Positions 1 through 53,483 of a stretch of DNA of 53,483 bases are shown in pieces. The translations under genes and the position numbers were made by a program. The stretch spans positions 1 through 53,483 of the IMG/VR virus record IMGVR_UViG_3300027777_001908, one strand, 5' to 3'. The notes below the pieces were generated by a model that was not told where the DNA came from, ran no database searches, and saw only the letters and a program-made list of their open reading frames with translations. Source of the DNA: a virus. The stretch's first letter is position 1. Each line of letters begins with the position of its first letter.

Positions 1-60
1 ATTATCACCTTCAGTTACTTTAACCGATTTTGTTGTTGTGTTGAATACTAATGTTTGCAT
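1..60 (-). CDS. Conserved phage hypothetical protein, N-terminal fragment
   Basis: Only the first 20 codons are inside the window; the gene runs leftwards past base 1. The reverse strand reads MQTLVFNTTTKSVKVTEGDN from an ATG at 58-60. The opening MxTLVFNTTTKxVKV resembles a small conserved protein I know from T4-like phages, of unknown function. It lies 8 bases downstream of the kinase gene stop, so it probably belongs to the same minus-strand operon (phosphoesterase, kinase, this gene). Confidence 0.6.
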   Translation of the reverse strand, partial: MQTLVFNTTTKSVKVTEGDN

Positions 61-68
61 GTTTGTTT

Positions 69-479
69 TTATTTTAATTTTATTTGAAATCTTTCTTTCA
101 TTTGTTCTACTTTTTCTTCAGGAACTCCATGTGTATTAACTCCTTCATGTCTATTTTCCACAATAATTGTATGAACTCTATATCCATATTTTTTTGCAAT
201 TATTTGATAAAATCTCATCTCCCATTCCTGAGTGAATGTATTAGATATTACAATATTAGTGAAAAATAATGAATTTACCAAACTTGGATGCATTGCTTTA
301 TGAACTTTTCTTTTACACCAATTATGAGCATCCTTTAGTTTTGACCCATCAAATTCATACTTACCATTTTTAATAAAGAATTGGTCCGCCTCAAATATTT
401 GCCAAGATTTCCCTAAAGATTTGGCAACTGTAGATTTACCAGATCCTGGTAGTCCTCGTATAATATATAAATTTTTCAT
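69..479 (-). CDS. Small P-loop kinase-like ATPase
   Basis: A 136-residue protein with a textbook Walker A loop at residues 9-17 (GLPGSGKST) directly after the first beta strand, and a basic C-terminal half. This is the layout of the AAA_33 / polynucleotide kinase-like group of P-loop phosphotransferases, which act on nucleotides, RNA ends or other small substrates. It is much shorter than T4 PseT and has no phosphatase domain. Its start codon overlaps the stop of the upstream metallophosphoesterase as TAATG, so the two are translationally coupled; a kinase/phosphatase pair suggests RNA-end or nucleotide metabolism, but the substrate is not evident. Confidence 0.75.
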   Translation of the reverse strand: MKNLYIIRGLPGSGKSTVAKSLGKSWQIFEADQFFIKNGKYEFDGSKLKDAHNWCKRKVHKAMHPSLVNSLFFTNIVISNTFTQEWEMRFYQIIAKKYGYRVHTIIVENRHEGVNTHGVPEEKVEQMKERFQIKLK

Positions 480-1138
480 TACTTATCTGAATTTAATAAT
501 CTTTCCATGTGATGGTCATTTGACATCTCAGATAGTTTTTCTCTATGTCTTAACAAAGGTACAACTTCTCTGTATACGTTGTATGGCCTAAATTCAGGGT
601 GACCATCCATACCCACATCCATTCTCTGACCTTGACCAAACCTCATGTGGGTTGGAAGGTGACAGTGACCGTGTAAGTGCATCACACCTTTATTAAGACC
701 ATCCCAAGAACTTATGGGGTAATGCATCAAACGAAACTTAAATTGACCCATTTCAAGTGTGTTATAATGAGACACAGATTTAAATAACCCTTGAGACCCA
801 TCTCTATTGTTTTCTATATGATGGTCATGATTTCCAAGTATTAAATGTATATTTTTACATATAAGTCTATCCCAAAATTCACGTATTTGTTCATATCCGC
901 CAAAAGACCAGTCACCAAGATGGATTAATATATCATCTTGTCCAACATTTTCATTGATGTTGTTAACTATGGCGGCGTTCATTTTTTCTATAGTGGAAAA
1001 GTCACGAGTTTGAGATACAGGTATTTCACCTTCTTTGGTTCTCCAAGCAGTAACTCCCCTACATATGTTCTTGTGGGAAAAATGAGTGTCGGAAGTTATC
1101 CACACGTTTGTAAAATCATCTTGGTCTATTTTTATCAT
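479..1138 (-). CDS. Calcineurin-like metallophosphoesterase
   Basis: The 219-residue protein has the full metallophosphatase motif set: D17-x-H19 (SDTHF), G-D76, GNHD at 102-105, and GHCH at 157-160. These residues bind the two-metal centre that hydrolyses phosphoester bonds. The size fits the small phage and bacterial phosphoesterases that resemble lambda phosphatase; the substrate could be phosphoprotein, nucleotide or nucleic acid end. The gene is first in a minus-strand run and overlaps the P-loop kinase by one base of a TAATG junction. Confidence 0.85.
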   Translation of the reverse strand: MIKIDQDDFTNVWITSDTHFSHKNICRGVTAWRTKEGEIPVSQTRDFSTIEKMNAAIVNNINENVGQDDILIHLGDWSFGGYEQIREFWDRLICKNIHLILGNHDHHIENNRDGSQGLFKSVSHYNTLEMGQFKFRLMHYPISSWDGLNKGVMHLHGHCHLPTHMRFGQGQRMDVGMDGHPEFRPYNVYREVVPLLRHREKLSEMSNDHHMERLLNSDK

Positions 1139-1154
1139 AAAGCAAAGATAAGAA

Positions 1155-1409
1155 TTATTCTGAAACTAAAAAAATTGCATTTTGTTCTCCCGCATATAAT
1201 CCTAATATGTTATAATCGTAAAATTCTTCGGCTTCACTCATTGTCATAAGGTCTCTCTCACAAAGAATGGTGAGAATTTTCTGTTTTGAATATAAGATTC
1301 TTGGACCATTACCAAACTCTTCTACGATTCCAATAATTGCATCATCTAAACCGTCTAATATAACGGCACCTTCGGCAAATTGGTCAATATCGTAATTGTT
1401 GATTGTCAT
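1155..1409 (-). CDS. Conserved small phage protein of unknown function
   Basis: An 84-residue acidic protein with a central ILDGLDDAIIGIVEEFG segment, followed by ILYSKQKILTIL and a helix around MSEAEEFYDYNI. This order (DAIIG..., tyrosine-containing strand, then EA.EF..YN) is one I recognise as a widespread hypothetical family in T4-like and other large phages. No catalytic motif is visible. It lies upstream of the phosphoesterase on the same strand with a 16-base gap. Its 5' leader contains a 12-bp long-range hairpin just before the ATG. Confidence 0.7.
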   Translation of the reverse strand: MTINNYDIDQFAEGAVILDGLDDAIIGIVEEFGNGPRILYSKQKILTILCERDLMTMSEAEEFYDYNILGLYAGEQNAIFLVSE

Positions 1410-1419
1410 TTAAGTAAAA

Positions 1420-1492
1420 AACAAGTGATTTCAAATTCGGGCGATAAGTAAATTACCAGGATACTACCAATAAAAGATGAAAATCACTTGTT
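1420..1492 (-). promoter_or_regulatory. Leader hairpin of the 1155-1409 gene (possible attenuator or regulatory RNA)
   Basis: Bases 1420-1431 (AACAAGTGATTT) pair perfectly with 1481-1492 over 12 bp, enclosing 49 bases. On the minus strand the second arm is followed by a T-run (TTTTTTACTT) and then the ATG of the small conserved gene, so it looks like an intrinsic terminator or switch placed in the leader. I do not recognise a known riboswitch class in the loop. Confidence 0.45.
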
Positions 1493-1550
1493 GTTAAAAT
1501 GTAGATTTAATTTATAAAAATGTCAAATAATAAAAACGCGAAATTGAAGG

Positions 1551-1558
1551 TATTTATA
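1551..1558 (+). promoter_or_regulatory. TATTTATA late-type promoter box
   Basis: TATTTATA lies 13 bases before the ATG of the zinc-ribbon protein gene at 1572. The same box precedes many virion genes in this window. Confidence 0.5.
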
Positions 1559-1571
1559 TAAAATAATAATT

Positions 1572-2945
1572 ATGAGAGGATATTTTGGATTAGGTCAATT
1601 ATCACCATCAGAAAAATCTGATATTTTAGACCAACACAAACAAGTATATAATGGATATAAATCAATGTTACCACAAGTTTCAAATACACAGCCATTATAT
1701 GTACAAGATTATGCCAATGATAAAAACGGTATTACTGTGAACAATAAAGGTGAAGTTAAACATTATACAAATTTTGGAATCAATGAACAAGTTTCTAAAG
1801 AATCTATGTGTGAATGTGGTGGAATGATGTATGAAGGCGTTTGTAATGAATGTGGTTCAAGTTATATGGAAGAAGAAACAAATGAAGGTAGTGGTGAACC
1901 TGAAATGTGTGAATGTGGTGGAATGATGGATGAAGGTGTTTGTAATGAATGCGGTTCAGGCTATATGGAAGAAGAAACTGGTCATTTAGATGACATTTAC
2001 AATGTAGAAGATTTTGACCCAAAAGCAGGGTTTGATTATATTGAAGGACCATCAAATGATGTTGATACTTTTGAAGGAATGCATAAAAAGTTATATGAAG
2101 ATGAAGAATTGGATGAATTAGGTACTGATGAATTAAAAAAAGGTAAAAAATATAAATATGATTTACCAAGTTTTAACGATGAAATTGAATTTGATGATGA
2201 ATTTGAAGATGAAAAGGGTGGCGAAAAAATGTATAAGTTTAAAGGAAAAAATAATATAAGTCATTTATTACCAGGAAAACATATTAAAGATTTTGTTGGT
2301 GATTTAGAAGAACAAGGTGGTAATGCCGCAGATATGGATGTTGATAATGTTGATTCAGAGTTTGATTTTGAATCAAAAGGACCAGGTATGGGAAATTCTT
2401 ATCCTGTAACTGAAGAAGGAAATATGGATGACCCTGAAATTACTTACGATACAATGGAATCTGCTTGGATGGATGAAGAAGAAAGTTTTGACGATTTGAT
2501 TAACATGGATTCAGATATTGAATCAGAAAGTGATAACCTTGAACAAATGGAATCTGCTTGGATGGATGAAGAATTAGATGAAGTTGATGTATCAGGATCT
2601 CAAGGAATATATGCGGATATGAAACCAGCATATGATTTTGATAGTGGTGGTGCAGGACCAGCAGGACCTTATCAAAGACGAAATGAAGATGAATTTAGAC
2701 CAAATGTTGACTTAGGAAAATCTTTTGAAAAATTCAAAAGAAAAATGGCAGATAAAGATTTGGAAGATGGTGAATTAGATATTGATTTTGATAAATTTGA
2801 CCCAAGAGAAAAATCATGGGAAGAAATTACAGATTATACAGGTGATGATGAATTTGGAGGAGTTGATGAAGACATAAAAGAATCTTTAATTACCCAAAAA
2901 AATAGAATCATAGAAATGATGAATAGAATGAAAGTTATAAAATAA
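1572..2945 (+). CDS. Acidic protein with two zinc-ribbon repeats and a probable prohead-protease site
   Basis: A 457-residue, very acidic protein. Residues 11-30 contain SEKSDILDQHKQVYNGYKSM, related to the N-terminus of the 9742-10773 product (SEKTEILNQH). At residues 70-72 it reads INE followed by Q, a good match to the T4 gp21 cleavage rule (I/L)-x-E. Just after come two near-identical modules with the pattern C-x-C-GGMM-x-EGVCNECGS, four cysteines each, able to bind zinc. The rest has two MESAWMDEE repeats and long Asp/Glu stretches; the C-terminus is basic (RIIEMMNRMKVIK). I infer a processed virion or head-internal protein; the function is unknown. Confidence 0.65.
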   Translation: MRGYFGLGQLSPSEKSDILDQHKQVYNGYKSMLPQVSNTQPLYVQDYANDKNGITVNNKGEVKHYTNFGINEQVSKESMCECGGMMYEGVCNECGSSYMEEETNEGSGEPEMCECGGMMDEGVCNECGSGYMEEETGHLDDIYNVEDFDPKAGFDYIEGPSNDVDTFEGMHKKLYEDEELDELGTDELKKGKKYKYDLPSFNDEIEFDDEFEDEKGGEKMYKFKGKNNISHLLPGKHIKDFVGDLEEQGGNAADMDVDNVDSEFDFESKGPGMGNSYPVTEEGNMDDPEITYDTMESAWMDEEESFDDLINMDSDIESESDNLEQMESAWMDEELDEVDVSGSQGIYADMKPAYDFDSGGAGPAGPYQRRNEDEFRPNVDLGKSFEKFKRKMADKDLEDGELDIDFDKFDPREKSWEEITDYTGDDEFGGVDEDIKESLITQKNRIIEMMNRMKVIK

Positions 2946-2948
2946 CAA

Positions 2949-2973
2949 AAACCCCTCCTAAGACGAGGGGTTT
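2949..2973. terminator. Bidirectional intrinsic terminator
   Basis: A 9-bp stem AAACCCCTC/GAGGGGTTT with a 7-base loop sits between the convergent genes ending at 2945 (+) and 2958 (-). A-rich and T-rich flanks let it work in both directions. Confidence 0.8.
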
Positions 2974-4073
2974 ATTATTTCTGACAATATTTCGTTTTTT
3001 AAATTTAACCATATGCTGGCATAGGTTATATTATTATAAATGATTTTAATAATATCATAATCTTGAGGAAATACCGTGTGTATTATTTTTTTAATCTCAT
3101 TTTTCTTATAATTTTCTTGAAATTCTTCCAAAGATTTGTTCCCATATAATACTTTATTTGGAATAAATAAATTACTAATTGTTGTTTTACGAGTAATTGG
3201 TGTTGCAAAAATTTCATTTACATTTTTACTAAAATCTATAATTGAAATAGTATCATGTTCTTTTTCCCAAAATTCAATTAATTTATCACTATTATTATCA
3301 ACAAGAAATAAATGTTTTTTAACTTGATGTCTTCCAATTTTATTATACGGCAATAAATTATAATTTATAGGTAATTCAATTGTGTCATCTTTAAAAGTTA
3401 ACATATATGTTGTTATTGGAGATATCTTTTCATTTGGAAGTAAATTTTCCTTAAGATACAAATCGTTTGTATTGTTGGTTTGTATAAACTTTGTAAACTT
3501 CCATCCATTTTTAATTGATTCTTCAGGTAAAATGATTTCAATTATAGAATTTGTGTAAAAATTAATTAATATTTTTTTATTTCGTATTAAATTTGTAAAC
3601 TTTAAACAAAAAGATCCAAAAGATTTTTTTTTGGATAGGTGGTCAATATTCCAAACAAAATTATCGTGAGATAAATAAAGTGAATTATAACTAAGATTAT
3701 CAATAATTTCATCTATATCTCTATAATTTGGTAATTCGTTAGTGTTAGATAAAAAAATAACATCTTCAAAATTTTCACATGTGGATAATAAAGTTTTTGT
3801 AAAATACTCACAACAAGAAACCATACGTTCTTGATTATTTGTGTCAGTATTTTTTGGAAACCACTCAATTAATATTATTTTATCTTCCCATTTTTTGAAA
3901 AGATTTAAATTTTCTTTAAATAATAATTTTTTTTCATTACCATCTAAATCTGATTTAGATTCTAAAATGATTATGTAATCTACCAAAGAACCAACTTCTT
4001 CAAATCGGAACATTATCATTTCCAAATCATATTCAAAAATTACCGAATCAAATATCTTAAAGTTTTTATCCAT
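2958..4073 (-). CDS. GT17-like glycosyltransferase
   Basis: The 371-residue protein begins with KIFDSVIFEYDLEMI, then LVDYIIILESKSDLDGN and LFKENLNLFKKWEDKII, which follow the conserved order of glycosyltransferase family 17 (beta-1,4-N-acetylglucosaminyltransferase-like). The place where family members carry a D-x-D-E-x-P metal-binding motif reads SNTNELP here (residues 109-115), with asparagines replacing both aspartates. A canonical GT17 enzyme would be expected to use that motif for metal and sugar-nucleotide binding, so activity may be altered. The gene is monocistronic, converging on the 1572 gene. Target could be a host glycan, the virion or modified DNA bases. Confidence 0.65.
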   Translation of the reverse strand: MDKNFKIFDSVIFEYDLEMIMFRFEEVGSLVDYIIILESKSDLDGNEKKLLFKENLNLFKKWEDKIILIEWFPKNTDTNNQERMVSCCEYFTKTLLSTCENFEDVIFLSNTNELPNYRDIDEIIDNLSYNSLYLSHDNFVWNIDHLSKKKSFGSFCLKFTNLIRNKKILINFYTNSIIEIILPEESIKNGWKFTKFIQTNNTNDLYLKENLLPNEKISPITTYMLTFKDDTIELPINYNLLPYNKIGRHQVKKHLFLVDNNSDKLIEFWEKEHDTISIIDFSKNVNEIFATPITRKTTISNLFIPNKVLYGNKSLEEFQENYKKNEIKKIIHTVFPQDYDIIKIIYNNITYASIWLNLKNEILSEIINPSS

Positions 4074-4129
4074 TTATATTGATAACTATAATAAATTTAT
4101 TTATTATTAATATAACTAAAAATTAAATT

Positions 4130-4726
4130 ATGTCATCAAAATATTTTATTCAAGACCAAAGAAATAATGTAAATCATTTTAATTATTATTATTTTACCTC
4201 AGCATTCACATTTAATGAATTGGGTAAAATCACTGAAATTGCAAGTAAACTACCAAAACAAAATGCGTCAGTTGGTGATGGAGGATCTGGCTCTGTAATA
4301 TCAGATATTAGAAAAAGTGAAATTGCATGGATTCCAGATAATGATGATACCTCTTGGTTATATGAAAAAATTTCTGGTTTGGCAAAAACGGCAAATAAAG
4401 AAATGTGGAATTTTGATATTTGGGGATACCATGATGATTTACAATACACAACATATTATGGAGATGGTGGTCATTATGATTGGCACGCGGATTTAGGACC
4501 TGGAATTTCAAATAGAAAATTATCATGTGTTTTACAACTTTCAGATCCAGGCGAATATGAAGGTGGTGAATTACAATTAAATGCGGGTGGAGAAATAATT
4601 ACAGTAAAAAAAGAAGTTGGGTTAATTTGTTTTTTTCCTTCTTTTGTATTACATAGAGTTACACCGATAACTTCAGGAGTTAGAACTTCTTTGGTTACAT
4701 GGCTTTGTGGGGCAAATTTAAGATAA
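4130..4726 (+). CDS. 2-oxoglutarate/Fe(II)-dependent oxygenase (PKHD-type hydroxylase)
   Basis: A 198-residue protein with the facial triad of 2OG oxygenases: H119-x-D121 (HYDWHAD), distal H175 (VLHRV) and the 2-oxoglutarate-binding R185 (GVRTS). The strand YEGGELQLN (143-151) and the FFPSF strand are typical of the prolyl-4-hydroxylase/PiuC group. It hydroxylates a protein or nucleic acid substrate using O2 and 2-oxoglutarate; such genes are frequent in T4-like phages but substrates are rarely known. The following gene starts at the stop codon (TAATG), indicating coupling. Confidence 0.85.
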   Translation: MSSKYFIQDQRNNVNHFNYYYFTSAFTFNELGKITEIASKLPKQNASVGDGGSGSVISDIRKSEIAWIPDNDDTSWLYEKISGLAKTANKEMWNFDIWGYHDDLQYTTYYGDGGHYDWHADLGPGISNRKLSCVLQLSDPGEYEGGELQLNAGGEIITVKKEVGLICFFPSFVLHRVTPITSGVRTSLVTWLCGANLR

Positions 4727-5148
4727 TGATAAGAGAAAAAGTTACAATACAAGATTACGAAAGAATTTCAAATGAAAATGAATATTTCATATGGAATTTT
4801 ATTAGTAGAGAAGAAGATTACCCTTTTGAAATATTTTCATTTTTTGAAGACCATGATGATGTGCACACATTAAGAGATGTGTTATCATATATTGATATTC
4901 CTTATTTTGAATCGTATAACGATAAAGATTCGGTTGATTTTTTAATGAATTTAGATATTTCTCCATATCAGTTATGGAGAAAAGATTCCGATGGGAAATC
5001 AATATTTTATCCACTTTTTGTTGGATTTAAGAAAAGAATAAAAATCAATTCTAGCTACGATAAAAATTCTTGTTATTGTAAAGAAGGGTTAATTGATTTA
5101 ATATTTCAATTAGATCCTAAATTCATTTTAAATGTTAAATTGGATTAA
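4726..5148 (+). CDS. Hypothetical protein coupled to the oxygenase
   Basis: 140 residues from the ATG that shares a base with the upstream stop codon; an earlier in-frame ATG at 4699 lies inside the oxygenase gene and is less likely. The protein is acidic in its first half (YFIWNFISREEDYPFEIF) with a C-terminal half containing SCYCKEGLIDLIFQLDP. I do not recognise a family. The coupling suggests it works with, or is simply expressed alongside, the 2OG oxygenase. Its 3' end overlaps the convergent gene by four bases. Confidence 0.6.
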   Translation: MIREKVTIQDYERISNENEYFIWNFISREEDYPFEIFSFFEDHDDVHTLRDVLSYIDIPYFESYNDKDSVDFLMNLDISPYQLWRKDSDGKSIFYPLFVGFKKRIKINSSYDKNSCYCKEGLIDLIFQLDPKFILNVKLD

Positions 5149-5726
5149 TTTTCTGTATTAAAAAAGAATACTTGAAATAATCTTCCGTCATTAATATCCT
5201 TACCAAAGTAATCCAAAGAAACATGATAGTTATCTGCTCTATACATAATTAATCGGTTAAATATGTTTCCAACTCTATCTACCATTTCCCATTTAGTATA
5301 ATCTTGCATATCATGACCTGGAGGAGCTTGTTTATTATAAATTTCATCATGTTGTCTTTTATAATCATAAGTCATCCATCCTGTTTCTTTATGACGAAAA
5401 ATCCCTGTTCCGGCACTTACAGGAGCATTAGGTGTTAGATAACAAACTGCCGCCCAATCAGTTGTTGAATCTGAATGGATCCAAGACCTATCATTTGCTG
5501 TTGTATATTGAAAAGACCCTGTATATTCACCTCCCCAATCAGTCACTTCTCCTGCAAAAGGATATAAAATATCTCTTAATTTTGATTTAATATCATCAGT
5601 TAAAAATGATATAGTTCTTTGTCCTGGATAATTTCCTCTAACGGCATAATCTTGTTTTAGTGCAAATTCTCTAACATCCATAGGATTAGAGTAAAAATCA
5701 TCAATGATAAGCGAATTAAATCTCAT
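5145..5726 (-). CDS. 2OG-oxygenase-like protein (DUF6445-type)
   Basis: 193 residues with RSWIHSDSTTDWAAVCYLT giving H84-x-D86, and a C-terminal block YRADNYHVSLDYFGKDINDG with H168 and R182, followed by the strand RLFQVFFFN. This His-x-Asp...His...Arg order and the NDGR-QVFFF ending match the DUF6445 family, a jelly-roll oxygenase relative. It is a second, unrelated-looking oxygenase in the same neighbourhood as the PKHD enzyme and the GT17-like transferase. The substrate is not evident. Confidence 0.65.
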   Translation of the reverse strand: MRFNSLIIDDFYSNPMDVREFALKQDYAVRGNYPGQRTISFLTDDIKSKLRDILYPFAGEVTDWGGEYTGSFQYTTANDRSWIHSDSTTDWAAVCYLTPNAPVSAGTGIFRHKETGWMTYDYKRQHDEIYNKQAPPGHDMQDYTKWEMVDRVGNIFNRLIMYRADNYHVSLDYFGKDINDGRLFQVFFFNTEN

Positions 5727-5843
5727 ATATTTTTGTTATATTCATAAGTATAAAACACAAAATAATAAAAAAAAATGATTAAATTAAATAATTTTTATGG
5801 ATTTTGCTTTGTTTTAAACTATTTCTTTATAAATTGTTTAATT

Positions 5844-6146
5844 ATGGAAATTAAAGAAATTGTGAGTTATTTTTTAAATAGCGATTCAAATATTTTAGAA
5901 GTATCATTCAGAACTATTGATGATGAAGAAGATGTTTTAAGAACTGATAGTATTGATTATTCTGTTGTGTCGGAATATGGTTTTGAATTAGAGACAGAAT
6001 CTTTTAATTTTTTTGGTGAAGATATTGATGATGATTTAATTATTGAAGAAGATAAGATAGAACTTGATGAAGATGAACTTATATCTTTTCTTAATGAATA
6101 TTATACGATTAATGAAAAATCTTTACCTAAATCAGAATTTTATTAA
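5844..6146 (+). CDS. Small acidic hypothetical protein
   Basis: I chose the ATG at 5844, which gives a 100-residue soluble acidic protein starting MEIKEIVSYFLNSDSNILEV; an in-frame ATG at 5775 would add a hydrophobic 23-residue extension that looks like untranslated leader. The protein is rich in Asp/Glu (GEDIDDDLIIEEDKIELDEDE). No family is recognised. It converges on the lipoprotein gene with no room for a separate terminator. Confidence 0.5.
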   Translation: MEIKEIVSYFLNSDSNILEVSFRTIDDEEDVLRTDSIDYSVVSEYGFELETESFNFFGEDIDDDLIIEEDKIELDEDELISFLNEYYTINEKSLPKSEFY

Positions 6147-6694
6147 GGTCCAGTACGGGTTAGGCTGAATATGATTTTATATTCAGGACCATTTTTTCCG
6201 TATGGTGCAAAATCAAGTCCAGATAATTGGAGACTTTCAGGTAAATCGCTATCAACATGTAGAGTTATTCTTCTATATGATCTTTGATTAATTGGCATGT
6301 AGTCAAATTGGATTGCACCTAAATCATATGCGTTATAACTATAAGGAATTCTATAATAGAATATTTCATTTGGTGATTCTCCATATTCCCACATATCTCG
6401 TAATGAACCTGTAGTTGTTCTCTTTATCCAATTCATTCTAATTGATGCGTAGTCAAAGTGTAAATAAAAGTCATTAACTTTTATGTTGTTAAATGGATTT
6501 GGTAACATTGAATCACTAAAAACGGCATTGGATAGATAGGTACTATCTTTTATAAGCGCATGTGACGTGGTTATGACTGTCATTTTACTGACAACATATT
6601 TTCCACTTAAAGTTAAATCACTAACATTTGTAGTATACTTTTCACAAGAAGTAAAAAGTAATATAATTATTAAAAAAGAAGTAAGTTTATTCAT
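6143..6694 (-). CDS. Predicted secreted lipoprotein
   Basis: The open frame extends upstream to 7006, but the ATG at 6692-6694 gives MNKLTSFLIIILLFTSCEKY, a classic signal peptide with lipobox LFTSC, so this start is preferred; the longer frame only antisenses the 6741 gene. The mature part (about 165 residues) carries no motif I recognise. A TACTTTTG box, the Bacteroidota -7 element, lies immediately upstream at 6699-6706. Phage lipoproteins often act at the host surface, for example to block superinfection; that role is inference only. Confidence 0.7.
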   Translation of the reverse strand: MNKLTSFLIIILLFTSCEKYTTNVSDLTLSGKYVVSKMTVITTSHALIKDSTYLSNAVFSDSMLPNPFNNIKVNDFYLHFDYASIRMNWIKRTTTGSLRDMWEYGESPNEIFYYRIPYSYNAYDLGAIQFDYMPINQRSYRRITLHVDSDLPESLQLSGLDFAPYGKNGPEYKIIFSLTRTGP

Positions 6695-6698
6695 ATCA

Positions 6699-6706
6699 CA
6701 AAAGTA
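6699..6706 (-). promoter_or_regulatory. TAnnTTTG-type -7 element for the lipoprotein gene
   Basis: Minus strand TACTTTTG, 4 bases before the start codon. The -33 region reads ATTT at the expected spacing, so the match is partial. With this spacing the transcript would have almost no leader. Confidence 0.45.
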
Positions 6707-6729
6707 TGGGTTTTTACTGAAATAAAAAA

Positions 6730-6737
6730 TATTTATT
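6730..6737 (+). promoter_or_regulatory. TATTTATT late-type promoter box
   Basis: TATTTATT ends 3 bases before the ATG at 6741, an arrangement that would give a leaderless or nearly leaderless transcript. Confidence 0.4.
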
Positions 6738-6740
6738 TGT

Positions 6741-7055
6741 ATGACTTTAGATGTGGATTTTTTAATTGATTTTTTTAAAAAATATACCGGCAAAAAAAAT
6801 GTTGGTGAAATAGGAGAACAAGATGCTCCTGCTGCTCCCGCATCTCCTTCAGCTGCTCCGGCAGCAGGTGGGGCTGCTAGCACAGGTAAAACACCAAAAA
6901 AATGGGAAAGTGGAAGAACTATGGGAAAAACATATGGTGGACCAGGATATAAATGGGAAAGTGGAAGAACTTTTGGAAAGACATATATGAATGACCCTAA
7001 ATACAAATGGACATCAGGAAGACAAATGGGTAAAACGGGTGGTTCCGATTACTAA
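6741..7055 (+). CDS. Short repeat protein with a probable prohead-protease site
   Basis: A 104-residue protein: an N-terminal helix (MTLDVDFLIDFFKKYTGKK), then EIGE at 23-26 followed by Q27 (an I-x-E site), an Ala/Pro-rich linker, and three basic repeats with the pattern KW-x-SGR-x-x-GKT (about residues 53, 70 and 87) that make up the rest of the chain. Cleavage at E26 would release a small, basic repeat peptide. The three copies differ by a few residues, so the repeat is under selection at protein level. The basic charge would suit DNA or cell-surface binding. It precedes the putative ejection-protein cluster. Confidence 0.6.
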   Translation: MTLDVDFLIDFFKKYTGKKNVGEIGEQDAPAAPASPSAAPAAGGAASTGKTPKKWESGRTMGKTYGGPGYKWESGRTFGKTYMNDPKYKWTSGRQMGKTGGSDY

Positions 7056-7063
7056 AAACGATA

Positions 7064-7071
7064 TATTTATA
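7064..7071 (+). promoter_or_regulatory. TATTTATA late-type promoter box
   Basis: TATTTATA 12 bases before the ATG at 7084; it probably drives the four-gene run to 11513. Confidence 0.5.
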
Positions 7072-7083
7072 AAATAAACTATT

Positions 7084-8376
7084 ATGCAAGATTTAGATTT
7101 TTACGTTTCAAAAAATGGAAGATATATGATGATTGAAAATTCTATCCTTGATAGATCTAACAATCAGTATGCCGACATTAATGAATTAAGTTTTTCCGAT
7201 TTAATCAATATTATCGGAGAAAATGTTGGGTTTATGACTCAAAATTTAAAATATGATTTAAGTGAAATATCATCTTTTACGAGAAAAACAGCCTATAACG
7301 TTTTTGAATATTTTGAAACTGATACAAAATTATCATTAATGATGGAATATGAAGTTAAATTTGGAACATCATTATTAAATGAATCATTATTAAATCCAAA
7401 TCAAGTTATAAAAGAAACATGGGATTGGATTAAAGAAAAAACACAAATTTTAGAACAAACATATAATCCTTTCAATAAAGATTTTTATACGTCATCAAAT
7501 TGGAAAAAAGCAGGACAAAATATTGTAACAGGTGCAACAAGTACCGCAAAAAGTATTGGTAATGCTATTTTACATCCTTTAGATACCTTAAATAAAGGAA
7601 TTGAATGGGTGAAAAAAAATGGTATTGGTGGTGTAATGGAAAAAGTTAGAGACGGACTTTATAGTGGAGTAGGCGTGGCTGTTCAAATATTTTTACAGTT
7701 TACAGGAGTCGGAAATGTTGCAGTAGGAATTATATGGGCAATTATGCTTTTATGGGATTTATATAAAGGATTTTTTAAAGGAGAGTGGAGTATTATGAAT
7801 ATAATTTTTGATATTTTAGGTATTATTTCAGGAGGATTTTTAAAAACTGCAAGAGCAGGACTTGAATCTGTGGGATTTTTAACTGCAGTTGAAGGTAAAG
7901 GTGTAAAACAAATTATTGAAGCCGGATTTGAAAACCCAAAAACTGTTGGACTATTTAAACAAATGGGTAATTTTATTGTTAAGGGAGTTAAAACTATTTT
8001 GGGATGGATAAAAAGCGGAGCTACATTTTTATATGAAAAGTTAGGTATTAAATGGGGTATGGAAATATTAGGAAAAGCTGAAACATGGTTGGCTGAAAAT
8101 ATTTTAAAACCATTTGGAAATGGTATTGGGTTAAAAAGTGTTGGTAGTAAGGCATTAAAAGGTGCTACGGGGGAAGTTAAAACTGTAGGTCAAGCAGCAA
8201 GACAAGGTATTGCTGGTGGAGCTCGTTATGAAACTGAAACAAATGCAATTTTTAATCCAGCGATTAAAGGAGGTGTTAAGGCCTATAATTATCTTAAAGG
8301 GGGTGCTCCGCAATTGGCAACCGCTCAAGATGATTTAGCGACAAGTATTGCCTCAAAATATAAAGGTAATTTTTAA
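7084..8376 (+). CDS. Putative internal/ejected virion protein with hydrophobic core
   Basis: 430 residues. The first 125 are soluble and end in two candidate processing sites, LNE at 98-100 and ILE at 122-124 followed by Q. Downstream, residues about 195-265 are strongly hydrophobic and glycine-rich (VGVAVQIFLQF, VGIIWAIMLLWDLY, IIFDILGIISGGFL), able to span a membrane. The remainder is glycine- and lysine-rich. Together with the next three genes this suggests a set of proteins packaged in the head and delivered into the host envelope. That is inference from layout; no homologue is recognised. Confidence 0.55.
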   Translation: MQDLDFYVSKNGRYMMIENSILDRSNNQYADINELSFSDLINIIGENVGFMTQNLKYDLSEISSFTRKTAYNVFEYFETDTKLSLMMEYEVKFGTSLLNESLLNPNQVIKETWDWIKEKTQILEQTYNPFNKDFYTSSNWKKAGQNIVTGATSTAKSIGNAILHPLDTLNKGIEWVKKNGIGGVMEKVRDGLYSGVGVAVQIFLQFTGVGNVAVGIIWAIMLLWDLYKGFFKGEWSIMNIIFDILGIISGGFLKTARAGLESVGFLTAVEGKGVKQIIEAGFENPKTVGLFKQMGNFIVKGVKTILGWIKSGATFLYEKLGIKWGMEILGKAETWLAENILKPFGNGIGLKSVGSKALKGATGEVKTVGQAARQGIAGGARYETETNAIFNPAIKGGVKAYNYLKGGAPQLATAQDDLATSIASKYKGNF

Positions 8377-8393
8377 AAATAGAATTAAAATAT

Positions 8394-9722
8394 ATGAAAA
8401 AATTAAATCCAAAAGAAAGTTTAGAAAGAGTGTTATTAATGATGAATTATACACCTGCAAAAACTTTATCTGAAAATAAAGAAAGTGTTAATGATAAGTA
8501 TAAATCTTACATAACGGAAGCGGGTCCCGGTGGTATTCTTAAAAACGCCGGAAGTGAAGCTGCTAAAGTTGGAAAAGAAGCTGCTAAAGTTGGAAAAGAA
8601 GCTAGAGACCTTGCTAGAGGTGGTAAAAGTGCAGCGGAAGTTAACCAAGAAATAAAATCAATTAACAATGAATTGTCTTCGGCGGTGAAAAATGGGGAAT
8701 TAACACAGGCTAAAAAAGATGATATTGGTGACAGATTATTAAAAGCTGAAACCAGAAAATTTGCAGGTAAGATAAAGAATGATGGATCTGGATCTTTACC
8801 AAATGCATCTGAAATAGATGCTTTTGCCGCAGCAAAAAAAGAAGAAATTAAATCTAAATTCCCTGAAAAACCTGAAGGTCAAGTAACAACAACTGTTACA
8901 CATGAACCTGGATATGAAGTCGTAGCACGTAAACCTCGTACTAAAATCAATAAAGAAGCTGCAACAGCAGAACAAATAGGAATGATTGCAAAACTTAAAA
9001 AATCTTTTTCACGAGCTAATTGGAAAAGTATTTTTAAATATACTGCTTTAGTTGGAGGAGTTGGTGCTGTTGTTTGGTATTTCTTTTTAAGAGATGTTGT
9101 TAATGTTAGTCCATGCTTATTAGATAGTTTAAGTGAGGAAGAAGTGGGACAATTAAATGGTGGAACATCAGGAACTATTACAAGAACTCAAGTTGGTAAT
9201 AGAATTGCTGATATTAATGGAGGCCTTGTTTTTCAACTAGATCAAAATGGAGTAACTACAGGTAATGGAAAATATAAAGGTACATATTCTTGTGATGGAA
9301 ATAATATTAAAGTTGAAATTGCTGGAGCTGTATTTACAATTGGTGGAGGTTCTTCTACCGATAAAGGTACTGGTAATACAAATAATGGTGGAGGTGGTCA
9401 ATCAAAATACAAACAATGTTCTGAAACATTACCAATTGCCATGTATTGTAAGAACTCAACAATTAGTAGAGTACAAGGATGTTTAGGGTTTACAGGTAGA
9501 GATTTAGATGGTAAATTTGGACCTACAACATCAGGAGCTTTAATCACTAAAGGTCTTGATGGACAATCTATTACTCAAGCATCTATTGATAAAGCATGTG
9601 GTGGACAAGTTGTTAAACAATCGGCACCAGGAACTGATGCTGAGGAAGATGATGCAGGTGGAGGAAATTCAATCGCTACAACATCAAAAGGTCCCGCAGC
9701 AGATGATGCAGATGAGGCTTAA
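8394..9722 (+). CDS. Putative virion protein with transmembrane segment and peptidoglycan-binding domain
   Basis: 442 residues. The N-terminus ESLERVLLMMNYTPAKTLSE is a motif shared with other proteins of this phage; ITE at 40-42 followed by A43 is a gp21-type site. An alanine/lysine repeat (EAAKVGKEAAKVGKEA, 55-70) and a charged coiled region follow, then one transmembrane helix at about 213-232 (FKYTALVGGVGAVVWYFFL). The C-terminal part contains ISRVQGCLGFTGRDLDGKFG (about 355-375) followed by PTTSGAL, a good PG_binding_1 pattern. The order fits a protein that anchors in or crosses the host envelope during infection. Confidence 0.65.
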   Translation: MKKLNPKESLERVLLMMNYTPAKTLSENKESVNDKYKSYITEAGPGGILKNAGSEAAKVGKEAAKVGKEARDLARGGKSAAEVNQEIKSINNELSSAVKNGELTQAKKDDIGDRLLKAETRKFAGKIKNDGSGSLPNASEIDAFAAAKKEEIKSKFPEKPEGQVTTTVTHEPGYEVVARKPRTKINKEAATAEQIGMIAKLKKSFSRANWKSIFKYTALVGGVGAVVWYFFLRDVVNVSPCLLDSLSEEEVGQLNGGTSGTITRTQVGNRIADINGGLVFQLDQNGVTTGNGKYKGTYSCDGNNIKVEIAGAVFTIGGGSSTDKGTGNTNNGGGGQSKYKQCSETLPIAMYCKNSTISRVQGCLGFTGRDLDGKFGPTTSGALITKGLDGQSITQASIDKACGGQVVKQSAPGTDAEEDDAGGGNSIATTSKGPAADDADEA

Positions 9723-9741
9723 CCAAATTAATGATAACAAT

Positions 9742-10773
9742 ATGAAAAAAATAATATTACAAGAATCTGAAAAAACAGAAATTTTAAATCAACACAATAG
9801 ATTTAAAACTATTTTGAAAGAAACATTAGATAAAAAAAATAAAGGATTAGATATTAATAATTCTTTATTAGAACAATCACAAGGTCCCGCACAACCTCCA
9901 ACAGGAGATGAGTTAATCAAAAAAGCACAACAGGTATGTAATACTTTGAAAAGTGCTAAGTTGTTTAAACTAAATAACGGAACATTAGGGTTAAATCTTA
10001 AAGCTTCTGTTGACGGTCCACTTGACTCTACAACAAACAAACCTAAATATGTTGCTGGCGATGTTTTAATTTATCAAAACAACATGATTTATGATGTTTA
10101 TGATGGAACTAAAGTGGCTGGTGGAGATTGGCAAAAGAAAGGAACTTATAGATGGAAATGTACTGCAATAAATCAAGAATATAATGATCAAACAGCCGCA
10201 GCTAAAAAAGCTGAAGAAGAAAAAAAGGCTAAAGAACAAGAAGGAATGACGGCAAAACAAAAACAATTCAGTGACGGATTGGTTGCTCAAGGATATGTTA
10301 TTGATCCATCGCCATGGGATATCACATCTAAGAGACTTAAAAAGGCAGATATTGAAAAAATACCAGGTCTTGAAGTTTTATTCCCTAATGGTTTAAATGT
10401 ATGGTATGATCCGACAAAACAAAAAGGTGGTAATATTCAAGGATATAAAGAAAGATCTGCAAACATGACAATTGATGTAGACACTTGTAAAGATTTTGTT
10501 CAAACATATTGGGATGATTATAAAGGTGGCGGTGAAGGTAATTTACAAGATACCGAATTTGCTGATTTGAAAAATAAAGTTCAAGCATGTGCAAATAAAT
10601 GGTATCCTAAATGGCCAGGACTATCAGGTGGTGTTTTAGGAATTGGTTCAGGTCAAAATCATTTAGATGATATTATAGACGTTTTAACAGGTCGTAAACA
10701 AACATATGAAAGAGTTTCAATTCCATCAAGAACAACAGGATGGGGATTAACTCCTCCAAGATCAACAAGATAA
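9742..10773 (+). CDS. Putative processed virion protein
   Basis: The start at 9742 (MKKIILQESEKTEILNQH) is preferred over an upstream in-frame ATG at 9556 that lies inside the previous gene. 343 residues. The first 44 contain the SEKTEILNQHNRF motif seen also in the 1572 product and end in SLLE44 followed by Q45, a gp21-type cleavage site. The mature part has a charged helix near residue 155 (KKAEEEKKAKEQE) and a C-terminal domain with paired cysteines (DTCKDF, VQACANKWYP) and no recognised family. It sits in the middle of the run of presumed internal head proteins. Confidence 0.6.
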   Translation: MKKIILQESEKTEILNQHNRFKTILKETLDKKNKGLDINNSLLEQSQGPAQPPTGDELIKKAQQVCNTLKSAKLFKLNNGTLGLNLKASVDGPLDSTTNKPKYVAGDVLIYQNNMIYDVYDGTKVAGGDWQKKGTYRWKCTAINQEYNDQTAAAKKAEEEKKAKEQEGMTAKQKQFSDGLVAQGYVIDPSPWDITSKRLKKADIEKIPGLEVLFPNGLNVWYDPTKQKGGNIQGYKERSANMTIDVDTCKDFVQTYWDDYKGGGEGNLQDTEFADLKNKVQACANKWYPKWPGLSGGVLGIGSGQNHLDDIIDVLTGRKQTYERVSIPSRTTGWGLTPPRSTR

Positions 10774-10781
10774 AATTTATC

Positions 10782-11513
10782 ATGAAATTAGATAAAAAAA
10801 TTAAAAAGAAACTTTTAGAAACAAAAGAACAAAAAAATAAGTTAATTATTGAACAAGAAATTGTTCGTAGTAGACTTATGATGATATTTGAAAGTGAAGA
10901 TAATCTTAAAAATTGGGATAATTTATCTGATAAAAAAAGATTTAAAATTAGTTGTAAATTCTTACAAGAAGTATCTTTTCAACAACAAAATGGAGTTATT
11001 AATGAACAATTTTTAGACGTTATTAAATCTATTTTTGGAACAAGTGTTGGTGGTGGATTTGGACAAGCAATATTAGAACCAGCGGTTAGTTGGATATTAT
11101 CAGGATTAGGTATGGAAAACAATTCTTATATTAAAAAATTCGTAGTGTCTTTTTTAACAAAAAAAGAAGGATTTTGGAATTACCTAAAAGATTGTAAAAC
11201 ATTAACAAAAGGTATTGCAGAATCTATTGCCGAAGCAACTGCTATGCAAGTCCAACAAAGTACAGGTACTGGCGGATTTTGGATGGACGCAGTTAGAAAT
11301 ACTTTAGGGGATTGGTTATCACCAAAAAATGATAGTGGATTCGTTGGAGGTCTTGAAAAGCAAATTGAAGACAAGATTTGTGGTTATTGGAATAAAGCAA
11401 CAGGAAATGCAAAAAATGTTTTAACTAAATTAAATAGTGAAAAAGAGGCCCAAAGTGCAGAAACAACACCATCAGTTGCGGGAACAACTGCAGTATTTCC
11501 AACAGGTAAATAA
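10782..11513 (+). CDS. Putative processed virion protein with amphipathic/hydrophobic segments
   Basis: I chose the ATG at 10782, giving 243 residues; an earlier ATG at 10740 lies within the preceding gene. The first 75 residues are a highly charged leader including EQEIVRSRLMMIFE (a motif shared with the 8394 product) and end in VINE75 followed by Q76. The mature part has glycine-rich hydrophobic stretches (SIFGTSVGGGFGQAILEPAVSWIL) and several small-residue helices. It is last in the 7084-11513 operon, followed by a hairpin terminator after the convergent clpP. Confidence 0.6.
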   Translation: MKLDKKIKKKLLETKEQKNKLIIEQEIVRSRLMMIFESEDNLKNWDNLSDKKRFKISCKFLQEVSFQQQNGVINEQFLDVIKSIFGTSVGGGFGQAILEPAVSWILSGLGMENNSYIKKFVVSFLTKKEGFWNYLKDCKTLTKGIAESIAEATAMQVQQSTGTGGFWMDAVRNTLGDWLSPKNDSGFVGGLEKQIEDKICGYWNKATGNAKNVLTKLNSEKEAQSAETTPSVAGTTAVFPTGK

Positions 11514-11533
11514 TACTGATTCTTAATGAATCA

Positions 11534-11541
11534 TATTTATA
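11534..11541 (+). promoter_or_regulatory. TATTTATA box in front of a very short transcript
   Basis: TATTTATA followed almost at once by ATG at 11543 and, 40 bases on, by the clpP terminator. A 25-codon frame (11543-11620) runs through the terminator; I do not call it a gene. Confidence 0.25.
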
Positions 11542-11583
11542 AATGAAGACTAAAACAAAAAAAGGGGGTGTTCTAAATTCTAA

Positions 11584-11612
11584 AAAAAGAAGGGTTATTT
11601 ACCCTTCTTTTT
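11584..11612. terminator. Bidirectional terminator overlapping the clpP stop codon
   Basis: An 11-bp stem AAAAAGAAGGG/CCCTTCTTTTT with a 7-base TTATTTA loop. On the minus strand the first arm encodes the last residues KKGK of ClpP and the loop holds its stop codon. The same hairpin occurs at the end of the Clp ATPase gene. Confidence 0.85.
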
Positions 11613-12275
11613 TGTTTTAACAATTTCATCAATAATTCCATATTCTACAGCCTCTTCAGCACTTAACCAAAAATCACGAGCAGCATCTTCCGTAACTTGT
11701 TCTGCGGATTTACCACAAAAACCACCTAATAACTCAAATAAAATTTTATTTGTCTTTTCCCATTCAACAAAATTAATTCTTGCATCTTGAATATTACCAC
11801 CAGCTCCACCTGATGTTTGATGTAACATTGTTTTTGAAAATCTAAGAGAACTACGTTTACCTTTAGTTCCTGCTCCAAGTAATACAGACCCCATAGACGC
11901 TGCCATACCTGTATTTACTGTTCTAATGTCACAAGAGATATAATTCATCACATCAACCATAGATAGTCCTGATTTTACACTACCACCTGGTGAATCAACA
12001 TGCATTGTAATATCGGTCTTATCTGACGAATCTAAATACATTAATTGAGCTTGAACAACTGTAGACATTCTATCATCAACTCCACCTGCAACCCATAATA
12101 AACGGTCTCTCATCAATCTTGAGAAGATATCCATCTGAGTAACTCTCATTTCTCTTTCTTCCAAGATATAAGGAGTCATTGAGGATTCAATGTGGTTTCC
12201 AATGTTGTGTAAGTCTAATGAATTTTTACCTAAATGTTTTACGTAATAATTTTGAAAATCTTGTCCTATTGTCAT
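11595..12275 (-). CDS. clpP: ClpP-like serine protease
   Basis: 226 residues with a complete ClpP catalytic triad: S127 in GMAASMGS (123-130), H152 in MLHQTSGG and D201 in ARDFWLSAEEAVEYG. The MHVDSPGGSV strand (91-100) is also diagnostic. ClpP forms a barrel that degrades proteins fed to it by a Clp ATPase; the phage supplies such an ATPase at 35246-37261, which carries the ClpP-docking loop. The N-terminal region, about 35 residues longer than the mature host enzyme, has no obvious signal. Its own promoter (TTTG-N20-TACTTTTG) lies inside the 3' end of the upstream gene. Phage ClpP is uncommon and may also act on structural proteins. Confidence 0.9.
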   Translation of the reverse strand: MTIGQDFQNYYVKHLGKNSLDLHNIGNHIESSMTPYILEEREMRVTQMDIFSRLMRDRLLWVAGGVDDRMSTVVQAQLMYLDSSDKTDITMHVDSPGGSVKSGLSMVDVMNYISCDIRTVNTGMAASMGSVLLGAGTKGKRSSLRFSKTMLHQTSGGAGGNIQDARINFVEWEKTNKILFELLGGFCGKSAEQVTEDAARDFWLSAEEAVEYGIIDEIVKTKKKGK

Positions 12276-12290
12276 AATTTATAATTTTTA

Positions 12291-12322
12291 CAAAAGTATG
12301 TAAAATTATTTAAATTCCCAAA
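12291..12322 (-). promoter_or_regulatory. Bacteroidota-type promoter of clpP
   Basis: On the minus strand TTTG (12319-12322), 20 bases, TACTTTTG (12291-12298), then 15 bases to the ATG. It overlaps the last codons of the 12310-12957 gene. Confidence 0.7.
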
Positions 12323-12957
12323 ATATCGTCAACAATTTCTTGGGATGAAATATTTTCCCAAATTCTTGGATGCTGGTAAGACCAAAAAGTTTTCCAATTA
12401 CCAAACCAAATTAACCCTTCTTTTCTTGGGTCAACTGTTCTCCAGTCATCACTTGTTTTTGGATAACGGCCAATTCTATACGTCTTATAAAAATCTAAAT
12501 TTTTTGTTTGATAAAATGAATCAAAAGATTTATTTAAATTTTCAAATTGAGAGTCTAATACTATTTTACACCGATTAATTTTTTGATATTGTAAAATCCT
12601 ATCTGTCCATAATAAAGCTTCGGTATAATCGTTGGTATCCAATTTAAATAACACCAATTTATCAATATCATTATATTGATGGATGAATATAGGTTTTAAC
12701 CCAATATTATCAATAAATTTATATATTTTTATTTGAAAATTAAAATAAAATTCTATTGGAAGAGTAAAATTTTTTCTAACCCAAGTGTATTTTAATTTAT
12801 CAGTTATAAGATAACCTTCAACATAAACCAAATTATCATTATTTTTTTGAAATTCATTAACTTCAACATAATAAAAGTCATCTGGTCCACTAATAGAAAC
12901 TGTAATACCTGAATTAAAATCTATTTTTATTTTTTCATCATTAATTTGAATATACAT
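12310..12957 (-). CDS. Hypothetical protein of the carbamoyltransferase operon
   Basis: 215 residues from the ATG at 12955-12957; a TTG three codons upstream is possible but weaker. The gene overlaps the end of the carbamoyltransferase gene, so it is co-transcribed. The protein is beta-rich in the first half and ends with IGRYPKTSDDWRTVDPRKEG and aromatic-rich WFGNWKTFWSYQHPRIWENI. I do not recognise a family. The tight operon position suggests a role in the same modification pathway, for example as a specificity or accessory protein. Confidence 0.55.
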   Translation of the reverse strand: MYIQINDEKIKIDFNSGITVSISGPDDFYYVEVNEFQKNNDNLVYVEGYLITDKLKYTWVRKNFTLPIEFYFNFQIKIYKFIDNIGLKPIFIHQYNDIDKLVLFKLDTNDYTEALLWTDRILQYQKINRCKIVLDSQFENLNKSFDSFYQTKNLDFYKTYRIGRYPKTSDDWRTVDPRKEGLIWFGNWKTFWSYQHPRIWENISSQEIVDDILGI

Positions 12958-14512
12958 AATCTTCAATTACTAATTTATCAATAATGCCTTTTTCTAAAGA
13001 ATTAAATGCTTGTTCTGGATTATCTATTATAGGTTCATTGTGTGAGTTAAATGATGTGTTTAATAAAAGAGGTATACCTGAAAGTTTATAATATTCATTT
13101 AAAATTTCCCAAAATTCTGGTAAATTTTCTTTTCTAACTGTTTGAGGTCTGGCTGTTTTGTCTGATTTTTGAATTACAGCTGGAATTTTATCTATCCATT
13201 CTTGTTTTGTTGGATAACATAAAGTCATAAATTCTGATGAATATTTTGATTTAGAATATGAAAAAACATCATCAAAATGTTCTTCAAGTATTATTGGAGC
13301 AAACGGCATTATTTCATGTCGTTTTAACCTACTATTAAGGACTTCGTGGGTCTCAATATGGGTTGGCCTAACCAATATACTACGTGCACCTAAAGATCTT
13401 GGACCGTACTCAAAACCACCTTTAAACCAACCTATTATTTTTCCTTCGTTTAAATCTTTGGAGATTTCTAATGGAGAATATATTTCTGATTTAAAATTAT
13501 ATTTTAATGATTCTTTTAATATTGACTCATTACTATATTTTAATCCAAAATATACATTTTTAAACTTTTTTGGTTTTGTCCATTCACCTAACTGAACCGC
13601 TTTATATATACAACCACCTAAAGATAATCCTTCATCTCCCATTGCAGGATAAACATATATTTCATCAACCCAATCAAGCTCATTTATTTTTTGATTTAGT
13701 TTAACATTGGCAAATAATCCACCAGATAAACATATTTTTTTATATTCAGGAAATCTATCATGTAAATCTGACATGAAATTTAAAAATAAATCTTCAGTTA
13801 TTTTTTGTAGATTAAATGAAAAAATTTCTTTTTTAAATTGAGTATTAAAATATCCTCTTTCAAACATTGACTCCACTAAAAATTTAGTTTTTGTCGCTGT
13901 TGCTGAAGGAAAAAATTTAAAATTTTTATAATCAATGCATGTATTTAACATTCGGTATATGTCTTCATCATAATGACCATTTGGTGCCATACCCATTAAT
14001 TTACCCTCATCTTTACATATTTTCCAAGCGTCTCTACTAATACCTGAGGTACTAAATCCCCACAAATGGGATAAGCTTCCTGTATTACATAAATCATATG
14101 AGTAAATCAAAGTCATTTTTCCATCTTCACAAAGATATACTTTCATTACTGATACATCTCCACCACCATCATAGGATATATTTAAAACTTTCCCATCCAT
14201 ACCACTTGTAAAATATGATCCGTAACAATGTGCGGTATGATGACCTACTTTTTCATAATTATTGTTAGTCAATTCTCTTGCAAATTTATCAGGTATAGGT
14301 TCAACAAATATTCTGTAATTAGAATCGTCTATTTTTAAATCTGAAGATGACTCAATAGATTTAGATGATAAATTAGGATAGCTCTTATGGTCATCTCCTG
14401 ATTTAATTCTTGTCAATCTTTCTTCTTCTACGCATAAAACTACTTCACCATCAACAATTAAACTTGTTGATGCACTATGTGATCCTGCAAAAAATCCGTA
14501 AATGGAACTCAT
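12941..14512 (-). CDS. Carbamoyltransferase, NodU/CmcH/TobZ family (copy 1)
   Basis: 523 residues. The N-terminal Kae1-like domain has the metal motif HHTAH (91-95) and the ATP-site strand VLNISYDGGGDVSV; the C-terminal domain has FEYGPRSLGARSIL and, near the end, PLLLNTSFNSHNEPI, both hallmarks of O-carbamoyltransferases that move the carbamoyl group of carbamoyl phosphate, via carbamoyl-adenylate, onto a hydroxyl. In phages a member of this family has been shown to carbamoylate 5-hydroxymethylcytosine in DNA; antibiotic and Nod-factor enzymes use small molecules or sugars. It begins 2 bases after the stop of a second copy. Both copies keep all motifs I can check. Confidence 0.85.
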   Translation of the reverse strand: MSSIYGFFAGSHSASTSLIVDGEVVLCVEEERLTRIKSGDDHKSYPNLSSKSIESSSDLKIDDSNYRIFVEPIPDKFARELTNNNYEKVGHHTAHCYGSYFTSGMDGKVLNISYDGGGDVSVMKVYLCEDGKMTLIYSYDLCNTGSLSHLWGFSTSGISRDAWKICKDEGKLMGMAPNGHYDEDIYRMLNTCIDYKNFKFFPSATATKTKFLVESMFERGYFNTQFKKEIFSFNLQKITEDLFLNFMSDLHDRFPEYKKICLSGGLFANVKLNQKINELDWVDEIYVYPAMGDEGLSLGGCIYKAVQLGEWTKPKKFKNVYFGLKYSNESILKESLKYNFKSEIYSPLEISKDLNEGKIIGWFKGGFEYGPRSLGARSILVRPTHIETHEVLNSRLKRHEIMPFAPIILEEHFDDVFSYSKSKYSSEFMTLCYPTKQEWIDKIPAVIQKSDKTARPQTVRKENLPEFWEILNEYYKLSGIPLLLNTSFNSHNEPIIDNPEQAFNSLEKGIIDKLVIEDYVYSN

Positions 14513-14514
14513 AT

Positions 14515-16185
14515 TTATTTTTTACTAATTAAAAAATTATCAATTATTAGGAAATCTAATCCTATCTCTAAAAATGTGGAAATTGCATCATTAGGGGTTT
14601 CAACAATAGGTTCTTTTGGCCCATTAAAACTAGTATTTAATAACACAGGAATACCTGTTCGGTTATAAAAACTATCAATTAGTTTATAAAATTTTGGGTT
14701 ATTTTCTTTGGTTACAGATTGATGTCTTGCGGAGTTATCAATATGTGTAATTGCCGGAACTTTATTTCTCCATTCTTCTTTAACTGATGTTGTTACCATC
14801 ATATATGGAGAATATACATCAGATTCAAATATGGTATGTTGATATTCAAATAATACAGCAGGAGCAAAAGGTCTATACCATTCTCTTTTTTTGATATCAT
14901 TATTTATATGACCTGTCATCCATGAATTAATTGGAGATGCCAAAATTGACCTATTTCCTAAAGCTCTGGGACCTATTTCTGAACCATCTTGGAACCATCC
15001 AATTACTCTATTTTCACTTAAAAAATAAGAAGTATCTTCAATTAACTTGTCAAAGTCTTCATATTTTTCAACTTTTAAAAAAGGATGTTTATTAATTGCC
15101 AATAAAATATCAGATTTATTGTATGTTTTTCCAACATATGGTACAAGAGGTTTATTATCTTTAATATCTGTTAATTGTTGATATGCATACCATGCACATC
15201 CCAATGGAATCCCACTATCATCTGCAGGAGGTATAAAATAACAATTTTCATATAATTTTGAATTCAATATTTTTTCATTGGAGCTACAATTTAAAAATGA
15301 CCCTCCAGCAACACAAATATTTTTTGAATTTGTTAAAACTTTAGCCTTTTCTGCTAACATCATGGAAACTCTTTCTTGTTCTCTTTGATAAATTCCTGCA
15401 ACACAAGCTTTGGAATAAAAATTAGAAGTAAAATCTACTTTTGGATATATTCTTGTGTTAGGTATAAAAATATCACCATCTTTTTCTACAATAAAATATG
15501 GAGCTTCATTAACAACATCTTGATTCGCATAAGAAGATAACCCCATTAATTTACCTGCTGGCCATGAATGAGAATTAGGTTCATAAATAAGTTGAAGAGA
15601 CCCTGTAGAATACATTGTACCTACAGAAACACCATCATCAGTATCTAAAGGTACTGGATATTTTACCCATTTTTTGTAAACTTCTTCATAACTATTTTTA
15701 TTGAAATGATAAATTGATATTCCTTCTGTCCAATCCTCCTCATCATCTAAATTGGGTAAATCTGTATTGTTATACCAATAATTTAATTTATTAAGATTGT
15801 TTAATATACTTCCAGACGCATCTGCAACCACTACTGCAGCATCATCAAATCCTGAACTAAAAAAAGTGGAATAAGCATGTGCTAAATGGTGAGGTATAAA
15901 TTTTAACTTAAATAATAAATTAGATTCAAATACTTTTTCAAGTTGTTTTTCTACGTCATCTATAATTTCTGTGGTACTATAAACATAAAAATCAATATCC
16001 TTATATGTTATTCCCAAATAATTTAGGCAATAATTAATTGATTCCATTGGAATAATACCTCCTTGATACGCACCATCATGCTTAATTCTTGAAAGTCTCT
16101 CTTGAGTTATTCCAACTAAAACTTTTCCATCTTCAATTATTACTGCGCCCTTATCGTGACCGACAGAAAAACCTAATGTCCTCAT
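14515..16185 (-). CDS. Carbamoyltransferase, NodU/CmcH/TobZ family (copy 2)
   Basis: 556 residues, with FIPHHLAHAYSTFFSSGF (metal-binding HH at 99-100 and H103), VADASGS, SEIGPRALGNRSILASP and PVLLNTSFNGPKEPIVETP. These are the canonical motifs of the family in the usual order, and the length is normal. It resembles copy 1 only at motif level, so the tandem pair looks ancient or separately acquired rather than a recent duplication; two different acceptors, or two steps on one acceptor, are possible. It is first in the three-gene minus-strand operon. Confidence 0.85.
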   Translation of the reverse strand: MRTLGFSVGHDKGAVIIEDGKVLVGITQERLSRIKHDGAYQGGIIPMESINYCLNYLGITYKDIDFYVYSTTEIIDDVEKQLEKVFESNLLFKLKFIPHHLAHAYSTFFSSGFDDAAVVVADASGSILNNLNKLNYWYNNTDLPNLDDEEDWTEGISIYHFNKNSYEEVYKKWVKYPVPLDTDDGVSVGTMYSTGSLQLIYEPNSHSWPAGKLMGLSSYANQDVVNEAPYFIVEKDGDIFIPNTRIYPKVDFTSNFYSKACVAGIYQREQERVSMMLAEKAKVLTNSKNICVAGGSFLNCSSNEKILNSKLYENCYFIPPADDSGIPLGCAWYAYQQLTDIKDNKPLVPYVGKTYNKSDILLAINKHPFLKVEKYEDFDKLIEDTSYFLSENRVIGWFQDGSEIGPRALGNRSILASPINSWMTGHINNDIKKREWYRPFAPAVLFEYQHTIFESDVYSPYMMVTTSVKEEWRNKVPAITHIDNSARHQSVTKENNPKFYKLIDSFYNRTGIPVLLNTSFNGPKEPIVETPNDAISTFLEIGLDFLIIDNFLISKK

Positions 16186-16205
16186 TTAAAAATTTTAATA
16201 AAATA

Positions 16206-16508
16206 TTATACTTTTTCAGTATCTGTAGTAGATTCAGGTTCTATTTCTGAAGGTTTCATGTTAACAGCAGTTCCTTCAGGAATATCTTCTTCACACATAT
16301 AAATGTGAACCTGTTCTTCGTTTTTAAAAACAATTACTTTTTTAACATCTTTTCCTAAGTCAATATTTCCTGTAATATCAACAACAATTCCTTCACCATC
16401 TTTTAATATGAGACCTAAAGCTCTTGCAAAGATTAATGAAGCATTCATTAAATCCTGAGGATTTTGTTCTTTACCAGCTTGTTCTGGATTTGTGTAATTT
16501 TTTTGCAT
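16206..16508 (-). CDS. Small conserved hypothetical protein
   Basis: 100 residues: a polar start (MQKNYTNPEQAGKEQNPQDL), a helix ASLIFARALGLIL, and a beta-rich core (GEGIVVDITGNIDLGKDVKKVIVFKNEEQVHIYMCE) with an acidic tail. It reads like a small single-domain protein. No motif identifies a function. It lies between the carbamoyltransferases and a membrane-anchored protein, all on the minus strand with gaps of about 12-20 bases. Confidence 0.55.
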   Translation of the reverse strand: MQKNYTNPEQAGKEQNPQDLMNASLIFARALGLILKDGEGIVVDITGNIDLGKDVKKVIVFKNEEQVHIYMCEEDIPEGTAVNMKPSEIEPESTTDTEKV

Positions 16509-16520
16509 ATAATTTAATTT

Positions 16521-16793
16521 TTATTCTGTTTCATGACTCATATAATCCATAAATTCTTTGGCGGCATCTGGATTTACATCTTTGAAATGGTCTAACGTTA
16601 ATTCATATCTACCCATTTCAACATTTAACTCAAATGATTCTTGAAATATACTATCAACAATATTAGACAAATTATTAATTTCCTCTTTTTGTTTAATAAC
16701 TTTTGCATCCGCATTACCCCACATTACAAGCGTCCATATTGTAAATAACAGTGATAGTACTAGTCCCCCTTTTAATGCATTCTCCATTGTCAT
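16521..16793 (-). CDS. Conserved membrane-anchored coiled-coil protein
   Basis: 90 residues: one N-terminal transmembrane helix (LKGGLVLSLLFTIWTLVMWG), a coiled-coil stretch (KVIKQKEEINNLSNIVDSIF) and a conserved ending GRYELTLDHFKDVNPDAAKEF followed by HETE. That C-terminal motif recurs in a family of small proteins in large myoviruses. The layout, a membrane anchor with an outward or inward coiled coil, is spanin-like in general form, but no lipoprotein partner is adjacent and I do not claim that role. Confidence 0.65.
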   Translation of the reverse strand: MTMENALKGGLVLSLLFTIWTLVMWGNADAKVIKQKEEINNLSNIVDSIFQESFELNVEMGRYELTLDHFKDVNPDAAKEFMDYMSHETE

Positions 16794-16816
16794 AATTTTA
16801 AATTTAATATTTTTTT

Positions 16817-17305
16817 TTAATAAACAAATGATTTTTGATATTCATTCCAAATTTTTTGTAAAACATCCGTTTCATTTAATAATGGAGGAGCAAAAGGTTT
16901 ATGTTTCATTGTTAGTTTGGCTTCTTCAGGTGTTTTATCTCCTTTCTTTAAATTACATTTAAAACACGATGTTACTAAATTTGTCCATTCATTTCCTCCA
17001 CCTTTAGACTTTGGAATTACGTGGTCTAATGTTAACTCTTTTTTTGAACCACAATACACACATTCATACCCATCTCTTTTATAAACTCTTAATCTACTAG
17101 CTCTTATATTTTTTGCATGATGTTTAATATATCTCAATAATCTAATAATGACCGGACGTATATAGGTATTATACCCTGTGATAATGGGATTATCATCTGA
17201 TTTTACAATCTCAGCTTTTCCTTTATCAACAAGTACAAATCCCCGTCTAATACTGGTTATGTTTAGTGGGGTATAATCGTAATTCAATACTAACACATTA
17301 CTCAT
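16817..17305 (-). CDS. HNH endonuclease
   Basis: 162 residues. The C-terminal half contains the HNH fold: C82-x-x-C85, LTLDHVIPKSKGG with D94 H95, N109 in EWTNLV and C114-x-x-C117, giving the beta-beta-alpha metal site plus a structural zinc. The N-terminal half (VLVLNYDYTPLNITSIRRGF) is the conserved lead-in of the bacterial HNH proteins of this type. It may nick DNA during replication or packaging, or be a mobile nuclease. It ends a leftward block and faces a terminator and a gene-poor stretch. Confidence 0.85.
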   Translation of the reverse strand: MSNVLVLNYDYTPLNITSIRRGFVLVDKGKAEIVKSDDNPIITGYNTYIRPVIIRLLRYIKHHAKNIRASRLRVYKRDGYECVYCGSKKELTLDHVIPKSKGGGNEWTNLVTSCFKCNLKKGDKTPEEAKLTMKHKPFAPPLLNETDVLQKIWNEYQKSFVY

Positions 17306-17351
17306 TATACTAATTTTAATAAATGTAAGTTATTTATTCCATAAAACAAAA

Positions 17352-17374
17352 AAAGGAGTCAAAAAGACTCCTTT
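17352..17374. terminator. Bidirectional intrinsic terminator
   Basis: A 9-bp stem AAAGGAGTC/GACTCCTTT with a 5-base A loop and A/T-rich flanks. Confidence 0.75.
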
Positions 17375-17510
17375 GTTAATATATTACAGATTTAGCAATA
17401 GTTTATGGTTAGAGGGGTTTTAATCCTCAATACATCTGAGTTCTCATACTTAATACGTTCCAAAAGACTTTGTGTATTTCTGTCTATCATAACAATAAAT
17501 ATCTTAAAAT
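17375..17510. other. Gene-free stretch with a tRNA-like anticodon hairpin
   Basis: No open frame. Around 17412-17430 a hairpin GAGGG/TCCTC encloses a 7-base loop GTTTTAA, which looks like a Lys(UUU) anticodon arm with U33 and A37, preceded by a D-arm-like TAGTTTATGGTTAGA. There is no acceptor stem or T arm, so at most this is a tRNA remnant. Confidence 0.25.
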
Positions 17511-17570
17511 TTTGTTGAAGTTTAATAAAATTTTATTATCTTTTATGAAATTGGATAAAATATGTAGTAT
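17511..17570 (+). promoter_or_regulatory. Promoter copy 1, direct repeat with 19600-19658
   Basis: TTTG (17511-17514), 22 bases, TATCTTTT (17537-17544), a Bacteroidota-type promoter for the HAD-methyltransferase gene. The first 20 bases TTTGTTGAAGTTTAATAAAA are identical to the copy at 19600, and the homology continues through GGATAAAA and TGTAGTA. Confidence 0.65.
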
Positions 17571-17617
17571 CTTAAATCCAAATATATATAACCCCATTAC
17601 CGTCTAAATAATTACAA

Positions 17618-19597
17618 ATGAAAGAAATTAAATCTTTTGATATTTTTGATACTTTAATAGCAAGGACTGTTGAAAAACCGATTGATATTTTTGAGATTGT
17701 TGAAAAAAAATTCCCGTATAATAATTTTAAAAATTTACGACTTCAAGCACAAAATCAGTCAAACCACACAATGGATTCAATTTATAATGAATTTAAAAAT
17801 ATCACAAATGAATCTGATGAAACCCTAAAAAAATTAAGAGAATTTGAATTAATTACAGAAATGGAAAATACTATTCCTATTTTAAGTAATATTTCAAAAA
17901 TAAAAGACGATGATATATTTGTTTCTGATATGTATTTGTCTCCAAATGAAATACGTAAACTACTTGATTATCATAATATTAACAAAAACTCAAAATTATT
18001 TGTTTCAACAGGAGGAAAAGCGGATGGTACAATGTGGGAGGCTCTTACGCAAACATATAAAATTAATTCTCATTATGGGGACAATTATCATTCTGATATA
18101 ATGATGGCCTCAAGATATGGAATAGAAGGGATTTACACAGAAGCATATAAATTCACAGTTTTAGAATCACATCTTATTCAAAATAATGAATTTGAGTTAT
18201 GTAAACAAATAAGGAAATTTAGACTTGCAAATCCATATGATGAAAATACTGTGGAATACAAAATATACGAACAACAAATTTCTTATAACATACCAATACT
18301 ATTATTTATTTGTAATAAATTAGATGAGATATTAATAAATGAAAATCGTAATACTGTATTATTTCTTTCAAGAGATGGGTGTTTATTAATAAAATTGTTT
18401 TCTTACTTATACCCACAATACAAATCAATATATTTACATTCTAGCAGAATCATTAATAATGATTATACCGATGACTATATTTCATACTTGAAAGAAAATT
18501 ATGATAAAGATAATTGTGTTTTATTTGATTTACATGGTTCATTAGACAGTGGAAAAAAACTTTTTACATCACTTTTTGAACATTTACCTAGAATATTTAT
18601 TTTTGACCTTTCTTATATTGAAAATTATATTAGTGAAATAACATATATTACTAATTACTCAAGTAAAATAGAGGAATTTAATCCTGATTATAAAGGAACA
18701 TTAGTTCAATTTATAAAGAATGAAGATATACGTACTCCAACTGAACATCCTCTAAAATATGTTGATTTAATTCATAGTATTTTTAATTCTTTTATAGAAT
18801 ATTTTGATACAAATTTAAAAAAAAATAAAATACTGAACGATAATGATTTTTTTAAAAAATATTATGTAGAAACTGTATGTAATTCTGAAACTATTTTAAG
18901 AAACCAATTTAAATCTTTGAATCTTACCGAATTAGCAAACAAATATAATTCAGACAAAGGAAACCTTTTCTTGTGTGCTCACCACTATACTCCAAAATAT
19001 GAACAAATATTCAATGACATATTGAATATTAAATTGAGTAGAAAAGATTTTTCTACATTTGATTTGTTAGAAATTGGATTAAATATATCAACCACAGAAG
19101 AATCAATCCCATCACTAATGATATGGAATGATTATTTTAATAACAATATAAATATTACAGGATTTGATATAGATAATCGTTTTTCAAAATTTAATAGAGA
19201 CCAAAATATAGATATTAAAATTGGTGACCAATCAAGTGAAAAAGACTTATCACAATTAAAAAATAAAAATTATGACATGATTATTGATGATGGATATCAC
19301 GCATCAAAACATCAACAAATTACATTCAAAACGTTGTGGCAAAACATAAAACCAGGAGGATATTTTATTATTGAGGATTTACATTACCAACCAGAACCAG
19401 AAACTTGCGTAAAAACAAAAAAATTATTTGAAAATTGGAAAAACAATAATTGGATAGAAACCGAATATATTAACTCAGATGAAATACAAATCATCAAAAA
19501 GGATATTGAAAGCATTGAGTTTTATGATTCAAAATCAAAAAGATGGGGAGATTCCGTAAAAAATGCGTTTGTCTATATTAGAAAAAAGATTCAATAA
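17618..19597 (+). CDS. HAD-like hydrolase fused to a SAM-dependent methyltransferase
   Basis: A 659-residue two-domain protein. Residues 1-190 start with KSFDIFDTLIART (nucleophile D8 in the D-x-F-D-T form), then FVSDMYLS and GDNYHSDIMMASRYG, matching HAD hydrolases found in polysaccharide biosynthesis enzymes. A middle region contains NRNTVLFLSRDGCLL. The C-terminal part (from about 435) starts TELANKYNSDKG and contains FDLLEIGLNIS, ITGFDID, MIIDDGYHASKHQ and PGGYFIIEDLH, a class I methyltransferase. The domain mix resembles cell-surface glycan tailoring proteins. The gene is flanked by a duplicated promoter of about 60 bases, suggesting acquisition as a unit. Confidence 0.7.
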   Translation: MKEIKSFDIFDTLIARTVEKPIDIFEIVEKKFPYNNFKNLRLQAQNQSNHTMDSIYNEFKNITNESDETLKKLREFELITEMENTIPILSNISKIKDDDIFVSDMYLSPNEIRKLLDYHNINKNSKLFVSTGGKADGTMWEALTQTYKINSHYGDNYHSDIMMASRYGIEGIYTEAYKFTVLESHLIQNNEFELCKQIRKFRLANPYDENTVEYKIYEQQISYNIPILLFICNKLDEILINENRNTVLFLSRDGCLLIKLFSYLYPQYKSIYLHSSRIINNDYTDDYISYLKENYDKDNCVLFDLHGSLDSGKKLFTSLFEHLPRIFIFDLSYIENYISEITYITNYSSKIEEFNPDYKGTLVQFIKNEDIRTPTEHPLKYVDLIHSIFNSFIEYFDTNLKKNKILNDNDFFKKYYVETVCNSETILRNQFKSLNLTELANKYNSDKGNLFLCAHHYTPKYEQIFNDILNIKLSRKDFSTFDLLEIGLNISTTEESIPSLMIWNDYFNNNINITGFDIDNRFSKFNRDQNIDIKIGDQSSEKDLSQLKNKNYDMIIDDGYHASKHQQITFKTLWQNIKPGGYFIIEDLHYQPEPETCVKTKKLFENWKNNNWIETEYINSDEIQIIKKDIESIEFYDSKSKRWGDSVKNAFVYIRKKIQ

Positions 19598-19599
19598 GA

Positions 19600-19658
19600 T
19601 TTGTTGAAGTTTAATAAAAATCTTATCTTTGATAAAGTGGATAAAACGTGTAGTAGCC
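19600..19658 (+). promoter_or_regulatory. Promoter copy 2 for the tRNA-Thr / DUF6915 transcript
   Basis: TTTG (19600-19603), exactly 20 bases, TATCTTTG (19624-19631). It is the better of the two copies and lies about 55 bases before tRNA-Thr. Confidence 0.75.
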
Positions 19659-19686
19659 ACAGGGATGATATCTCCCACTACACTCC

Positions 19687-19759
19687 GCCTCCTTAGCTCA
19701 GATGGTAGAGCGTATCATTTGTAATGATAATGTCATTGGTTCGATTCCGATAGGAGGCT
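19687..19759 (+). tRNA. tRNA-Thr (UGU)
   Basis: Full cloverleaf: acceptor GCCTCCT/AGGAGGC, D arm GCTC/GAGC, anticodon stem TATCA/TGATA with loop TTTGTAA (anticodon TGT), T arm ATTGG-TTCGATT-CCGAT. CCA is not encoded. Confidence 0.95.
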
Positions 19760-19791
19760 CACTTGAACTTTTTTTTATTAAATTATATATT

Positions 19792-20139
19792 ATGTCTCAT
19801 CCAAACCTTCACGCAAAATCATCTGCCAAAAAATTTGGTGGAAAACCTGAAGATTATATCCATTTACATGAATGGTTAGATGAAACCAAGTCATGGTTTG
19901 GTGATTCACTCCATAGAATGTGGAGACATCATAGCGAAGGCATTTTTGAGATGGAGAAAAGGTTTGGATCTGAATTTAAAAATAGTGATGGAAAGATAGT
20001 TTATACCAGATATGTTGGTGAACAACATGTTAAAGAAGATTGTAATAATTATATTCCAAGCGCAAAAGAATGGGTTAATAATATCTCAACAAATCAGCGT
20101 CCCCAATGGATGACCAGAACACTTAAAGTAGAAGATTAG
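19792..20139 (+). CDS. DUF6915 family protein
   Basis: 115 residues from the ATG at 19792; a longer in-frame start at 19702 lies inside tRNA-Thr and is rejected. The sequence has HAKSSAKKFGGKPEDYIHLHEW, HRMWRHHSEGIFEMEKRFG and YVGEQHVKEDCNNYIPSAKEW, the ordered conserved blocks of DUF6915, a small His-rich family seen in bacteria and phages. The many histidines hint at metal binding, but the activity is unknown. It follows tRNA-Thr in the same transcript. Confidence 0.75.
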   Translation: MSHPNLHAKSSAKKFGGKPEDYIHLHEWLDETKSWFGDSLHRMWRHHSEGIFEMEKRFGSEFKNSDGKIVYTRYVGEQHVKEDCNNYIPSAKEWVNNISTNQRPQWMTRTLKVED

Positions 20140-20152
20140 TATATTTACTGTT

Positions 20153-20884
20153 ATGAGAAGAAAAATTAACACAACACAGATATTAACGCCAGACGATAAA
20201 AAATATTTAAGAAGAATTTCCAATTATCTTAATTCTTTGGGAATGCAAGATGGTAACATTGAAATTGATATGGATGGACGATACGGTGATCTCAGTAGTA
20301 TAAACTATATGCAACTCACCCACTTTTCTAATAATTATTCAGCCGAATTACCATTAGGGTTAACTCAAATTGTTGAAAAAATCATGAAATATATTGATTC
20401 AGAAGGATTATATAATGAACCTGATGTTGATGATACAAATTATGAAAGATTGGATATTGATATTGATACAAGAACAAAAGAAATATCTGTTAATCATTGG
20501 TGGTCATATTATGATAAAGGAGATTCAAACTCAATTGAATTTGATGCCCAAGAAGATTTGGAACAATTTGATAATTGGAGAAGTGATGAATTTGGTACAA
20601 TAGAGATTCCTGAATCAGGAATATTAACATTAAAATATAATGGTGGAGGAGATTCAGGATATATTGATAGTGATTTTGATGAAACTGGTGACCATGTACC
20701 AGCAGGAGTTGAAGATTGGTGTTATAAGGTACTTGAAGATAACTTTGGTGGGTGGGAAATTAATGAAGGTTCTGATGGTGAATTTGTTTTTGATTTTAAT
20801 AATTCAATGGTTACATTAAATCATACAATGAACATAGAATCAAATGATACTGATACCATTTATGAAGAAAGTTTTGCAGAATAA
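20153..20884 (+). CDS. Acidic hypothetical protein
   Basis: 243 residues, strongly acidic, with repeated aromatic/Asp stretches such as ISVNHWWSYYDKGD and VEDWCYKVLEDNFGGWEINEG. The N-terminus is basic (MRRKINTTQILTPDDKKYLRR). It follows the DUF6915 gene with a 13-base gap containing TATTTACT, a weak variant of the late box. No family is recognised. A strong terminator follows. Confidence 0.6.
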   Translation: MRRKINTTQILTPDDKKYLRRISNYLNSLGMQDGNIEIDMDGRYGDLSSINYMQLTHFSNNYSAELPLGLTQIVEKIMKYIDSEGLYNEPDVDDTNYERLDIDIDTRTKEISVNHWWSYYDKGDSNSIEFDAQEDLEQFDNWRSDEFGTIEIPESGILTLKYNGGGDSGYIDSDFDETGDHVPAGVEDWCYKVLEDNFGGWEINEGSDGEFVFDFNNSMVTLNHTMNIESNDTDTIYEESFAE

Positions 20885-20908
20885 AATATTCTAACAAATT
20901 AAAATGTT

Positions 20909-20933
20909 AATCCCACCCCATAAAGGTGGGATT
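20909..20933 (+). terminator. Intrinsic terminator
   Basis: A 9-bp stem AATCCCACC/GGTGGGATT with a 7-base loop and a TTT tail after the gene ending at 20884. Confidence 0.85.
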
Positions 20934-20949
20934 TTTAATTTATTTTTCA

Positions 20950-20957
20950 TATCTTTG
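20950..20957 (+). promoter_or_regulatory. TATCTTTG -7 element for the tRNA-Arg transcript
   Basis: TATCTTTG 14 bases before tRNA-Arg; the -33 position holds a T-rich run rather than a clear TTTG. Confidence 0.55.
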
Positions 20958-20971
20958 TTAAGAAATATAAT

Positions 20972-21046
20972 GGTTCGGTAGCTCAGTTGGATAGTAGCGA
21001 CAGCCTTCTAAGCTGTAGGTCATTGGTTCAACTCCAATCCGGATCA
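20972..21046 (+). tRNA. tRNA-Arg (UCU)
   Basis: Acceptor GGTTCGG/CCGGATC with two G-U pairs, anticodon stem ACAGC/GCTGT with loop CTTCTAA (anticodon TCT), T arm ATTGG-TTCAACT-CCAAT. The D stem is short (GCT/AGC). AGA is the main Arg codon in AT-rich phages. Confidence 0.9.
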
Positions 21047-21158
21047 CAATATCATATCTTCAGGTACCCGTACCGCTAACGTAGGGTTAAATAAGATACA
21101 ATTTCGTACTACATTTGTGTAGGAGCGGGAAGTAGAATGCCTGTCTGATGTGATTAAT
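21047..21158 (+). ncRNA. Structured RNA segment between tRNA-Arg and a tRNA-Leu remnant
   Basis: No open frame. TATCTT pairs with AAGATA around an inner TACCC/GGGTA-type stem, followed by a hairpin CTACA-TTTG-TGTAG. The segment is probably part of the tRNA transcript, comparable in position to the stable RNAs C and D of T4, but no known family is recognised. Confidence 0.35.
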
Positions 21159-21202
21159 ACCCCGATGGTGGAATGATAGACACGTATGTTTTATACGTCC
21201 AA
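21159..21202 (+). pseudogene. Truncated tRNA-Leu-like 5' half
   Basis: CCCCGATGGTGGAATGATAGACAC matches the start and D arm of bacterial tRNA-Leu (usual GGTGGAATNGGTAGACAC), but the D loop lacks its GG pair, the following hairpin (ACGTA, loop TGTTTTA, TACGT) has no usable anticodon, and no T arm follows. The 3' end of the 21191-21616 gene occupies the place of the missing half. Confidence 0.5.
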
Positions 21203-21616
21203 AATAAATTGATATTTTCCTGTTTTAAATTTTTGGTGATACCCTTCTCTAAAAACAGTATAAATTACAAAATCCCAAATATTACCTCTTTTGTTATTTG
21301 GTCCGATTGCAATTGATAACGACCATTTTTTACTCCGCATAACAAATGGTATGTTTGAAATAATTTCATCGTTTTTTATTGACTTCAAAATATCTTTAAT
21401 ATATAAATTCAAAAATTCAAGTAACTCTTCTTTTGTTATTTCTCTTTCATCATAAAATTCAATGTCATATCTTCCCTTCCCTCTTTGATTAGAATGATAA
21501 GTTGTTTTTATGTTAAAAACATAAGATTCTCCATCATAATTCAAACGAATTTTTCCAATTAGTTCGGCAGATTCTAACAATAAAGTTTCTTTAATTATTT
21601 CACGTAAATCTTTCAT
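21191..21616 (-). CDS. Hypothetical protein with a gp21-type leader motif
   Basis: 141 residues. The N-terminus MKDLREIIKETLLLESAELI resembles the helical leaders of other proteins of this phage, with LLE15 followed by S16 as a possible processing site. The rest alternates charged strands (GKIRLNYDGESYVFNIKTTY, GRYDIEFYDEREI) and ends YQFILDV; no family is recognised. The gene is antisense to its neighbours and its 3' end overlaps the tRNA-Leu remnant. A TATTTATA box precedes the start. Confidence 0.55.
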   Translation of the reverse strand: MKDLREIIKETLLLESAELIGKIRLNYDGESYVFNIKTTYHSNQRGKGRYDIEFYDEREITKEELLEFLNLYIKDILKSIKNDEIISNIPFVMRSKKWSLSIAIGPNNKRGNIWDFVIYTVFREGYHQKFKTGKYQFILDV

Positions 21617-21620
21617 TAAT

Positions 21621-21628
21621 TATAAATA
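21621..21628 (-). promoter_or_regulatory. TATTTATA late-type promoter box
   Basis: On the minus strand TATTTATA ends 4 bases before the ATG of the 21191-21616 gene. Confidence 0.45.
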
Positions 21629-21653
21629 TTCTTAATACTGTAATAAAAAAATA

Positions 21654-21684
21654 TTTGACAATTTGAAGATATTCCTTACCTTTG
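21654..21684 (+). promoter_or_regulatory. Bacteroidota-type promoter
   Basis: TTTG (21654-21657), 19 bases, TACCTTTG (21677-21684). It lies 16 bases before a 30-codon frame. Confidence 0.7.
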
Positions 21685-21700
21685 ATATAATTATAATAAC

Positions 21701-21793
21701 ATGAACACTACAACGCATAATATAATCTTTAATAAACAACAAGAGAATTGTTGGTATGAGATTATGCCTTGTAGTTCAGATGGTAAGAAGTAA
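21701..21793 (+). CDS. Micro-ORF of 30 codons with its own promoter and terminator
   Basis: Reads MNTTTHNIIFNKQQENCWYE and ends IMPCSSDGKK. It is too short to judge by composition, but it sits between a good TTTG/TACCTTTG promoter and a terminator at 21821, so the transcript is real in outline. It could be a small protein, a leader peptide or simply part of a small RNA. The stretch TAGTTCAGATGGTAAGAA near its end mimics a tRNA D arm. Confidence 0.35.
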   Translation: MNTTTHNIIFNKQQENCWYEIMPCSSDGKK

Positions 21794-21820
21794 AATTCCT
21801 GATGTATATTCATATACAAG

Positions 21821-21853
21821 CCCTGAACGACAGAAATGGAGTTCGGGGTTTTT
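21821..21853 (+). terminator. Intrinsic terminator
   Basis: An 8-bp stem CCCTGAAC/GTTCGGGG with a 12-base loop followed by TTTTTTATTTTT. Confidence 0.8.
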
Positions 21854-21857
21854 TATT

Positions 21858-21889
21858 TTTGGATGTTTGAAATATTGTTTGTATCTTTG
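21858..21889 (+). promoter_or_regulatory. Bacteroidota-type promoter of the second tRNA transcript
   Basis: TTTG (21858-21861), exactly 20 bases, TATCTTTG (21882-21889), directly after a terminator and upstream of the tRNA-like elements at 22023-22346. Confidence 0.75.
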
Positions 21890-21951
21890 TAAAACAAATG
21901 TTGTGTTGGACAAATTGTTTTTAAGGTTTCATTCTGCAACCTCAAAGAATA

Positions 21952-21991
21952 ATGACAAAGTCGGAAGTAAAAGTGTGACAAAGTCGGAAGT
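21952..21991 (+). repeat. Direct repeat of 16 bases spanning two overlapping micro-frames
   Basis: TGACAAAGTCGGAAGT occurs at 21953-21968 and 21976-21991, preceded by A then G. The first copy opens an 8-codon frame (MTKSEVKV) whose stop overlaps the GTG start of a 31-codon frame opened by the second copy. Confidence 0.6.
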
Positions 21992-22070
21992 TATTAAAGT
22001 TAAAGACTTTAAATTTATATTTGGTCAACTGCGTAATGAGGGATGGTGCCCAAGTCCAGTAAAATGGTAG
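21975..22070 (+). CDS. Possible micro-ORF of 31 codons (GTG start)
   Basis: Reads MTKSEVIKVKDFKFIFGQLR and ends NEGWCPSPVKW if the GTG at 21975 is used. It follows the TATCTTTG promoter and the short overlapping frame. Its 3' half overlaps the 5' arm of the tRNA-like element at 22023, so both cannot be fully independent. The coding case is weak. Confidence 0.25.
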   Translation: MTKSEVIKVKDFKFIFGQLRNEGWCPSPVKW

Positions 22071-22101
22071 CCTTGTGTAGGTTCGATTCCTATGTTGACC
22101 A
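22023..22101 (+). pseudogene. Aberrant tRNA-like element with acceptor stem and T arm only
   Basis: GGTCAAC (22023-22029) pairs perfectly with GTTGACC (22094-22100), and a canonical T arm GTAGG-TTCGATT-CCTAT precedes the 3' strand. The intervening 47 bases form no D arm and no 5-bp/7-base anticodon arm that I can find. It is either a decayed tRNA or a tRNA-like RNA with another role. Confidence 0.45.
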
Positions 22102-22176
22102 CGGAGTCCCGAAATAACGGGAAACCCCCACTCCCATATGGCAGCCAGTCCGTTAAGCTGGTCAAGTGGGGTATAT
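22102..22176 (+). ncRNA. Structured RNA with an Asn-like anticodon hairpin and no T arm
   Basis: CCCCACT (22126-22132) pairs with AGTGGGG (22165-22171) around a hairpin CCAGT/GCTGG with loop CCGTTAA, an Asn(GUU)-type loop but with C instead of U at position 33. There is no T arm. Upstream, CCCG/CGGG and GGAGT/ACTCC can form a competing fold. Confidence 0.35.
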
Positions 22177-22346
22177 AGTCAGGTGGCGGAATTGGTAGAC
22201 GCACACATTAACTCGCAAGGTTGATATTGTATGATAGACGTAAGCGGACATCATACAGGAGTGGCAAAACGCTTGTGGTACTGTTGCAACAGTAAATTGA
22301 AGAGAAAACCACAAATGGCATACAGGTTCGATCCCTGTTCTGACTA
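22177..22346 (+). tRNA. tRNA-Leu-like gene carrying about 85 extra bases
   Basis: Acceptor AGTCAGG/TCTGACT, a tRNA-Leu-type D region GGTGGCGGAATTGGTAGACGC and T arm ACAGG-TTCGATC-CCTGT are all intact, but the element is 170 bases instead of about 85. A possible anticodon arm is TTAAC-TCGCAAG-GTTGA (208-224), followed by two extra helices: TGTATGAT/ATCATACA (22228-22257) and TTGTGGT/ACCACAA (22273-22314) enclosing TACTGTTGCAACAGTA. No group I intron core is visible. It may be an intron-bearing, giant-variable-arm or non-decoding tRNA. Confidence 0.55.
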
Positions 22347-22361
22347 CAAAAAGTATGTATT

Positions 22362-22595
22362 ATGAAAGCAATTTTGGAATTTAATTTGCCTGATGATAAT
22401 CAAGAATTTTTATTGGCAACAAGTGGAACTAAATTTTGGTCTGTATTGTGGGAATTGGACCAGTCTTTAAGGTCTAAGACCAAATATGCTCCTGATGATT
22501 TACCACAAGAAAAGTATGATGCTTATCAAGAGATTAGAGATAAACTTCATGAGTTAATGTCGGATAATAATGTTAATTTTGATATGGTTGAATAA
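22362..22595 (+). CDS. Conserved small phage protein
   Basis: 77 residues: MKAILEFNLPDDNQEFLLAT, then FWSVLWELDQSLRSKTKY, and YDAYQEIRDKLHELMSDNN. The order of LEFNLP...EF.LA, a Trp/Leu-rich helix with LD..LR and a C-terminal IR.KL.EL helix is a pattern I know from hypothetical proteins of many large phages, where it usually travels with replication or tRNA genes. Function unknown. It begins 15 bases after the Leu-like element. Confidence 0.65.
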   Translation: MKAILEFNLPDDNQEFLLATSGTKFWSVLWELDQSLRSKTKYAPDDLPQEKYDAYQEIRDKLHELMSDNNVNFDMVE

Positions 22596-22605
22596 AACAA
22601 AAATT

Positions 22606-22824
22606 ATGATGGAAAGAACATTTAATAGTGATGATTTGTCTTGGATTGCATTCGGTTTAAAAGAATATAGTCGCTCAATGGATTATGAAGGTGATTTAAG
22701 TGATTGTGGTAATGAAATTGGGAATATGGTTGGGAGTAAATATAAAAATATGACTGAGGGTGAGATTGAAGATTTTATCACAGGAATAAGACATGGGATT
22801 TCATTAACAAATGGAACACATTAA
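22606..22824 (+). CDS. Small acidic hypothetical protein
   Basis: 72 residues from the ATG at 22606 (MMERTFNSDDLSWIAFGLKE); the frame could open earlier inside the previous gene but the gap and A-rich leader AAAACAAAAATT favour this start. It is acidic with a compact helical look (EGEIEDFITGIRHGISLTNG). No family is recognised. It ends 5 bases before tRNA-Cys. Confidence 0.55.
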   Translation: MMERTFNSDDLSWIAFGLKEYSRSMDYEGDLSDCGNEIGNMVGSKYKNMTEGEIEDFITGIRHGISLTNGTH

Positions 22825-22829
22825 GGTAT

Positions 22830-22901
22830 GGTCGGTTGGCCGAGTGGTTTAGGTATTTGTCTGCAAAACAAATTAGTTCAGTTCAATTCTGAAACCGACC
22901 T
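22830..22901 (+). tRNA. tRNA-Cys (GCA)
   Basis: Acceptor GGTCGGT/ACCGACC, D arm GGCC...GG, anticodon stem TTTGT/ACAAA with loop CTGCAAA (anticodon GCA), T arm CAGTTCAATTCTG. CCA not encoded. Confidence 0.92.
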
Positions 22902-22902
22902 C

Positions 22903-23022
22903 ATGACAAAAAAACAAATTGACGAACAAGTTAAAGCAATTAGAATATTAACTAAAAGGGTTTGTAAAAATAAAAAATCTGCTCGTAAGTTTCTTATTAA
23001 GGCGGGGATTATAAAAAAATAA
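22903..23022 (+). CDS. Small basic hypothetical protein (39 residues)
   Basis: Starts one base after tRNA-Cys: MTKKQIDEQVKAIRILTKRV, then CKNKKSARKFLIKAGIIKK. It is very basic with a K/R-rich helix ending KKSARKFLIKAGI, a pattern common in small phage DNA- or RNA-binding proteins. An upstream in-frame ATG at 22828 would run through the tRNA and is rejected. It is followed directly by tRNA-Asn. Confidence 0.55.
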   Translation: MTKKQIDEQVKAIRILTKRVCKNKKSARKFLIKAGIIKK

Positions 23023-23034
23023 TGAGAACGGAAC

Positions 23035-23106
23035 GTCTCCTTAGCTCAGTGGTAGAGCATCTCGCTGTTAACGAGAGGGTCCAAGGTTCAAATCCTTGAG
23101 GGGACG
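23035..23106 (+). tRNA. tRNA-Asn (GUU)
   Basis: Acceptor GTCTCCT/AGGGGAC, D arm GCTC/GAGC, anticodon stem TCTCG/CGAGA with loop CTGTTAA (anticodon GTT), T arm CAAGG-TTCAAAT-CCTTG, discriminator G. Confidence 0.95.
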
Positions 23107-23119
23107 CAAAAAAATAAAT

Positions 23120-23190
23120 GCGTGTATGATGTAACGGTAGCATGAATCTCTCCAAAAGATTTCGTTCCTGTTCAAATCGGGATATGCGTG
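23120..23190 (+). tRNA. tRNA-Trp (CCA)
   Basis: Anticodon stem AATCT/AGATT with loop CTCCAAA (anticodon CCA), T arm TCCTG-TTCAAAT-CGGGA, D arm ATG/CAT. The acceptor GCGTGTA/TATGCGT has three G-U pairs, weak but acceptable. Confidence 0.8.
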
Positions 23191-23195
23191 CAAAA

Positions 23196-23303
23196 GGTTG
23201 ATTGGGGAATAATATGTGTTAGACTGGTGGTGGTATGTCCGAACATATTGGAGTTGAAACCACTTTAGTAATGCCAATCGTAAAAGGGGATGTCCACTCA
23301 ACC
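23196..23303 (+). ncRNA. Structured RNA at the end of the tRNA transcript
   Basis: GGTTGA (23196-23201) pairs with TCAACC (23298-23303), GATTGG (23200-23205) with CCAATC (23274-23279), and AATATGT (23211-23217) with ACATATT (23243-23249). Its 3' part overlaps the terminator stem, so the two folds exclude each other. No known family is recognised; T4 RNAs C and D hold a comparable place. Confidence 0.4.
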
Positions 23304-23315
23304 ATCTTCCCCTTT
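23283..23315 (+). terminator. Intrinsic terminator of the tRNA transcript
   Basis: AAAGGGGA (23283-23290) pairs with TCCCCTTT (23308-23315); a T-run follows after CCGC. Confidence 0.65.
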
Positions 23316-23336
23316 CCGCTTTTTTAAATATTAATA

Positions 23337-23981
23337 ATGAAGAAAGAAATTATAAATAAGGATTTTAGAGAATGTGAAATACCTGGTGGATTGGTTATCA
23401 CCGATCCACCATACAATCAAGGGTATTCATACAATGAATATAAAGACACCATGAGTGAAGAAGATTATATTGAACTACTCTCAAAAATTCCAACACCATG
23501 TGTAATAATACATTATCCCGAAGAAACAATTAATTTACTACCAAAAGCATTAAAAGTAAAATGCGAACAAGTGGTTTGTTGGGTATACAACTCAAATACT
23601 GGAAAACAAAGTAGATTAATTAGTTGGTGGGGTTGTAAACCCGATTTTAGGAAGGTCAGACAAGAATATAAGAACTTAAAAGATAAAAGAATCCAAGCTA
23701 GAATTGCTGAAGGTAAAACAGGTGCAAAATTATATGATTGGTGGGAGATAAATCAGGTTAAGAATGTCAGTAAAGAAAAAACTGAACATCCTTGTCAAAT
23801 ACCTGAGGAATTAATTAGAAAAATCATATTAACTACTGCCAAAGAAAATCAGACAATAATTGATGTTTTTGGTGGTAGCGGAACAACAAGTAAGGTTGCA
23901 AGTGATTTGGGATTTGATTCAATTAGTTATGAGATTGATGAAAAGTATTGTGAAATAATCAAAAACAGATTAAATCAATAG
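23337..23981 (+). CDS. DNA methyltransferase (N4/N6, DPPY type)
   Basis: 214 residues. DPPY at 23-26 is the catalytic motif IV; HPCQIPEELIRKIIL and IIDVFGGSGTT (174-184) form the SAM-binding part near the C-terminus. The order catalytic motif first, SAM motif last is that of beta-class N6-adenine/N4-cytosine enzymes. It is shorter than typical restriction methyltransferases and no endonuclease gene is nearby, so it is an orphan enzyme that probably protects phage DNA or alters gene expression. No target recognition domain of size is present between the motifs. Confidence 0.85.
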   Translation: MKKEIINKDFRECEIPGGLVITDPPYNQGYSYNEYKDTMSEEDYIELLSKIPTPCVIIHYPEETINLLPKALKVKCEQVVCWVYNSNTGKQSRLISWWGCKPDFRKVRQEYKNLKDKRIQARIAEGKTGAKLYDWWEINQVKNVSKEKTEHPCQIPEELIRKIILTTAKENQTIIDVFGGSGTTSKVASDLGFDSISYEIDEKYCEIIKNRLNQ

Positions 23982-24014
23982 AATTACCTTATACTCATTT
24001 TTGTAATACCATAC

Positions 24015-24022
24015 TATTTATA
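24015..24022 (+). promoter_or_regulatory. TATTTATA late-type promoter box
   Basis: TATTTATA ends 3 bases before the ATG at 24026. Confidence 0.45.
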
Positions 24023-24025
24023 TGT

Positions 24026-24487
24026 ATGGAAAAAAAACTAACACTAACTAAAGAACAATTATTCAGGGCAATGAACTTGAATGAGGCAGAAACTAAAAGA
24101 GAAAGAAATGAAACAGGAGATGTTGTTGATATGATTGCAACATTACTTCATTCAAGAAGTCAGGCTCATATTTTTCATTGGCAAACAAAATCACAATCAT
24201 CATTTGCAGAACATATGGCATTAGGAACTTATTATGATGAAATAGTTGAATTAATTGATGGTATAGTTGAAAGTTATCAAGGAAAATATGAAATAATAAC
24301 AGGATACAAAACAGTTGAAATGGTTGATTATAAATCAACGGAACAATTGATAAGTTACTTTAGAGATTTAGATAATAATATAGAAAAAAATAGAAAGGGA
24401 ATTAAAGAATCTTATATTCAAAACCAAATTGACGGAGTTCAAGAGTTAATTTTTTCAACATTATACAAATTAAGATTCTTAAAATAA
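24026..24487 (+). CDS. DUF5856 / Dps-like ferritin-fold protein with leader
   Basis: 153 residues. After a leader (LTLTKEQLFRAMNLNEAE, with LNE20 followed by A21 as a possible gp21 site) the sequence IATLLHSRSQAHIFHWQTKS and SFAEHMALGTYYDEIVELID are the conserved helices of DUF5856, which I relate to the Dps/ferritin-like four-helix fold. Dps-type proteins bind iron and protect DNA; a version with a cleavable leader could be packaged in the head. The Dps relationship is by pattern only. The gene stands alone between the methyltransferase and a lipoprotein. Confidence 0.65.
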   Translation: MEKKLTLTKEQLFRAMNLNEAETKRERNETGDVVDMIATLLHSRSQAHIFHWQTKSQSSFAEHMALGTYYDEIVELIDGIVESYQGKYEIITGYKTVEMVDYKSTEQLISYFRDLDNNIEKNRKGIKESYIQNQIDGVQELIFSTLYKLRFLK

Positions 24488-24499
24488 TTTAGAATAAAA

Positions 24500-24531
24500 T
24501 TTGACTATTTAAATCTTATTTAATACATTTA
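24500..24531 (+). promoter_or_regulatory. Bacteroidota-type promoter of the small lipoprotein
   Basis: TTTG (24500-24503), exactly 20 bases, TACATTTA (24524-24531, one mismatch to TAnnTTTG), then a 44-base A-rich leader. Confidence 0.65.
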
Positions 24532-24575
24532 TAGTAAATTAAGTTTAAAAACATTAAATTAAAAAAACAAAAAAC

Positions 24576-24749
24576 ATGAAAAAAATCGTAGCATTATTTG
24601 CAATCGTAGCATTAGCGTCTTGCGGAGGCGGAGTATCAACTGAAGTAAAATCTGATTCTTCTGCTGTAGTAGTAGATTCAACTAAAAAGGATTCTGCTGT
24701 AGTTAAAGTAGATTCCGCAAAAGCTGAAAAAGCAGTAGAAGTTAAATAA
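24576..24749 (+). CDS. Small lipoprotein (57 residues)
   Basis: MKKIVALFAIVALASCGGGV is a strong signal peptide with lipobox ALASC; the mature part is a short Ser/Val/Lys/Asp-rich chain with three DS(T/A)-type segments and no fold expected. Codon use is richer in G and C at third positions than neighbouring genes, and the sequence resembles small abundant lipoproteins of flavobacteria, so it may be host-derived. It has its own host-type promoter and its own strong terminator, like a moron gene. A surface-exclusion role is plausible but unproven. Confidence 0.75.
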   Translation: MKKIVALFAIVALASCGGGVSTEVKSDSSAVVVDSTKKDSAVVKVDSAKAEKAVEVK

Positions 24750-24771
24750 TATAACTTTTTCTCTAAAACAG

Positions 24772-24795
24772 AAAACCCATCTTACGATGGGTTTT
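24772..24795. terminator. Bidirectional intrinsic terminator
   Basis: A 10-bp stem AAAACCCATC/GATGGGTTTT with a TTAC loop, between the lipoprotein gene and the convergent M15 gene. Confidence 0.85.
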
Positions 24796-24797
24796 TT

Positions 24798-25991
24798 TTA
24801 TTTTAATAATGTTTTAATTCTTTCTATATTTTCATTCACTTTTTTATTAGTCATACCATATTTATTAAAAAAATTTGTAATTTTAGACATAGGATTTTTG
24901 TTTGATGGTATTATTTTTTTTATTTTTTCCCCTAACCATGGATATAGAGGATCGATATACTCTATTCCGTTTTTATTATTAGTTATATCTTTTCTTTTTG
25001 ATTTATTATCAGATAAGTTTTTACTTATTTCTTTGGATATATTTAATTTATTCCAACTTTTATCATATAAAGAAACTGTTACATTAGAAGAGGTTCTTCC
25101 TAAAATATCTCCTTTAGATACTTTGTTACCATTTCTAATTTCAGGATTAGATATTCCACAATATTGTAAATAATATGTCTTACCTCCTATTTCATGTTCA
25201 ATTGTTATTTGATTATTACATGATTTATCAGAACGATTATTAATATAACCACTGTATGGTGATTTTATTTTACTATTATCACTACTTGGAATAATAATAC
25301 TGTTAGATTTATTTATAGTTTTATAACCTAAATTTATTATTTCTTCTGTTAATCCAAAACTTTTCCCTAATTGTTGACCCATTTCTAAATATCTTGCGTC
25401 ATCAGGATCATTAGGATCTAATTTTTTAGTTCCAAAAATGTCGTCTTTATCTTCCAATGAAGGTGTTGTGGTACTTGCCAATGAAGGTGTTGTGGTACTT
25501 GCCAATGATGGTTGGTTTGGTAAATTATTTTCTGTGTTTGAAACATGAACATGATCGTCATGTTTTGGAAATCCAAATGTTAAAACCGCCTTGGGATTAT
25601 TTGTTTCAGAATTTTTTACATATCCCATTTTAACTAAAGCATTTACAAATTGGTCAGCATCTGATCTATTTGCAAGACTAACATTTTTACCATTAATTAT
25701 TCCAATGTCAACAGCATTTCCACTTGGGTGTCTTGATGGAAGACTTTCATGACCTGATTGTGCAGTAGTAATACTAACATTAACATTTGCCGCTTTAGCA
25801 GCATCTTGTACATCTTTTAAAAGTTGTTGATTAATATTGTCTCTTGATGGATAACTATTTTTTACTGCACCATCTTTAAAATCTACATTATCACCAGGGT
25901 CAACAGCTTCTGATACCAATTTTTTTTTAAAATCTTTTTTTAGATCTAAAAGGATATCGTAGGTTTCATTAATTTTTTTAATTTCACTCAT
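24798..25991 (-). CDS. Dual-domain cell-wall hydrolase (M15-type plus M23-like)
   Basis: 397 residues. A 28-residue leader (YDILLDLKKDFKKKLVSEA) ends in VSE28-A29. Residues 40-155 hold an M15-type peptidase: SRHPSGNAVDIG supplies H88 and D95, and DDHVHV supplies H147/H149, the usual zinc ligands. A linker with two PSLASTTT repeats follows. Residues about 240-330 (SPYSGYINN, VSKGDILGRTSSNVTVSLYD) resemble an M23 peptidase fold, but the H-x-x-x-D and H-x-H metal motifs are missing, so this part may only bind peptidoglycan. I infer a virion-associated or lysis peptidase acting on the peptide cross-links. Confidence 0.75.
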   Translation of the reverse strand: MSEIKKINETYDILLDLKKDFKKKLVSEAVDPGDNVDFKDGAVKNSYPSRDNINQQLLKDVQDAAKAANVNVSITTAQSGHESLPSRHPSGNAVDIGIINGKNVSLANRSDADQFVNALVKMGYVKNSETNNPKAVLTFGFPKHDDHVHVSNTENNLPNQPSLASTTTPSLASTTTPSLEDKDDIFGTKKLDPNDPDDARYLEMGQQLGKSFGLTEEIINLGYKTINKSNSIIIPSSDNSKIKSPYSGYINNRSDKSCNNQITIEHEIGGKTYYLQYCGISNPEIRNGNKVSKGDILGRTSSNVTVSLYDKSWNKLNISKEISKNLSDNKSKRKDITNNKNGIEYIDPLYPWLGEKIKKIIPSNKNPMSKITNFFNKYGMTNKKVNENIERIKTLLK

Positions 25992-25994
25992 ATC

Positions 25995-26002
25995 AATAAA
26001 TA
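25995..26002 (-). promoter_or_regulatory. TATTTATT late-type promoter box
   Basis: Minus strand TATTTATT ends 3 bases before the ATG of the M15/M23 gene. Confidence 0.45.
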
Positions 26003-26022
26003 CTATGATATTAAATAAAAAA

Positions 26023-26042
26023 AAACCGAGTAATCTCGGTTT
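26023..26042 (-). terminator. Intrinsic terminator after the DUF2061 gene
   Basis: An 8-bp stem AAACCGAG/CTCGGTTT with a TAAT loop followed on the minus strand by a long T-run; it overlaps the first base of the stop codon region of the DUF2061 gene. Confidence 0.8.
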
Positions 26043-26394
26043 ATCTATTTGATGAGTAGTTTAATACTTTTTTTCCTGTCTGTTGTGTAACTTGAGAGGG
26101 TTCTTTACTAGATAATTCTAATTTAACATCACTTAATTCAGTTTCATTTAATTGAATTTTTTTTAATTTAGATTTTTTTTCTTCCACTAAACCAAATTTA
26201 ATTCTCTTATACCATATTCTTTCATGAAAATAATATATCACAGGTTTTAATATTATTTCAGACATACCAAATGCTGCTCCAAATTTAATACTCCCTGTCA
26301 TATACCACATTATCAAAAACCCAACAAATATGCTAATAATTCCATAACTTATTGTCTTTCCTAAATGCCTTTTAACCGATACTTTATAACTCAT
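26041..26394 (-). CDS. DUF2061 small membrane protein
   Basis: 117 residues. KRHLGKTISYGIISIFVGFL, then IMWYMTGSIKFGAAFGMSEI and KPVIYYFHERIW give the two transmembrane helices and the conserved ending (K...YY-HER-W) of DUF2061. The last 45 residues form a charged cytoplasmic tail. The family is a two-helix inner-membrane protein of unknown role found in bacteria and phages. Its long leader holds the structured element at 26427-26503. Confidence 0.75.
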   Translation of the reverse strand: MSYKVSVKRHLGKTISYGIISIFVGFLIMWYMTGSIKFGAAFGMSEIILKPVIYYFHERIWYKRIKFGLVEEKKSKLKKIQLNETELSDVKLELSSKEPSQVTQQTGKKVLNYSSNR

Positions 26395-26426
26395 ATTGAA
26401 TAATTATCATGAAAATTGAATTATGT

Positions 26427-26503
26427 GGTCAGGGACTGGTGAGATATTATACTTCGGAGTGCACTTCCTTTCACCGCTGCAGGCGATTACCACCAGTTTG
26501 ACC
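26427..26503 (-). ncRNA. Long imperfect hairpin, possible leader RNA
   Basis: GGTCA (26427-26431) pairs with TGACC (26499-26503) and ACTGGTG (26435-26441) with CACCAGT (26491-26497); inside are a GTGCAC-centred hairpin and CGC-TGCAG-GCG. It lies between two minus-strand genes in the leader of the DUF2061 gene. No riboswitch class is recognised. Confidence 0.4.
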
Positions 26504-26513
26504 ATTTTGAAAC

Positions 26514-26702
26514 TTAAGACTTTTTACACTCTTCCATCTCAATTCTGTTTTTTAAATCTAATTCAATAATTTTATTTTTCCACTCTTTCCAAATCTCAAA
26601 ATCTTGTAAATCTTCAATTGTCTTATCAAGAAGTAAAATAAATCCTTCAGGGGCAACTCCTGAGTATCTACATTCAACTATTTTGATTATTGGTATCTCC
26701 AT
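26514..26702 (-). CDS. Small hypothetical protein
   Basis: 62 residues: MEIPIIKIVECRYSGVAPEG, then an acidic helical half (TIEDLQDFEIWKEWKNKIIE). No family is recognised. It overlaps the end of the HAD-like gene by 29 bases, so the two are co-translated. Its downstream side is the structured element at 26427-26503. Confidence 0.5.
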   Translation of the reverse strand: MEIPIIKIVECRYSGVAPEGFILLLDKTIEDLQDFEIWKEWKNKIIELDLKNRIEMEECKKS

Positions 26703-27285
26703 TTAACGTATTAATTATTTTGTCTTTTAGACCTGTTTGTGTTAATCCTTCAGAATCTGTTGTTCTAATAAAATTATAACCTAAATTAGTTAAATTCATA
26801 TCATCAATTGCCACCCATTTTTCAGGTTTATTAAACTTAACCCATTCACTAATTTGGTAAACTCTATCATCCTCTAAATCAGAACTCATTTTTCTTTTAT
26901 TCTTAATGGTACCAAATATTGGAGATTTTTTAACTCCATTTGCTTTAAATATTTTATCCAATTCATCTAAATCCCAGTGGAATCTCCAATCTGAACTAAT
27001 TACAATGTCGGCATTTGTTGTGTCCAATATCTCGTTAAATACTTCAACACAACCTTTATTCCACCCATAAGGAACATTCAACTCTTTAGCCCAAGAATAT
27101 TTTTCTCTAAATTTGGTTCTATTTGTTGCATATTCTTTATTTGTTGCTAATACACCGTCTATATCTAAAAATATAATTACCATTTTTTTTGTATTTTGCA
27201 TACGTTCTTTATCAGTAAGTTCATCGCATTTCCAACACCATTCTTTATCCTCTGTATCCCAATTATGTCTATCACATTTTGCCAT
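26674..27285 (-). CDS. HAD-like hydrolase (HAD_SAK type)
   Basis: 203 residues. The core begins MVIIFLDIDGVLATNKEY with the catalytic D41-x-D43, continues with ADIVISSDWRFHWDLDEL (motif II Ser and the SSxW signature) and WVAIDDMNL (motif IV Asp pair). This pattern fits the HAD_SAK family of phosphatases linked to nucleic acid repair. The first 33 residues add a possible metal knuckle (C4, H7, C17, C20). A second start at residue 35 would drop the knuckle. Substrate unknown. Confidence 0.75.
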   Translation of the reverse strand: MAKCDRHNWDTEDKEWCWKCDELTDKERMQNTKKMVIIFLDIDGVLATNKEYATNRTKFREKYSWAKELNVPYGWNKGCVEVFNEILDTTNADIVISSDWRFHWDLDELDKIFKANGVKKSPIFGTIKNKRKMSSDLEDDRVYQISEWVKFNKPEKWVAIDDMNLTNLGYNFIRTTDSEGLTQTGLKDKIINTLNGDTNNQNS

Positions 27286-27300
27286 AATGTAAAGATAAGA

Positions 27301-27308
27301 TATTTATA
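27301..27308 (+). promoter_or_regulatory. TATTTATA late-type promoter box
   Basis: TATTTATA, 54 bases before the ATG at 27363; a small hairpin AGGTTA/TAACCT lies between. Confidence 0.35.
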
Positions 27309-27362
27309 ATAAAATACCAAGGTTATTTTAACCTATAAATTTTAAATATGGGAATATGAGTG

Positions 27363-27587
27363 ATGGAGACAAACAGAAAAACGTGGAGAAGTACATTTCA
27401 AGACAATCTCTCCCAAATATTTTTAATGCTAGCACTGTTCTTCAATCCTTTTGGGTTCGATGCCGTTCAATATTCCCTAATATTACTGACAGGAAATTTA
27501 TGGAAAGCGAACTTCGTCTTGTATTGTATTGCGGCGGTTTTCTTTGGATTGTATATTTACTTTCGCAGATTATCTAAAAAAAATTAA
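27363..27587 (+). CDS. Conserved small membrane protein
   Basis: 74 residues with two hydrophobic helices: DNLSQIFLMLALFFNPFGFD and then LLTGNLWKANFVLYCIAAVF continuing to a C-terminal FGLYIYFRRL. The phrase SQIFLMLALFFNPFGFD recurs in a conserved family of small phage membrane proteins. A frame at 27356 (starting MSDGDKQ) overlaps in another reading frame and is judged spurious. The gene ends inside the convergent 27584 gene. Function unknown. Confidence 0.7.
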   Translation: METNRKTWRSTFQDNLSQIFLMLALFFNPFGFDAVQYSLILLTGNLWKANFVLYCIAAVFFGLYIYFRRLSKKN

Positions 27588-29071
27588 AGAGCTTTTAATT
27601 CACCTTTTTTAAATGCTTCAAAATTTGGACCAGGTTTTATAATAAAACGTCTTCCTTCTTTTTGATATTGAATAATACCTGATAAAACAGCGGCAGAGAA
27701 GAATGATGCATATTGACCTTTCCATCTATTTGGATTTGAAAATTCGTTAGACCGTGTCCTTGAATATTCTTTTTTACCATCAACTACTTTTGATTTAAGA
27801 GTACCAATATATTCTAAGAAATCTAATTTTGTTCCATTATCATATCCAGCATCTAAATAATCAACTAGTTTTTTAATCATTCCTTTGTTTTTACCAAAAG
27901 TATAACCATATCTTGATTTCCAAACCGTTTTTGACCCACCAATTTTTTGAAGAAGTTTTGGATTATTTTTAATATGGTCTAATACTTTAAGGGCTATGTG
28001 TCTTCTAACACTTTCAGCGGTTTCCACAGGATTTCTACCAATATCATAAGTCACATCAATTCCCCAACTCTCAAGTCCAAGATCTACTAAATTATCTTCA
28101 GATATTTTATCTGACCCCATAAATCCTATACTGGCAGTAAATGTTTTTTCATCTTTAGACTTATATGTGATAAAAACTTGATATTCATCAATTAATTTAT
28201 TTTCTTTATCTGAATTTAATGATATTGATAAACGAGCTTCCGAATGACCAAACCCTAAATCAGGAATATTTCGGAATCCTGCAACATAAGATTTTAGGTT
28301 ATAAGTTGAGTTTAAATAAATTATAATTTCTTTGGAGTTTTCACCAATAGAGTCAAATGTTTGAGTTAAAAACCTATCAGTTATTGACCCTGCATGTATC
28401 TTATAATCTTTTTTAATTGCGTCAATAATTTCAGGAAATGCGTATTCAAAAATATTAACTTCTCTTTGACTTAAAGGAGAATCTTGGGTATCCCAATATC
28501 TTTTATCGCCAGAATTATCAAAATGAACGGCAACTTTGGAATAGTTTTGATTTGTGGAATTTGCTTTATTAATGATAAAATAAAGAGCTTGGTTACCTTG
28601 AGTATATCTTCCGAAATGCCCTGAACTATGTGAGGCAACACACCATTTTGTGTTGTAACCGTATTTACAGGAAGCTTCCTCAGTTTTTGGTTTTATAACT
28701 AAAAACTTATCATTTTCATAAATCCTATCTGCTTGTTTTTCTAATTCTTTTTCTTTCTCTTTTTCTATGAAAGGTTTTAATGCGGTTTCTAATTCAGTAA
28801 AACTATTGTATTGATTAATGTCTTTTTTTATTAATTGAGATTGGTATTTGTTAAAATCTTTTACTAACCCAACAGCAATATCAACATTCATATCAATATC
28901 TGAATTTGGGTCTAACGCCTTTAAAATGAAGTCAGTGTATTTGTGATTAAAATCTTGTAAATCGGAAATACCTAAAACAAAATTTAACACTTCGTCATCA
29001 AACTTACTTGAATACTTTTTCTTTAAATCTTCTTTTCTACCTTCCTTAACAAGGATTGATATAAATTTCAT
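27584..29071 (-). CDS. Large conserved phage protein with a TKWC motif
   Basis: 495 residues. The core around residues 122-170 reads FLVIKPKTEEASCKYGYNTK then WCVASHSSGHFGRY and QALYFIINK. The block C...G..TKWC-x-A...F..Y....LYFII is a motif I know from a diverse family of uncharacterised proteins in T4-like and jumbo phages. It is flanked by a helical, charged N-terminal region and a long C-terminal beta-rich part (about 200-495) that I cannot place. The conserved Trp-Cys and Lys suggest an enzymatic or nucleotide-binding site, without proof. Confidence 0.6.
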   Translation of the reverse strand: MKFISILVKEGRKEDLKKKYSSKFDDEVLNFVLGISDLQDFNHKYTDFILKALDPNSDIDMNVDIAVGLVKDFNKYQSQLIKKDINQYNSFTELETALKPFIEKEKEKELEKQADRIYENDKFLVIKPKTEEASCKYGYNTKWCVASHSSGHFGRYTQGNQALYFIINKANSTNQNYSKVAVHFDNSGDKRYWDTQDSPLSQREVNIFEYAFPEIIDAIKKDYKIHAGSITDRFLTQTFDSIGENSKEIIIYLNSTYNLKSYVAGFRNIPDLGFGHSEARLSISLNSDKENKLIDEYQVFITYKSKDEKTFTASIGFMGSDKISEDNLVDLGLESWGIDVTYDIGRNPVETAESVRRHIALKVLDHIKNNPKLLQKIGGSKTVWKSRYGYTFGKNKGMIKKLVDYLDAGYDNGTKLDFLEYIGTLKSKVVDGKKEYSRTRSNEFSNPNRWKGQYASFFSAAVLSGIIQYQKEGRRFIIKPGPNFEAFKKGELKAL

Positions 29072-29074
29072 ACA

Positions 29075-29082
29075 AATAAATA
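29075..29082 (-). promoter_or_regulatory. TATTTATT late-type promoter box
   Basis: Minus strand TATTTATT ends 3 bases before the ATG of the 27584-29071 gene. Confidence 0.45.
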
Positions 29083-29092
29083 TATCAATAAC

Positions 29093-29443
29093 TTACTTCC
29101 AAAGGAATTGTATTAATAAAATAATTAAACACAAAAATAAACATACAGCTGTTTTTAACGTTAAAGGTTCTTTAAGTAAAAACCAAGACATTATAGTAAA
29201 AACTATAACACCAAAACTAAACCCTATTAGACGATTTGGCCATGTTTGTCCATCCCATAGGTCAATCATCGTTCTGCTTGCTATAACGACGTAATACCCT
29301 ATGGGAACACTTAATATCGCCATAATCATTGGGTTGTCTTTTATCCATTTGTTGAAGAGATGTCCTTGTAATTGGTAATATGTGAAAACTTGAGACACTA
29401 AATAAACAAATAAGACAAAGAAAATTGATAATATCTTATTCAT
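29093..29443 (-). CDS. Conserved four-helix membrane protein
   Basis: The ATG at 29441-29443 (MNKILSIFFVLFVYLVSQVF) is preferred to an upstream in-frame ATG that would add a polar extension. 116 residues with four hydrophobic helices, including IMAILSVPIGYYVVIA, LIGFSFGVIVFTIMSWFLL and TAVCLFLCLIILLIQFLWK. The pattern (YYQLQG, PIGYY, GQTWPNRLIGF, LLIQFLWK) is a conserved phage family that resembles small transporters in general form. No transport motif is diagnostic. Confidence 0.65.
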   Translation of the reverse strand: MNKILSIFFVLFVYLVSQVFTYYQLQGHLFNKWIKDNPMIMAILSVPIGYYVVIASRTMIDLWDGQTWPNRLIGFSFGVIVFTIMSWFLLKEPLTLKTAVCLFLCLIILLIQFLWK

Positions 29444-29513
29444 TTTATAATGATAATAAAATAAATGAAATAAAAAACCCTCACGTCTTAGGTAAGGGTA
29501 CAACATATAAATT

Positions 29514-29927
29514 TTATTGTTTTGAAGTGTTTTTAGTTAGATAATCACATTCATATTCTCTACAAATTTTGGGTCTAATATCATAAACACTACAAGATTT
29601 CATATGAGTATTATAAAAGATACAAGGTAGTGATGGATTATTTAAATCTACTCTTAATGCAGGATAAGATTCTTCTCTTTTCCAAATAGATTTACCAGTT
29701 ATTCCATTTTTTTCATACGAGAACATATCTTTACCTTCTTCATATTCAACAAATACTTCTTCTCTTTTAATTTCTCTACCAAATTTTTTAGATAAATTAG
29801 TAATGAATTCATCAGCATCAGGATGTGCACCCATAATGTAATCTCTTACATCAATCGTACAACAACTACCGTGATATTCTGGTATTCCAAAACATTTGTT
29901 ACTACATATATTACAATCGTTTCCCAT
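29514..29927 (-). CDS. YkgJ-like cysteine-cluster protein
   Basis: 137 residues. The N-terminus has CNICSNKCFGIPEYHGSCCT and the C-terminus PCIFYNTHMKSCSVYDIRPK followed by CREYEC, giving eight or more cysteines in the arrangement of the YkgJ / zinc- or iron-sulfur-chelating family. In the cell such proteins are thought to bind a metal cluster and may catalyse oxidation or protein modification. A weak inverted repeat (ACCCT/AGGGT) lies between this gene and the membrane protein downstream. Confidence 0.75.
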   Translation of the reverse strand: MGNDCNICSNKCFGIPEYHGSCCTIDVRDYIMGAHPDADEFITNLSKKFGREIKREEVFVEYEEGKDMFSYEKNGITGKSIWKREESYPALRVDLNNPSLPCIFYNTHMKSCSVYDIRPKICREYECDYLTKNTSKQ

Positions 29928-29994
29928 TATTTAATAATAAAAATAATAAATTAAAAAAACAACCATCTCCATAGTTTTTTACCACATTTCCATA

Positions 29995-30002
29995 TATTTA
30001 TT
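29995..30002 (+). promoter_or_regulatory. TATTTATT late-type promoter box
   Basis: TATATTTATTTATATGG: the box ends 3 bases before the ATG of the nuclease gene at 30006. Confidence 0.4.
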
Positions 30003-30005
30003 TAT

Positions 30006-30554
30006 ATGGATAAAAAGAAAATAAAATATAAAATGGGCAAATGTGTTTGTAAAAATTGTGGCGTAGAATTTGAAAAACCATTAACTGAAATAAGAAGAAA
30101 TGAAAAATTAAACAGACCTAATTTTTGTACAAGAACTTGCGTCGGAAAAAACAATGTTAAAAATTTTGGAGATAAACGATTTGATTTAACTACTTTAGGG
30201 TATGATAGATATAATGATGAGTATACAAAATTTAGATATCATTTTAGAAATATAAAAAAAAGAAATCATATTCATATTATTGATGTTACTATTGATGATT
30301 TGAAAGAACAATGGGAAAAACAAAATGGTATTTGTGAATTTAGTGGAATAAATCTTATACTATCATCTTATAAAAAAATAGATAAAAGCCCAATATATGC
30401 CGCTTCTTTAGATAGAATAGATAGTTCTAAAGGATATATTAAAGGAAATATTAGGTGGGTTTCAAGGTCAATTAATTGGATGAAAAATACTATGTCAGAT
30501 GATATGGTTAATGAATTAATTGACTTAATAGTTAAAAATAAAAAAGGTTCTTAA
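30006..30554 (+). CDS. HNH-type (homing-like) endonuclease
   Basis: 182 residues. An N-terminal zinc finger (CVCKNCGVEF...NFCTRTCVGK) is followed by a charged linker and a C-terminal nuclease domain: GICEFSGINL, ASLDRIDSSKGYIKGN and IRWVSRSINWMKN. The SLDRID-x-x-x-GY-x-x-x-N-x-x-WV pattern is typical of free-standing phage HNH endonucleases, many of which are mobile. It lies directly convergent with the tmRNA gene and shares its terminator, which could reflect spread of the nuclease next to a conserved RNA target. Confidence 0.75.
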   Translation: MDKKKIKYKMGKCVCKNCGVEFEKPLTEIRRNEKLNRPNFCTRTCVGKNNVKNFGDKRFDLTTLGYDRYNDEYTKFRYHFRNIKKRNHIHIIDVTIDDLKEQWEKQNGICEFSGINLILSSYKKIDKSPIYAASLDRIDSSKGYIKGNIRWVSRSINWMKNTMSDDMVNELIDLIVKNKKGS

Positions 30555-30567
30555 TTAGAACCTTTTT
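30541..30567. terminator. Bidirectional terminator shared by the endonuclease and tmRNA genes
   Basis: A 10-bp stem AAAAAGGTTC/GAACCTTTTT with a TTAATTA loop, ending in T-runs on both strands. Confidence 0.85.
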
Positions 30568-30595
30568 TATTACATCATGGGTATGATGAGAATTG

Positions 30596-31003
30596 TGGTG
30601 GAGGTGCCGGTAATTGAAACCGGGTCTTTCCGGTTCAACAATACGTTACTACAAGTTTATTCTGTTATTCATAACAAACAAATAAATGGTTCCTATTTTG
30701 ACATCGTAACCAATAACTGTGTCGGATTCACTTGTGTTAGAGTAGACTCCTGAACGAGACTCTTAATACATCTTCGGGTGGTATTACACCTTGACCATTT
30801 CTGTTCCAAGGTACGTATGGGAAACCCCGTAGTTGTTCTGTGAGATTAAGCACCAACAACAACAGCTTCTCTAGTTAAACCAAGAGTAGCCATTTTCGCA
30901 AAAGTTGCGTCTGTTATGTTTACCACCAATAATTAAAGTCGTAGATGATATCCGACTACTTGCAACTTATCCTTGATACCTGAAATCAAAGCCTGTCACC
31001 CCC
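30596..31003 (-). ncRNA. ssrA: Transfer-messenger RNA (tmRNA)
   Basis: On the minus strand the RNA starts GGGGGTGACAGGCTTTGATT and ends CCGGT-TTCAATT-ACCGG (T arm) plus CACCTCC-ACCA. GGGGGTG pairs with CACCTCC over 7 bp (one G-U) and CCA is encoded. The 5' end matches Bacteroidota tmRNA in general form (GGGGNTGACNGGNTTTGA). A tag frame ends at the TAA at 30846-30848; its last 15 codons read MATLGLTREAVVVGA, preceded in frame by ITDATFAK. The tag does not end in the usual LAA. A host-type promoter lies upstream. tmRNA with SmpB rescues stalled ribosomes and tags the product for Clp proteases. Confidence 0.88.
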
Positions 31004-31022
31004 ATATTTTAAAGAACTTATT

Positions 31023-31054
31023 CAAAGGTAAGTATAAATATGTTATTCTCTAAA
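31023..31054 (-). promoter_or_regulatory. Bacteroidota-type promoter of the tmRNA
   Basis: Minus strand TTTA (31051-31054), exactly 20 bases, TACCTTTG (31023-31030), about 20 bases before the mature 5' end. Confidence 0.7.
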
Positions 31055-31096
31055 AAAATCTGAATAATATTCTTTATAAAAAGGAAATATATCATC

Positions 31097-31159
31097 TTAT
31101 TTTGTAACCACTATAACACCAATTCCCATATACTTTCCATTTATAGAATCATATTGATT
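31097..31159 (-). pseudogene. Duplicated 3' end of the adjacent methyltransferase
   Basis: The minus strand reads NQYDSINGKYMGIGVIVVTK then stop, clearly related to the true C-terminus EQYDSVVGNYLGIGLIEL of the gene just upstream. It has no start and is cut by a stop codon directly before it. It is a remnant of a paralogue or of a recombination that replaced the gene's end. Confidence 0.65.
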
Positions 31160-31829
31160 ATAATTCTATTAATCCAATACCTAAGTAATTACCAACAACA
31201 CTATCATATTGTTCAATGTACTCGTAATGTGTATATTCGTTTTTAATTTCATTCCAAAATTGAGTTACACCCATACAAATATCGTTAGTGATATCATGAA
31301 ATACAACGTACTTTGGATTGAATTGTTTAGCAACTTCTAAGTCCTTTTTAACTGCATCATATGAATGGTCAGCATCAATTAAAATCAAATCAATTTGATT
31401 ACCCACATGATTCTTAGTTAGACCAAAACTTGATTCGTGAATATATGTAAAGTCAGAATATTTTTTATATTCGGTTAACACATCACATATCGGTATCAAA
31501 TCACAAGCATATGATTTAACATCCTTATTCTTTAATTTTAACATTTCATTTGTGATAATAAAAGTTCCGCCCCATCTACAACCAATCTCTAAATAAGAGT
31601 TAATTTCATATTTAGAAAGTTGTTTAAGATACTTACTAAATTGATTTGGGTATTGCCAAGTTTTAATACCCCACCCCATATACTCTTGAAATTCTTTTGG
31701 CATATACTTATACTCTTGAAATTCATTGTTTAATCCAAACGTGGGTAAAATATCTTCAATCTCTTTTTGAGTTGAATTTTTCCAGTCAAAGTCTTTGACA
31801 GACTGGATTGCATCTTTAATTGTTTTCAT
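31158..31829 (-). CDS. Class I SAM-dependent methyltransferase
   Basis: 223 residues. The central part has YLEIGCRWGGTFIITNEML (SAM-binding glycine loop), SYACDLIPI and a LILIDADHSYDAVKKDL block with VVFHDI, as in Methyltransf_24 / CmcI-like O-methyltransferases acting on small molecules or glycans. The N-terminus is helical. The downstream side carries a duplicated fragment of the gene's own 3' end, evidence of past recombination. Function within the phage is unknown; glycan or capsular modification is possible, as for the HAD-methyltransferase at 17618. Confidence 0.75.
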   Translation of the reverse strand: MKTIKDAIQSVKDFDWKNSTQKEIEDILPTFGLNNEFQEYKYMPKEFQEYMGWGIKTWQYPNQFSKYLKQLSKYEINSYLEIGCRWGGTFIITNEMLKLKNKDVKSYACDLIPICDVLTEYKKYSDFTYIHESSFGLTKNHVGNQIDLILIDADHSYDAVKKDLEVAKQFNPKYVVFHDITNDICMGVTQFWNEIKNEYTHYEYIEQYDSVVGNYLGIGLIEL

Positions 31830-31854
31830 ATTTTAAAAAATAATAAATATTTGG

Positions 31855-31862
31855 TATTTATA
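31855..31862 (+). promoter_or_regulatory. TATTTATA late-type promoter box
   Basis: TATTTATA, 6 bases before the ATG at 31869. Confidence 0.45.
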
Positions 31863-31868
31863 AACAAT

Positions 31869-32915
31869 ATGGCATCATTTGACACATTTATGGCTTTGAG
31901 AGATTTTGTTAAAGGTAAAATTTCTAGATATGAATTAGAGGATTCTGATCCAGACATTTATCATGTTAGTGTGGACAATTCTAATCGTGGGTTAAGCGTT
32001 GTTAAGATAGGATTTAATGATGATAAATTTTGGAAAGCAATAGGATTACATGATGATGATATTTGGTTTATGAAAATGATTAATTCAAACTATTCAGGTT
32101 ATGAGTTTATGGATTGGTATTCGGTGAAAGATGATTTTGTAAGTGGATATACTATTTTTGGAGAATTAAACGAAGATAATATTGAAAAACTAAAACGAAT
32201 ATCAAGATTAATTTATCCTAAAAAGTTTGATTTGGAAAACGAGCAATTTAGAGCAGATTTTGCGAATAAACTAATAAAAACATTTAAAGTTGAAATAGAT
32301 GATATCCTTTCTGATTATATGTCCGAAAAAAATTCAGAAATGACTCAAGTTGCTCAAGATTATATTGAAAAGGAATTAAATAATTATTTTAATGAAGCCG
32401 GATTTACCTATGTATCTGATGACGAATTTAAAACAACTGTTGGAAATTTGGTTATGTGGTATATCAGGGAAAATTCATTACACCTTCCAATTTATGAATT
32501 ACTACCTAAAATTTTTACAGCAAATAAAATTAATATAGGAGGATGGCAAGAGGATAGTTATCAATACCAAGATGCTGAAAAATTTGATAGTGTGTCATTT
32601 AATAATTACGTTGAACGTAATTTAGATAAAATAATTGAAAAAATTGAAGACGGTTCATTATCTGATGGTGAATTTAAAATGCAAGATTATGTTGATATGG
32701 TAGATAGAATTAGTAAAAAGTTTGAGCTTGATAAAATGTATAATTTACCTAAAAATAAAGATGTTAGATTTAAAATTGAAACTTTTGAAATGAATCCAAA
32801 TAAAATTGTTGTTAAACTTTCTAAAGGAATGAAGCAAACAACATTAAAATTAACTGAAGAGAATTTTTATAATCTACTTTATCAGCCAACATTATTTAAT
32901 TTGGAAGAGATATAA
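31869..32915 (+). CDS. Hypothetical protein
   Basis: 348 residues from the ATG at 31869 (MASFDTFMALRDFVKGKISR). The protein is acidic with alternating strands and helices, aromatic-rich near KFWKAIGLHDDDIWFMKMI, and ends VVKLSKGMKQTTLKLTEENF. No recognised domain. A late-type box sits directly upstream, so it may be a virion or late protein. The promoter of the next gene lies within its last codons. Confidence 0.55.
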   Translation: MASFDTFMALRDFVKGKISRYELEDSDPDIYHVSVDNSNRGLSVVKIGFNDDKFWKAIGLHDDDIWFMKMINSNYSGYEFMDWYSVKDDFVSGYTIFGELNEDNIEKLKRISRLIYPKKFDLENEQFRADFANKLIKTFKVEIDDILSDYMSEKNSEMTQVAQDYIEKELNNYFNEAGFTYVSDDEFKTTVGNLVMWYIRENSLHLPIYELLPKIFTANKINIGGWQEDSYQYQDAEKFDSVSFNNYVERNLDKIIEKIEDGSLSDGEFKMQDYVDMVDRISKKFELDKMYNLPKNKDVRFKIETFEMNPNKIVVKLSKGMKQTTLKLTEENFYNLLYQPTLFNLEEI

Positions 32916-32931
32916 TTTTTACTTATCTTTG
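32900..32931 (+). promoter_or_regulatory. Bacteroidota-type promoter of the M20 peptidase gene
   Basis: TTTG (32900-32903), exactly 20 bases, TATCTTTG (32924-32931), 5 bases before the ATG. It overlaps the end of the preceding gene. Confidence 0.75.
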
Positions 32932-32936
32932 TCATT

Positions 32937-33779
32937 ATGACACAAGATTTACAATTGCTTAAAGAAGTTTTAAGCGTCCCCACAAAAACATATCAAGAAG
33001 ACCTAATGGTTCAGTTCTTGGTTAATTGGTTAACAGAAAACAATATTGAACATTTTGTTGATGAACATAAGAATGTTTATGCCACAAAAAAAGATAGTTC
33101 TGAATTATCAGAAGATTTTTATTTTCCTTGTGTGGTTGCTCATACAGATACAGTTCACAATATTGATACAATTAATGTTCACGAAGAGATGTTACCAAAC
33201 ACTCAAGGTGAACTTAAATTATCTTATAAGGCATACAATAACCAAGATAAACCTACAGGTATTGGTGGAGATGATAAATGTGGCGTATTCGCATGTTTAA
33301 CTCTATTAAAAGAACTACCGTATTTGAAGGCAGCATTTTTTGTATCTGAAGAAACAGGTTGTCATGGTTCCATGAAGGCAAAAGAAGAATTTTTCACAAA
33401 TGTTGGATATGGGATTCAATTTGATGCTCCTGAAAATTGGATGATTACTGAAAAATGTTTTGGACAAGTTCTATTTGATAGAGATTCTGAATTTTTTAAG
33501 GCTTGTGATAAAGTATTAACTGAAGGAATGGTTAATGAAAATATGCAATACATGGTTCATCCGTATACAGATGTTTATGCATTAAGAGGAAAATTTAATT
33601 TTTCTTGTATTAATTTTTCAATAGGGTATTATAATTATCATACTCCTAATGAGTATGTGGTTGTTGAAGATGTGTTTAATGGAATTAATATGGGACGTAA
33701 GATGATTAAAAATCTTGGATATAAATTGCATTATAAGGAAGCAAAACAATACGATTGGAGAAATAGAAGTATTTTTTAA
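32937..33779 (+). CDS. M20-family metallopeptidase
   Basis: 280 residues with the M20/M28-type metal site: VVAHTDTVH (H69, D71), GIGGDDKCGV (D112), VSEETGCHGS (E138, E139) and the C-terminal YHTPNEYVVVEDV histidine. The family removes amino acids from peptides or hydrolyses acylated amino acids (peptidase T-like). The protein is shorter than bacterial PepT because the lid domain is reduced. In a phage it may recycle peptides made by the Clp protease or cleave a cell-wall or signalling peptide. It has a host-type promoter, as do the clp genes. Confidence 0.8.
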   Translation: MTQDLQLLKEVLSVPTKTYQEDLMVQFLVNWLTENNIEHFVDEHKNVYATKKDSSELSEDFYFPCVVAHTDTVHNIDTINVHEEMLPNTQGELKLSYKAYNNQDKPTGIGGDDKCGVFACLTLLKELPYLKAAFFVSEETGCHGSMKAKEEFFTNVGYGIQFDAPENWMITEKCFGQVLFDRDSEFFKACDKVLTEGMVNENMQYMVHPYTDVYALRGKFNFSCINFSIGYYNYHTPNEYVVVEDVFNGINMGRKMIKNLGYKLHYKEAKQYDWRNRSIF

Positions 33780-33800
33780 TGACTATTATTTAAATTAAAT

Positions 33801-35198
33801 TTAAAACGGTGGAGGACAAGTAAATGATCCAGACCCTGTAATTGTTGGGAAATAAGTTGCACCGCTACAAGTTAATTCAAGGAATTGATAAATAGCACCA
33901 TCTGTTCCAGGAAGAGAACCTCTATAGTAATACCCTATGGTAGGTGGTACGTTAGGGGAAACTATAACATTTGAATAAAGAATAGCACAAGTATCATCAT
34001 AAATATTTGAAATATAAAAACTACATGGTGGAGTTGCTGTAGGAGTTGCCGTAGGTGTTGGTGTTGTTGTTCCTGATGTAGGAGTTGGTGTTGGCGTTAC
34101 TGATGTAGAAGTTGGAGTTGAAGTTGGTGTTGGAGTTACATTTATAGTTGGAGTTGGTGTTAATGTACAATATGGTGCTGGATTACATGGGTCAGCATAT
34201 GTATTATTATATCTTGGTAATAATGCATTATAATTTTGACTAATTTCAGAAGGAGATAACGCCCTATCGAATATTTGAACTTCCCCTATTGACCCATCAA
34301 AATATTCTGTATTATTTGTTCTACCAATAGTTAAATTTGATGTTGTTGTTACATTATGGCTTATTGGAGTATCACTACCTACCGAAACACTATTTACCCA
34401 AATTTGTCTTGTTGTGCCATTAAAAGTTGCAACTGCGTTATACCAAGTACCTGTACTTAAACTTGTAGTTACAGACAAATCATTTCCTTCCCAAGAATTT
34501 ATTAATCCTGTGGCTGAAAGTTTAAAAGAGTTGACTTGATTAGTTGTACCATAATTTCCCCAACCTACTAATCCTTTTGTTCCTAAAGAACTCGGATTAA
34601 ACCAAGTACTAATGGTATAGTTATTATTTCCTGAAGGAATATTTGATGTTGAGGCAAATGAAACAAAATTAGAATTTGATGAAACAAATGATAAATTACC
34701 ATATGATGATGACAAATATGTTGCACCACTTAAGGTTCCTGTATTTCCATTTCCAGATAAATCGTACCAATTACTAAATACTAATGGATATGATGCAGGT
34801 AAGCTAGCATCTAAATTGACAACACAACCACTTGTAACAATTGAAGGGTATTCTTGGTTTATAATAAAGTATCCTTCACTAATCGCCCAAGTAATTGCGC
34901 CTGTTAATCCTGTAAATGGTCCTGAAGATTTTGATGCTGCTAATTTATTAATTGATAATATTAATGCAGAATCTGTCAACCCTGTTGTTGGAAATCCCAT
35001 CGCTCTGGAATTTATTTGAGATGTTTTTCCGTTTGTATAACTATCGGTTATTATAAAGTATTGATTACATATTCCATAATCTGGACACCAGATTGAAGAA
35101 CCTTGATTAACAGTATTATTAACATCCATCACAATTGTTCCAAATTGTAATGCGTTTGGTACTAAACCACCTGAATTATATGCGACAAGATTTGGCAT
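33801..35198 (-). CDS. Surface adhesin with LamG-like domain and Thr/Pro stalk
   Basis: 465 residues. Residues 1-150 form a novel N-terminal domain (MPNLVAYNSGGLVPNALQFG). About 150-330 is a laminin-G/concanavalin-like lectin (NWYDLSGNGNTGTLSGA, YTISTWFNPSSLGTKGLVGW, DGSIGEVQIFDRALSPSEIS), a sugar-binding jelly roll common in Bacteroidota phage fibres. A TPTPT-type Thr/Pro stalk follows, then a cysteine-containing C-terminal domain. I read it as a host-receptor-binding or head-decoration protein. It shares the Thr/Pro stalk with the 39752 product. Confidence 0.7.
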   Translation of the reverse strand: MPNLVAYNSGGLVPNALQFGTIVMDVNNTVNQGSSIWCPDYGICNQYFIITDSYTNGKTSQINSRAMGFPTTGLTDSALILSINKLAASKSSGPFTGLTGAITWAISEGYFIINQEYPSIVTSGCVVNLDASLPASYPLVFSNWYDLSGNGNTGTLSGATYLSSSYGNLSFVSSNSNFVSFASTSNIPSGNNNYTISTWFNPSSLGTKGLVGWGNYGTTNQVNSFKLSATGLINSWEGNDLSVTTSLSTGTWYNAVATFNGTTRQIWVNSVSVGSDTPISHNVTTTSNLTIGRTNNTEYFDGSIGEVQIFDRALSPSEISQNYNALLPRYNNTYADPCNPAPYCTLTPTPTINVTPTPTSTPTSTSVTPTPTPTSGTTTPTPTATPTATPPCSFYISNIYDDTCAILYSNVIVSPNVPPTIGYYYRGSLPGTDGAIYQFLELTCSGATYFPTITGSGSFTCPPPF

Positions 35199-35208
35199 TA
35201 TTTTTATT

Positions 35209-35216
35209 AATAAATA
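35209..35216 (-). promoter_or_regulatory. TATTTATT late-type promoter box
   Basis: Minus strand TATTTATT, 10 bases before the ATG of the LamG adhesin. Confidence 0.45.
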
Positions 35217-35234
35217 TGCCGAATATTAATTAAA

Positions 35235-35263
35235 AAAAAGAAGGGTTATTTACCCTTCTTTTC
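35235..35263. terminator. Bidirectional terminator overlapping the Clp ATPase stop codon
   Basis: AAAAAGAAGGG (35235-35245) pairs with CCCTTCTTTT from 35253; the loop TTATTTA holds the stop codon and the arm encodes the final KKGK. It is the same sequence as the clpP terminator at 11584. Confidence 0.85.
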
Positions 35264-37261
35264 AAGTTTAATAATTTCATCCACAACTTTTATTGTGTAA
35301 GTTTTATTTTCAATCATTTTACCTGTTAATACTTCTTCAGATAATAGGTCTTCAACTTTATCTTGAATTGCTCTCTTAAGAGGTCTTGCTCCGTAAGATT
35401 CATCAAATCCAACTTTTGCTAAATAATCAATTAACGTATTATCATAAGTGATTGTGTATTTCATGTCTTTAAGACGATCCACTAATTTCTTAAGTTCAAT
35501 CTCAGTAATTTTCTTAATATCTTCTGGACTTAAAGAATTGAATACAATTGTATCATCAATACGATTTAAGAATTCAGGTGAAAAGAAATTCTTCATCTCT
35601 TTCATCAATACTTGTTTTTTAGCCTCTTCATTTGAGTATGTGTTATTTGAAAATCCAATTCCTGTACCAAAGTCTTGTAATTTTTTAACTCCCAAGTTTG
35701 AGGTTAAAATGATTAATGTGTTTTTGAAATTAATCTTTCTACCAAGACTATCAGTTACGTGTCCATCATCTAAAATTTGGAGTAAGATGGTAAACACATC
35801 TTTATGTGCTTTTTCCACTTCATCAAATAAGATTACCGAATATGGTTTGTTCTTAACTTTTTCAGTTAATTGTCCACCTTCTTCATATCCAACATATCCT
35901 GGAGGAGCCCCCACCAATTTAGATATTGTATGTTTTTCTTGATATTCACTCATATCCACACGGATTAATGAATCTTCAGAACCAAACATTTCTTTTGCCA
36001 ATTGTTTTGCCAAGTGTGTTTTACCGACACCCGTTGAACCCAAAAATACAAATGAACCAATTGGACGATTTGGGTCTTTAATTCCCAATCTGTTCCTTTT
36101 GATTGATTTTGCAATCTTTACAACTGCATCATCTTGACCAATAACTTTTCCCATTAATTCTTTATCTAAATTAATTAATGCCTTTTTATCATCAACACTC
36201 ATTTTATTCACAGGAATTTTTACCATATTAGATACAACATCATATACGTTTTCAAGTGAAATTATTTTTTTATCTTTTGATTGATTTTCTTCAAACTTGG
36301 TTTTTTCAGTTTCAAGTTTGGTTAACAATTTCTTTTCTTTATCTCGTAATTCAGCCGCTTGTTCATAGTTTTGTTTTTTAACTACATCCATTTTTAATTG
36401 TCTAAGGTCTGATGCCTTCTTTTTTAATTCTTCAATTATTTCAGGAACTTTTATGTCGGTTTGCATACGAGCTCCAACTTCATCCAAGATATCAAATGCT
36501 TTATCAGGAAATTCACGATCGGTAATATATCTATCCGCCAATTTTACACAAGCTTCAATAACTTCATCGGAATAAGTTACCTTATGGAATGTTTCGTATT
36601 TTTCACGAACATTTTTAAGAATTTGGATTGTTTCCACAACTGTAGACGGTTCAACAATTACCTTTTGGAATCTACGTTCCAATGCTCCGTCTTTTTCAAT
36701 ATTTTTTCGGAACTCATCAAGAGTTGTTGCTCCGATACATTGCAATTCACCACGAGATAATGCTGGTTTGAAAATATTGGAACCATCCATTGAACCTGCG
36801 GAATTACCTGACCCAACAAGTGTATGTATCTCATCAATAAAGATAATGATGTTAGGGTTTGCCTGAAGTTCTTCAATAATAACCTTCATTCTTTCTTCAA
36901 ACTGACCACGATATTTTGTGCCAGCAACAACTGAAGTTAAATCAAGATTTACAATTCTTTTATCAATAAGATTTTTGGGACATTCTCCACTTACAATCTT
37001 CATTGCCAAACCTTCAACAATTGCAGTTTTACCACAACCAGGTTCTCCTATGATAATAGGATTGTTTTTCTTTCTGCGAGATAAGATTTGAGCGATTCTT
37101 AAAATCTCTCTATCACGTCCAATAACAGGATCTAACTTACCAGCTTCCGCCAATTTATTTAAATCTCTGCTAAAATTATCCAAGACAGGTGTATTGCTGT
37201 CTGAATTTTGTTTTTGTTTTTTACTCATTATTTTGTCGTCATCATCCATAATATCGTTCAT
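35246..37261 (-). CDS. clpC: ClpA/ClpC-type AAA+ unfoldase
   Basis: 671 residues with two AAA+ modules. D1: Walker A GEPGCGKT (72-79), Walker B IIIFIDEIH (138-146). A UVR-like coiled region (YEQAAELRDKEKKL, about 299-312) links to D2: Walker A GSTGVGKT (408-415), Walker B VILFDE (476-481), and the ClpP-docking tripeptide I535-G536-F537 in GTGIGFS. There is no N-terminal Clp-N repeat domain, so adaptors that dock there cannot be used. With the phage ClpP it could form a dedicated ClpCP protease. It ends with the same KKGK-terminator module as clpP and is divergent from hsp20. Confidence 0.92.
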   Translation of the reverse strand: MNDIMDDDDKIMSKKQKQNSDSNTPVLDNFSRDLNKLAEAGKLDPVIGRDREILRIAQILSRRKKNNPIIIGEPGCGKTAIVEGLAMKIVSGECPKNLIDKRIVNLDLTSVVAGTKYRGQFEERMKVIIEELQANPNIIIFIDEIHTLVGSGNSAGSMDGSNIFKPALSRGELQCIGATTLDEFRKNIEKDGALERRFQKVIVEPSTVVETIQILKNVREKYETFHKVTYSDEVIEACVKLADRYITDREFPDKAFDILDEVGARMQTDIKVPEIIEELKKKASDLRQLKMDVVKKQNYEQAAELRDKEKKLLTKLETEKTKFEENQSKDKKIISLENVYDVVSNMVKIPVNKMSVDDKKALINLDKELMGKVIGQDDAVVKIAKSIKRNRLGIKDPNRPIGSFVFLGSTGVGKTHLAKQLAKEMFGSEDSLIRVDMSEYQEKHTISKLVGAPPGYVGYEEGGQLTEKVKNKPYSVILFDEVEKAHKDVFTILLQILDDGHVTDSLGRKINFKNTLIILTSNLGVKKLQDFGTGIGFSNNTYSNEEAKKQVLMKEMKNFFSPEFLNRIDDTIVFNSLSPEDIKKITEIELKKLVDRLKDMKYTITYDNTLIDYLAKVGFDESYGARPLKRAIQDKVEDLLSEEVLTGKMIENKTYTIKVVDEIIKLEKKGK

Positions 37262-37277
37262 AGTTAATTAATTTTTA

Positions 37278-37309
37278 CAAAGATGTATCAAATTTGGGAC
37301 ATTGCCAAA
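37278..37309 (-). promoter_or_regulatory. Bacteroidota-type promoter of the Clp ATPase gene
   Basis: Minus strand TTTG (37306-37309), exactly 20 bases, CATCTTTG (37278-37285, one mismatch), 16 bases before the ATG. Confidence 0.65.
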
Positions 37310-37315
37310 TTATTT

Positions 37316-37398
37316 GACAAATTGTCGTTTTATTTTTTTATTGTATGTCATTATGACATATTATATTATAAAGAACTTACATATTGACAGGAATTGTC
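37316..37398. promoter_or_regulatory. Three inverted repeats between the divergent clp and hsp20 genes
   Basis: GACAAATTGTC (37316-37326), TATGTCATTATGACATA (37344-37360, 7-bp arms) and GACAGGAATTGTC (37386-37398). All combine TGTC and GACA half-sites, as expected for operators of one dimeric regulator controlling both chaperone genes. Confidence 0.45.
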
Positions 37399-37461
37399 GT
37401 GTGGCATTGAACTTGATTATTACAAATATAAATAATAAATTTAAAACAAAAAAACAAAATT

Positions 37462-37854
37462 ATGGTTTATTTAAATTCAGATTTCGGAAACATTATGGAG
37501 AATTTTTTTAACTCAACTCCATCCTACAGGTATTCAAGTTCATCACCCAAAAATACCAATGAGGAAAAATATGAAATAAACAACACAAATGATGGTGCAT
37601 ATCTTTTCTTAGAAGTCGCCGGATTTAACAAATCAAACTTAAAAGTTGAAATGGAAAATGGTGTTATTTACATTGAAGGAAAAAGAGTTTATAAATTAAA
37701 TGGTGAAGAAAAATCCAAGTCAATTTCAAAACAATTCACAGTCGGAGAAGGATATAACCCAGTTTCTATTGAAGCGACCATTGAAGATGGACTTTTAACG
37801 GTATTCGTACCTAATTACAAAAAACAAGAAAAGAAAAGAATAAATATCCTTTAA
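37462..37854 (+). CDS. Hsp20 small heat-shock protein
   Basis: 130 residues. The alpha-crystallin domain occupies about 35-120: YEINNTNDGAYLFLEVAGFN, LKVEMENGVIYIEGKR and EATIEDGLLTVFVPN (the A-x-x-x-x-G-L-x-V motif). The tail ends RINIL, the I-x-I motif for oligomer assembly. Hsp20 keeps unfolding proteins soluble and hands them to other chaperones; T4-like phages of cyanobacteria also carry one. It is divergent from the Clp ATPase across a region with three inverted repeats, suggesting joint control. Confidence 0.92.
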   Translation: MVYLNSDFGNIMENFFNSTPSYRYSSSSPKNTNEEKYEINNTNDGAYLFLEVAGFNKSNLKVEMENGVIYIEGKRVYKLNGEEKSKSISKQFTVGEGYNPVSIEATIEDGLLTVFVPNYKKQEKKRINIL

Positions 37855-37867
37855 TTATTCACAGATA

Positions 37868-37893
37868 AACCCTCACCATTTTCGGTGGGGGTT
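37868..37893 (+). terminator. Terminator of hsp20, followed at once by a late-type box (cassette copy 1)
   Basis: AACCCTCACC (37868-37877) pairs with GGTGGGGGTT (37884-37893) with one G-T; the T-rich tail is the TATATTTATA box of the next gene. Confidence 0.7.
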
Positions 37894-37894
37894 A

Positions 37895-37902
37895 TATTTA
37901 TA
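37895..37902 (+). promoter_or_regulatory. TATTTATA late-type promoter box
   Basis: TATTTATA, 16 bases before the ATG at 37919, inside the terminator-promoter cassette. Confidence 0.5.
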
Positions 37903-37918
37903 TTTAAAGAAATTTATT

Positions 37919-38365
37919 ATGAAAAAAACTATAAGATTATCTGAAGATGATTTGTCTCGTATTGTCAAACGAGTTATTGAAGAACAAACATTTACGATTG
38001 GTGATAAAGTTAAAAATAAATTAGGAAAACTTGTTGGAATACCAGAAAGAACTGATGATGAGAAAAGACTTGCAGATGATATTATGAGTAAAGTCGAAAG
38101 TGGTGACTACAATATGTTAGATGACAAATTTGGTAGTGATTCTCATGGAAGATATACCATTAAAGTTGTTTTACATGATAAACCTTATACTATTAATATA
38201 AAAAAACTTATAAAAGTTGATGGTGTTCCTGGTGGAAATGTTGAGACTATTGTCAAAACTCCTGATGGTCACAAAATATTTTTACCAAAAGGATTTACAA
38301 ACAAACTTATTAATTTGATTCAAAAAGATGATAGAGGAACAAGATTTAGATATCCTAAAAAATAA
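37919..38365 (+). CDS. Hypothetical protein with helical leader ending in IEE-Q
   Basis: 148 residues. The leader MKKTIRLSEDDLSRIVKRVI-EEQ is a motif found at the N-terminus of many unrelated proteins in marine T4-like phages; the segment IEE22 followed by Q23 fits the prohead-protease rule, so the leader may be a capsid-targeting peptide removed on maturation. The remainder is a small charged domain (GRYTIKVVLHDKPYTINIKK) with no family recognised. It stands between two copies of a terminator-promoter cassette, so it is a single-gene transcript. Confidence 0.65.
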   Translation: MKKTIRLSEDDLSRIVKRVIEEQTFTIGDKVKNKLGKLVGIPERTDDEKRLADDIMSKVESGDYNMLDDKFGSDSHGRYTIKVVLHDKPYTINIKKLIKVDGVPGGNVETIVKTPDGHKIFLPKGFTNKLINLIQKDDRGTRFRYPKK

Positions 38366-38369
38366 TAAC

Positions 38370-38393
38370 AACCCTCACTTAACTGTGGGGGTT
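38370..38393 (+). terminator. Terminator followed by a late-type box (cassette copy 2)
   Basis: AACCCTCAC (38370-38378) pairs with GTGGGGGTT (38385-38393). From GTGGGGGTT through TATATTTATATTT it is identical to the cassette at 37868. Confidence 0.7.
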
Positions 38394-38394
38394 A

Positions 38395-38402
38395 TATTTA
38401 TA
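38395..38402 (+). promoter_or_regulatory. TATTTATA late-type promoter box
   Basis: TATTTATA ends 4 bases before the ATG at 38407. Confidence 0.45.
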
Positions 38403-38406
38403 TTTG

Positions 38407-38742
38407 ATGAAGCCATTTGAAAAATTTTTAGAACATAGTACATCATTAAGAGAACTATTGGACATTTATCTTGAATTAAGACAACATTTTCAAGAACTTG
38501 AGTTTAGTGAAGAAGATTTAAAGAGTCCACCAACATATACTCAAAAAATGATGTCTTTATTTCATAAATTCGGTGATACACAAAAGGCTTTATTTCAACA
38601 AGTAAAAGATTATGGTTTTGATATAAACTGGAATAATTTTACTGATTATACTACAATATTATTATCTAAAATTGATGAATTAACACCACTTAAAGAAAAT
38701 GGCAATAACGAAAGAAGAAATCAAGGGGACGAAGATTATTAA
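38407..38742 (+). CDS. Small helical hypothetical protein
   Basis: 111 residues from the ATG at 38407 (MKPFEKFLEHSTSLRELLDI). The sequence is predicted all-helical and charged (LELRQHFQELEFSEEDL) with a hydrophilic tail. No family is recognised. Its last 44 bases overlap the next gene in another frame, so the two are probably translationally coupled. Confidence 0.55.
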   Translation: MKPFEKFLEHSTSLRELLDIYLELRQHFQELEFSEEDLKSPPTYTQKMMSLFHKFGDTQKALFQQVKDYGFDINWNNFTDYTTILLSKIDELTPLKENGNNERRNQGDEDY

Positions 38743-38941
38743 CGAAATAAAATCGTCTAATATTAAGAAAACAGAATACGATACAGAAACCAAAAAATTG
38801 ATAACAGAGTTCAATAATGGTTTTAAATATGAATATGATAATGTACCTCATCAGGTATATACTGCCTTTAGAAAAGCCCAATCTCAAGGGCAATTTTTTA
38901 TTACAAACATTTCAAAGAAATTTAAATATAAAAAACTATAA
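38699..38941 (+). CDS. KTSC-domain protein
   Basis: 80 residues. SSNIKKTEYDTETKKLITEF then NGFKYEYDNVPHQVYTAFRK and QGQFFITNIS... follow the conserved order of the KTSC domain (S-x-x-I-x-x-x-x-Y...L-x-I-x-F...Y-x-Y-x-x-V...F-x-x-A-x-S-x-G-x-x-F), a small domain linked to lysyl-tRNA synthetase-like and RNA-associated proteins. The glycine/serine core is intact (SQGQFF). Exact role unknown. It overlaps the previous gene by 44 bases. Confidence 0.7.
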   Translation: MAITKEEIKGTKIINEIKSSNIKKTEYDTETKKLITEFNNGFKYEYDNVPHQVYTAFRKAQSQGQFFITNISKKFKYKKL

Positions 38942-38950
38942 GTTATTGAG

Positions 38951-38958
38951 TATTTATA
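38951..38958 (+). promoter_or_regulatory. TATTTATA late-type promoter box
   Basis: TATTTATA ends 4 bases before the ATG at 38963. Confidence 0.45.
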
Positions 38959-38962
38959 TGTA

Positions 38963-39715
38963 ATGAGTAATGCCCAAAAAATACTTAATAGTTTTTCAGT
39001 TAAAGAAACCCTTAACCCAAAAGTATGGGAAGACTATGAAAGTGCTGAAAACGCAACCATGAAACCTAAAGTCAGAAAGGCTCTTATGCGAATCGCAGAA
39101 GAATTTATTGAAGATTTGGGTGATGACGTATTTGTTGAAGACATTTATCTTATGGGATCATTAGCAAATTTTAATTGGTCAGAATATTCTGATTTTGATT
39201 TACACGTTATTGTTGATTTTGAAAGATATGGAAAACAAGAAGACCTTTATAAAGAACTTTTTGATTTAAAAAAGAAACTTTTTAACGACAAACATGATAT
39301 TAAAATTTTTGGATATGATGTTGAGGTTTATGCTCAAGGTATTTCAGATGAATCTCATAGTGATGGAGTTTATTCTGTTATGAATAACGAATGGATTCAC
39401 AAGCCGAAAAAGACACATAAAAATTTAGATATGTCAGTTTTAAAAACCAAAATAAAAAGTTGGACCGATAAAATTGATGATGCAATTGAAGACGCAAAAT
39501 CTGAAGGAAATGCTGAAACTTTAAAAGGGTTAAAAGACAAATTAAAAGATTATAGACAATCGGGATTAGATAAAGATGGTGAGTTTTCTTATGAGAATTT
39601 AGTTTTTAAATATCTTAGAAGGTCTGGTCATATTGGAAAACTTTTTGACGAAAAAACTAAAATTAAGGATAAAGAGTTGTCTGTAGAAACACAAATTCAA
39701 GAAATCCGTAAATAA
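38963..39715 (+). CDS. Nucleotidyltransferase-fold protein (MNT-like)
   Basis: 250 residues. IYLMGSLANFNWSEYSDFDL contains the polymerase-beta-like signature G65-S66 followed by D77-x-D79, the metal and nucleotide-binding motif of minimal nucleotidyltransferases; a third acidic residue is likely in the strand DVEVYAQGI. The C-terminal half is a charged helical region (KIKSWTDKIDDAIEDAKSEG). Such enzymes transfer NMP to RNA, protein or small molecules, and include antitoxin-like AMP transferases. No HEPN partner is adjacent. Confidence 0.7.
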   Translation: MSNAQKILNSFSVKETLNPKVWEDYESAENATMKPKVRKALMRIAEEFIEDLGDDVFVEDIYLMGSLANFNWSEYSDFDLHVIVDFERYGKQEDLYKELFDLKKKLFNDKHDIKIFGYDVEVYAQGISDESHSDGVYSVMNNEWIHKPKKTHKNLDMSVLKTKIKSWTDKIDDAIEDAKSEGNAETLKGLKDKLKDYRQSGLDKDGEFSYENLVFKYLRRSGHIGKLFDEKTKIKDKELSVETQIQEIRK

Positions 39716-39730
39716 TTAGTATAAATCGTA

Positions 39731-39738
39731 TATTTATA
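39731..39738 (+). promoter_or_regulatory. TATTTATA late-type promoter box
   Basis: TATTTATA, 13 bases before the ATG at 39752. Confidence 0.5.
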
Positions 39739-39751
39739 AAGAAAAAATTAA

Positions 39752-40585
39752 ATGGCATTAGTTACATATCTCATAGGTTATTGTGGTGGTGGCCCTGCAA
39801 TATTAGTTGATTTTGATAGTTCATCATTGCCTGCAGTTAACGGTAATTACTATTTAACATTTACAGGTGGAACAATAGCAGGATGTTATGACATCATTGA
39901 TAACGCAGAACCAGCAACTGGTATTGATAAAGTTTTAACATTATCTGTTGATTATACTGATTGTGCGACTTGTCTAGCAGTTGTAACTCCAACTCCAACT
40001 GCAACCGTAACAAAAACACCAACACAAACACCGACCAATACACCAAGTCATACTCCAACAAATACCGCAACTTTAACACAAACACCAACCAATACACCAA
40101 CTCTAACAAAAACGCCAACACCAAGTGTAACAACAACCAATACACCAACTCTAACAAAAACGCCAACACCAAGTGTAACAACAACTAATACACCAACACC
40201 AAGCGTAACTACAACACAAACAGGAACACCAAGAGTAACAACAACTAAAACACCAACACCAACTGTAACACCAACTAACACAGGAACACCAAATGTAACA
40301 CCAACAAATACGGTAACAAAAACACCAACTCCAACACAAACAGGAACGCCTAAAGTAACTCCAACTAATACACCAACACCAACTCATACACCTTTTTTTA
40401 CAGGTATTTCAGTAAATGCTCTTTATCAATATACCGATGATATGTTTGGTTCTTTCAGTGGAGGAACTTGGCAACCATCTTATGGACCAGTGCCATATGC
40501 TGTATATACTAACAGTAATGGTACAGAAGAGGTAATTCAATTAAATGCAATATCTCTTGGAGGATTTAACGGATTAAATAATTAA
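39752..40585 (+). CDS. Thr/Pro-rich surface protein
   Basis: 277 residues. A cysteine-containing N-terminal domain ([20 protein letters not shown] to about 80) and a short C-terminal domain (from about 220, [20 protein letters not shown]) are joined by a long TPT-type stalk of about 135 residues built from repeats such as [13 protein letters not shown]. The stalk is like the one in the LamG adhesin at 33801 and should be extended and exposed, possibly O-glycosylated by the host. I infer a virion surface fibre or decoration protein placed upstream of the head genes. Confidence 0.6.
39985..40385 (+). repeat. Thr/Pro-coding tandem repeat region
   Basis: Imperfect repeats of units such as AACACCAACACCAA; an exact block covering ACTCTAACAAAAACGCCAAC occurs twice (about 40099 and 40147). 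The repeat keeps reading frame, so it evolves as coding DNA. Confidence 0.7.
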
Positions 40586-40605
40586 AAAAAATAAAAATAC
40601 AAAAT

Positions 40606-41865
40606 ATGTCAGATTTAAAAGCAATAGGAAGTGAAAAGCTTACAGGCCAAAATAAATTGAATAGAATAATGGAAATTGCTCGTTTTAATGAAGTAATTCC
40701 ATCTAAAATTAATGAAACTTCAAATTCAGAATATAATATCTCTCTTGCCGATGGTTATAAATATGAAATTGTAAAAGAAAGACAAGGTTATATTATTAAG
40801 AAAAATATTAATGAATCTGAAGCTGATTATATTGAGCCAATGAAAAATAGAAAATACTATTCTTCATATTCTCAAGCTCTAAAAAGATTAAATTTATTAA
40901 CTAAAGAAGTTAATAGACTTGCTGAAAATGAAGAAGGTACTTCTTTATTTGGTGAACAAAAAAAGTTCACTTTAAAATTACCAACACCAGCTCCAGCTCC
41001 AGCTCCAGCTCCAGCTCCTGAAGTTGCAGCCGCTCCACCAGCAGAACCACCAGCGGTTCCGTCACCAGAATTACCTCCATCACCTGATATGGGCATGAGT
41101 GCTGACGCAGGTGTAGATATGGGAGGAGAAGATGTAAATGTTGATATGAACTCGGATATGGGAGGAGAAGATGTAAATGTTGATATGAATGATGATATGG
41201 GTGCTGATGCAGGAGATGCTGAAGAACAAGTTACATTCAAAACAATTCAAAAACTTACTGGTAAATTAACACAAAAAATTAGAACATTAGATAATGAAGA
41301 AGGAATGACTTCTGAAAATATCAAATATGTTATTAATATGGTTTTATCATCTTTAGATTTGAAATCATTAAGTGAAGAAGACAAAGATGATATTATGTCA
41401 AAATTTGATGAAGCTGAGGAAAGAGAAGAAGGTGGAGATGATATGGGAGGTGAAGATATGACCGATGATAGTGAAGTTGAAAATATTCAAGCGGATATGG
41501 ATGTACCTGTTGAACAAACAGGAGCTGAAATGGCAGAATATGGTAACGGAGCAATCATGGATAGTATTTTTAAAGAATCTAAAGTTGATAAAGTAATTTC
41601 GAAATATTTTGAAGTAACAAAACAAGAAATAAGAGAATCTGCAAATAAAAAAGCACAAAAACAAATCAAAATTAAATCTGAAGTTAAAAAGAAAATGGAT
41701 TCAGTTATTAAATTAACAGAAACTATTGAACAAGAATTGGCGGCTAAGAAATTTTTAGAAAAAAATTCTAACTATAACTTTATCGGAATTACTAATAAGA
41801 AAAATTTGGTGTTTGAAAATAACGGAAAACAAAAAAGAATTTCAACAGAAGGAAATGTTATATGA
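40606..41865 (+). CDS. Acidic late protein with candidate prohead-protease sites
   Basis: 419 residues. Two early sites fit the gp21 rule: INE37 followed by T38 (SKINETSN), and FGE followed by Q near residue 123 (SLFGEQ). An Ala/Pro stretch (about 126-160), Met/Gly/Asp repeats (MGGEDVNVDMN, twice) and a coiled C-terminal region (VKKKMDSVIKLTETIEQELA) follow. The composition resembles a scaffold-like or head-internal protein. It is first in the run 40606-44438 before the terminase, all on one strand and tightly spaced. Confidence 0.55.
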   Translation: MSDLKAIGSEKLTGQNKLNRIMEIARFNEVIPSKINETSNSEYNISLADGYKYEIVKERQGYIIKKNINESEADYIEPMKNRKYYSSYSQALKRLNLLTKEVNRLAENEEGTSLFGEQKKFTLKLPTPAPAPAPAPAPEVAAAPPAEPPAVPSPELPPSPDMGMSADAGVDMGGEDVNVDMNSDMGGEDVNVDMNDDMGADAGDAEEQVTFKTIQKLTGKLTQKIRTLDNEEGMTSENIKYVINMVLSSLDLKSLSEEDKDDIMSKFDEAEEREEGGDDMGGEDMTDDSEVENIQADMDVPVEQTGAEMAEYGNGAIMDSIFKESKVDKVISKYFEVTKQEIRESANKKAQKQIKIKSEVKKKMDSVIKLTETIEQELAAKKFLEKNSNYNFIGITNKKNLVFENNGKQKRISTEGNVI

Positions 41866-42257
41866 GTAATTTAATCTACGTAAATGGTTTGGGACCTAAT
41901 TATAAGGGAGACAATCTTTACGAGTTTATTTTTTCTGATGATTTAGATGTATGGGGAGAATATTGGGAGAGTAAACCATCTAATGGTTATCCAACTCCAC
42001 CTGAATTAAAATATATTAAAAAAGTAGGAGTACTGAGAAATACTGATATAAAATTAGAATTGATTCAGAACTCCGATTTTTTTTGTATGATAGATGCAAT
42101 GGATGATGTTGTTGCATTAGCCTGGGAAACCGAAGAATCTGAAGGACAAAAAAGATTGGTATTTAGATTTGGAGAAACAGAACAAAAAATAAAAGATAAA
42201 CTCTATGAAAGAGATTTGATTCTAGAATTTGAAAAGAAAGTCGTGTATGAAAACTAA
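41862..42257 (+). CDS. Hypothetical late protein
   Basis: 131 residues, overlapping the previous stop by four bases (ATGA). It begins MSNLIYVNGLGPNYKGDNLY and has an aromatic-rich first half (YEFIFSDDLDVWGEYWESKP) and a charged second half. Conserved blocks like NGLGPNYKG are reminiscent of small proteins found near head genes in marine T4-like phages, but I cannot name a family. The next gene starts within its last codons. Confidence 0.55.
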   Translation: MSNLIYVNGLGPNYKGDNLYEFIFSDDLDVWGEYWESKPSNGYPTPPELKYIKKVGVLRNTDIKLELIQNSDFFCMIDAMDDVVALAWETEESEGQKRLVFRFGETEQKIKDKLYERDLILEFEKKVVYEN

Positions 42258-43131
42258 CATAAAAGCCCTTGAATTAATTGAAAAAGGAATGACAGCCAAA
42301 ACTGTTTCTAAATTAACTGAATCTCAAATTAATATTTTATATTCAAAATTACTTGGTGAACAAGTATCAGGAAAAGGTGTTACAACCATAAGTAGTAAAA
42401 ATCCACAAGCACCTCAAATTGCAAAAAACTTGAATGCTCAAGGTGTTAATGTTTCAATGACTGAAATTGAGGAAGACGAAACCGACGATTTAACTGATTC
42501 TGACGCATTGGCTACTGATGCATTACAAAATGTTACAGGGCAAGACGATCCACACGATGAAAATGATATGGGTAAAGATGGAATGGACGATGACTCAGAT
42601 AATAATAGAAAAATGATGGGTATGGCAGAAGCTAAACATAAAGAAAACAAACCAAATCCCTGGGCTATTTGCCATTCTCAGGTAGGACCAAAAAAATCAA
42701 GAAAGTGGGAAAGATGTGTTAGAGAAGTAAAAAAACAATTGGGAGAAGGAAAAAATCCTGTATCTTTGTTTTTAGAAAACGAAATTATGAAAATTGTTGA
42801 AAGAAATATTTTACCAAGAATTACTAAAGGAGATTTAATTAAACATCTTAATGAAGAAGAAAATTTTGCAACAAAACATCTTCAATCATTTGGAAAAAAA
42901 TCATCTCCAAAAGTTAAGAAAGAAGTTGATGAACAAAATCCTTCTCCGGCACCAACAACAAAACCAGCTCCAACTAAACCTGGAACTAAAACACCACCAA
43001 AACCAAGACCAAGTCATCCTGGAAAAAATCCAAATCCTGGTGAAAAAGATGCTCCAAAGGCACAAAAAACTTCACCTGAAAAGGCTAAAAATGAAATAAT
43101 TGATACTATTATTAAAATGTTAGAAAAATAA
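42247..43131 (+). CDS. Late protein with leader ending in LGE-Q
   Basis: 294 residues from the ATG at 42247, which overlaps the end of the previous gene. The leader SKLTESQINILYSKLLGEQ has the same pattern as the 37919 leader (L-T/S-E-x-x-I/L...E-Q), with LGE38 followed by Q39. A central cysteine motif NPWAICHSQVGPKKSRKWER-CVREVKK recurs in marine phage proteins. The second half is Lys/Pro-rich (KPAPTKPGTKTPPKPRPSHP) and disordered. Probably a processed head protein. Confidence 0.6.
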   Translation: MKTNIKALELIEKGMTAKTVSKLTESQINILYSKLLGEQVSGKGVTTISSKNPQAPQIAKNLNAQGVNVSMTEIEEDETDDLTDSDALATDALQNVTGQDDPHDENDMGKDGMDDDSDNNRKMMGMAEAKHKENKPNPWAICHSQVGPKKSRKWERCVREVKKQLGEGKNPVSLFLENEIMKIVERNILPRITKGDLIKHLNEEENFATKHLQSFGKKSSPKVKKEVDEQNPSPAPTTKPAPTKPGTKTPPKPRPSHPGKNPNPGEKDAPKAQKTSPEKAKNEIIDTIIKMLEK

Positions 43132-43133
43132 AA

Positions 43134-44438
43134 ATGGGAAAGAATTTAAAAGAACAAATAGATTACGGAAATAGGCGTGAAAGAATGGACCCTAATTTGG
43201 AAAGAAAATTAGGAGACCCTGAAAGTTTATATGCAAAAAATCCTGCAATGAAAAAAGGGACTCAAGATGTTCAAAGATTAATAAGCCAAAGATTTGGTAA
43301 AGTTGCCGACAAACTTAAAGAAGTTACAGGTAATCAAAATATTGATTCTAAACAAGTTCAAGGAATGATTTATCAAGAAATGATGAGAAAACTTCCTAAT
43401 ATCATGAGAATTGAAAGTGCTCATAAAGAAGAACTTGAACAATTAGCAGTTGATGCATCTTTAGAAGAAGGTGAAGTACCTGAAGATTGGTATCAGATTG
43501 ATGCTAAATTGGGTATGCCAGATACTTCTAATTTTAGATTTAATCCTGAAGAACCTGAAGATGAAGAAGATGATGAAGAGGAAAATGAAACCCCTCAAAT
43601 CCCATCATTTGATATTGAAGATTTAACTGATGAAGAAGAATTAGAATTAGAAAAACATAAGAGAAATATCATAAATGCTATTATTCAAGGAGCTGCAAAA
43701 AAAGGTCATTATCTTTTTCAAAAGCCATCAGTAAAAGCAAGATTAGATGCTATTGACCCTTCATTATATAGAGATTATTTAGGAATTATGGCAATCAATG
43801 ATTTCCTGTATTTTACTATGGAACAAATGATTGAAATGATGAGTGAAACAGGACAAGGTATTGCTGGTAAAGTAGAATTAGGTGATTCAGATGATGAAGA
43901 TGAAGGTGGTGAAGGTGGAGAAGAAACTCCTGACACAAAAATTACTGCAACAGGAATGATTTTCCCAATATTATGTCATGAAATAATCAAAGGGTTAGAA
44001 GAAGCAAAAGGAAGACATGGACATTCTAAAAATCCTGATATTCGTGAAAAAGTTAGAGGTGCTGTTGATGTATTATCTAACGAACCAATGCAATTGAGAA
44101 TAGGACCTGAAATTGTAGAAAAACTTAGATTTGCATTACCCGACAGAATGTTTGACGAATCAAACAAAGGTCTAATAAACTGGTTCCATATCTTGTTATA
44201 CCAAATACCTGCTCAAGAATTTTTGGCAATTATAGGAAACGCCATATCTGAAGATGACTCTAAAGTAAGAAAGGCAACTTCAAAATTTGAAGAAATTATG
44301 AAAGAAGCTCAAAATATGAAAGATGAATTTGAGGAATATAAAGAAGAAAAAGATATTGATTCTGACGAAAATGATGATGAAGATGAAGACGGATTAGATG
44401 ATTTCTTAGGTAGTTTGGGAATATCAAGACCCAAATAA
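43134..44438 (+). CDS. Hypothetical protein upstream of terminase
   Basis: 434 residues, mostly helical. It begins MGKNLKEQIDYGNRRERMDP, has an acidic hinge (EEPEDEEDDEEENE, about 145), a central helical domain (IINAIIQGAAKKGHYLFQKP to MEQMIEMMSETGQG) and an acidic C-terminus (DSDENDDEDEDGLDDFLGSL). Its position right before the large terminase, where T4-like phages often have a small-terminase or accessory gene, suggests a packaging role, but I see no small-terminase motif. The terminase start follows after 6 bases. Confidence 0.55.
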   Translation: MGKNLKEQIDYGNRRERMDPNLERKLGDPESLYAKNPAMKKGTQDVQRLISQRFGKVADKLKEVTGNQNIDSKQVQGMIYQEMMRKLPNIMRIESAHKEELEQLAVDASLEEGEVPEDWYQIDAKLGMPDTSNFRFNPEEPEDEEDDEEENETPQIPSFDIEDLTDEEELELEKHKRNIINAIIQGAAKKGHYLFQKPSVKARLDAIDPSLYRDYLGIMAINDFLYFTMEQMIEMMSETGQGIAGKVELGDSDDEDEGGEGGEETPDTKITATGMIFPILCHEIIKGLEEAKGRHGHSKNPDIREKVRGAVDVLSNEPMQLRIGPEIVEKLRFALPDRMFDESNKGLINWFHILLYQIPAQEFLAIIGNAISEDDSKVRKATSKFEEIMKEAQNMKDEFEEYKEEKDIDSDENDDEDEDGLDDFLGSLGISRPK

Positions 44439-44444
44439 AATTTT

Positions 44445-46205
44445 GTGACTAAAGAACAATTAATTATAGAAGTTACGAAGTGCATGAGGAACACACCTTA
44501 CGCACTTCGTACTTATTTACAGACATTTGATAATACCGTATCCAAATACGTTCCATTAGATTTATTTCCAGATCAAATCAAACTAATTGAAGATTATGAT
44601 GCTTACAATGAAAATGTGGCATTAAAGTATAGACAAGCAGGTGTATCTACTGTTACCGCAGCATGGGCATCAAAAAAAGTAGCATTTGCCAAAAAAAGTA
44701 AGCCAGAAAAAATTCTAATCATTGCCAATAAATTGGATACTGCCGTAGAAATGGCAAATAAAGTTAGAGGTTTTACAGAACAATGGCCTGCTTGGGTAGG
44801 CATTGGATTCTCACAAGAAAAAAACTCACAAAGACATTTCAAACTCAATAATGATTGTGAGGTTAAAGCCGTTGCGACATCAAAAGATGCCCTTCGTGGT
44901 TATACCCCAACCATACTGATATTTGATGAAGCTGCATACATTGAAGCAGACAGTGATTTCTGGTCTGCTTGTATGGCCTCACTATCTACGGGTGGTAAGG
45001 TTATTGTTGTATCCACACCAAATGGATATGACCCAATCTATTATGAAATTTATGACCAGTCATTAAGAGGAATGAATGATTTCAAAATCTCTGAAATGTA
45101 CTGGTATAAAGACCCAAGATATACAAAAGATTTGTATATGGTTAAAACTCCTGATTTAGTTCATTTTTTATTAAACAGAGAAGAGTACCCTAAAGATACT
45201 ATTGTTAGTTTACATAATGAAAATCCTTATGAAAGAGATTTAGAAGTAGTTAAAGACTATATGGACCAAGGATACAAACCATGTTCATCTTGGTTTGAAG
45301 GAATGGTTAAAAAATTAAAATTTGATAGAAGAAGAGTTGCCCAAGAGTTGGAATGTAACTTTTTAGGTTCAGGTGATAACGTATTTGATTCTGATTTAAT
45401 GCAGAACATTTCCAAAAATCAAGTAAGAGAACCACAAGCCAAAATGATGGGAGGAAATCTTTGGATATTTAAAGAACCTGAAAACGGACATAAGTACGTT
45501 ATGGGTGTGGATGTATCCAGAGGGGATTCTGAGGATTTTAGTTGTATTGAGATAATTGACTTTGATACAAGGGAACAAGTTCTTGAATATGTCGGAAAAG
45601 TCCCACCAGACGTAACTGCAGAGATAGCCTATAAGTGGGGAACAATGTATAATGCTTATTGTGTGGTAGATTTAACTGGTGGAATGGGGGTTGCTACTGC
45701 AAGAAAAATGCAAGAATTACAATATGCTGGTGGAATGTATGTTGATAATATTGATACAAGTAATAAGTGGAAATACGATCCAAAATTAAATGAAAAAATT
45801 CCTGGTATAAATTTCAATAATAAAAGAGTTCAAATTATTGCTTCTCTTGAAGAAGCGGTTAGACATGAATTTAAAGTTTATTCACATAGATTATATAATG
45901 AAATGAATACTTTTATCTATGTAAATGGAAGACCTGACCATCAAAAAGGTCATCATGATGACTGTATTATGGCAATATCTATGGCAATTTATGTTGCAGA
46001 AAAATCTTTTCAATCTCTCACAAAAGTTGTTAATCATACAAAAGCTATGTTAAATTCTTGGTCTACAGTGGTTAATGAAAATAAAAATTCTTCAGAATTT
46101 TTTAATCCAATGGTCCCACAAATGGGACGAGATAGTAGACAATATAACTCTGGTCCAACAAAAAAAGACTATGAAACATATGGTTGGTTATTTGGTGTTA
46201 AATAA
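44445..46205 (+). CDS. terL: Terminase large subunit (gp17-like)
   Basis: 586 residues from a GTG at 44445. ATPase half: Walker A-like RQAGVST (63-69), Walker B ILIFDEA (157-163) with the catalytic E162, and the coupling motif STPNG (190-194). Nuclease half: GVDVSRGDSED with D356, VVDLTGG with D409 and HHDDCIMA with D505/D506, the RNase H-like two-metal site. The enzyme translocates DNA into the prohead and cuts concatemers, docking on the portal encoded next. All motifs needed for both activities are present. Confidence 0.95.
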   Translation: MTKEQLIIEVTKCMRNTPYALRTYLQTFDNTVSKYVPLDLFPDQIKLIEDYDAYNENVALKYRQAGVSTVTAAWASKKVAFAKKSKPEKILIIANKLDTAVEMANKVRGFTEQWPAWVGIGFSQEKNSQRHFKLNNDCEVKAVATSKDALRGYTPTILIFDEAAYIEADSDFWSACMASLSTGGKVIVVSTPNGYDPIYYEIYDQSLRGMNDFKISEMYWYKDPRYTKDLYMVKTPDLVHFLLNREEYPKDTIVSLHNENPYERDLEVVKDYMDQGYKPCSSWFEGMVKKLKFDRRRVAQELECNFLGSGDNVFDSDLMQNISKNQVREPQAKMMGGNLWIFKEPENGHKYVMGVDVSRGDSEDFSCIEIIDFDTREQVLEYVGKVPPDVTAEIAYKWGTMYNAYCVVDLTGGMGVATARKMQELQYAGGMYVDNIDTSNKWKYDPKLNEKIPGINFNNKRVQIIASLEEAVRHEFKVYSHRLYNEMNTFIYVNGRPDHQKGHHDDCIMAISMAIYVAEKSFQSLTKVVNHTKAMLNSWSTVVNENKNSSEFFNPMVPQMGRDSRQYNSGPTKKDYETYGWLFGVK

Positions 46206-46206
46206 C

Positions 46207-46214
46207 TATTTATA
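46207..46214 (+). promoter_or_regulatory. TATTTATA late-type promoter box
   Basis: TATTTATA, 29 bases before the portal ATG; the leader is A-rich. Confidence 0.5.
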
Positions 46215-46243
46215 TTATTAAAGTAACAACTTAAAATTACAAT

Positions 46244-48070
46244 ATGAGTAATCAAAATCTAACCGTTTGGCAACGTTTGTCCAAAACTTTTGGGCCAAAT
46301 TCTTTGTTGAATCAAGATTATCCAACTTTTAAGTTTGATAAAAAAGAATTATTGCGTACCCCTAATCGTGATGAATATGAAAAGGAAAAATTACAAGCGC
46401 AACAAACATTTTATTTATCAGGTCAATGGGCAAAAGTTGAGAATAATATGTATTCTCAGGCAATGTACTATGAGCCAACAAGACTTTCTGCTCAGTATGA
46501 TTATGAATCAATGGAGTATACTCCTGAGATTTCAGCAGCATTAGATATCTACGCCGAAGAATCAACTACAACAAATGAAGACGGATTTATTTTACAAATT
46601 TATTCTGAATCAAAACGTATTAAATCTGTATTGGCTGATTTATTTAATAACTCTTTGGATATTAACACCAACTTACCAATGTGGACAAGAAATACTTGTA
46701 AGTATGGTGATAACTTTGTTTACTTAAAACTTGACCCTGAAAAAGGTATTGTTGGAGTTCAACAACTTCCAACAATTGAAATTGAAAGACATGAAGCAGG
46801 TGCAGGCGCAAAAATAACAGTTAATATTGAAAAACCTGAAAAACCAAAAGCATTAGAATTTACTTGGAAAAATAAAAATATGACTTTCCAATCATGGGAA
46901 ATTGCGCATTTTAGATTATTAGGTGATGATAGAAAACTTCCGTATGGTACTTCTATGTTAGAAAAGGCAAGAAGAATTTGGAAACAATTATTATTGTCTG
47001 AAGATGCGATGTTAATTTATCGTACATCAAGAGCCCCTGAAAGAAGAATGTTCAAAGTATTTGTGGGAAATATGAATGATGATGATGTGGAAGCATATGT
47101 TCAACGTGTTGCCAATAAATTTAAAAGAGAACAAATTGTTGATAAAAATACAGGTAATGTAGATATGAGATTTAATCAAATGGCGGTTGACCAAGATTAT
47201 TTCATTCCTGTTAGAGATCCGGCAGCTCCTGATCCAATTACAACATTACCAGGAGCAACAAACTTATCTGAAATTGCGGATATTGAATATATTCAAAAGA
47301 AATTATTAACAGCCCTTCGTGTTCCAAAAGCATTTTTAGGATTTGAAGAAGTTGTTGGTGATGGTAAGAATTTAGCATTAATGGATATTCGGTTTGCCAG
47401 AACAATTAATAGAATTCAAAAAAGTATGTTGCAAGAATTAAACAAAATTGCAATTGTACATCTATTTTTATTAGGATTTGAAGATGAACTTTCAAACTTT
47501 ACATTAGGACTTAGTAATCCATCAACACAGGCAGACTTGTTGAAAATTGATGTATGGAAAGAAAAAGTTTTGCTTTACAAAGACCTTGTTGCAGATCCAG
47601 GAAATGGTATTCAAGCGACTTCATCTACATGGGCTAAAAAACACATTTTTGGATGGTCTGATGAAGAAATTAGATTGGATTTACAACAACAAAGAATTGA
47701 AAGAGCTGTGGGAGAAGAACTTAAAGCAACTCCAACAGTTATTAGTAAAACAGGAATATTTGATAACATTGACAAGTTATATGGTTCATCTTCAGGAGGA
47801 ACGGCATCATCAACATCAACTGAACCTGCTCCACCTGGTGGAGATTTAGGGGGAGGTGATTTAGGAGGAGCGCCACCACCACCAGCACCAGAAGGAGGAA
47901 CTGAAGCACCCCCAACTGAAGGAGCTGTAACACCAGAATCAAGAATGGATAATCTCAATATGTTAGTTGAAAGTAACCTAATTGAGGGCACACAATTTTT
48001 AGATTTAGGACAAGGTCAAGATTCTTTAGGAGAAATGTCAAAAGAATTGGATAAGTTACTAAATTCATAA
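46244..48070 (+). CDS. gp20: Portal protein (gp20-like)
   Basis: 608 residues. The opening region, YTPEISAALDIYAEESTTTN and LDINTNLPMWTRNTCKYGDN, the long clip and wing region, and the block ADIEYIQKKLLTALRVPKAF followed by LGFEE correspond to T4 gp20-type portals, which form the dodecameric gate at the head vertex that the terminase and neck dock to. The C-terminal 90 residues are a Gly/Pro-rich extension (PAPPGGDLGGGDLGGAPPPP) with a final helix, longer than in T4. Located between terminase and protease genes as in T4. Confidence 0.93.
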   Translation: MSNQNLTVWQRLSKTFGPNSLLNQDYPTFKFDKKELLRTPNRDEYEKEKLQAQQTFYLSGQWAKVENNMYSQAMYYEPTRLSAQYDYESMEYTPEISAALDIYAEESTTTNEDGFILQIYSESKRIKSVLADLFNNSLDINTNLPMWTRNTCKYGDNFVYLKLDPEKGIVGVQQLPTIEIERHEAGAGAKITVNIEKPEKPKALEFTWKNKNMTFQSWEIAHFRLLGDDRKLPYGTSMLEKARRIWKQLLLSEDAMLIYRTSRAPERRMFKVFVGNMNDDDVEAYVQRVANKFKREQIVDKNTGNVDMRFNQMAVDQDYFIPVRDPAAPDPITTLPGATNLSEIADIEYIQKKLLTALRVPKAFLGFEEVVGDGKNLALMDIRFARTINRIQKSMLQELNKIAIVHLFLLGFEDELSNFTLGLSNPSTQADLLKIDVWKEKVLLYKDLVADPGNGIQATSSTWAKKHIFGWSDEEIRLDLQQQRIERAVGEELKATPTVISKTGIFDNIDKLYGSSSGGTASSTSTEPAPPGGDLGGGDLGGAPPPPAPEGGTEAPPTEGAVTPESRMDNLNMLVESNLIEGTQFLDLGQGQDSLGEMSKELDKLLNS

Positions 48071-48078
48071 TATTTATA
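48071..48078 (+). promoter_or_regulatory. TATTTATA late-type promoter box
   Basis: TATTTATA directly after the portal stop codon, 15 bases before the ATG at 48094. Confidence 0.5.
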
Positions 48079-48093
48079 TCAAAACTACCACTA

Positions 48094-48789
48094 ATGACTT
48101 TCGGACAAATAAAATCCATAATTGAAACAAGCTTAATAGAATCCTACAAGAATGAGTCGGATTTTAAAAAATCTTTAAGAGAATTCAAACATAATGTATT
48201 GAATAATAAACCTATGTCAAAGGTCTATTCATTATATGACCAATTAACTACCCCACAAGGATTGTCTGAGTCAGATGCCAAAGAATTCTTAGAAGAAGGT
48301 ATTAATATTATCCAAAAATTATTAAAAGAAATTAAACTACCTAAAACAATTTCCGAATCAAAAAATGAATATTCTGATATTGATACGTTAGTTTATATAA
48401 ATAAAATTAATTTATCCGAAAGAGTTAGTTCAAAGAAAAAAATCATTAATGTTTTAATCTCAGAAAAAAAAACATTAAAAGAAAGTATTAATATTCCAAT
48501 TAAATCAATGGTTAGTATTGCCAATCAAACTCTTAGAAGTTATATTGAAAACCTTACTGAACATGATAAAAAAGAATTTTTACAATTAATTTCTGAAGAT
48601 ACTAAAACTTTAGAAACTAAATTTGAAACACTTAGAGAAAGTACTATAGTTAAATTAAATTCTATTTTGGAAAAAGAAGAAGAGTTTGAAATAAAAACAA
48701 AAATTTCTGAAACAATAGATAGAATTAAAAATGAAAAATTTGACCAATTAAATTTCTTAAAACTAAAAAATTTAGAAGGGTCTATTTAA
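48094..48789 (+). CDS. Helical head-module protein of unknown function
   Basis: 231 residues, almost entirely helical and charged, starting MTFGQIKSIIETSLIESYKN, with LIE16 followed by S17 as a possible processing site, and with coiled segments (KKIINVLISEKKTLKESINI, TKTLETKFETLRESTIVKLN). In T4 the place between portal and protease holds the small core proteins gp67 and gp68, which it might replace. No sequence homology to these is visible. It ends three bases into the antisense bS21 gene and terminates inside it. Confidence 0.55.
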   Translation: MTFGQIKSIIETSLIESYKNESDFKKSLREFKHNVLNNKPMSKVYSLYDQLTTPQGLSESDAKEFLEEGINIIQKLLKEIKLPKTISESKNEYSDIDTLVYINKINLSERVSSKKKIINVLISEKKTLKESINIPIKSMVSIANQTLRSYIENLTEHDKKEFLQLISEDTKTLETKFETLRESTIVKLNSILEKEEEFEIKTKISETIDRIKNEKFDQLNFLKLKNLEGSI

Positions 48790-48968
48790 TTCTTTTTACT
48801 CTGAATATATTTCGCCTTTAAAAGTTCGGTTCTTTTTAGAACCGATTTTTTTTTATACTCTTTTTTTTCAAATAAAAGTTGATTCTGTTTTGTCTTAATT
48901 ACTTTAGATTTTAACAATTTTAAAGCCCTATCAATGTTCTCGTTATTTTTTATTTCAATTATTATCAT
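48786..48968 (-). CDS. rpsU: Ribosomal protein bS21 homologue
   Basis: 60 residues: MIIIEIKNNENIDRALKLLK then a basic helix and SVLKRTELLKAKYIQSKKN. The pattern (I/V)-x-x-K-x-x-ENIDRALK...VxKR-x-x-x-x-KAxYIQ is that of Bacteroidota bS21, a small-subunit protein next to the 3' end of 16S rRNA. Tyr54 is kept at the position that, as I recall from the Flavobacterium ribosome structure, helps to mask the anti-Shine-Dalgarno sequence, while many basic residues differ. It could replace host bS21 and change start-site choice. It is the only minus-strand gene in the head module. An earlier phage bS21 is known from other large phages. Confidence 0.85.
   Translation of the reverse strand: MIIIEIKNNENIDRALKLLKSKVIKTKQNQLLFEKKEYKKKSVLKRTELLKAKYIQSKKN
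48826..48845 (+). terminator. Plus-strand terminator embedded in the bS21 coding sequence
   Basis: An 8-bp stem TCGGTTCT/AGAACCGA with a TTTT loop, followed by TTTTTTTT. It terminates the 48094-48789 transcript and on the other strand encodes part of bS21 (codons for KKSVLKRTEL). Confidence 0.8.
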
Positions 48969-49013
48969 ATATTAAAAATATCTAATTTTTATAAAAATTT
49001 TGATTATTAACTT

Positions 49014-49021
49014 TATATTTG
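49014..49021 (+). promoter_or_regulatory. TATATTTG -7 element
   Basis: TATATTTG 41 bases before the ATG at 49063, matching TAnnTTTG; the -33 element is weak (TTTA at 22 bases). Confidence 0.5.
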
Positions 49022-49062
49022 TTATTATTTTAACAAATAAACTCATAACAATATGAAAATTA

Positions 49063-49491
49063 ATGAAAAAAGGGAAAAGTGTTAAAATAAATTTATATAA
49101 TCCAATTAAATCCACTTATGGAACCGTAGATTCCAAAAATTTAAAATCAGTATACATAAACATACAATCATGGGTTACACCAAAATTTGAACAGGATAAT
49201 TGGACCCGAATAGTTGGGAATTTAAATAGAGAAATAAAACATTCAGTTTTTAATTCAATTCCATTAGAACTCTTTAAAGAAAAAAGTATTGTTGATTTAG
49301 ACCTACGAACAAGTGGAATATCACACGGAAAAAAATCATTTTTTAATTTGGAAGTTAATCTCTACACAATCATTGATGTAGATTTTAAATCTCAAGAAAT
49401 TAAAGATTCAATTAAAAAAATTATTAAAAATATCTTTAATAATAATATTATTGAAAACAAGTATTTTGATTTTTCAACATCAAAAAAATAA
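49063..49491 (+). CDS. Hypothetical protein in the head module
   Basis: 142 residues: a basic start (MKKGKSVKINLYNPIKSTYG), a beta-rich middle (LKSVYINIQSWVTPKFEQDN, SIVDLDLRTSGISHGKKSFF) and an Asn/Ile/Lys-rich C-terminus. Frame chosen over an overlapping 10-codon frame at 49053. No recognised family. It follows a host-type promoter rather than a late box, so it may be expressed earlier than its neighbours. Confidence 0.5.
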   Translation: MKKGKSVKINLYNPIKSTYGTVDSKNLKSVYINIQSWVTPKFEQDNWTRIVGNLNREIKHSVFNSIPLELFKEKSIVDLDLRTSGISHGKKSFFNLEVNLYTIIDVDFKSQEIKDSIKKIIKNIFNNNIIENKYFDFSTSKK

Positions 49492-49519
49492 ACTAATCAA
49501 TAAACTATCTATTATTAGA

Positions 49520-49527
49520 TATTTATT
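49520..49527 (+). promoter_or_regulatory. TATTTATT late-type promoter box
   Basis: TATTTATT, 12 bases before the protease ATG at 49540. Confidence 0.5.
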
Positions 49528-49539
49528 TTAAAACAATTG

Positions 49540-50256
49540 ATGAAAAAATTAAGAATATTAGAAGCAAACGAACTTGGACATGGAATCTTAGTTGAAATGG
49601 ATGCCGGTTACATATCTCCAAAAGATAAACTTAATGCCGATATTTTAAAAGAAGCCGCTAATTTGGATTATAGAAATCCATTTGAATTTTATGCGGTATT
49701 ACAAAAATATAATACACCAAACAGAAATGGTAGATTTTATCCTGAAAAGATTCTTAAAAGAGAAGCCGAAAACTATAAAAAGGCAATTGCTAAAGGTTTA
49801 TCAACATCAGAACTAAATCACCCTGAATCATCACTAATTGATTTAGATAGAGTATCACATCTCATCACAGATATTTGGTGGGAAGGAAATATATTGATGG
49901 GTAAAATAAAACTTTTAACATCACCAGGTTTTCATGAAACAGGTGTGGTATCAACTAAAGGAGATATTGCGGCTAACTTAATGAGACAAGGAGTTACTAT
50001 GGGAGTTTCCTCAAGAGGAGTTGGGTCATTAAAAAAAGTTGGAGAAAGAAATGAGGTTCAAGATGATTTTGAATTAATTTGTTTTGACTTAGTATCATCA
50101 CCATCAACACCTGGAGCATATCTTTTTGTAAACCCTGAAGATAGAAATAAATATGAAGAAAATTTAGACGAAGAAAAAAATCGTAAAGATTCAAATCAAT
50201 TTGTAGACAAGTCTGTTGACTTAATGAAAAAATTAAACGATTTTTTAGGAAAATAA
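49540..50256 (+). CDS. gp21: Prohead core protease (gp21-like)
   Basis: 238 residues. TPNRNGRFYPEKI (59-71), SELNHPESS with H94, and GVSSRGVGS with S157 or S158, followed by DFELICFDLVSSPSTPGA, form the conserved blocks of the T4 gp21 / U9 serine protease family, which cleaves head proteins after (I/L)-x-E. ILE8 followed by A9 near its own N-terminus may be a self-processing site. It stands before the scaffold and capsid genes as in T4. Its presence is the basis for reading the (I/L)-x-E sites elsewhere in the window. Confidence 0.92.
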   Translation: MKKLRILEANELGHGILVEMDAGYISPKDKLNADILKEAANLDYRNPFEFYAVLQKYNTPNRNGRFYPEKILKREAENYKKAIAKGLSTSELNHPESSLIDLDRVSHLITDIWWEGNILMGKIKLLTSPGFHETGVVSTKGDIAANLMRQGVTMGVSSRGVGSLKKVGERNEVQDDFELICFDLVSSPSTPGAYLFVNPEDRNKYEENLDEEKNRKDSNQFVDKSVDLMKKLNDFLGK

Positions 50257-50262
50257 TTAAAA

Positions 50263-50472
50263 ATGGAAGAAAAATATTTTGTAGCAAAAATTCAGTATGA
50301 CTTACCTGATGAGAATTCAGGAAAAATTAAAAAAATTAGAGAAGAAAAACTTGTTAGAGGTTATTCTGTTACCGATGTTGAAGCAAAGGTTACAAAGAAG
50401 TATGAAGGGTTCACACATGATTGGAGAATAACTTCAGTATCTGAAAGTAAAATTGATGAAGTAATTGAGTAA
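50263..50472 (+). CDS. Small DUF4494-like protein
   Basis: 69 residues: MEEKYFVAKIQYDLPDENSG, then KIREEKLVRGYSVTDVEAKV. The pattern YFVAKI-x-Y...E-x-x-LV-x-x-x-SVTDAEA resembles DUF4494, a small Bacteroidota family with an alpha/beta fold. Function unknown. It follows the protease by 6 bases and is in the same transcript, ended by a strong terminator. Confidence 0.6.
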   Translation: MEEKYFVAKIQYDLPDENSGKIKKIREEKLVRGYSVTDVEAKVTKKYEGFTHDWRITSVSESKIDEVIE

Positions 50473-50491
50473 AATCAATTAATTAATGAAT

Positions 50492-50512
50492 AAAGTGGTC
50501 CATGACCACTTT
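50492..50512 (+). terminator. Intrinsic terminator
   Basis: A 9-bp stem AAAGTGGTC/GACCACTTT with a CAT loop and a T7 tail. Confidence 0.85.
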
Positions 50513-50529
50513 TTTTGTTTTATGGAAAT

Positions 50530-50548
50530 ATTTATTATAAATAAATAA
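50530..50548 (+). promoter_or_regulatory. Near-palindromic late promoter region of the scaffold/capsid operon
   Basis: TATTTATTATAAATAAATA holds both the TATTTATT box and an exact T4 late consensus TATAAATA (50536-50543). A leader of about 100 bases follows with hairpins CTTATT/AATAAG and GTTAT/ATAAC. Confidence 0.5.
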
Positions 50549-50616
50549 TTTAAGTGTCTTATTGCAAAATAAGTCTCTTTGTTATCGTATAACATAAACT
50601 TTTTTCAAGTTGACAC

Positions 50617-50624
50617 TATTTATA
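50617..50624 (+). promoter_or_regulatory. TATTTATA late-type promoter box
   Basis: TATTTATA, 20 bases before the scaffold ATG at 50645. Confidence 0.5.
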
Positions 50625-50644
50625 AGTTAAATAAATAATTTTTC

Positions 50645-52291
50645 ATGCAAGAAAATAAAAATTTAGTACAAGAGGCTCTTATTCAAATGAAACAAGTTGA
50701 AGAAGCTATTGCCGAAAATGCAAAAGGAATACTTCATTCTACAATGAAAGAAGAAATCAATCAATTAGTAAAAGAATCTCTCTCAGAACAAGATGATGAA
50801 GAAGAGATTGGTCTAGATACAGACATGGACGACACAGATGTAGATACTGACGTAGATACTGATGTTGACATGAATGTAGATAACGATGAAATGGATATGG
50901 ATGTAGATACAGACATGGACATGGATTCAGAAGAAAGTCCTATAGATTTAACTGACGCATCTGATGAAGAAATTCTGAAAGTGTTCAAAGCTATGGGTGA
51001 AGAAGATGGTATCATTGTTAAAAAAGATGGTAACAATATTCACCTAACAGATGACGACGCTGATACAGAATATCTTGTTAAGCTTGGTGAGTCTGAAGAA
51101 GACGAAGAAATAAATATGAATGAAATGGATGAAATTATGAACCAAGAAACAGACGAATCAGTACAAAAAATTATTGATACTATTTTCTCTAAAAACGGAG
51201 ACACATCAGAAGTTGATTTGGATGATGTAGAATCTGATGATGATTCAGATATGGAAATGGATGAAGAAGTCGTTTACGAAATTCATTTAGATGATGATGA
51301 TGATGATGAAGAATCGGATACGGAAATGGACGAACAAGACAATGATGATGAAGAATCAGACATGGAAATGGACGAACAGGACGAAGATGATGAAGAATCA
51401 GACATGGAAATGGACGAACAGGACGAAGATGATTCTGACATGGATGAATCTTACATTAGAGAAGGTAAATCAACAATTAAACCTAAAGGTGTTGGAATTG
51501 GCTCAGGACCTAAATTCGCTTACAAGAAATCTGCTGGCGGATTTAAAGAGGACAAAAAACAAGGTCCTAAATCAGTAGGTACTGGTAAAGCAAAATTTGA
51601 ATACAAGAAAGGTGGTAACATGGAAGGTAAATCTAAAATTGTTAAAGCTGAAACTAAAGAAGGTCAAGGATACAAAGATAAAGAAGATGAAAGATTGGCT
51701 ATGAAGCACGGTAAAATGGCTTCAAAAGATCTTAAATCTACTAAAGCTCGTAGAGATGATGCTGGATTTGAAAAAGCTGAAACTAAAGAAGCTGCAAGAA
51801 CTTATGGTATGGGTTCTAAAGAAGGCAGAGGTTTGAGAAAAGGTATCACAAACAACAGAAATTACAATTACAGTAATTCTGGAGTTAAAGTAGAATCTAC
51901 AAACGCAGAAGTTAGTATGTTGAGAGAAAAGAACGATGAATATAGAAAAGCATTGAATGTTTTCAGAGAAAAACTTAATGAAGTTGCAATCTTCAATTCA
52001 AACTTAGCTTACGCTACAAGATTGTTCACAGAACATTCAACAACTAAAAAAGAAAAAATAAATATCCTTAGAAGATTTGACGGAGTTGAAACTTTAAAAG
52101 AATCAAAAAGTCTTTATAAGTCTATCAAAGATGAATTAACTAAAGGAGACACACAACCAATTACTGAATCAGTTGAAACAAAATTAAACAAACAAGTTTC
52201 TACAGGTTCATCAGTTAATCTAATTGAGTCTAAAACATATGAAAATCCTCAGTTCTTAAGAATGAAAGATTTGATGTCTAAATTAGGTTAA
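50645..52291 (+). CDS. gp22: Prohead scaffold protein (gp22-like)
   Basis: 548 residues, extremely acidic. An N-terminal helix (MQENKNLVQEALIQMKQVEE) leads to LSE48-Q49, a gp21-type site. Residues 50-280 consist of Asp/Glu/Met repeats such as ESDMEMDEQDEDD. A basic middle region (KSTIKPKGVGIGSGPKFAYK, repeats of KAETKE) is followed by a C-terminal coiled coil with the conserved segment NLAYATRLFTEHSTTKKEKI and NILRRFDGVETLKESK, which I associate with T4-like scaffold proteins. It fills the prohead and is degraded by gp21 before packaging. Confidence 0.8.
   Translation: MQENKNLVQEALIQMKQVEEAIAENAKGILHSTMKEEINQLVKESLSEQDDEEEIGLDTDMDDTDVDTDVDTDVDMNVDNDEMDMDVDTDMDMDSEESPIDLTDASDEEILKVFKAMGEEDGIIVKKDGNNIHLTDDDADTEYLVKLGESEEDEEINMNEMDEIMNQETDESVQKIIDTIFSKNGDTSEVDLDDVESDDDSDMEMDEEVVYEIHLDDDDDDEESDTEMDEQDNDDEESDMEMDEQDEDDEESDMEMDEQDEDDSDMDESYIREGKSTIKPKGVGIGSGPKFAYKKSAGGFKEDKKQGPKSVGTGKAKFEYKKGGNMEGKSKIVKAETKEGQGYKDKEDERLAMKHGKMASKDLKSTKARRDDAGFEKAETKEAARTYGMGSKEGRGLRKGITNNRNYNYSNSGVKVESTNAEVSMLREKNDEYRKALNVFREKLNEVAIFNSNLAYATRLFTEHSTTKKEKINILRRFDGVETLKESKSLYKSIKDELTKGDTQPITESVETKLNKQVSTGSSVNLIESKTYENPQFLRMKDLMSKLG
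51340..51440 (+). repeat. Asp/Glu-coding tandem repeat inside the scaffold gene
   Basis: About 42-base units encoding DDEESDMEMDEQDE, with two nearly exact copies and partial flanking copies. Confidence 0.75.
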
Positions 52292-52325
52292 TAAAAAATA
52301 AATTAAAAAACAAAACAATACTAAA

Positions 52326-53483
52326 ATGGGAGCATTATTAGAATCAGGTCTTGTTGGTAACATCGGTCTTAAGCACCTTAAAGTTATCAAAGAAGATACA
52401 ATCAACAAATGGGACAAATTAGGCTTTTTAGAAGGTCTTAAAGGTCACATGAGAGAAAACGTAGCACAATTATACGAAAACCAAGCATCATTTTTAATCA
52501 ATGAAGCATCATCTACTTCTGATACAGGAGCATTTGAAACAGTGGTTTTTCCAATCGTTAGACGTGTATTCTCTAAACTATTAGCAAACGATATCGTTTC
52601 AGTACAAGCTATGAACTTACCAATCGGTAAATTGTTCTATTTTGTACCTAACATTCAAGCTTACGAAACAGGTGGAGCAGAATATGGTAATGGTGGAACA
52701 CACTACGCACCTTACGGATCACCAAATGGTCCAGATAGTCCTAACGCAGGTTATGATTACAATGTAGGTAAAGATCTTTATGATAGATTTTATGAAGGTA
52801 CAGAACCAGCATTAGACCCTCCAGGTTTGTTTGACTACTCTAAAGGTGAGTTCTCAGCTGTAACAGGTACTGCAGTAACTGCACTTTGGAATAACACAAC
52901 ATTAAACTTAGAACCAGCTGCTTACGCTTTAACTGATTACAGAAAAGTATTAGTTATTATGTCAGGTTTTGCATCTGATGCAGCAGGTAAATTAATCGGA
53001 CCAGATGGTAACCCAATCGACAACGAATCTTTCTTGTCTGATTTGACTATTTGGGGTATCGGTACTAACACAACTACTTCAGGCACAGGTCAAGGTGGTG
53101 GATCAGGTCCTTACTTATTCAGAGTTGTAACTCAAAGATATGGTAAAGGTATCGTTCAATACGGTAATAACAACCAAACATTAACTTTCCCTAACAGTAA
53201 AACAGGTGGTGGTCAATACGACAACATTTGTGACGCTCAAGGTTTCATTTACTTAGAGGTTGATTTACAAGTTCCAGTATGTATTACTTGTGGCGGTTCT
53301 ATGGACGGTTACACAGGTTCTACTTTCTCTTCTTCAACAGCAAATAACAACGCTTTCGTTCCTACTTATAGAATCTATAAGAACTTGGAATTTGAAGATA
53401 AAATCGGTGAGGTTTCATTTGACTTAATGTCAGTAACAGTTTCTGTGACTGAAAGAAAATTAAGAGCACAATGGTCTCCTGAA
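52326..53483 (+). CDS. gp23: Major capsid protein (gp23-like), 3' end beyond the window
   Basis: 386 codons without a stop, running off the right edge. MGALLESGLVGNIGLKHLKV opens a 60-residue leader that ends FLINE60 followed by A61, the expected prohead-protease site. Next come FPIVRRVFSKLLANDIVSVQ and IGKLFYFVPNIQ, the conserved block of T4-type capsid proteins, and GEVSFDLMSVTVSVTERKLR just before the edge. It forms the hexameric lattice of the head. Codon use is markedly richer in C-ending codons than nearby genes, as expected for a very highly expressed protein. Confidence 0.95.
   Translation, partial: MGALLESGLVGNIGLKHLKVIKEDTINKWDKLGFLEGLKGHMRENVAQLYENQASFLINEASSTSDTGAFETVVFPIVRRVFSKLLANDIVSVQAMNLPIGKLFYFVPNIQAYETGGAEYGNGGTHYAPYGSPNGPDSPNAGYDYNVGKDLYDRFYEGTEPALDPPGLFDYSKGEFSAVTGTAVTALWNNTTLNLEPAAYALTDYRKVLVIMSGFASDAAGKLIGPDGNPIDNESFLSDLTIWGIGTNTTTSGTGQGGGSGPYLFRVVTQRYGKGIVQYGNNNQTLTFPNSKTGGGQYDNICDAQGFIYLEVDLQVPVCITCGGSMDGYTGSTFSSSTANNNAFVPTYRIYKNLEFEDKIGEVSFDLMSVTVSVTERKLRAQWSPE

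Follow-up and report, generated by a model that had tools for sequence, protein, structure and literature searches.

A phage bS21 gene without the extended Shine-Dalgarno sequence of host rpsU, reversed among the head genes of a large Bacteroidetes virus

The locus and its neighbours

The DNA considered here (the window) is a stretch of 53,483 nucleotides from a virus, IMG/VR record IMGVR_UViG_3300027777_001908. Near its end, a short rpsU gene encoding bS21 lies in reverse among head genes (Table 1): TerL and portal stand on one side, and on the other follow the prohead protease, a DUF4494 gene, the scaffold-like gene, and the major head protein. An IMG/VR scan confirmed at least 451 relatives of the phage bS21, of which the best 80 were retained; all head genes found in these 80 are on the strand opposite to bS21. 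The convergent gene (231-238 aa) is present in 79 of the 80, as is the divergent gene (143-147 aa), and the overlap between the bS21 3' end and the convergent gene measures 4-9 bp among relatives. A sequence-only reading of the window had described bS21 as antisense inside the head operon. Reversed relative to the head genes it is; antisense to a gene it is not, since the contact is a mere 4-bp convergent overlap. Nor does "operon" hold: published RNA mapping indicates that the region is not one single operon (PMC9723584).

Table 1. Features of the bS21 region (window coordinates)
Feature	Position	Strand	Remarks
T4-type large terminase (TerL)	44445..46205	+	PF03237
T4-like portal	46244..48070	+	PF07230
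Convergent neighbour, 231 aa	48094..48789	+	Hypothetical protein; 3' end overlaps bS21 by 4 bp
Phage rpsU	48786..48968	-	60-aa bS21, ATG start (48968), TAA stop (48786); Tyr54 kept; phage-specific core L19-KSKVIKTKQNQ-30
Terminator-like hairpin	48826..48854	+ (head-gene strand)	TCGGTTCTTTTTAGAACCGA plus T run, within bS21 codons 41-48
Phage rpsU 5' region	48969..48998	-	No extended Shine-Dalgarno; -0.4 kcal/mol
Conserved AT-rich upstream element	48969..49005	-	ATCAAAATTTTT...AGATATTTTTAATAT
Divergent neighbour, 142 aa	49063..49491	+	Strongly conserved; 94 bp from bS21 start codon
Prohead protease	49537..50256	+	PF03420
Acidic scaffold-like protein	50645..52291	+	Follows the protease gene and precedes the capsid gene; role assigned from position; matches no family
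Major head protein	52326..53483	+	Continues past window end

A bS21 gene among the capsid genes of a large Bacteroidetes virus is an arrangement already published. Chen et al. (2022) described the gene class, its position on the reverse strand of the head region, the Tyr54 residue, and the divergent positions (PMC9723584), and the window's gene belongs to that class, being reversed within the TerL, portal, protease, and MCP region. Likeness to their bS21-bearing Bacteroidetes jumbo phages (clades a-e) covers several features: bS21 reversed between the TerL/portal and protease/capsid genes; a hypothetical gene on either side; Tyr54; a divergent stretch near residues 21-28; and a Bacteroidetes host signal (PMC9723584). 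The present analysis adds the missing autoregulatory Shine-Dalgarno (SD) sequence of phage rpsU and a measurement of SD use in phage genes. Moreover, whereas Chen et al. had two outgroups without bS21_CN (PMC9723584), here a nested clade has lost bS21 and retains both flanking genes. Open-access main texts yielded no earlier mention that phage rpsU lacks the extended SD, that bS21 phages use SD pairing at near-background levels, or that a nested clade has lost the gene; the first and last of these are apparently new.

The divergent neighbour was considered as a bS21 partner and rejected, because it persists in phages lacking bS21 and its confident model (pLDDT 89) found no informative fold match, the sole strong match being A0A8S5L9A5, a myovirus protein that is itself uncharacterised. 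At 19687-23191 of the window, the contig also carries tRNA genes for five amino acids (Thr, Arg, Cys, Asn, and Trp).

A divergent member of the bS21 family

The gene is real. Its reading frame is conserved across the best 80 of at least 451 relatives, with a median pairwise dN/dS of 0.097, and so is not a chance ORF. The sequence-only reading had placed a bS21 homologue at exactly these coordinates and named a profile search as the check, with a missing match as refutation; that search does match Pfam Ribosomal_S21 (PF01165; E 8e-9, 35.5 bits, cut-off 27). The NCBIfam equivalog TIGR00030 gives 22.1 bits, under its cut-off of 28.95, so the protein is a divergent family member rather than a canonical equivalog. 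Its top solved-structure match is the Flavobacterium johnsoniae bS21 (7jil_z; E 3.4e-9), aligned over residues 1-59 without gaps and sharing Tyr54 and probably the fold class (7JIL; PMC9976891). The AlphaFold model (pLDDT 83) has two helices, residues 12-36 and 41-59, and bS21 chains make up eight of its nine structure matches, at Z scores of just 3.2-3.9.

Tyr54 is kept, as the earlier reading had it, and position 54 is aromatic in all 32 distinct proteins from the best 80 of at least 451 relatives (29 Tyr, two His, and one Phe). An aromatic residue here, stacking on A1534, is the criterion of the anti-SD-masking bS21 of Bacteroidia. Keeping Tyr54, the phage protein is a Bacteroidia-type bS21 under purifying selection.

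Of the "divergent basic middle" claimed for the protein, the divergence stands and the basicity does not: residues 18-33 carry a charge of +4, versus +6 in Flavobacteriia. It is the C-terminal part (residues 34-60) that is more basic, at +8 versus +5. The divergence is patterned. L19-K-S-K-V-I-K-T-K-Q28-x-Q30 is invariant in the 32 distinct relatives (again from the best 80 of at least 451) and occurs in none of 54 distinct Flavobacteriia bS21 proteins; set against those 54, the phage proteins show a conserved core with many fixed differences, and the residues common to phage and host are conserved along the whole length. Relative to F. johnsoniae, residues 18, 19, 21, 23, 24, 27-31, and 33 are fixed differently, in addition to the extra C-terminal charge and the lack of an extended SD before the gene. 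More divergent phage bS21s (50-60% identical) have a related KV(I/Y)xTKQ core and unchanged gene order.

The closest cellular bS21, from 295 sampled genomes of the class, is 52% identical. A midpoint-rooted tree sets the phage sequences apart from cellular ones (99/88), a result to be read with caution since it rests on 64 columns. Another bS21, at 2501-2695 of a 72-kb viral contig (L214), falls outside this phage clade: it shares 77% identity with the F. johnsoniae protein and has His replacing Tyr54, and its gene lacks an SD.

Shine-Dalgarno use and natural loss of bS21

In the Bacteroidetes phylum, bS21 gates access to the anti-SD (PMC9976891). McNutt et al. found that the extended SD of F. 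johnsoniae rpsU is read by ribosomes lacking bS21, giving autoregulation, and that bS21-deficient ribosomes are poorer on SD-less mRNAs (PMC9976891). Pairing energies were calculated with the 16S tail GGCTGGAACACCTCCTTTCT, read in three of the four host genomes searched, and an extended SD stronger than -13 kcal/mol served as the criterion for autoregulated Flavobacteriales rpsU. All 80 sampled Flavobacteriia loci (42 distinct 5' regions) have such a sequence, at -17.6 to -22.4 kcal/mol. The 39 distinct 5' regions of phage rpsU all lack one: the best reaches -6.4 kcal/mol, and the window's own, at -0.4 kcal/mol, falls short of the -13 kcal/mol threshold. This absence need not be an adaptation, because some distant Bacteroidota rpsU genes (L185, L189, L190, and L192) also lack an SD.

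Phage genes at large make little use of SD pairing. Energies of -6 kcal/mol or stronger are reached by 3.6% of 366 phage genes versus 2.7% in shuffles, or by 4.1% versus 2.5% with a slightly different 16S tail string: at most a slight excess. Enrichment was rejected, levels being near those of shuffles in phages with and without bS21 alike. (As gene start, the earliest ATG in each ORF of 100 aa or more was used, a rule that somewhat weakens the gene-wide test and leaves the rpsU contrast unaffected.) Start contexts, with A at positions -13 to -10 and at -3 and with T at -1, broadly match those of 281 Flavobacterium genes. Phage mRNAs are essentially SD-less, like host mRNAs. One strong-SD gene, for a DnaB-like helicase (L167 4929-6314), was rejected as a bS21-regulon member because its G-run is not conserved in orthologues.

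The AT-rich element upstream of phage rpsU takes the form TGTCAAAAATTTT-n-AGATATTTnTAATAT-ATG in relatives, and in most of them the full form TGTCAAAAATTTT-n-AGATATTT-n-TAATAT-ATG. A scan of about 410 kb of phage sequence gave no other convincing copy before other phage genes; the bS21 start has no match to flavobacterial -33/-7 promoters, and no Rfam families were found near the locus. The element may possibly be a dedicated promoter or leader element. The terminator-like hairpin inside bS21 was rejected as a conserved device, being retained solely in the window's own subclade.

Nature has also removed the gene. bS21 is missing at nine of the 74 loci that include the divergent gene and extend far enough upstream of it (L281, L284, L285, L289, L303, L304, L306, L321, and L322). 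Their layout runs from the convergent gene through a terminator-like hairpin, then a promoter-like stretch, to the divergent gene. The nine group as a single clade (100/99) nested within the phages that have bS21, and a search of the whole 309-kb contig behind L322 found no bS21. Because this clade lost bS21 and kept both neighbours, at least one lineage can do without bS21, and the flanking genes are independent of it. Start contexts in 290 genes of the bS21-minus phage with the 309-kb contig barely differ from those of bS21-bearing phages; the strongest difference, at position -4, has p ~0.001, uncorrected for 25 positions.

Possible roles of phage bS21

No viral ribosomal protein is commoner than phage bS21. 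That it replaces host bS21 is a published hypothesis (PMC9723584, PMC9976891), which Chen et al. advanced along with the divergent helix (PMC9723584), and it is plausible here. The missing autoregulatory SD and the sister loss clade turn the general idea that phages hijack ribosomes into two concrete questions: is host rpsU repressed by phage bS21, and does translation differ between phages with and without the gene?

We give about an even chance to a late, feedback-free, masking-type bS21 that joins or replaces the host protein and leaves the anti-SD masked; supply or replacement is more likely than a re-tuning of ribosomes toward SD messages. Late in infection, when sister phages express the gene (PMC9723584), phage bS21 would enter 30S subunits, replacing or topping up host bS21. 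Ribosomes so filled would remain anti-SD-masked, a state suited to phage mRNAs because these, like those of the host, lack SD sequences. With ribosomes full, the SD-dependent host rpsU would also be shut down by its own feedback, and supply of the phage protein would increasingly exceed that of host bS21. SD pairing would not account for a preference for phage mRNAs, which would have to stem from the phage-specific helix/loop at residues 19-30; these residues might also help the phage protein to outcompete host bS21, or make it resistant to a factor that targets host bS21. McNutt et al. speculated that a phage protease acts on host bS21 (PMC9976891). Tentatively, and clearly short of an even chance, phage bS21 may itself hijack the host feedback with no protease needed: SD-free and masking-competent, it would leave no 30S subunit without bS21 and shut off host rpsU, thereby replacing host bS21, ordinary ribosomes making it since its gene is SD-free. 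Against masking-type replacement, one phage clade lives without bS21, which is therefore not essential.

A further point against it comes from the pelagiphage HTVC008M, which likewise encodes a bS21 and whose alphaproteobacterial host has SD-based translation. To our knowledge, no phage bS21 has been tested for function except this one, in E. coli. The pelagiphage protein, a separate acquisition, enters E. coli ribosomes and leaves them nearly inactive, with ~5% activity (PMC6375957).

In the SD-independent selectivity put forward by Chen et al., the N-terminal helix/loop peculiar to the phage proteins, close to the mRNA path, would preferentially recruit phage mRNAs. The LKSKVIKTKQxQ core, invariant in the clade, echoed as KV(I/Y)xTKQ in divergent phages, and absent from sampled hosts, fits this, and the same positions are flagged in PMC9723584. 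We nevertheless consider it unlikely, since the analysis found no phage-specific start-site signature: contexts in bS21-bearing phages, bS21-minus phages, and hosts are close, and composition differences, such as that at position -4, are weak.

Host shut-off, in which ribosomes with phage bS21 translate host mRNA poorly and capacity is freed, would agree with the pelagiphage result (PMC6375957). That test used a foreign host, however, phage and host mRNAs have common start features, and bS21 is expressed late, when the phage needs peak translation (PMC9723584); the idea is improbable.

The sequence-only reading had proposed that phage bS21 could alter anti-SD masking in favour of phage mRNAs. 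With SD pairing as the means, this has in its favour that bS21 does gate anti-SD access in this phylum (PMC9976891) and that the protein diverges in its middle part, but the aromatic residue 54 kept in 32 of 32, the near-shuffled SD levels with or without bS21, the host-like start contexts, and the SD-less phage rpsU itself speak against the proposal, which we judge very improbable. Just as poor a prospect is an extra-ribosomal or virion role (a packaged basic protein or RNA binder), raised as possible in PMC9723584 and in keeping with the setting among head genes: the residues common with host bS21 are conserved along the protein, and the gene is reversed, with its own conserved 5' element.
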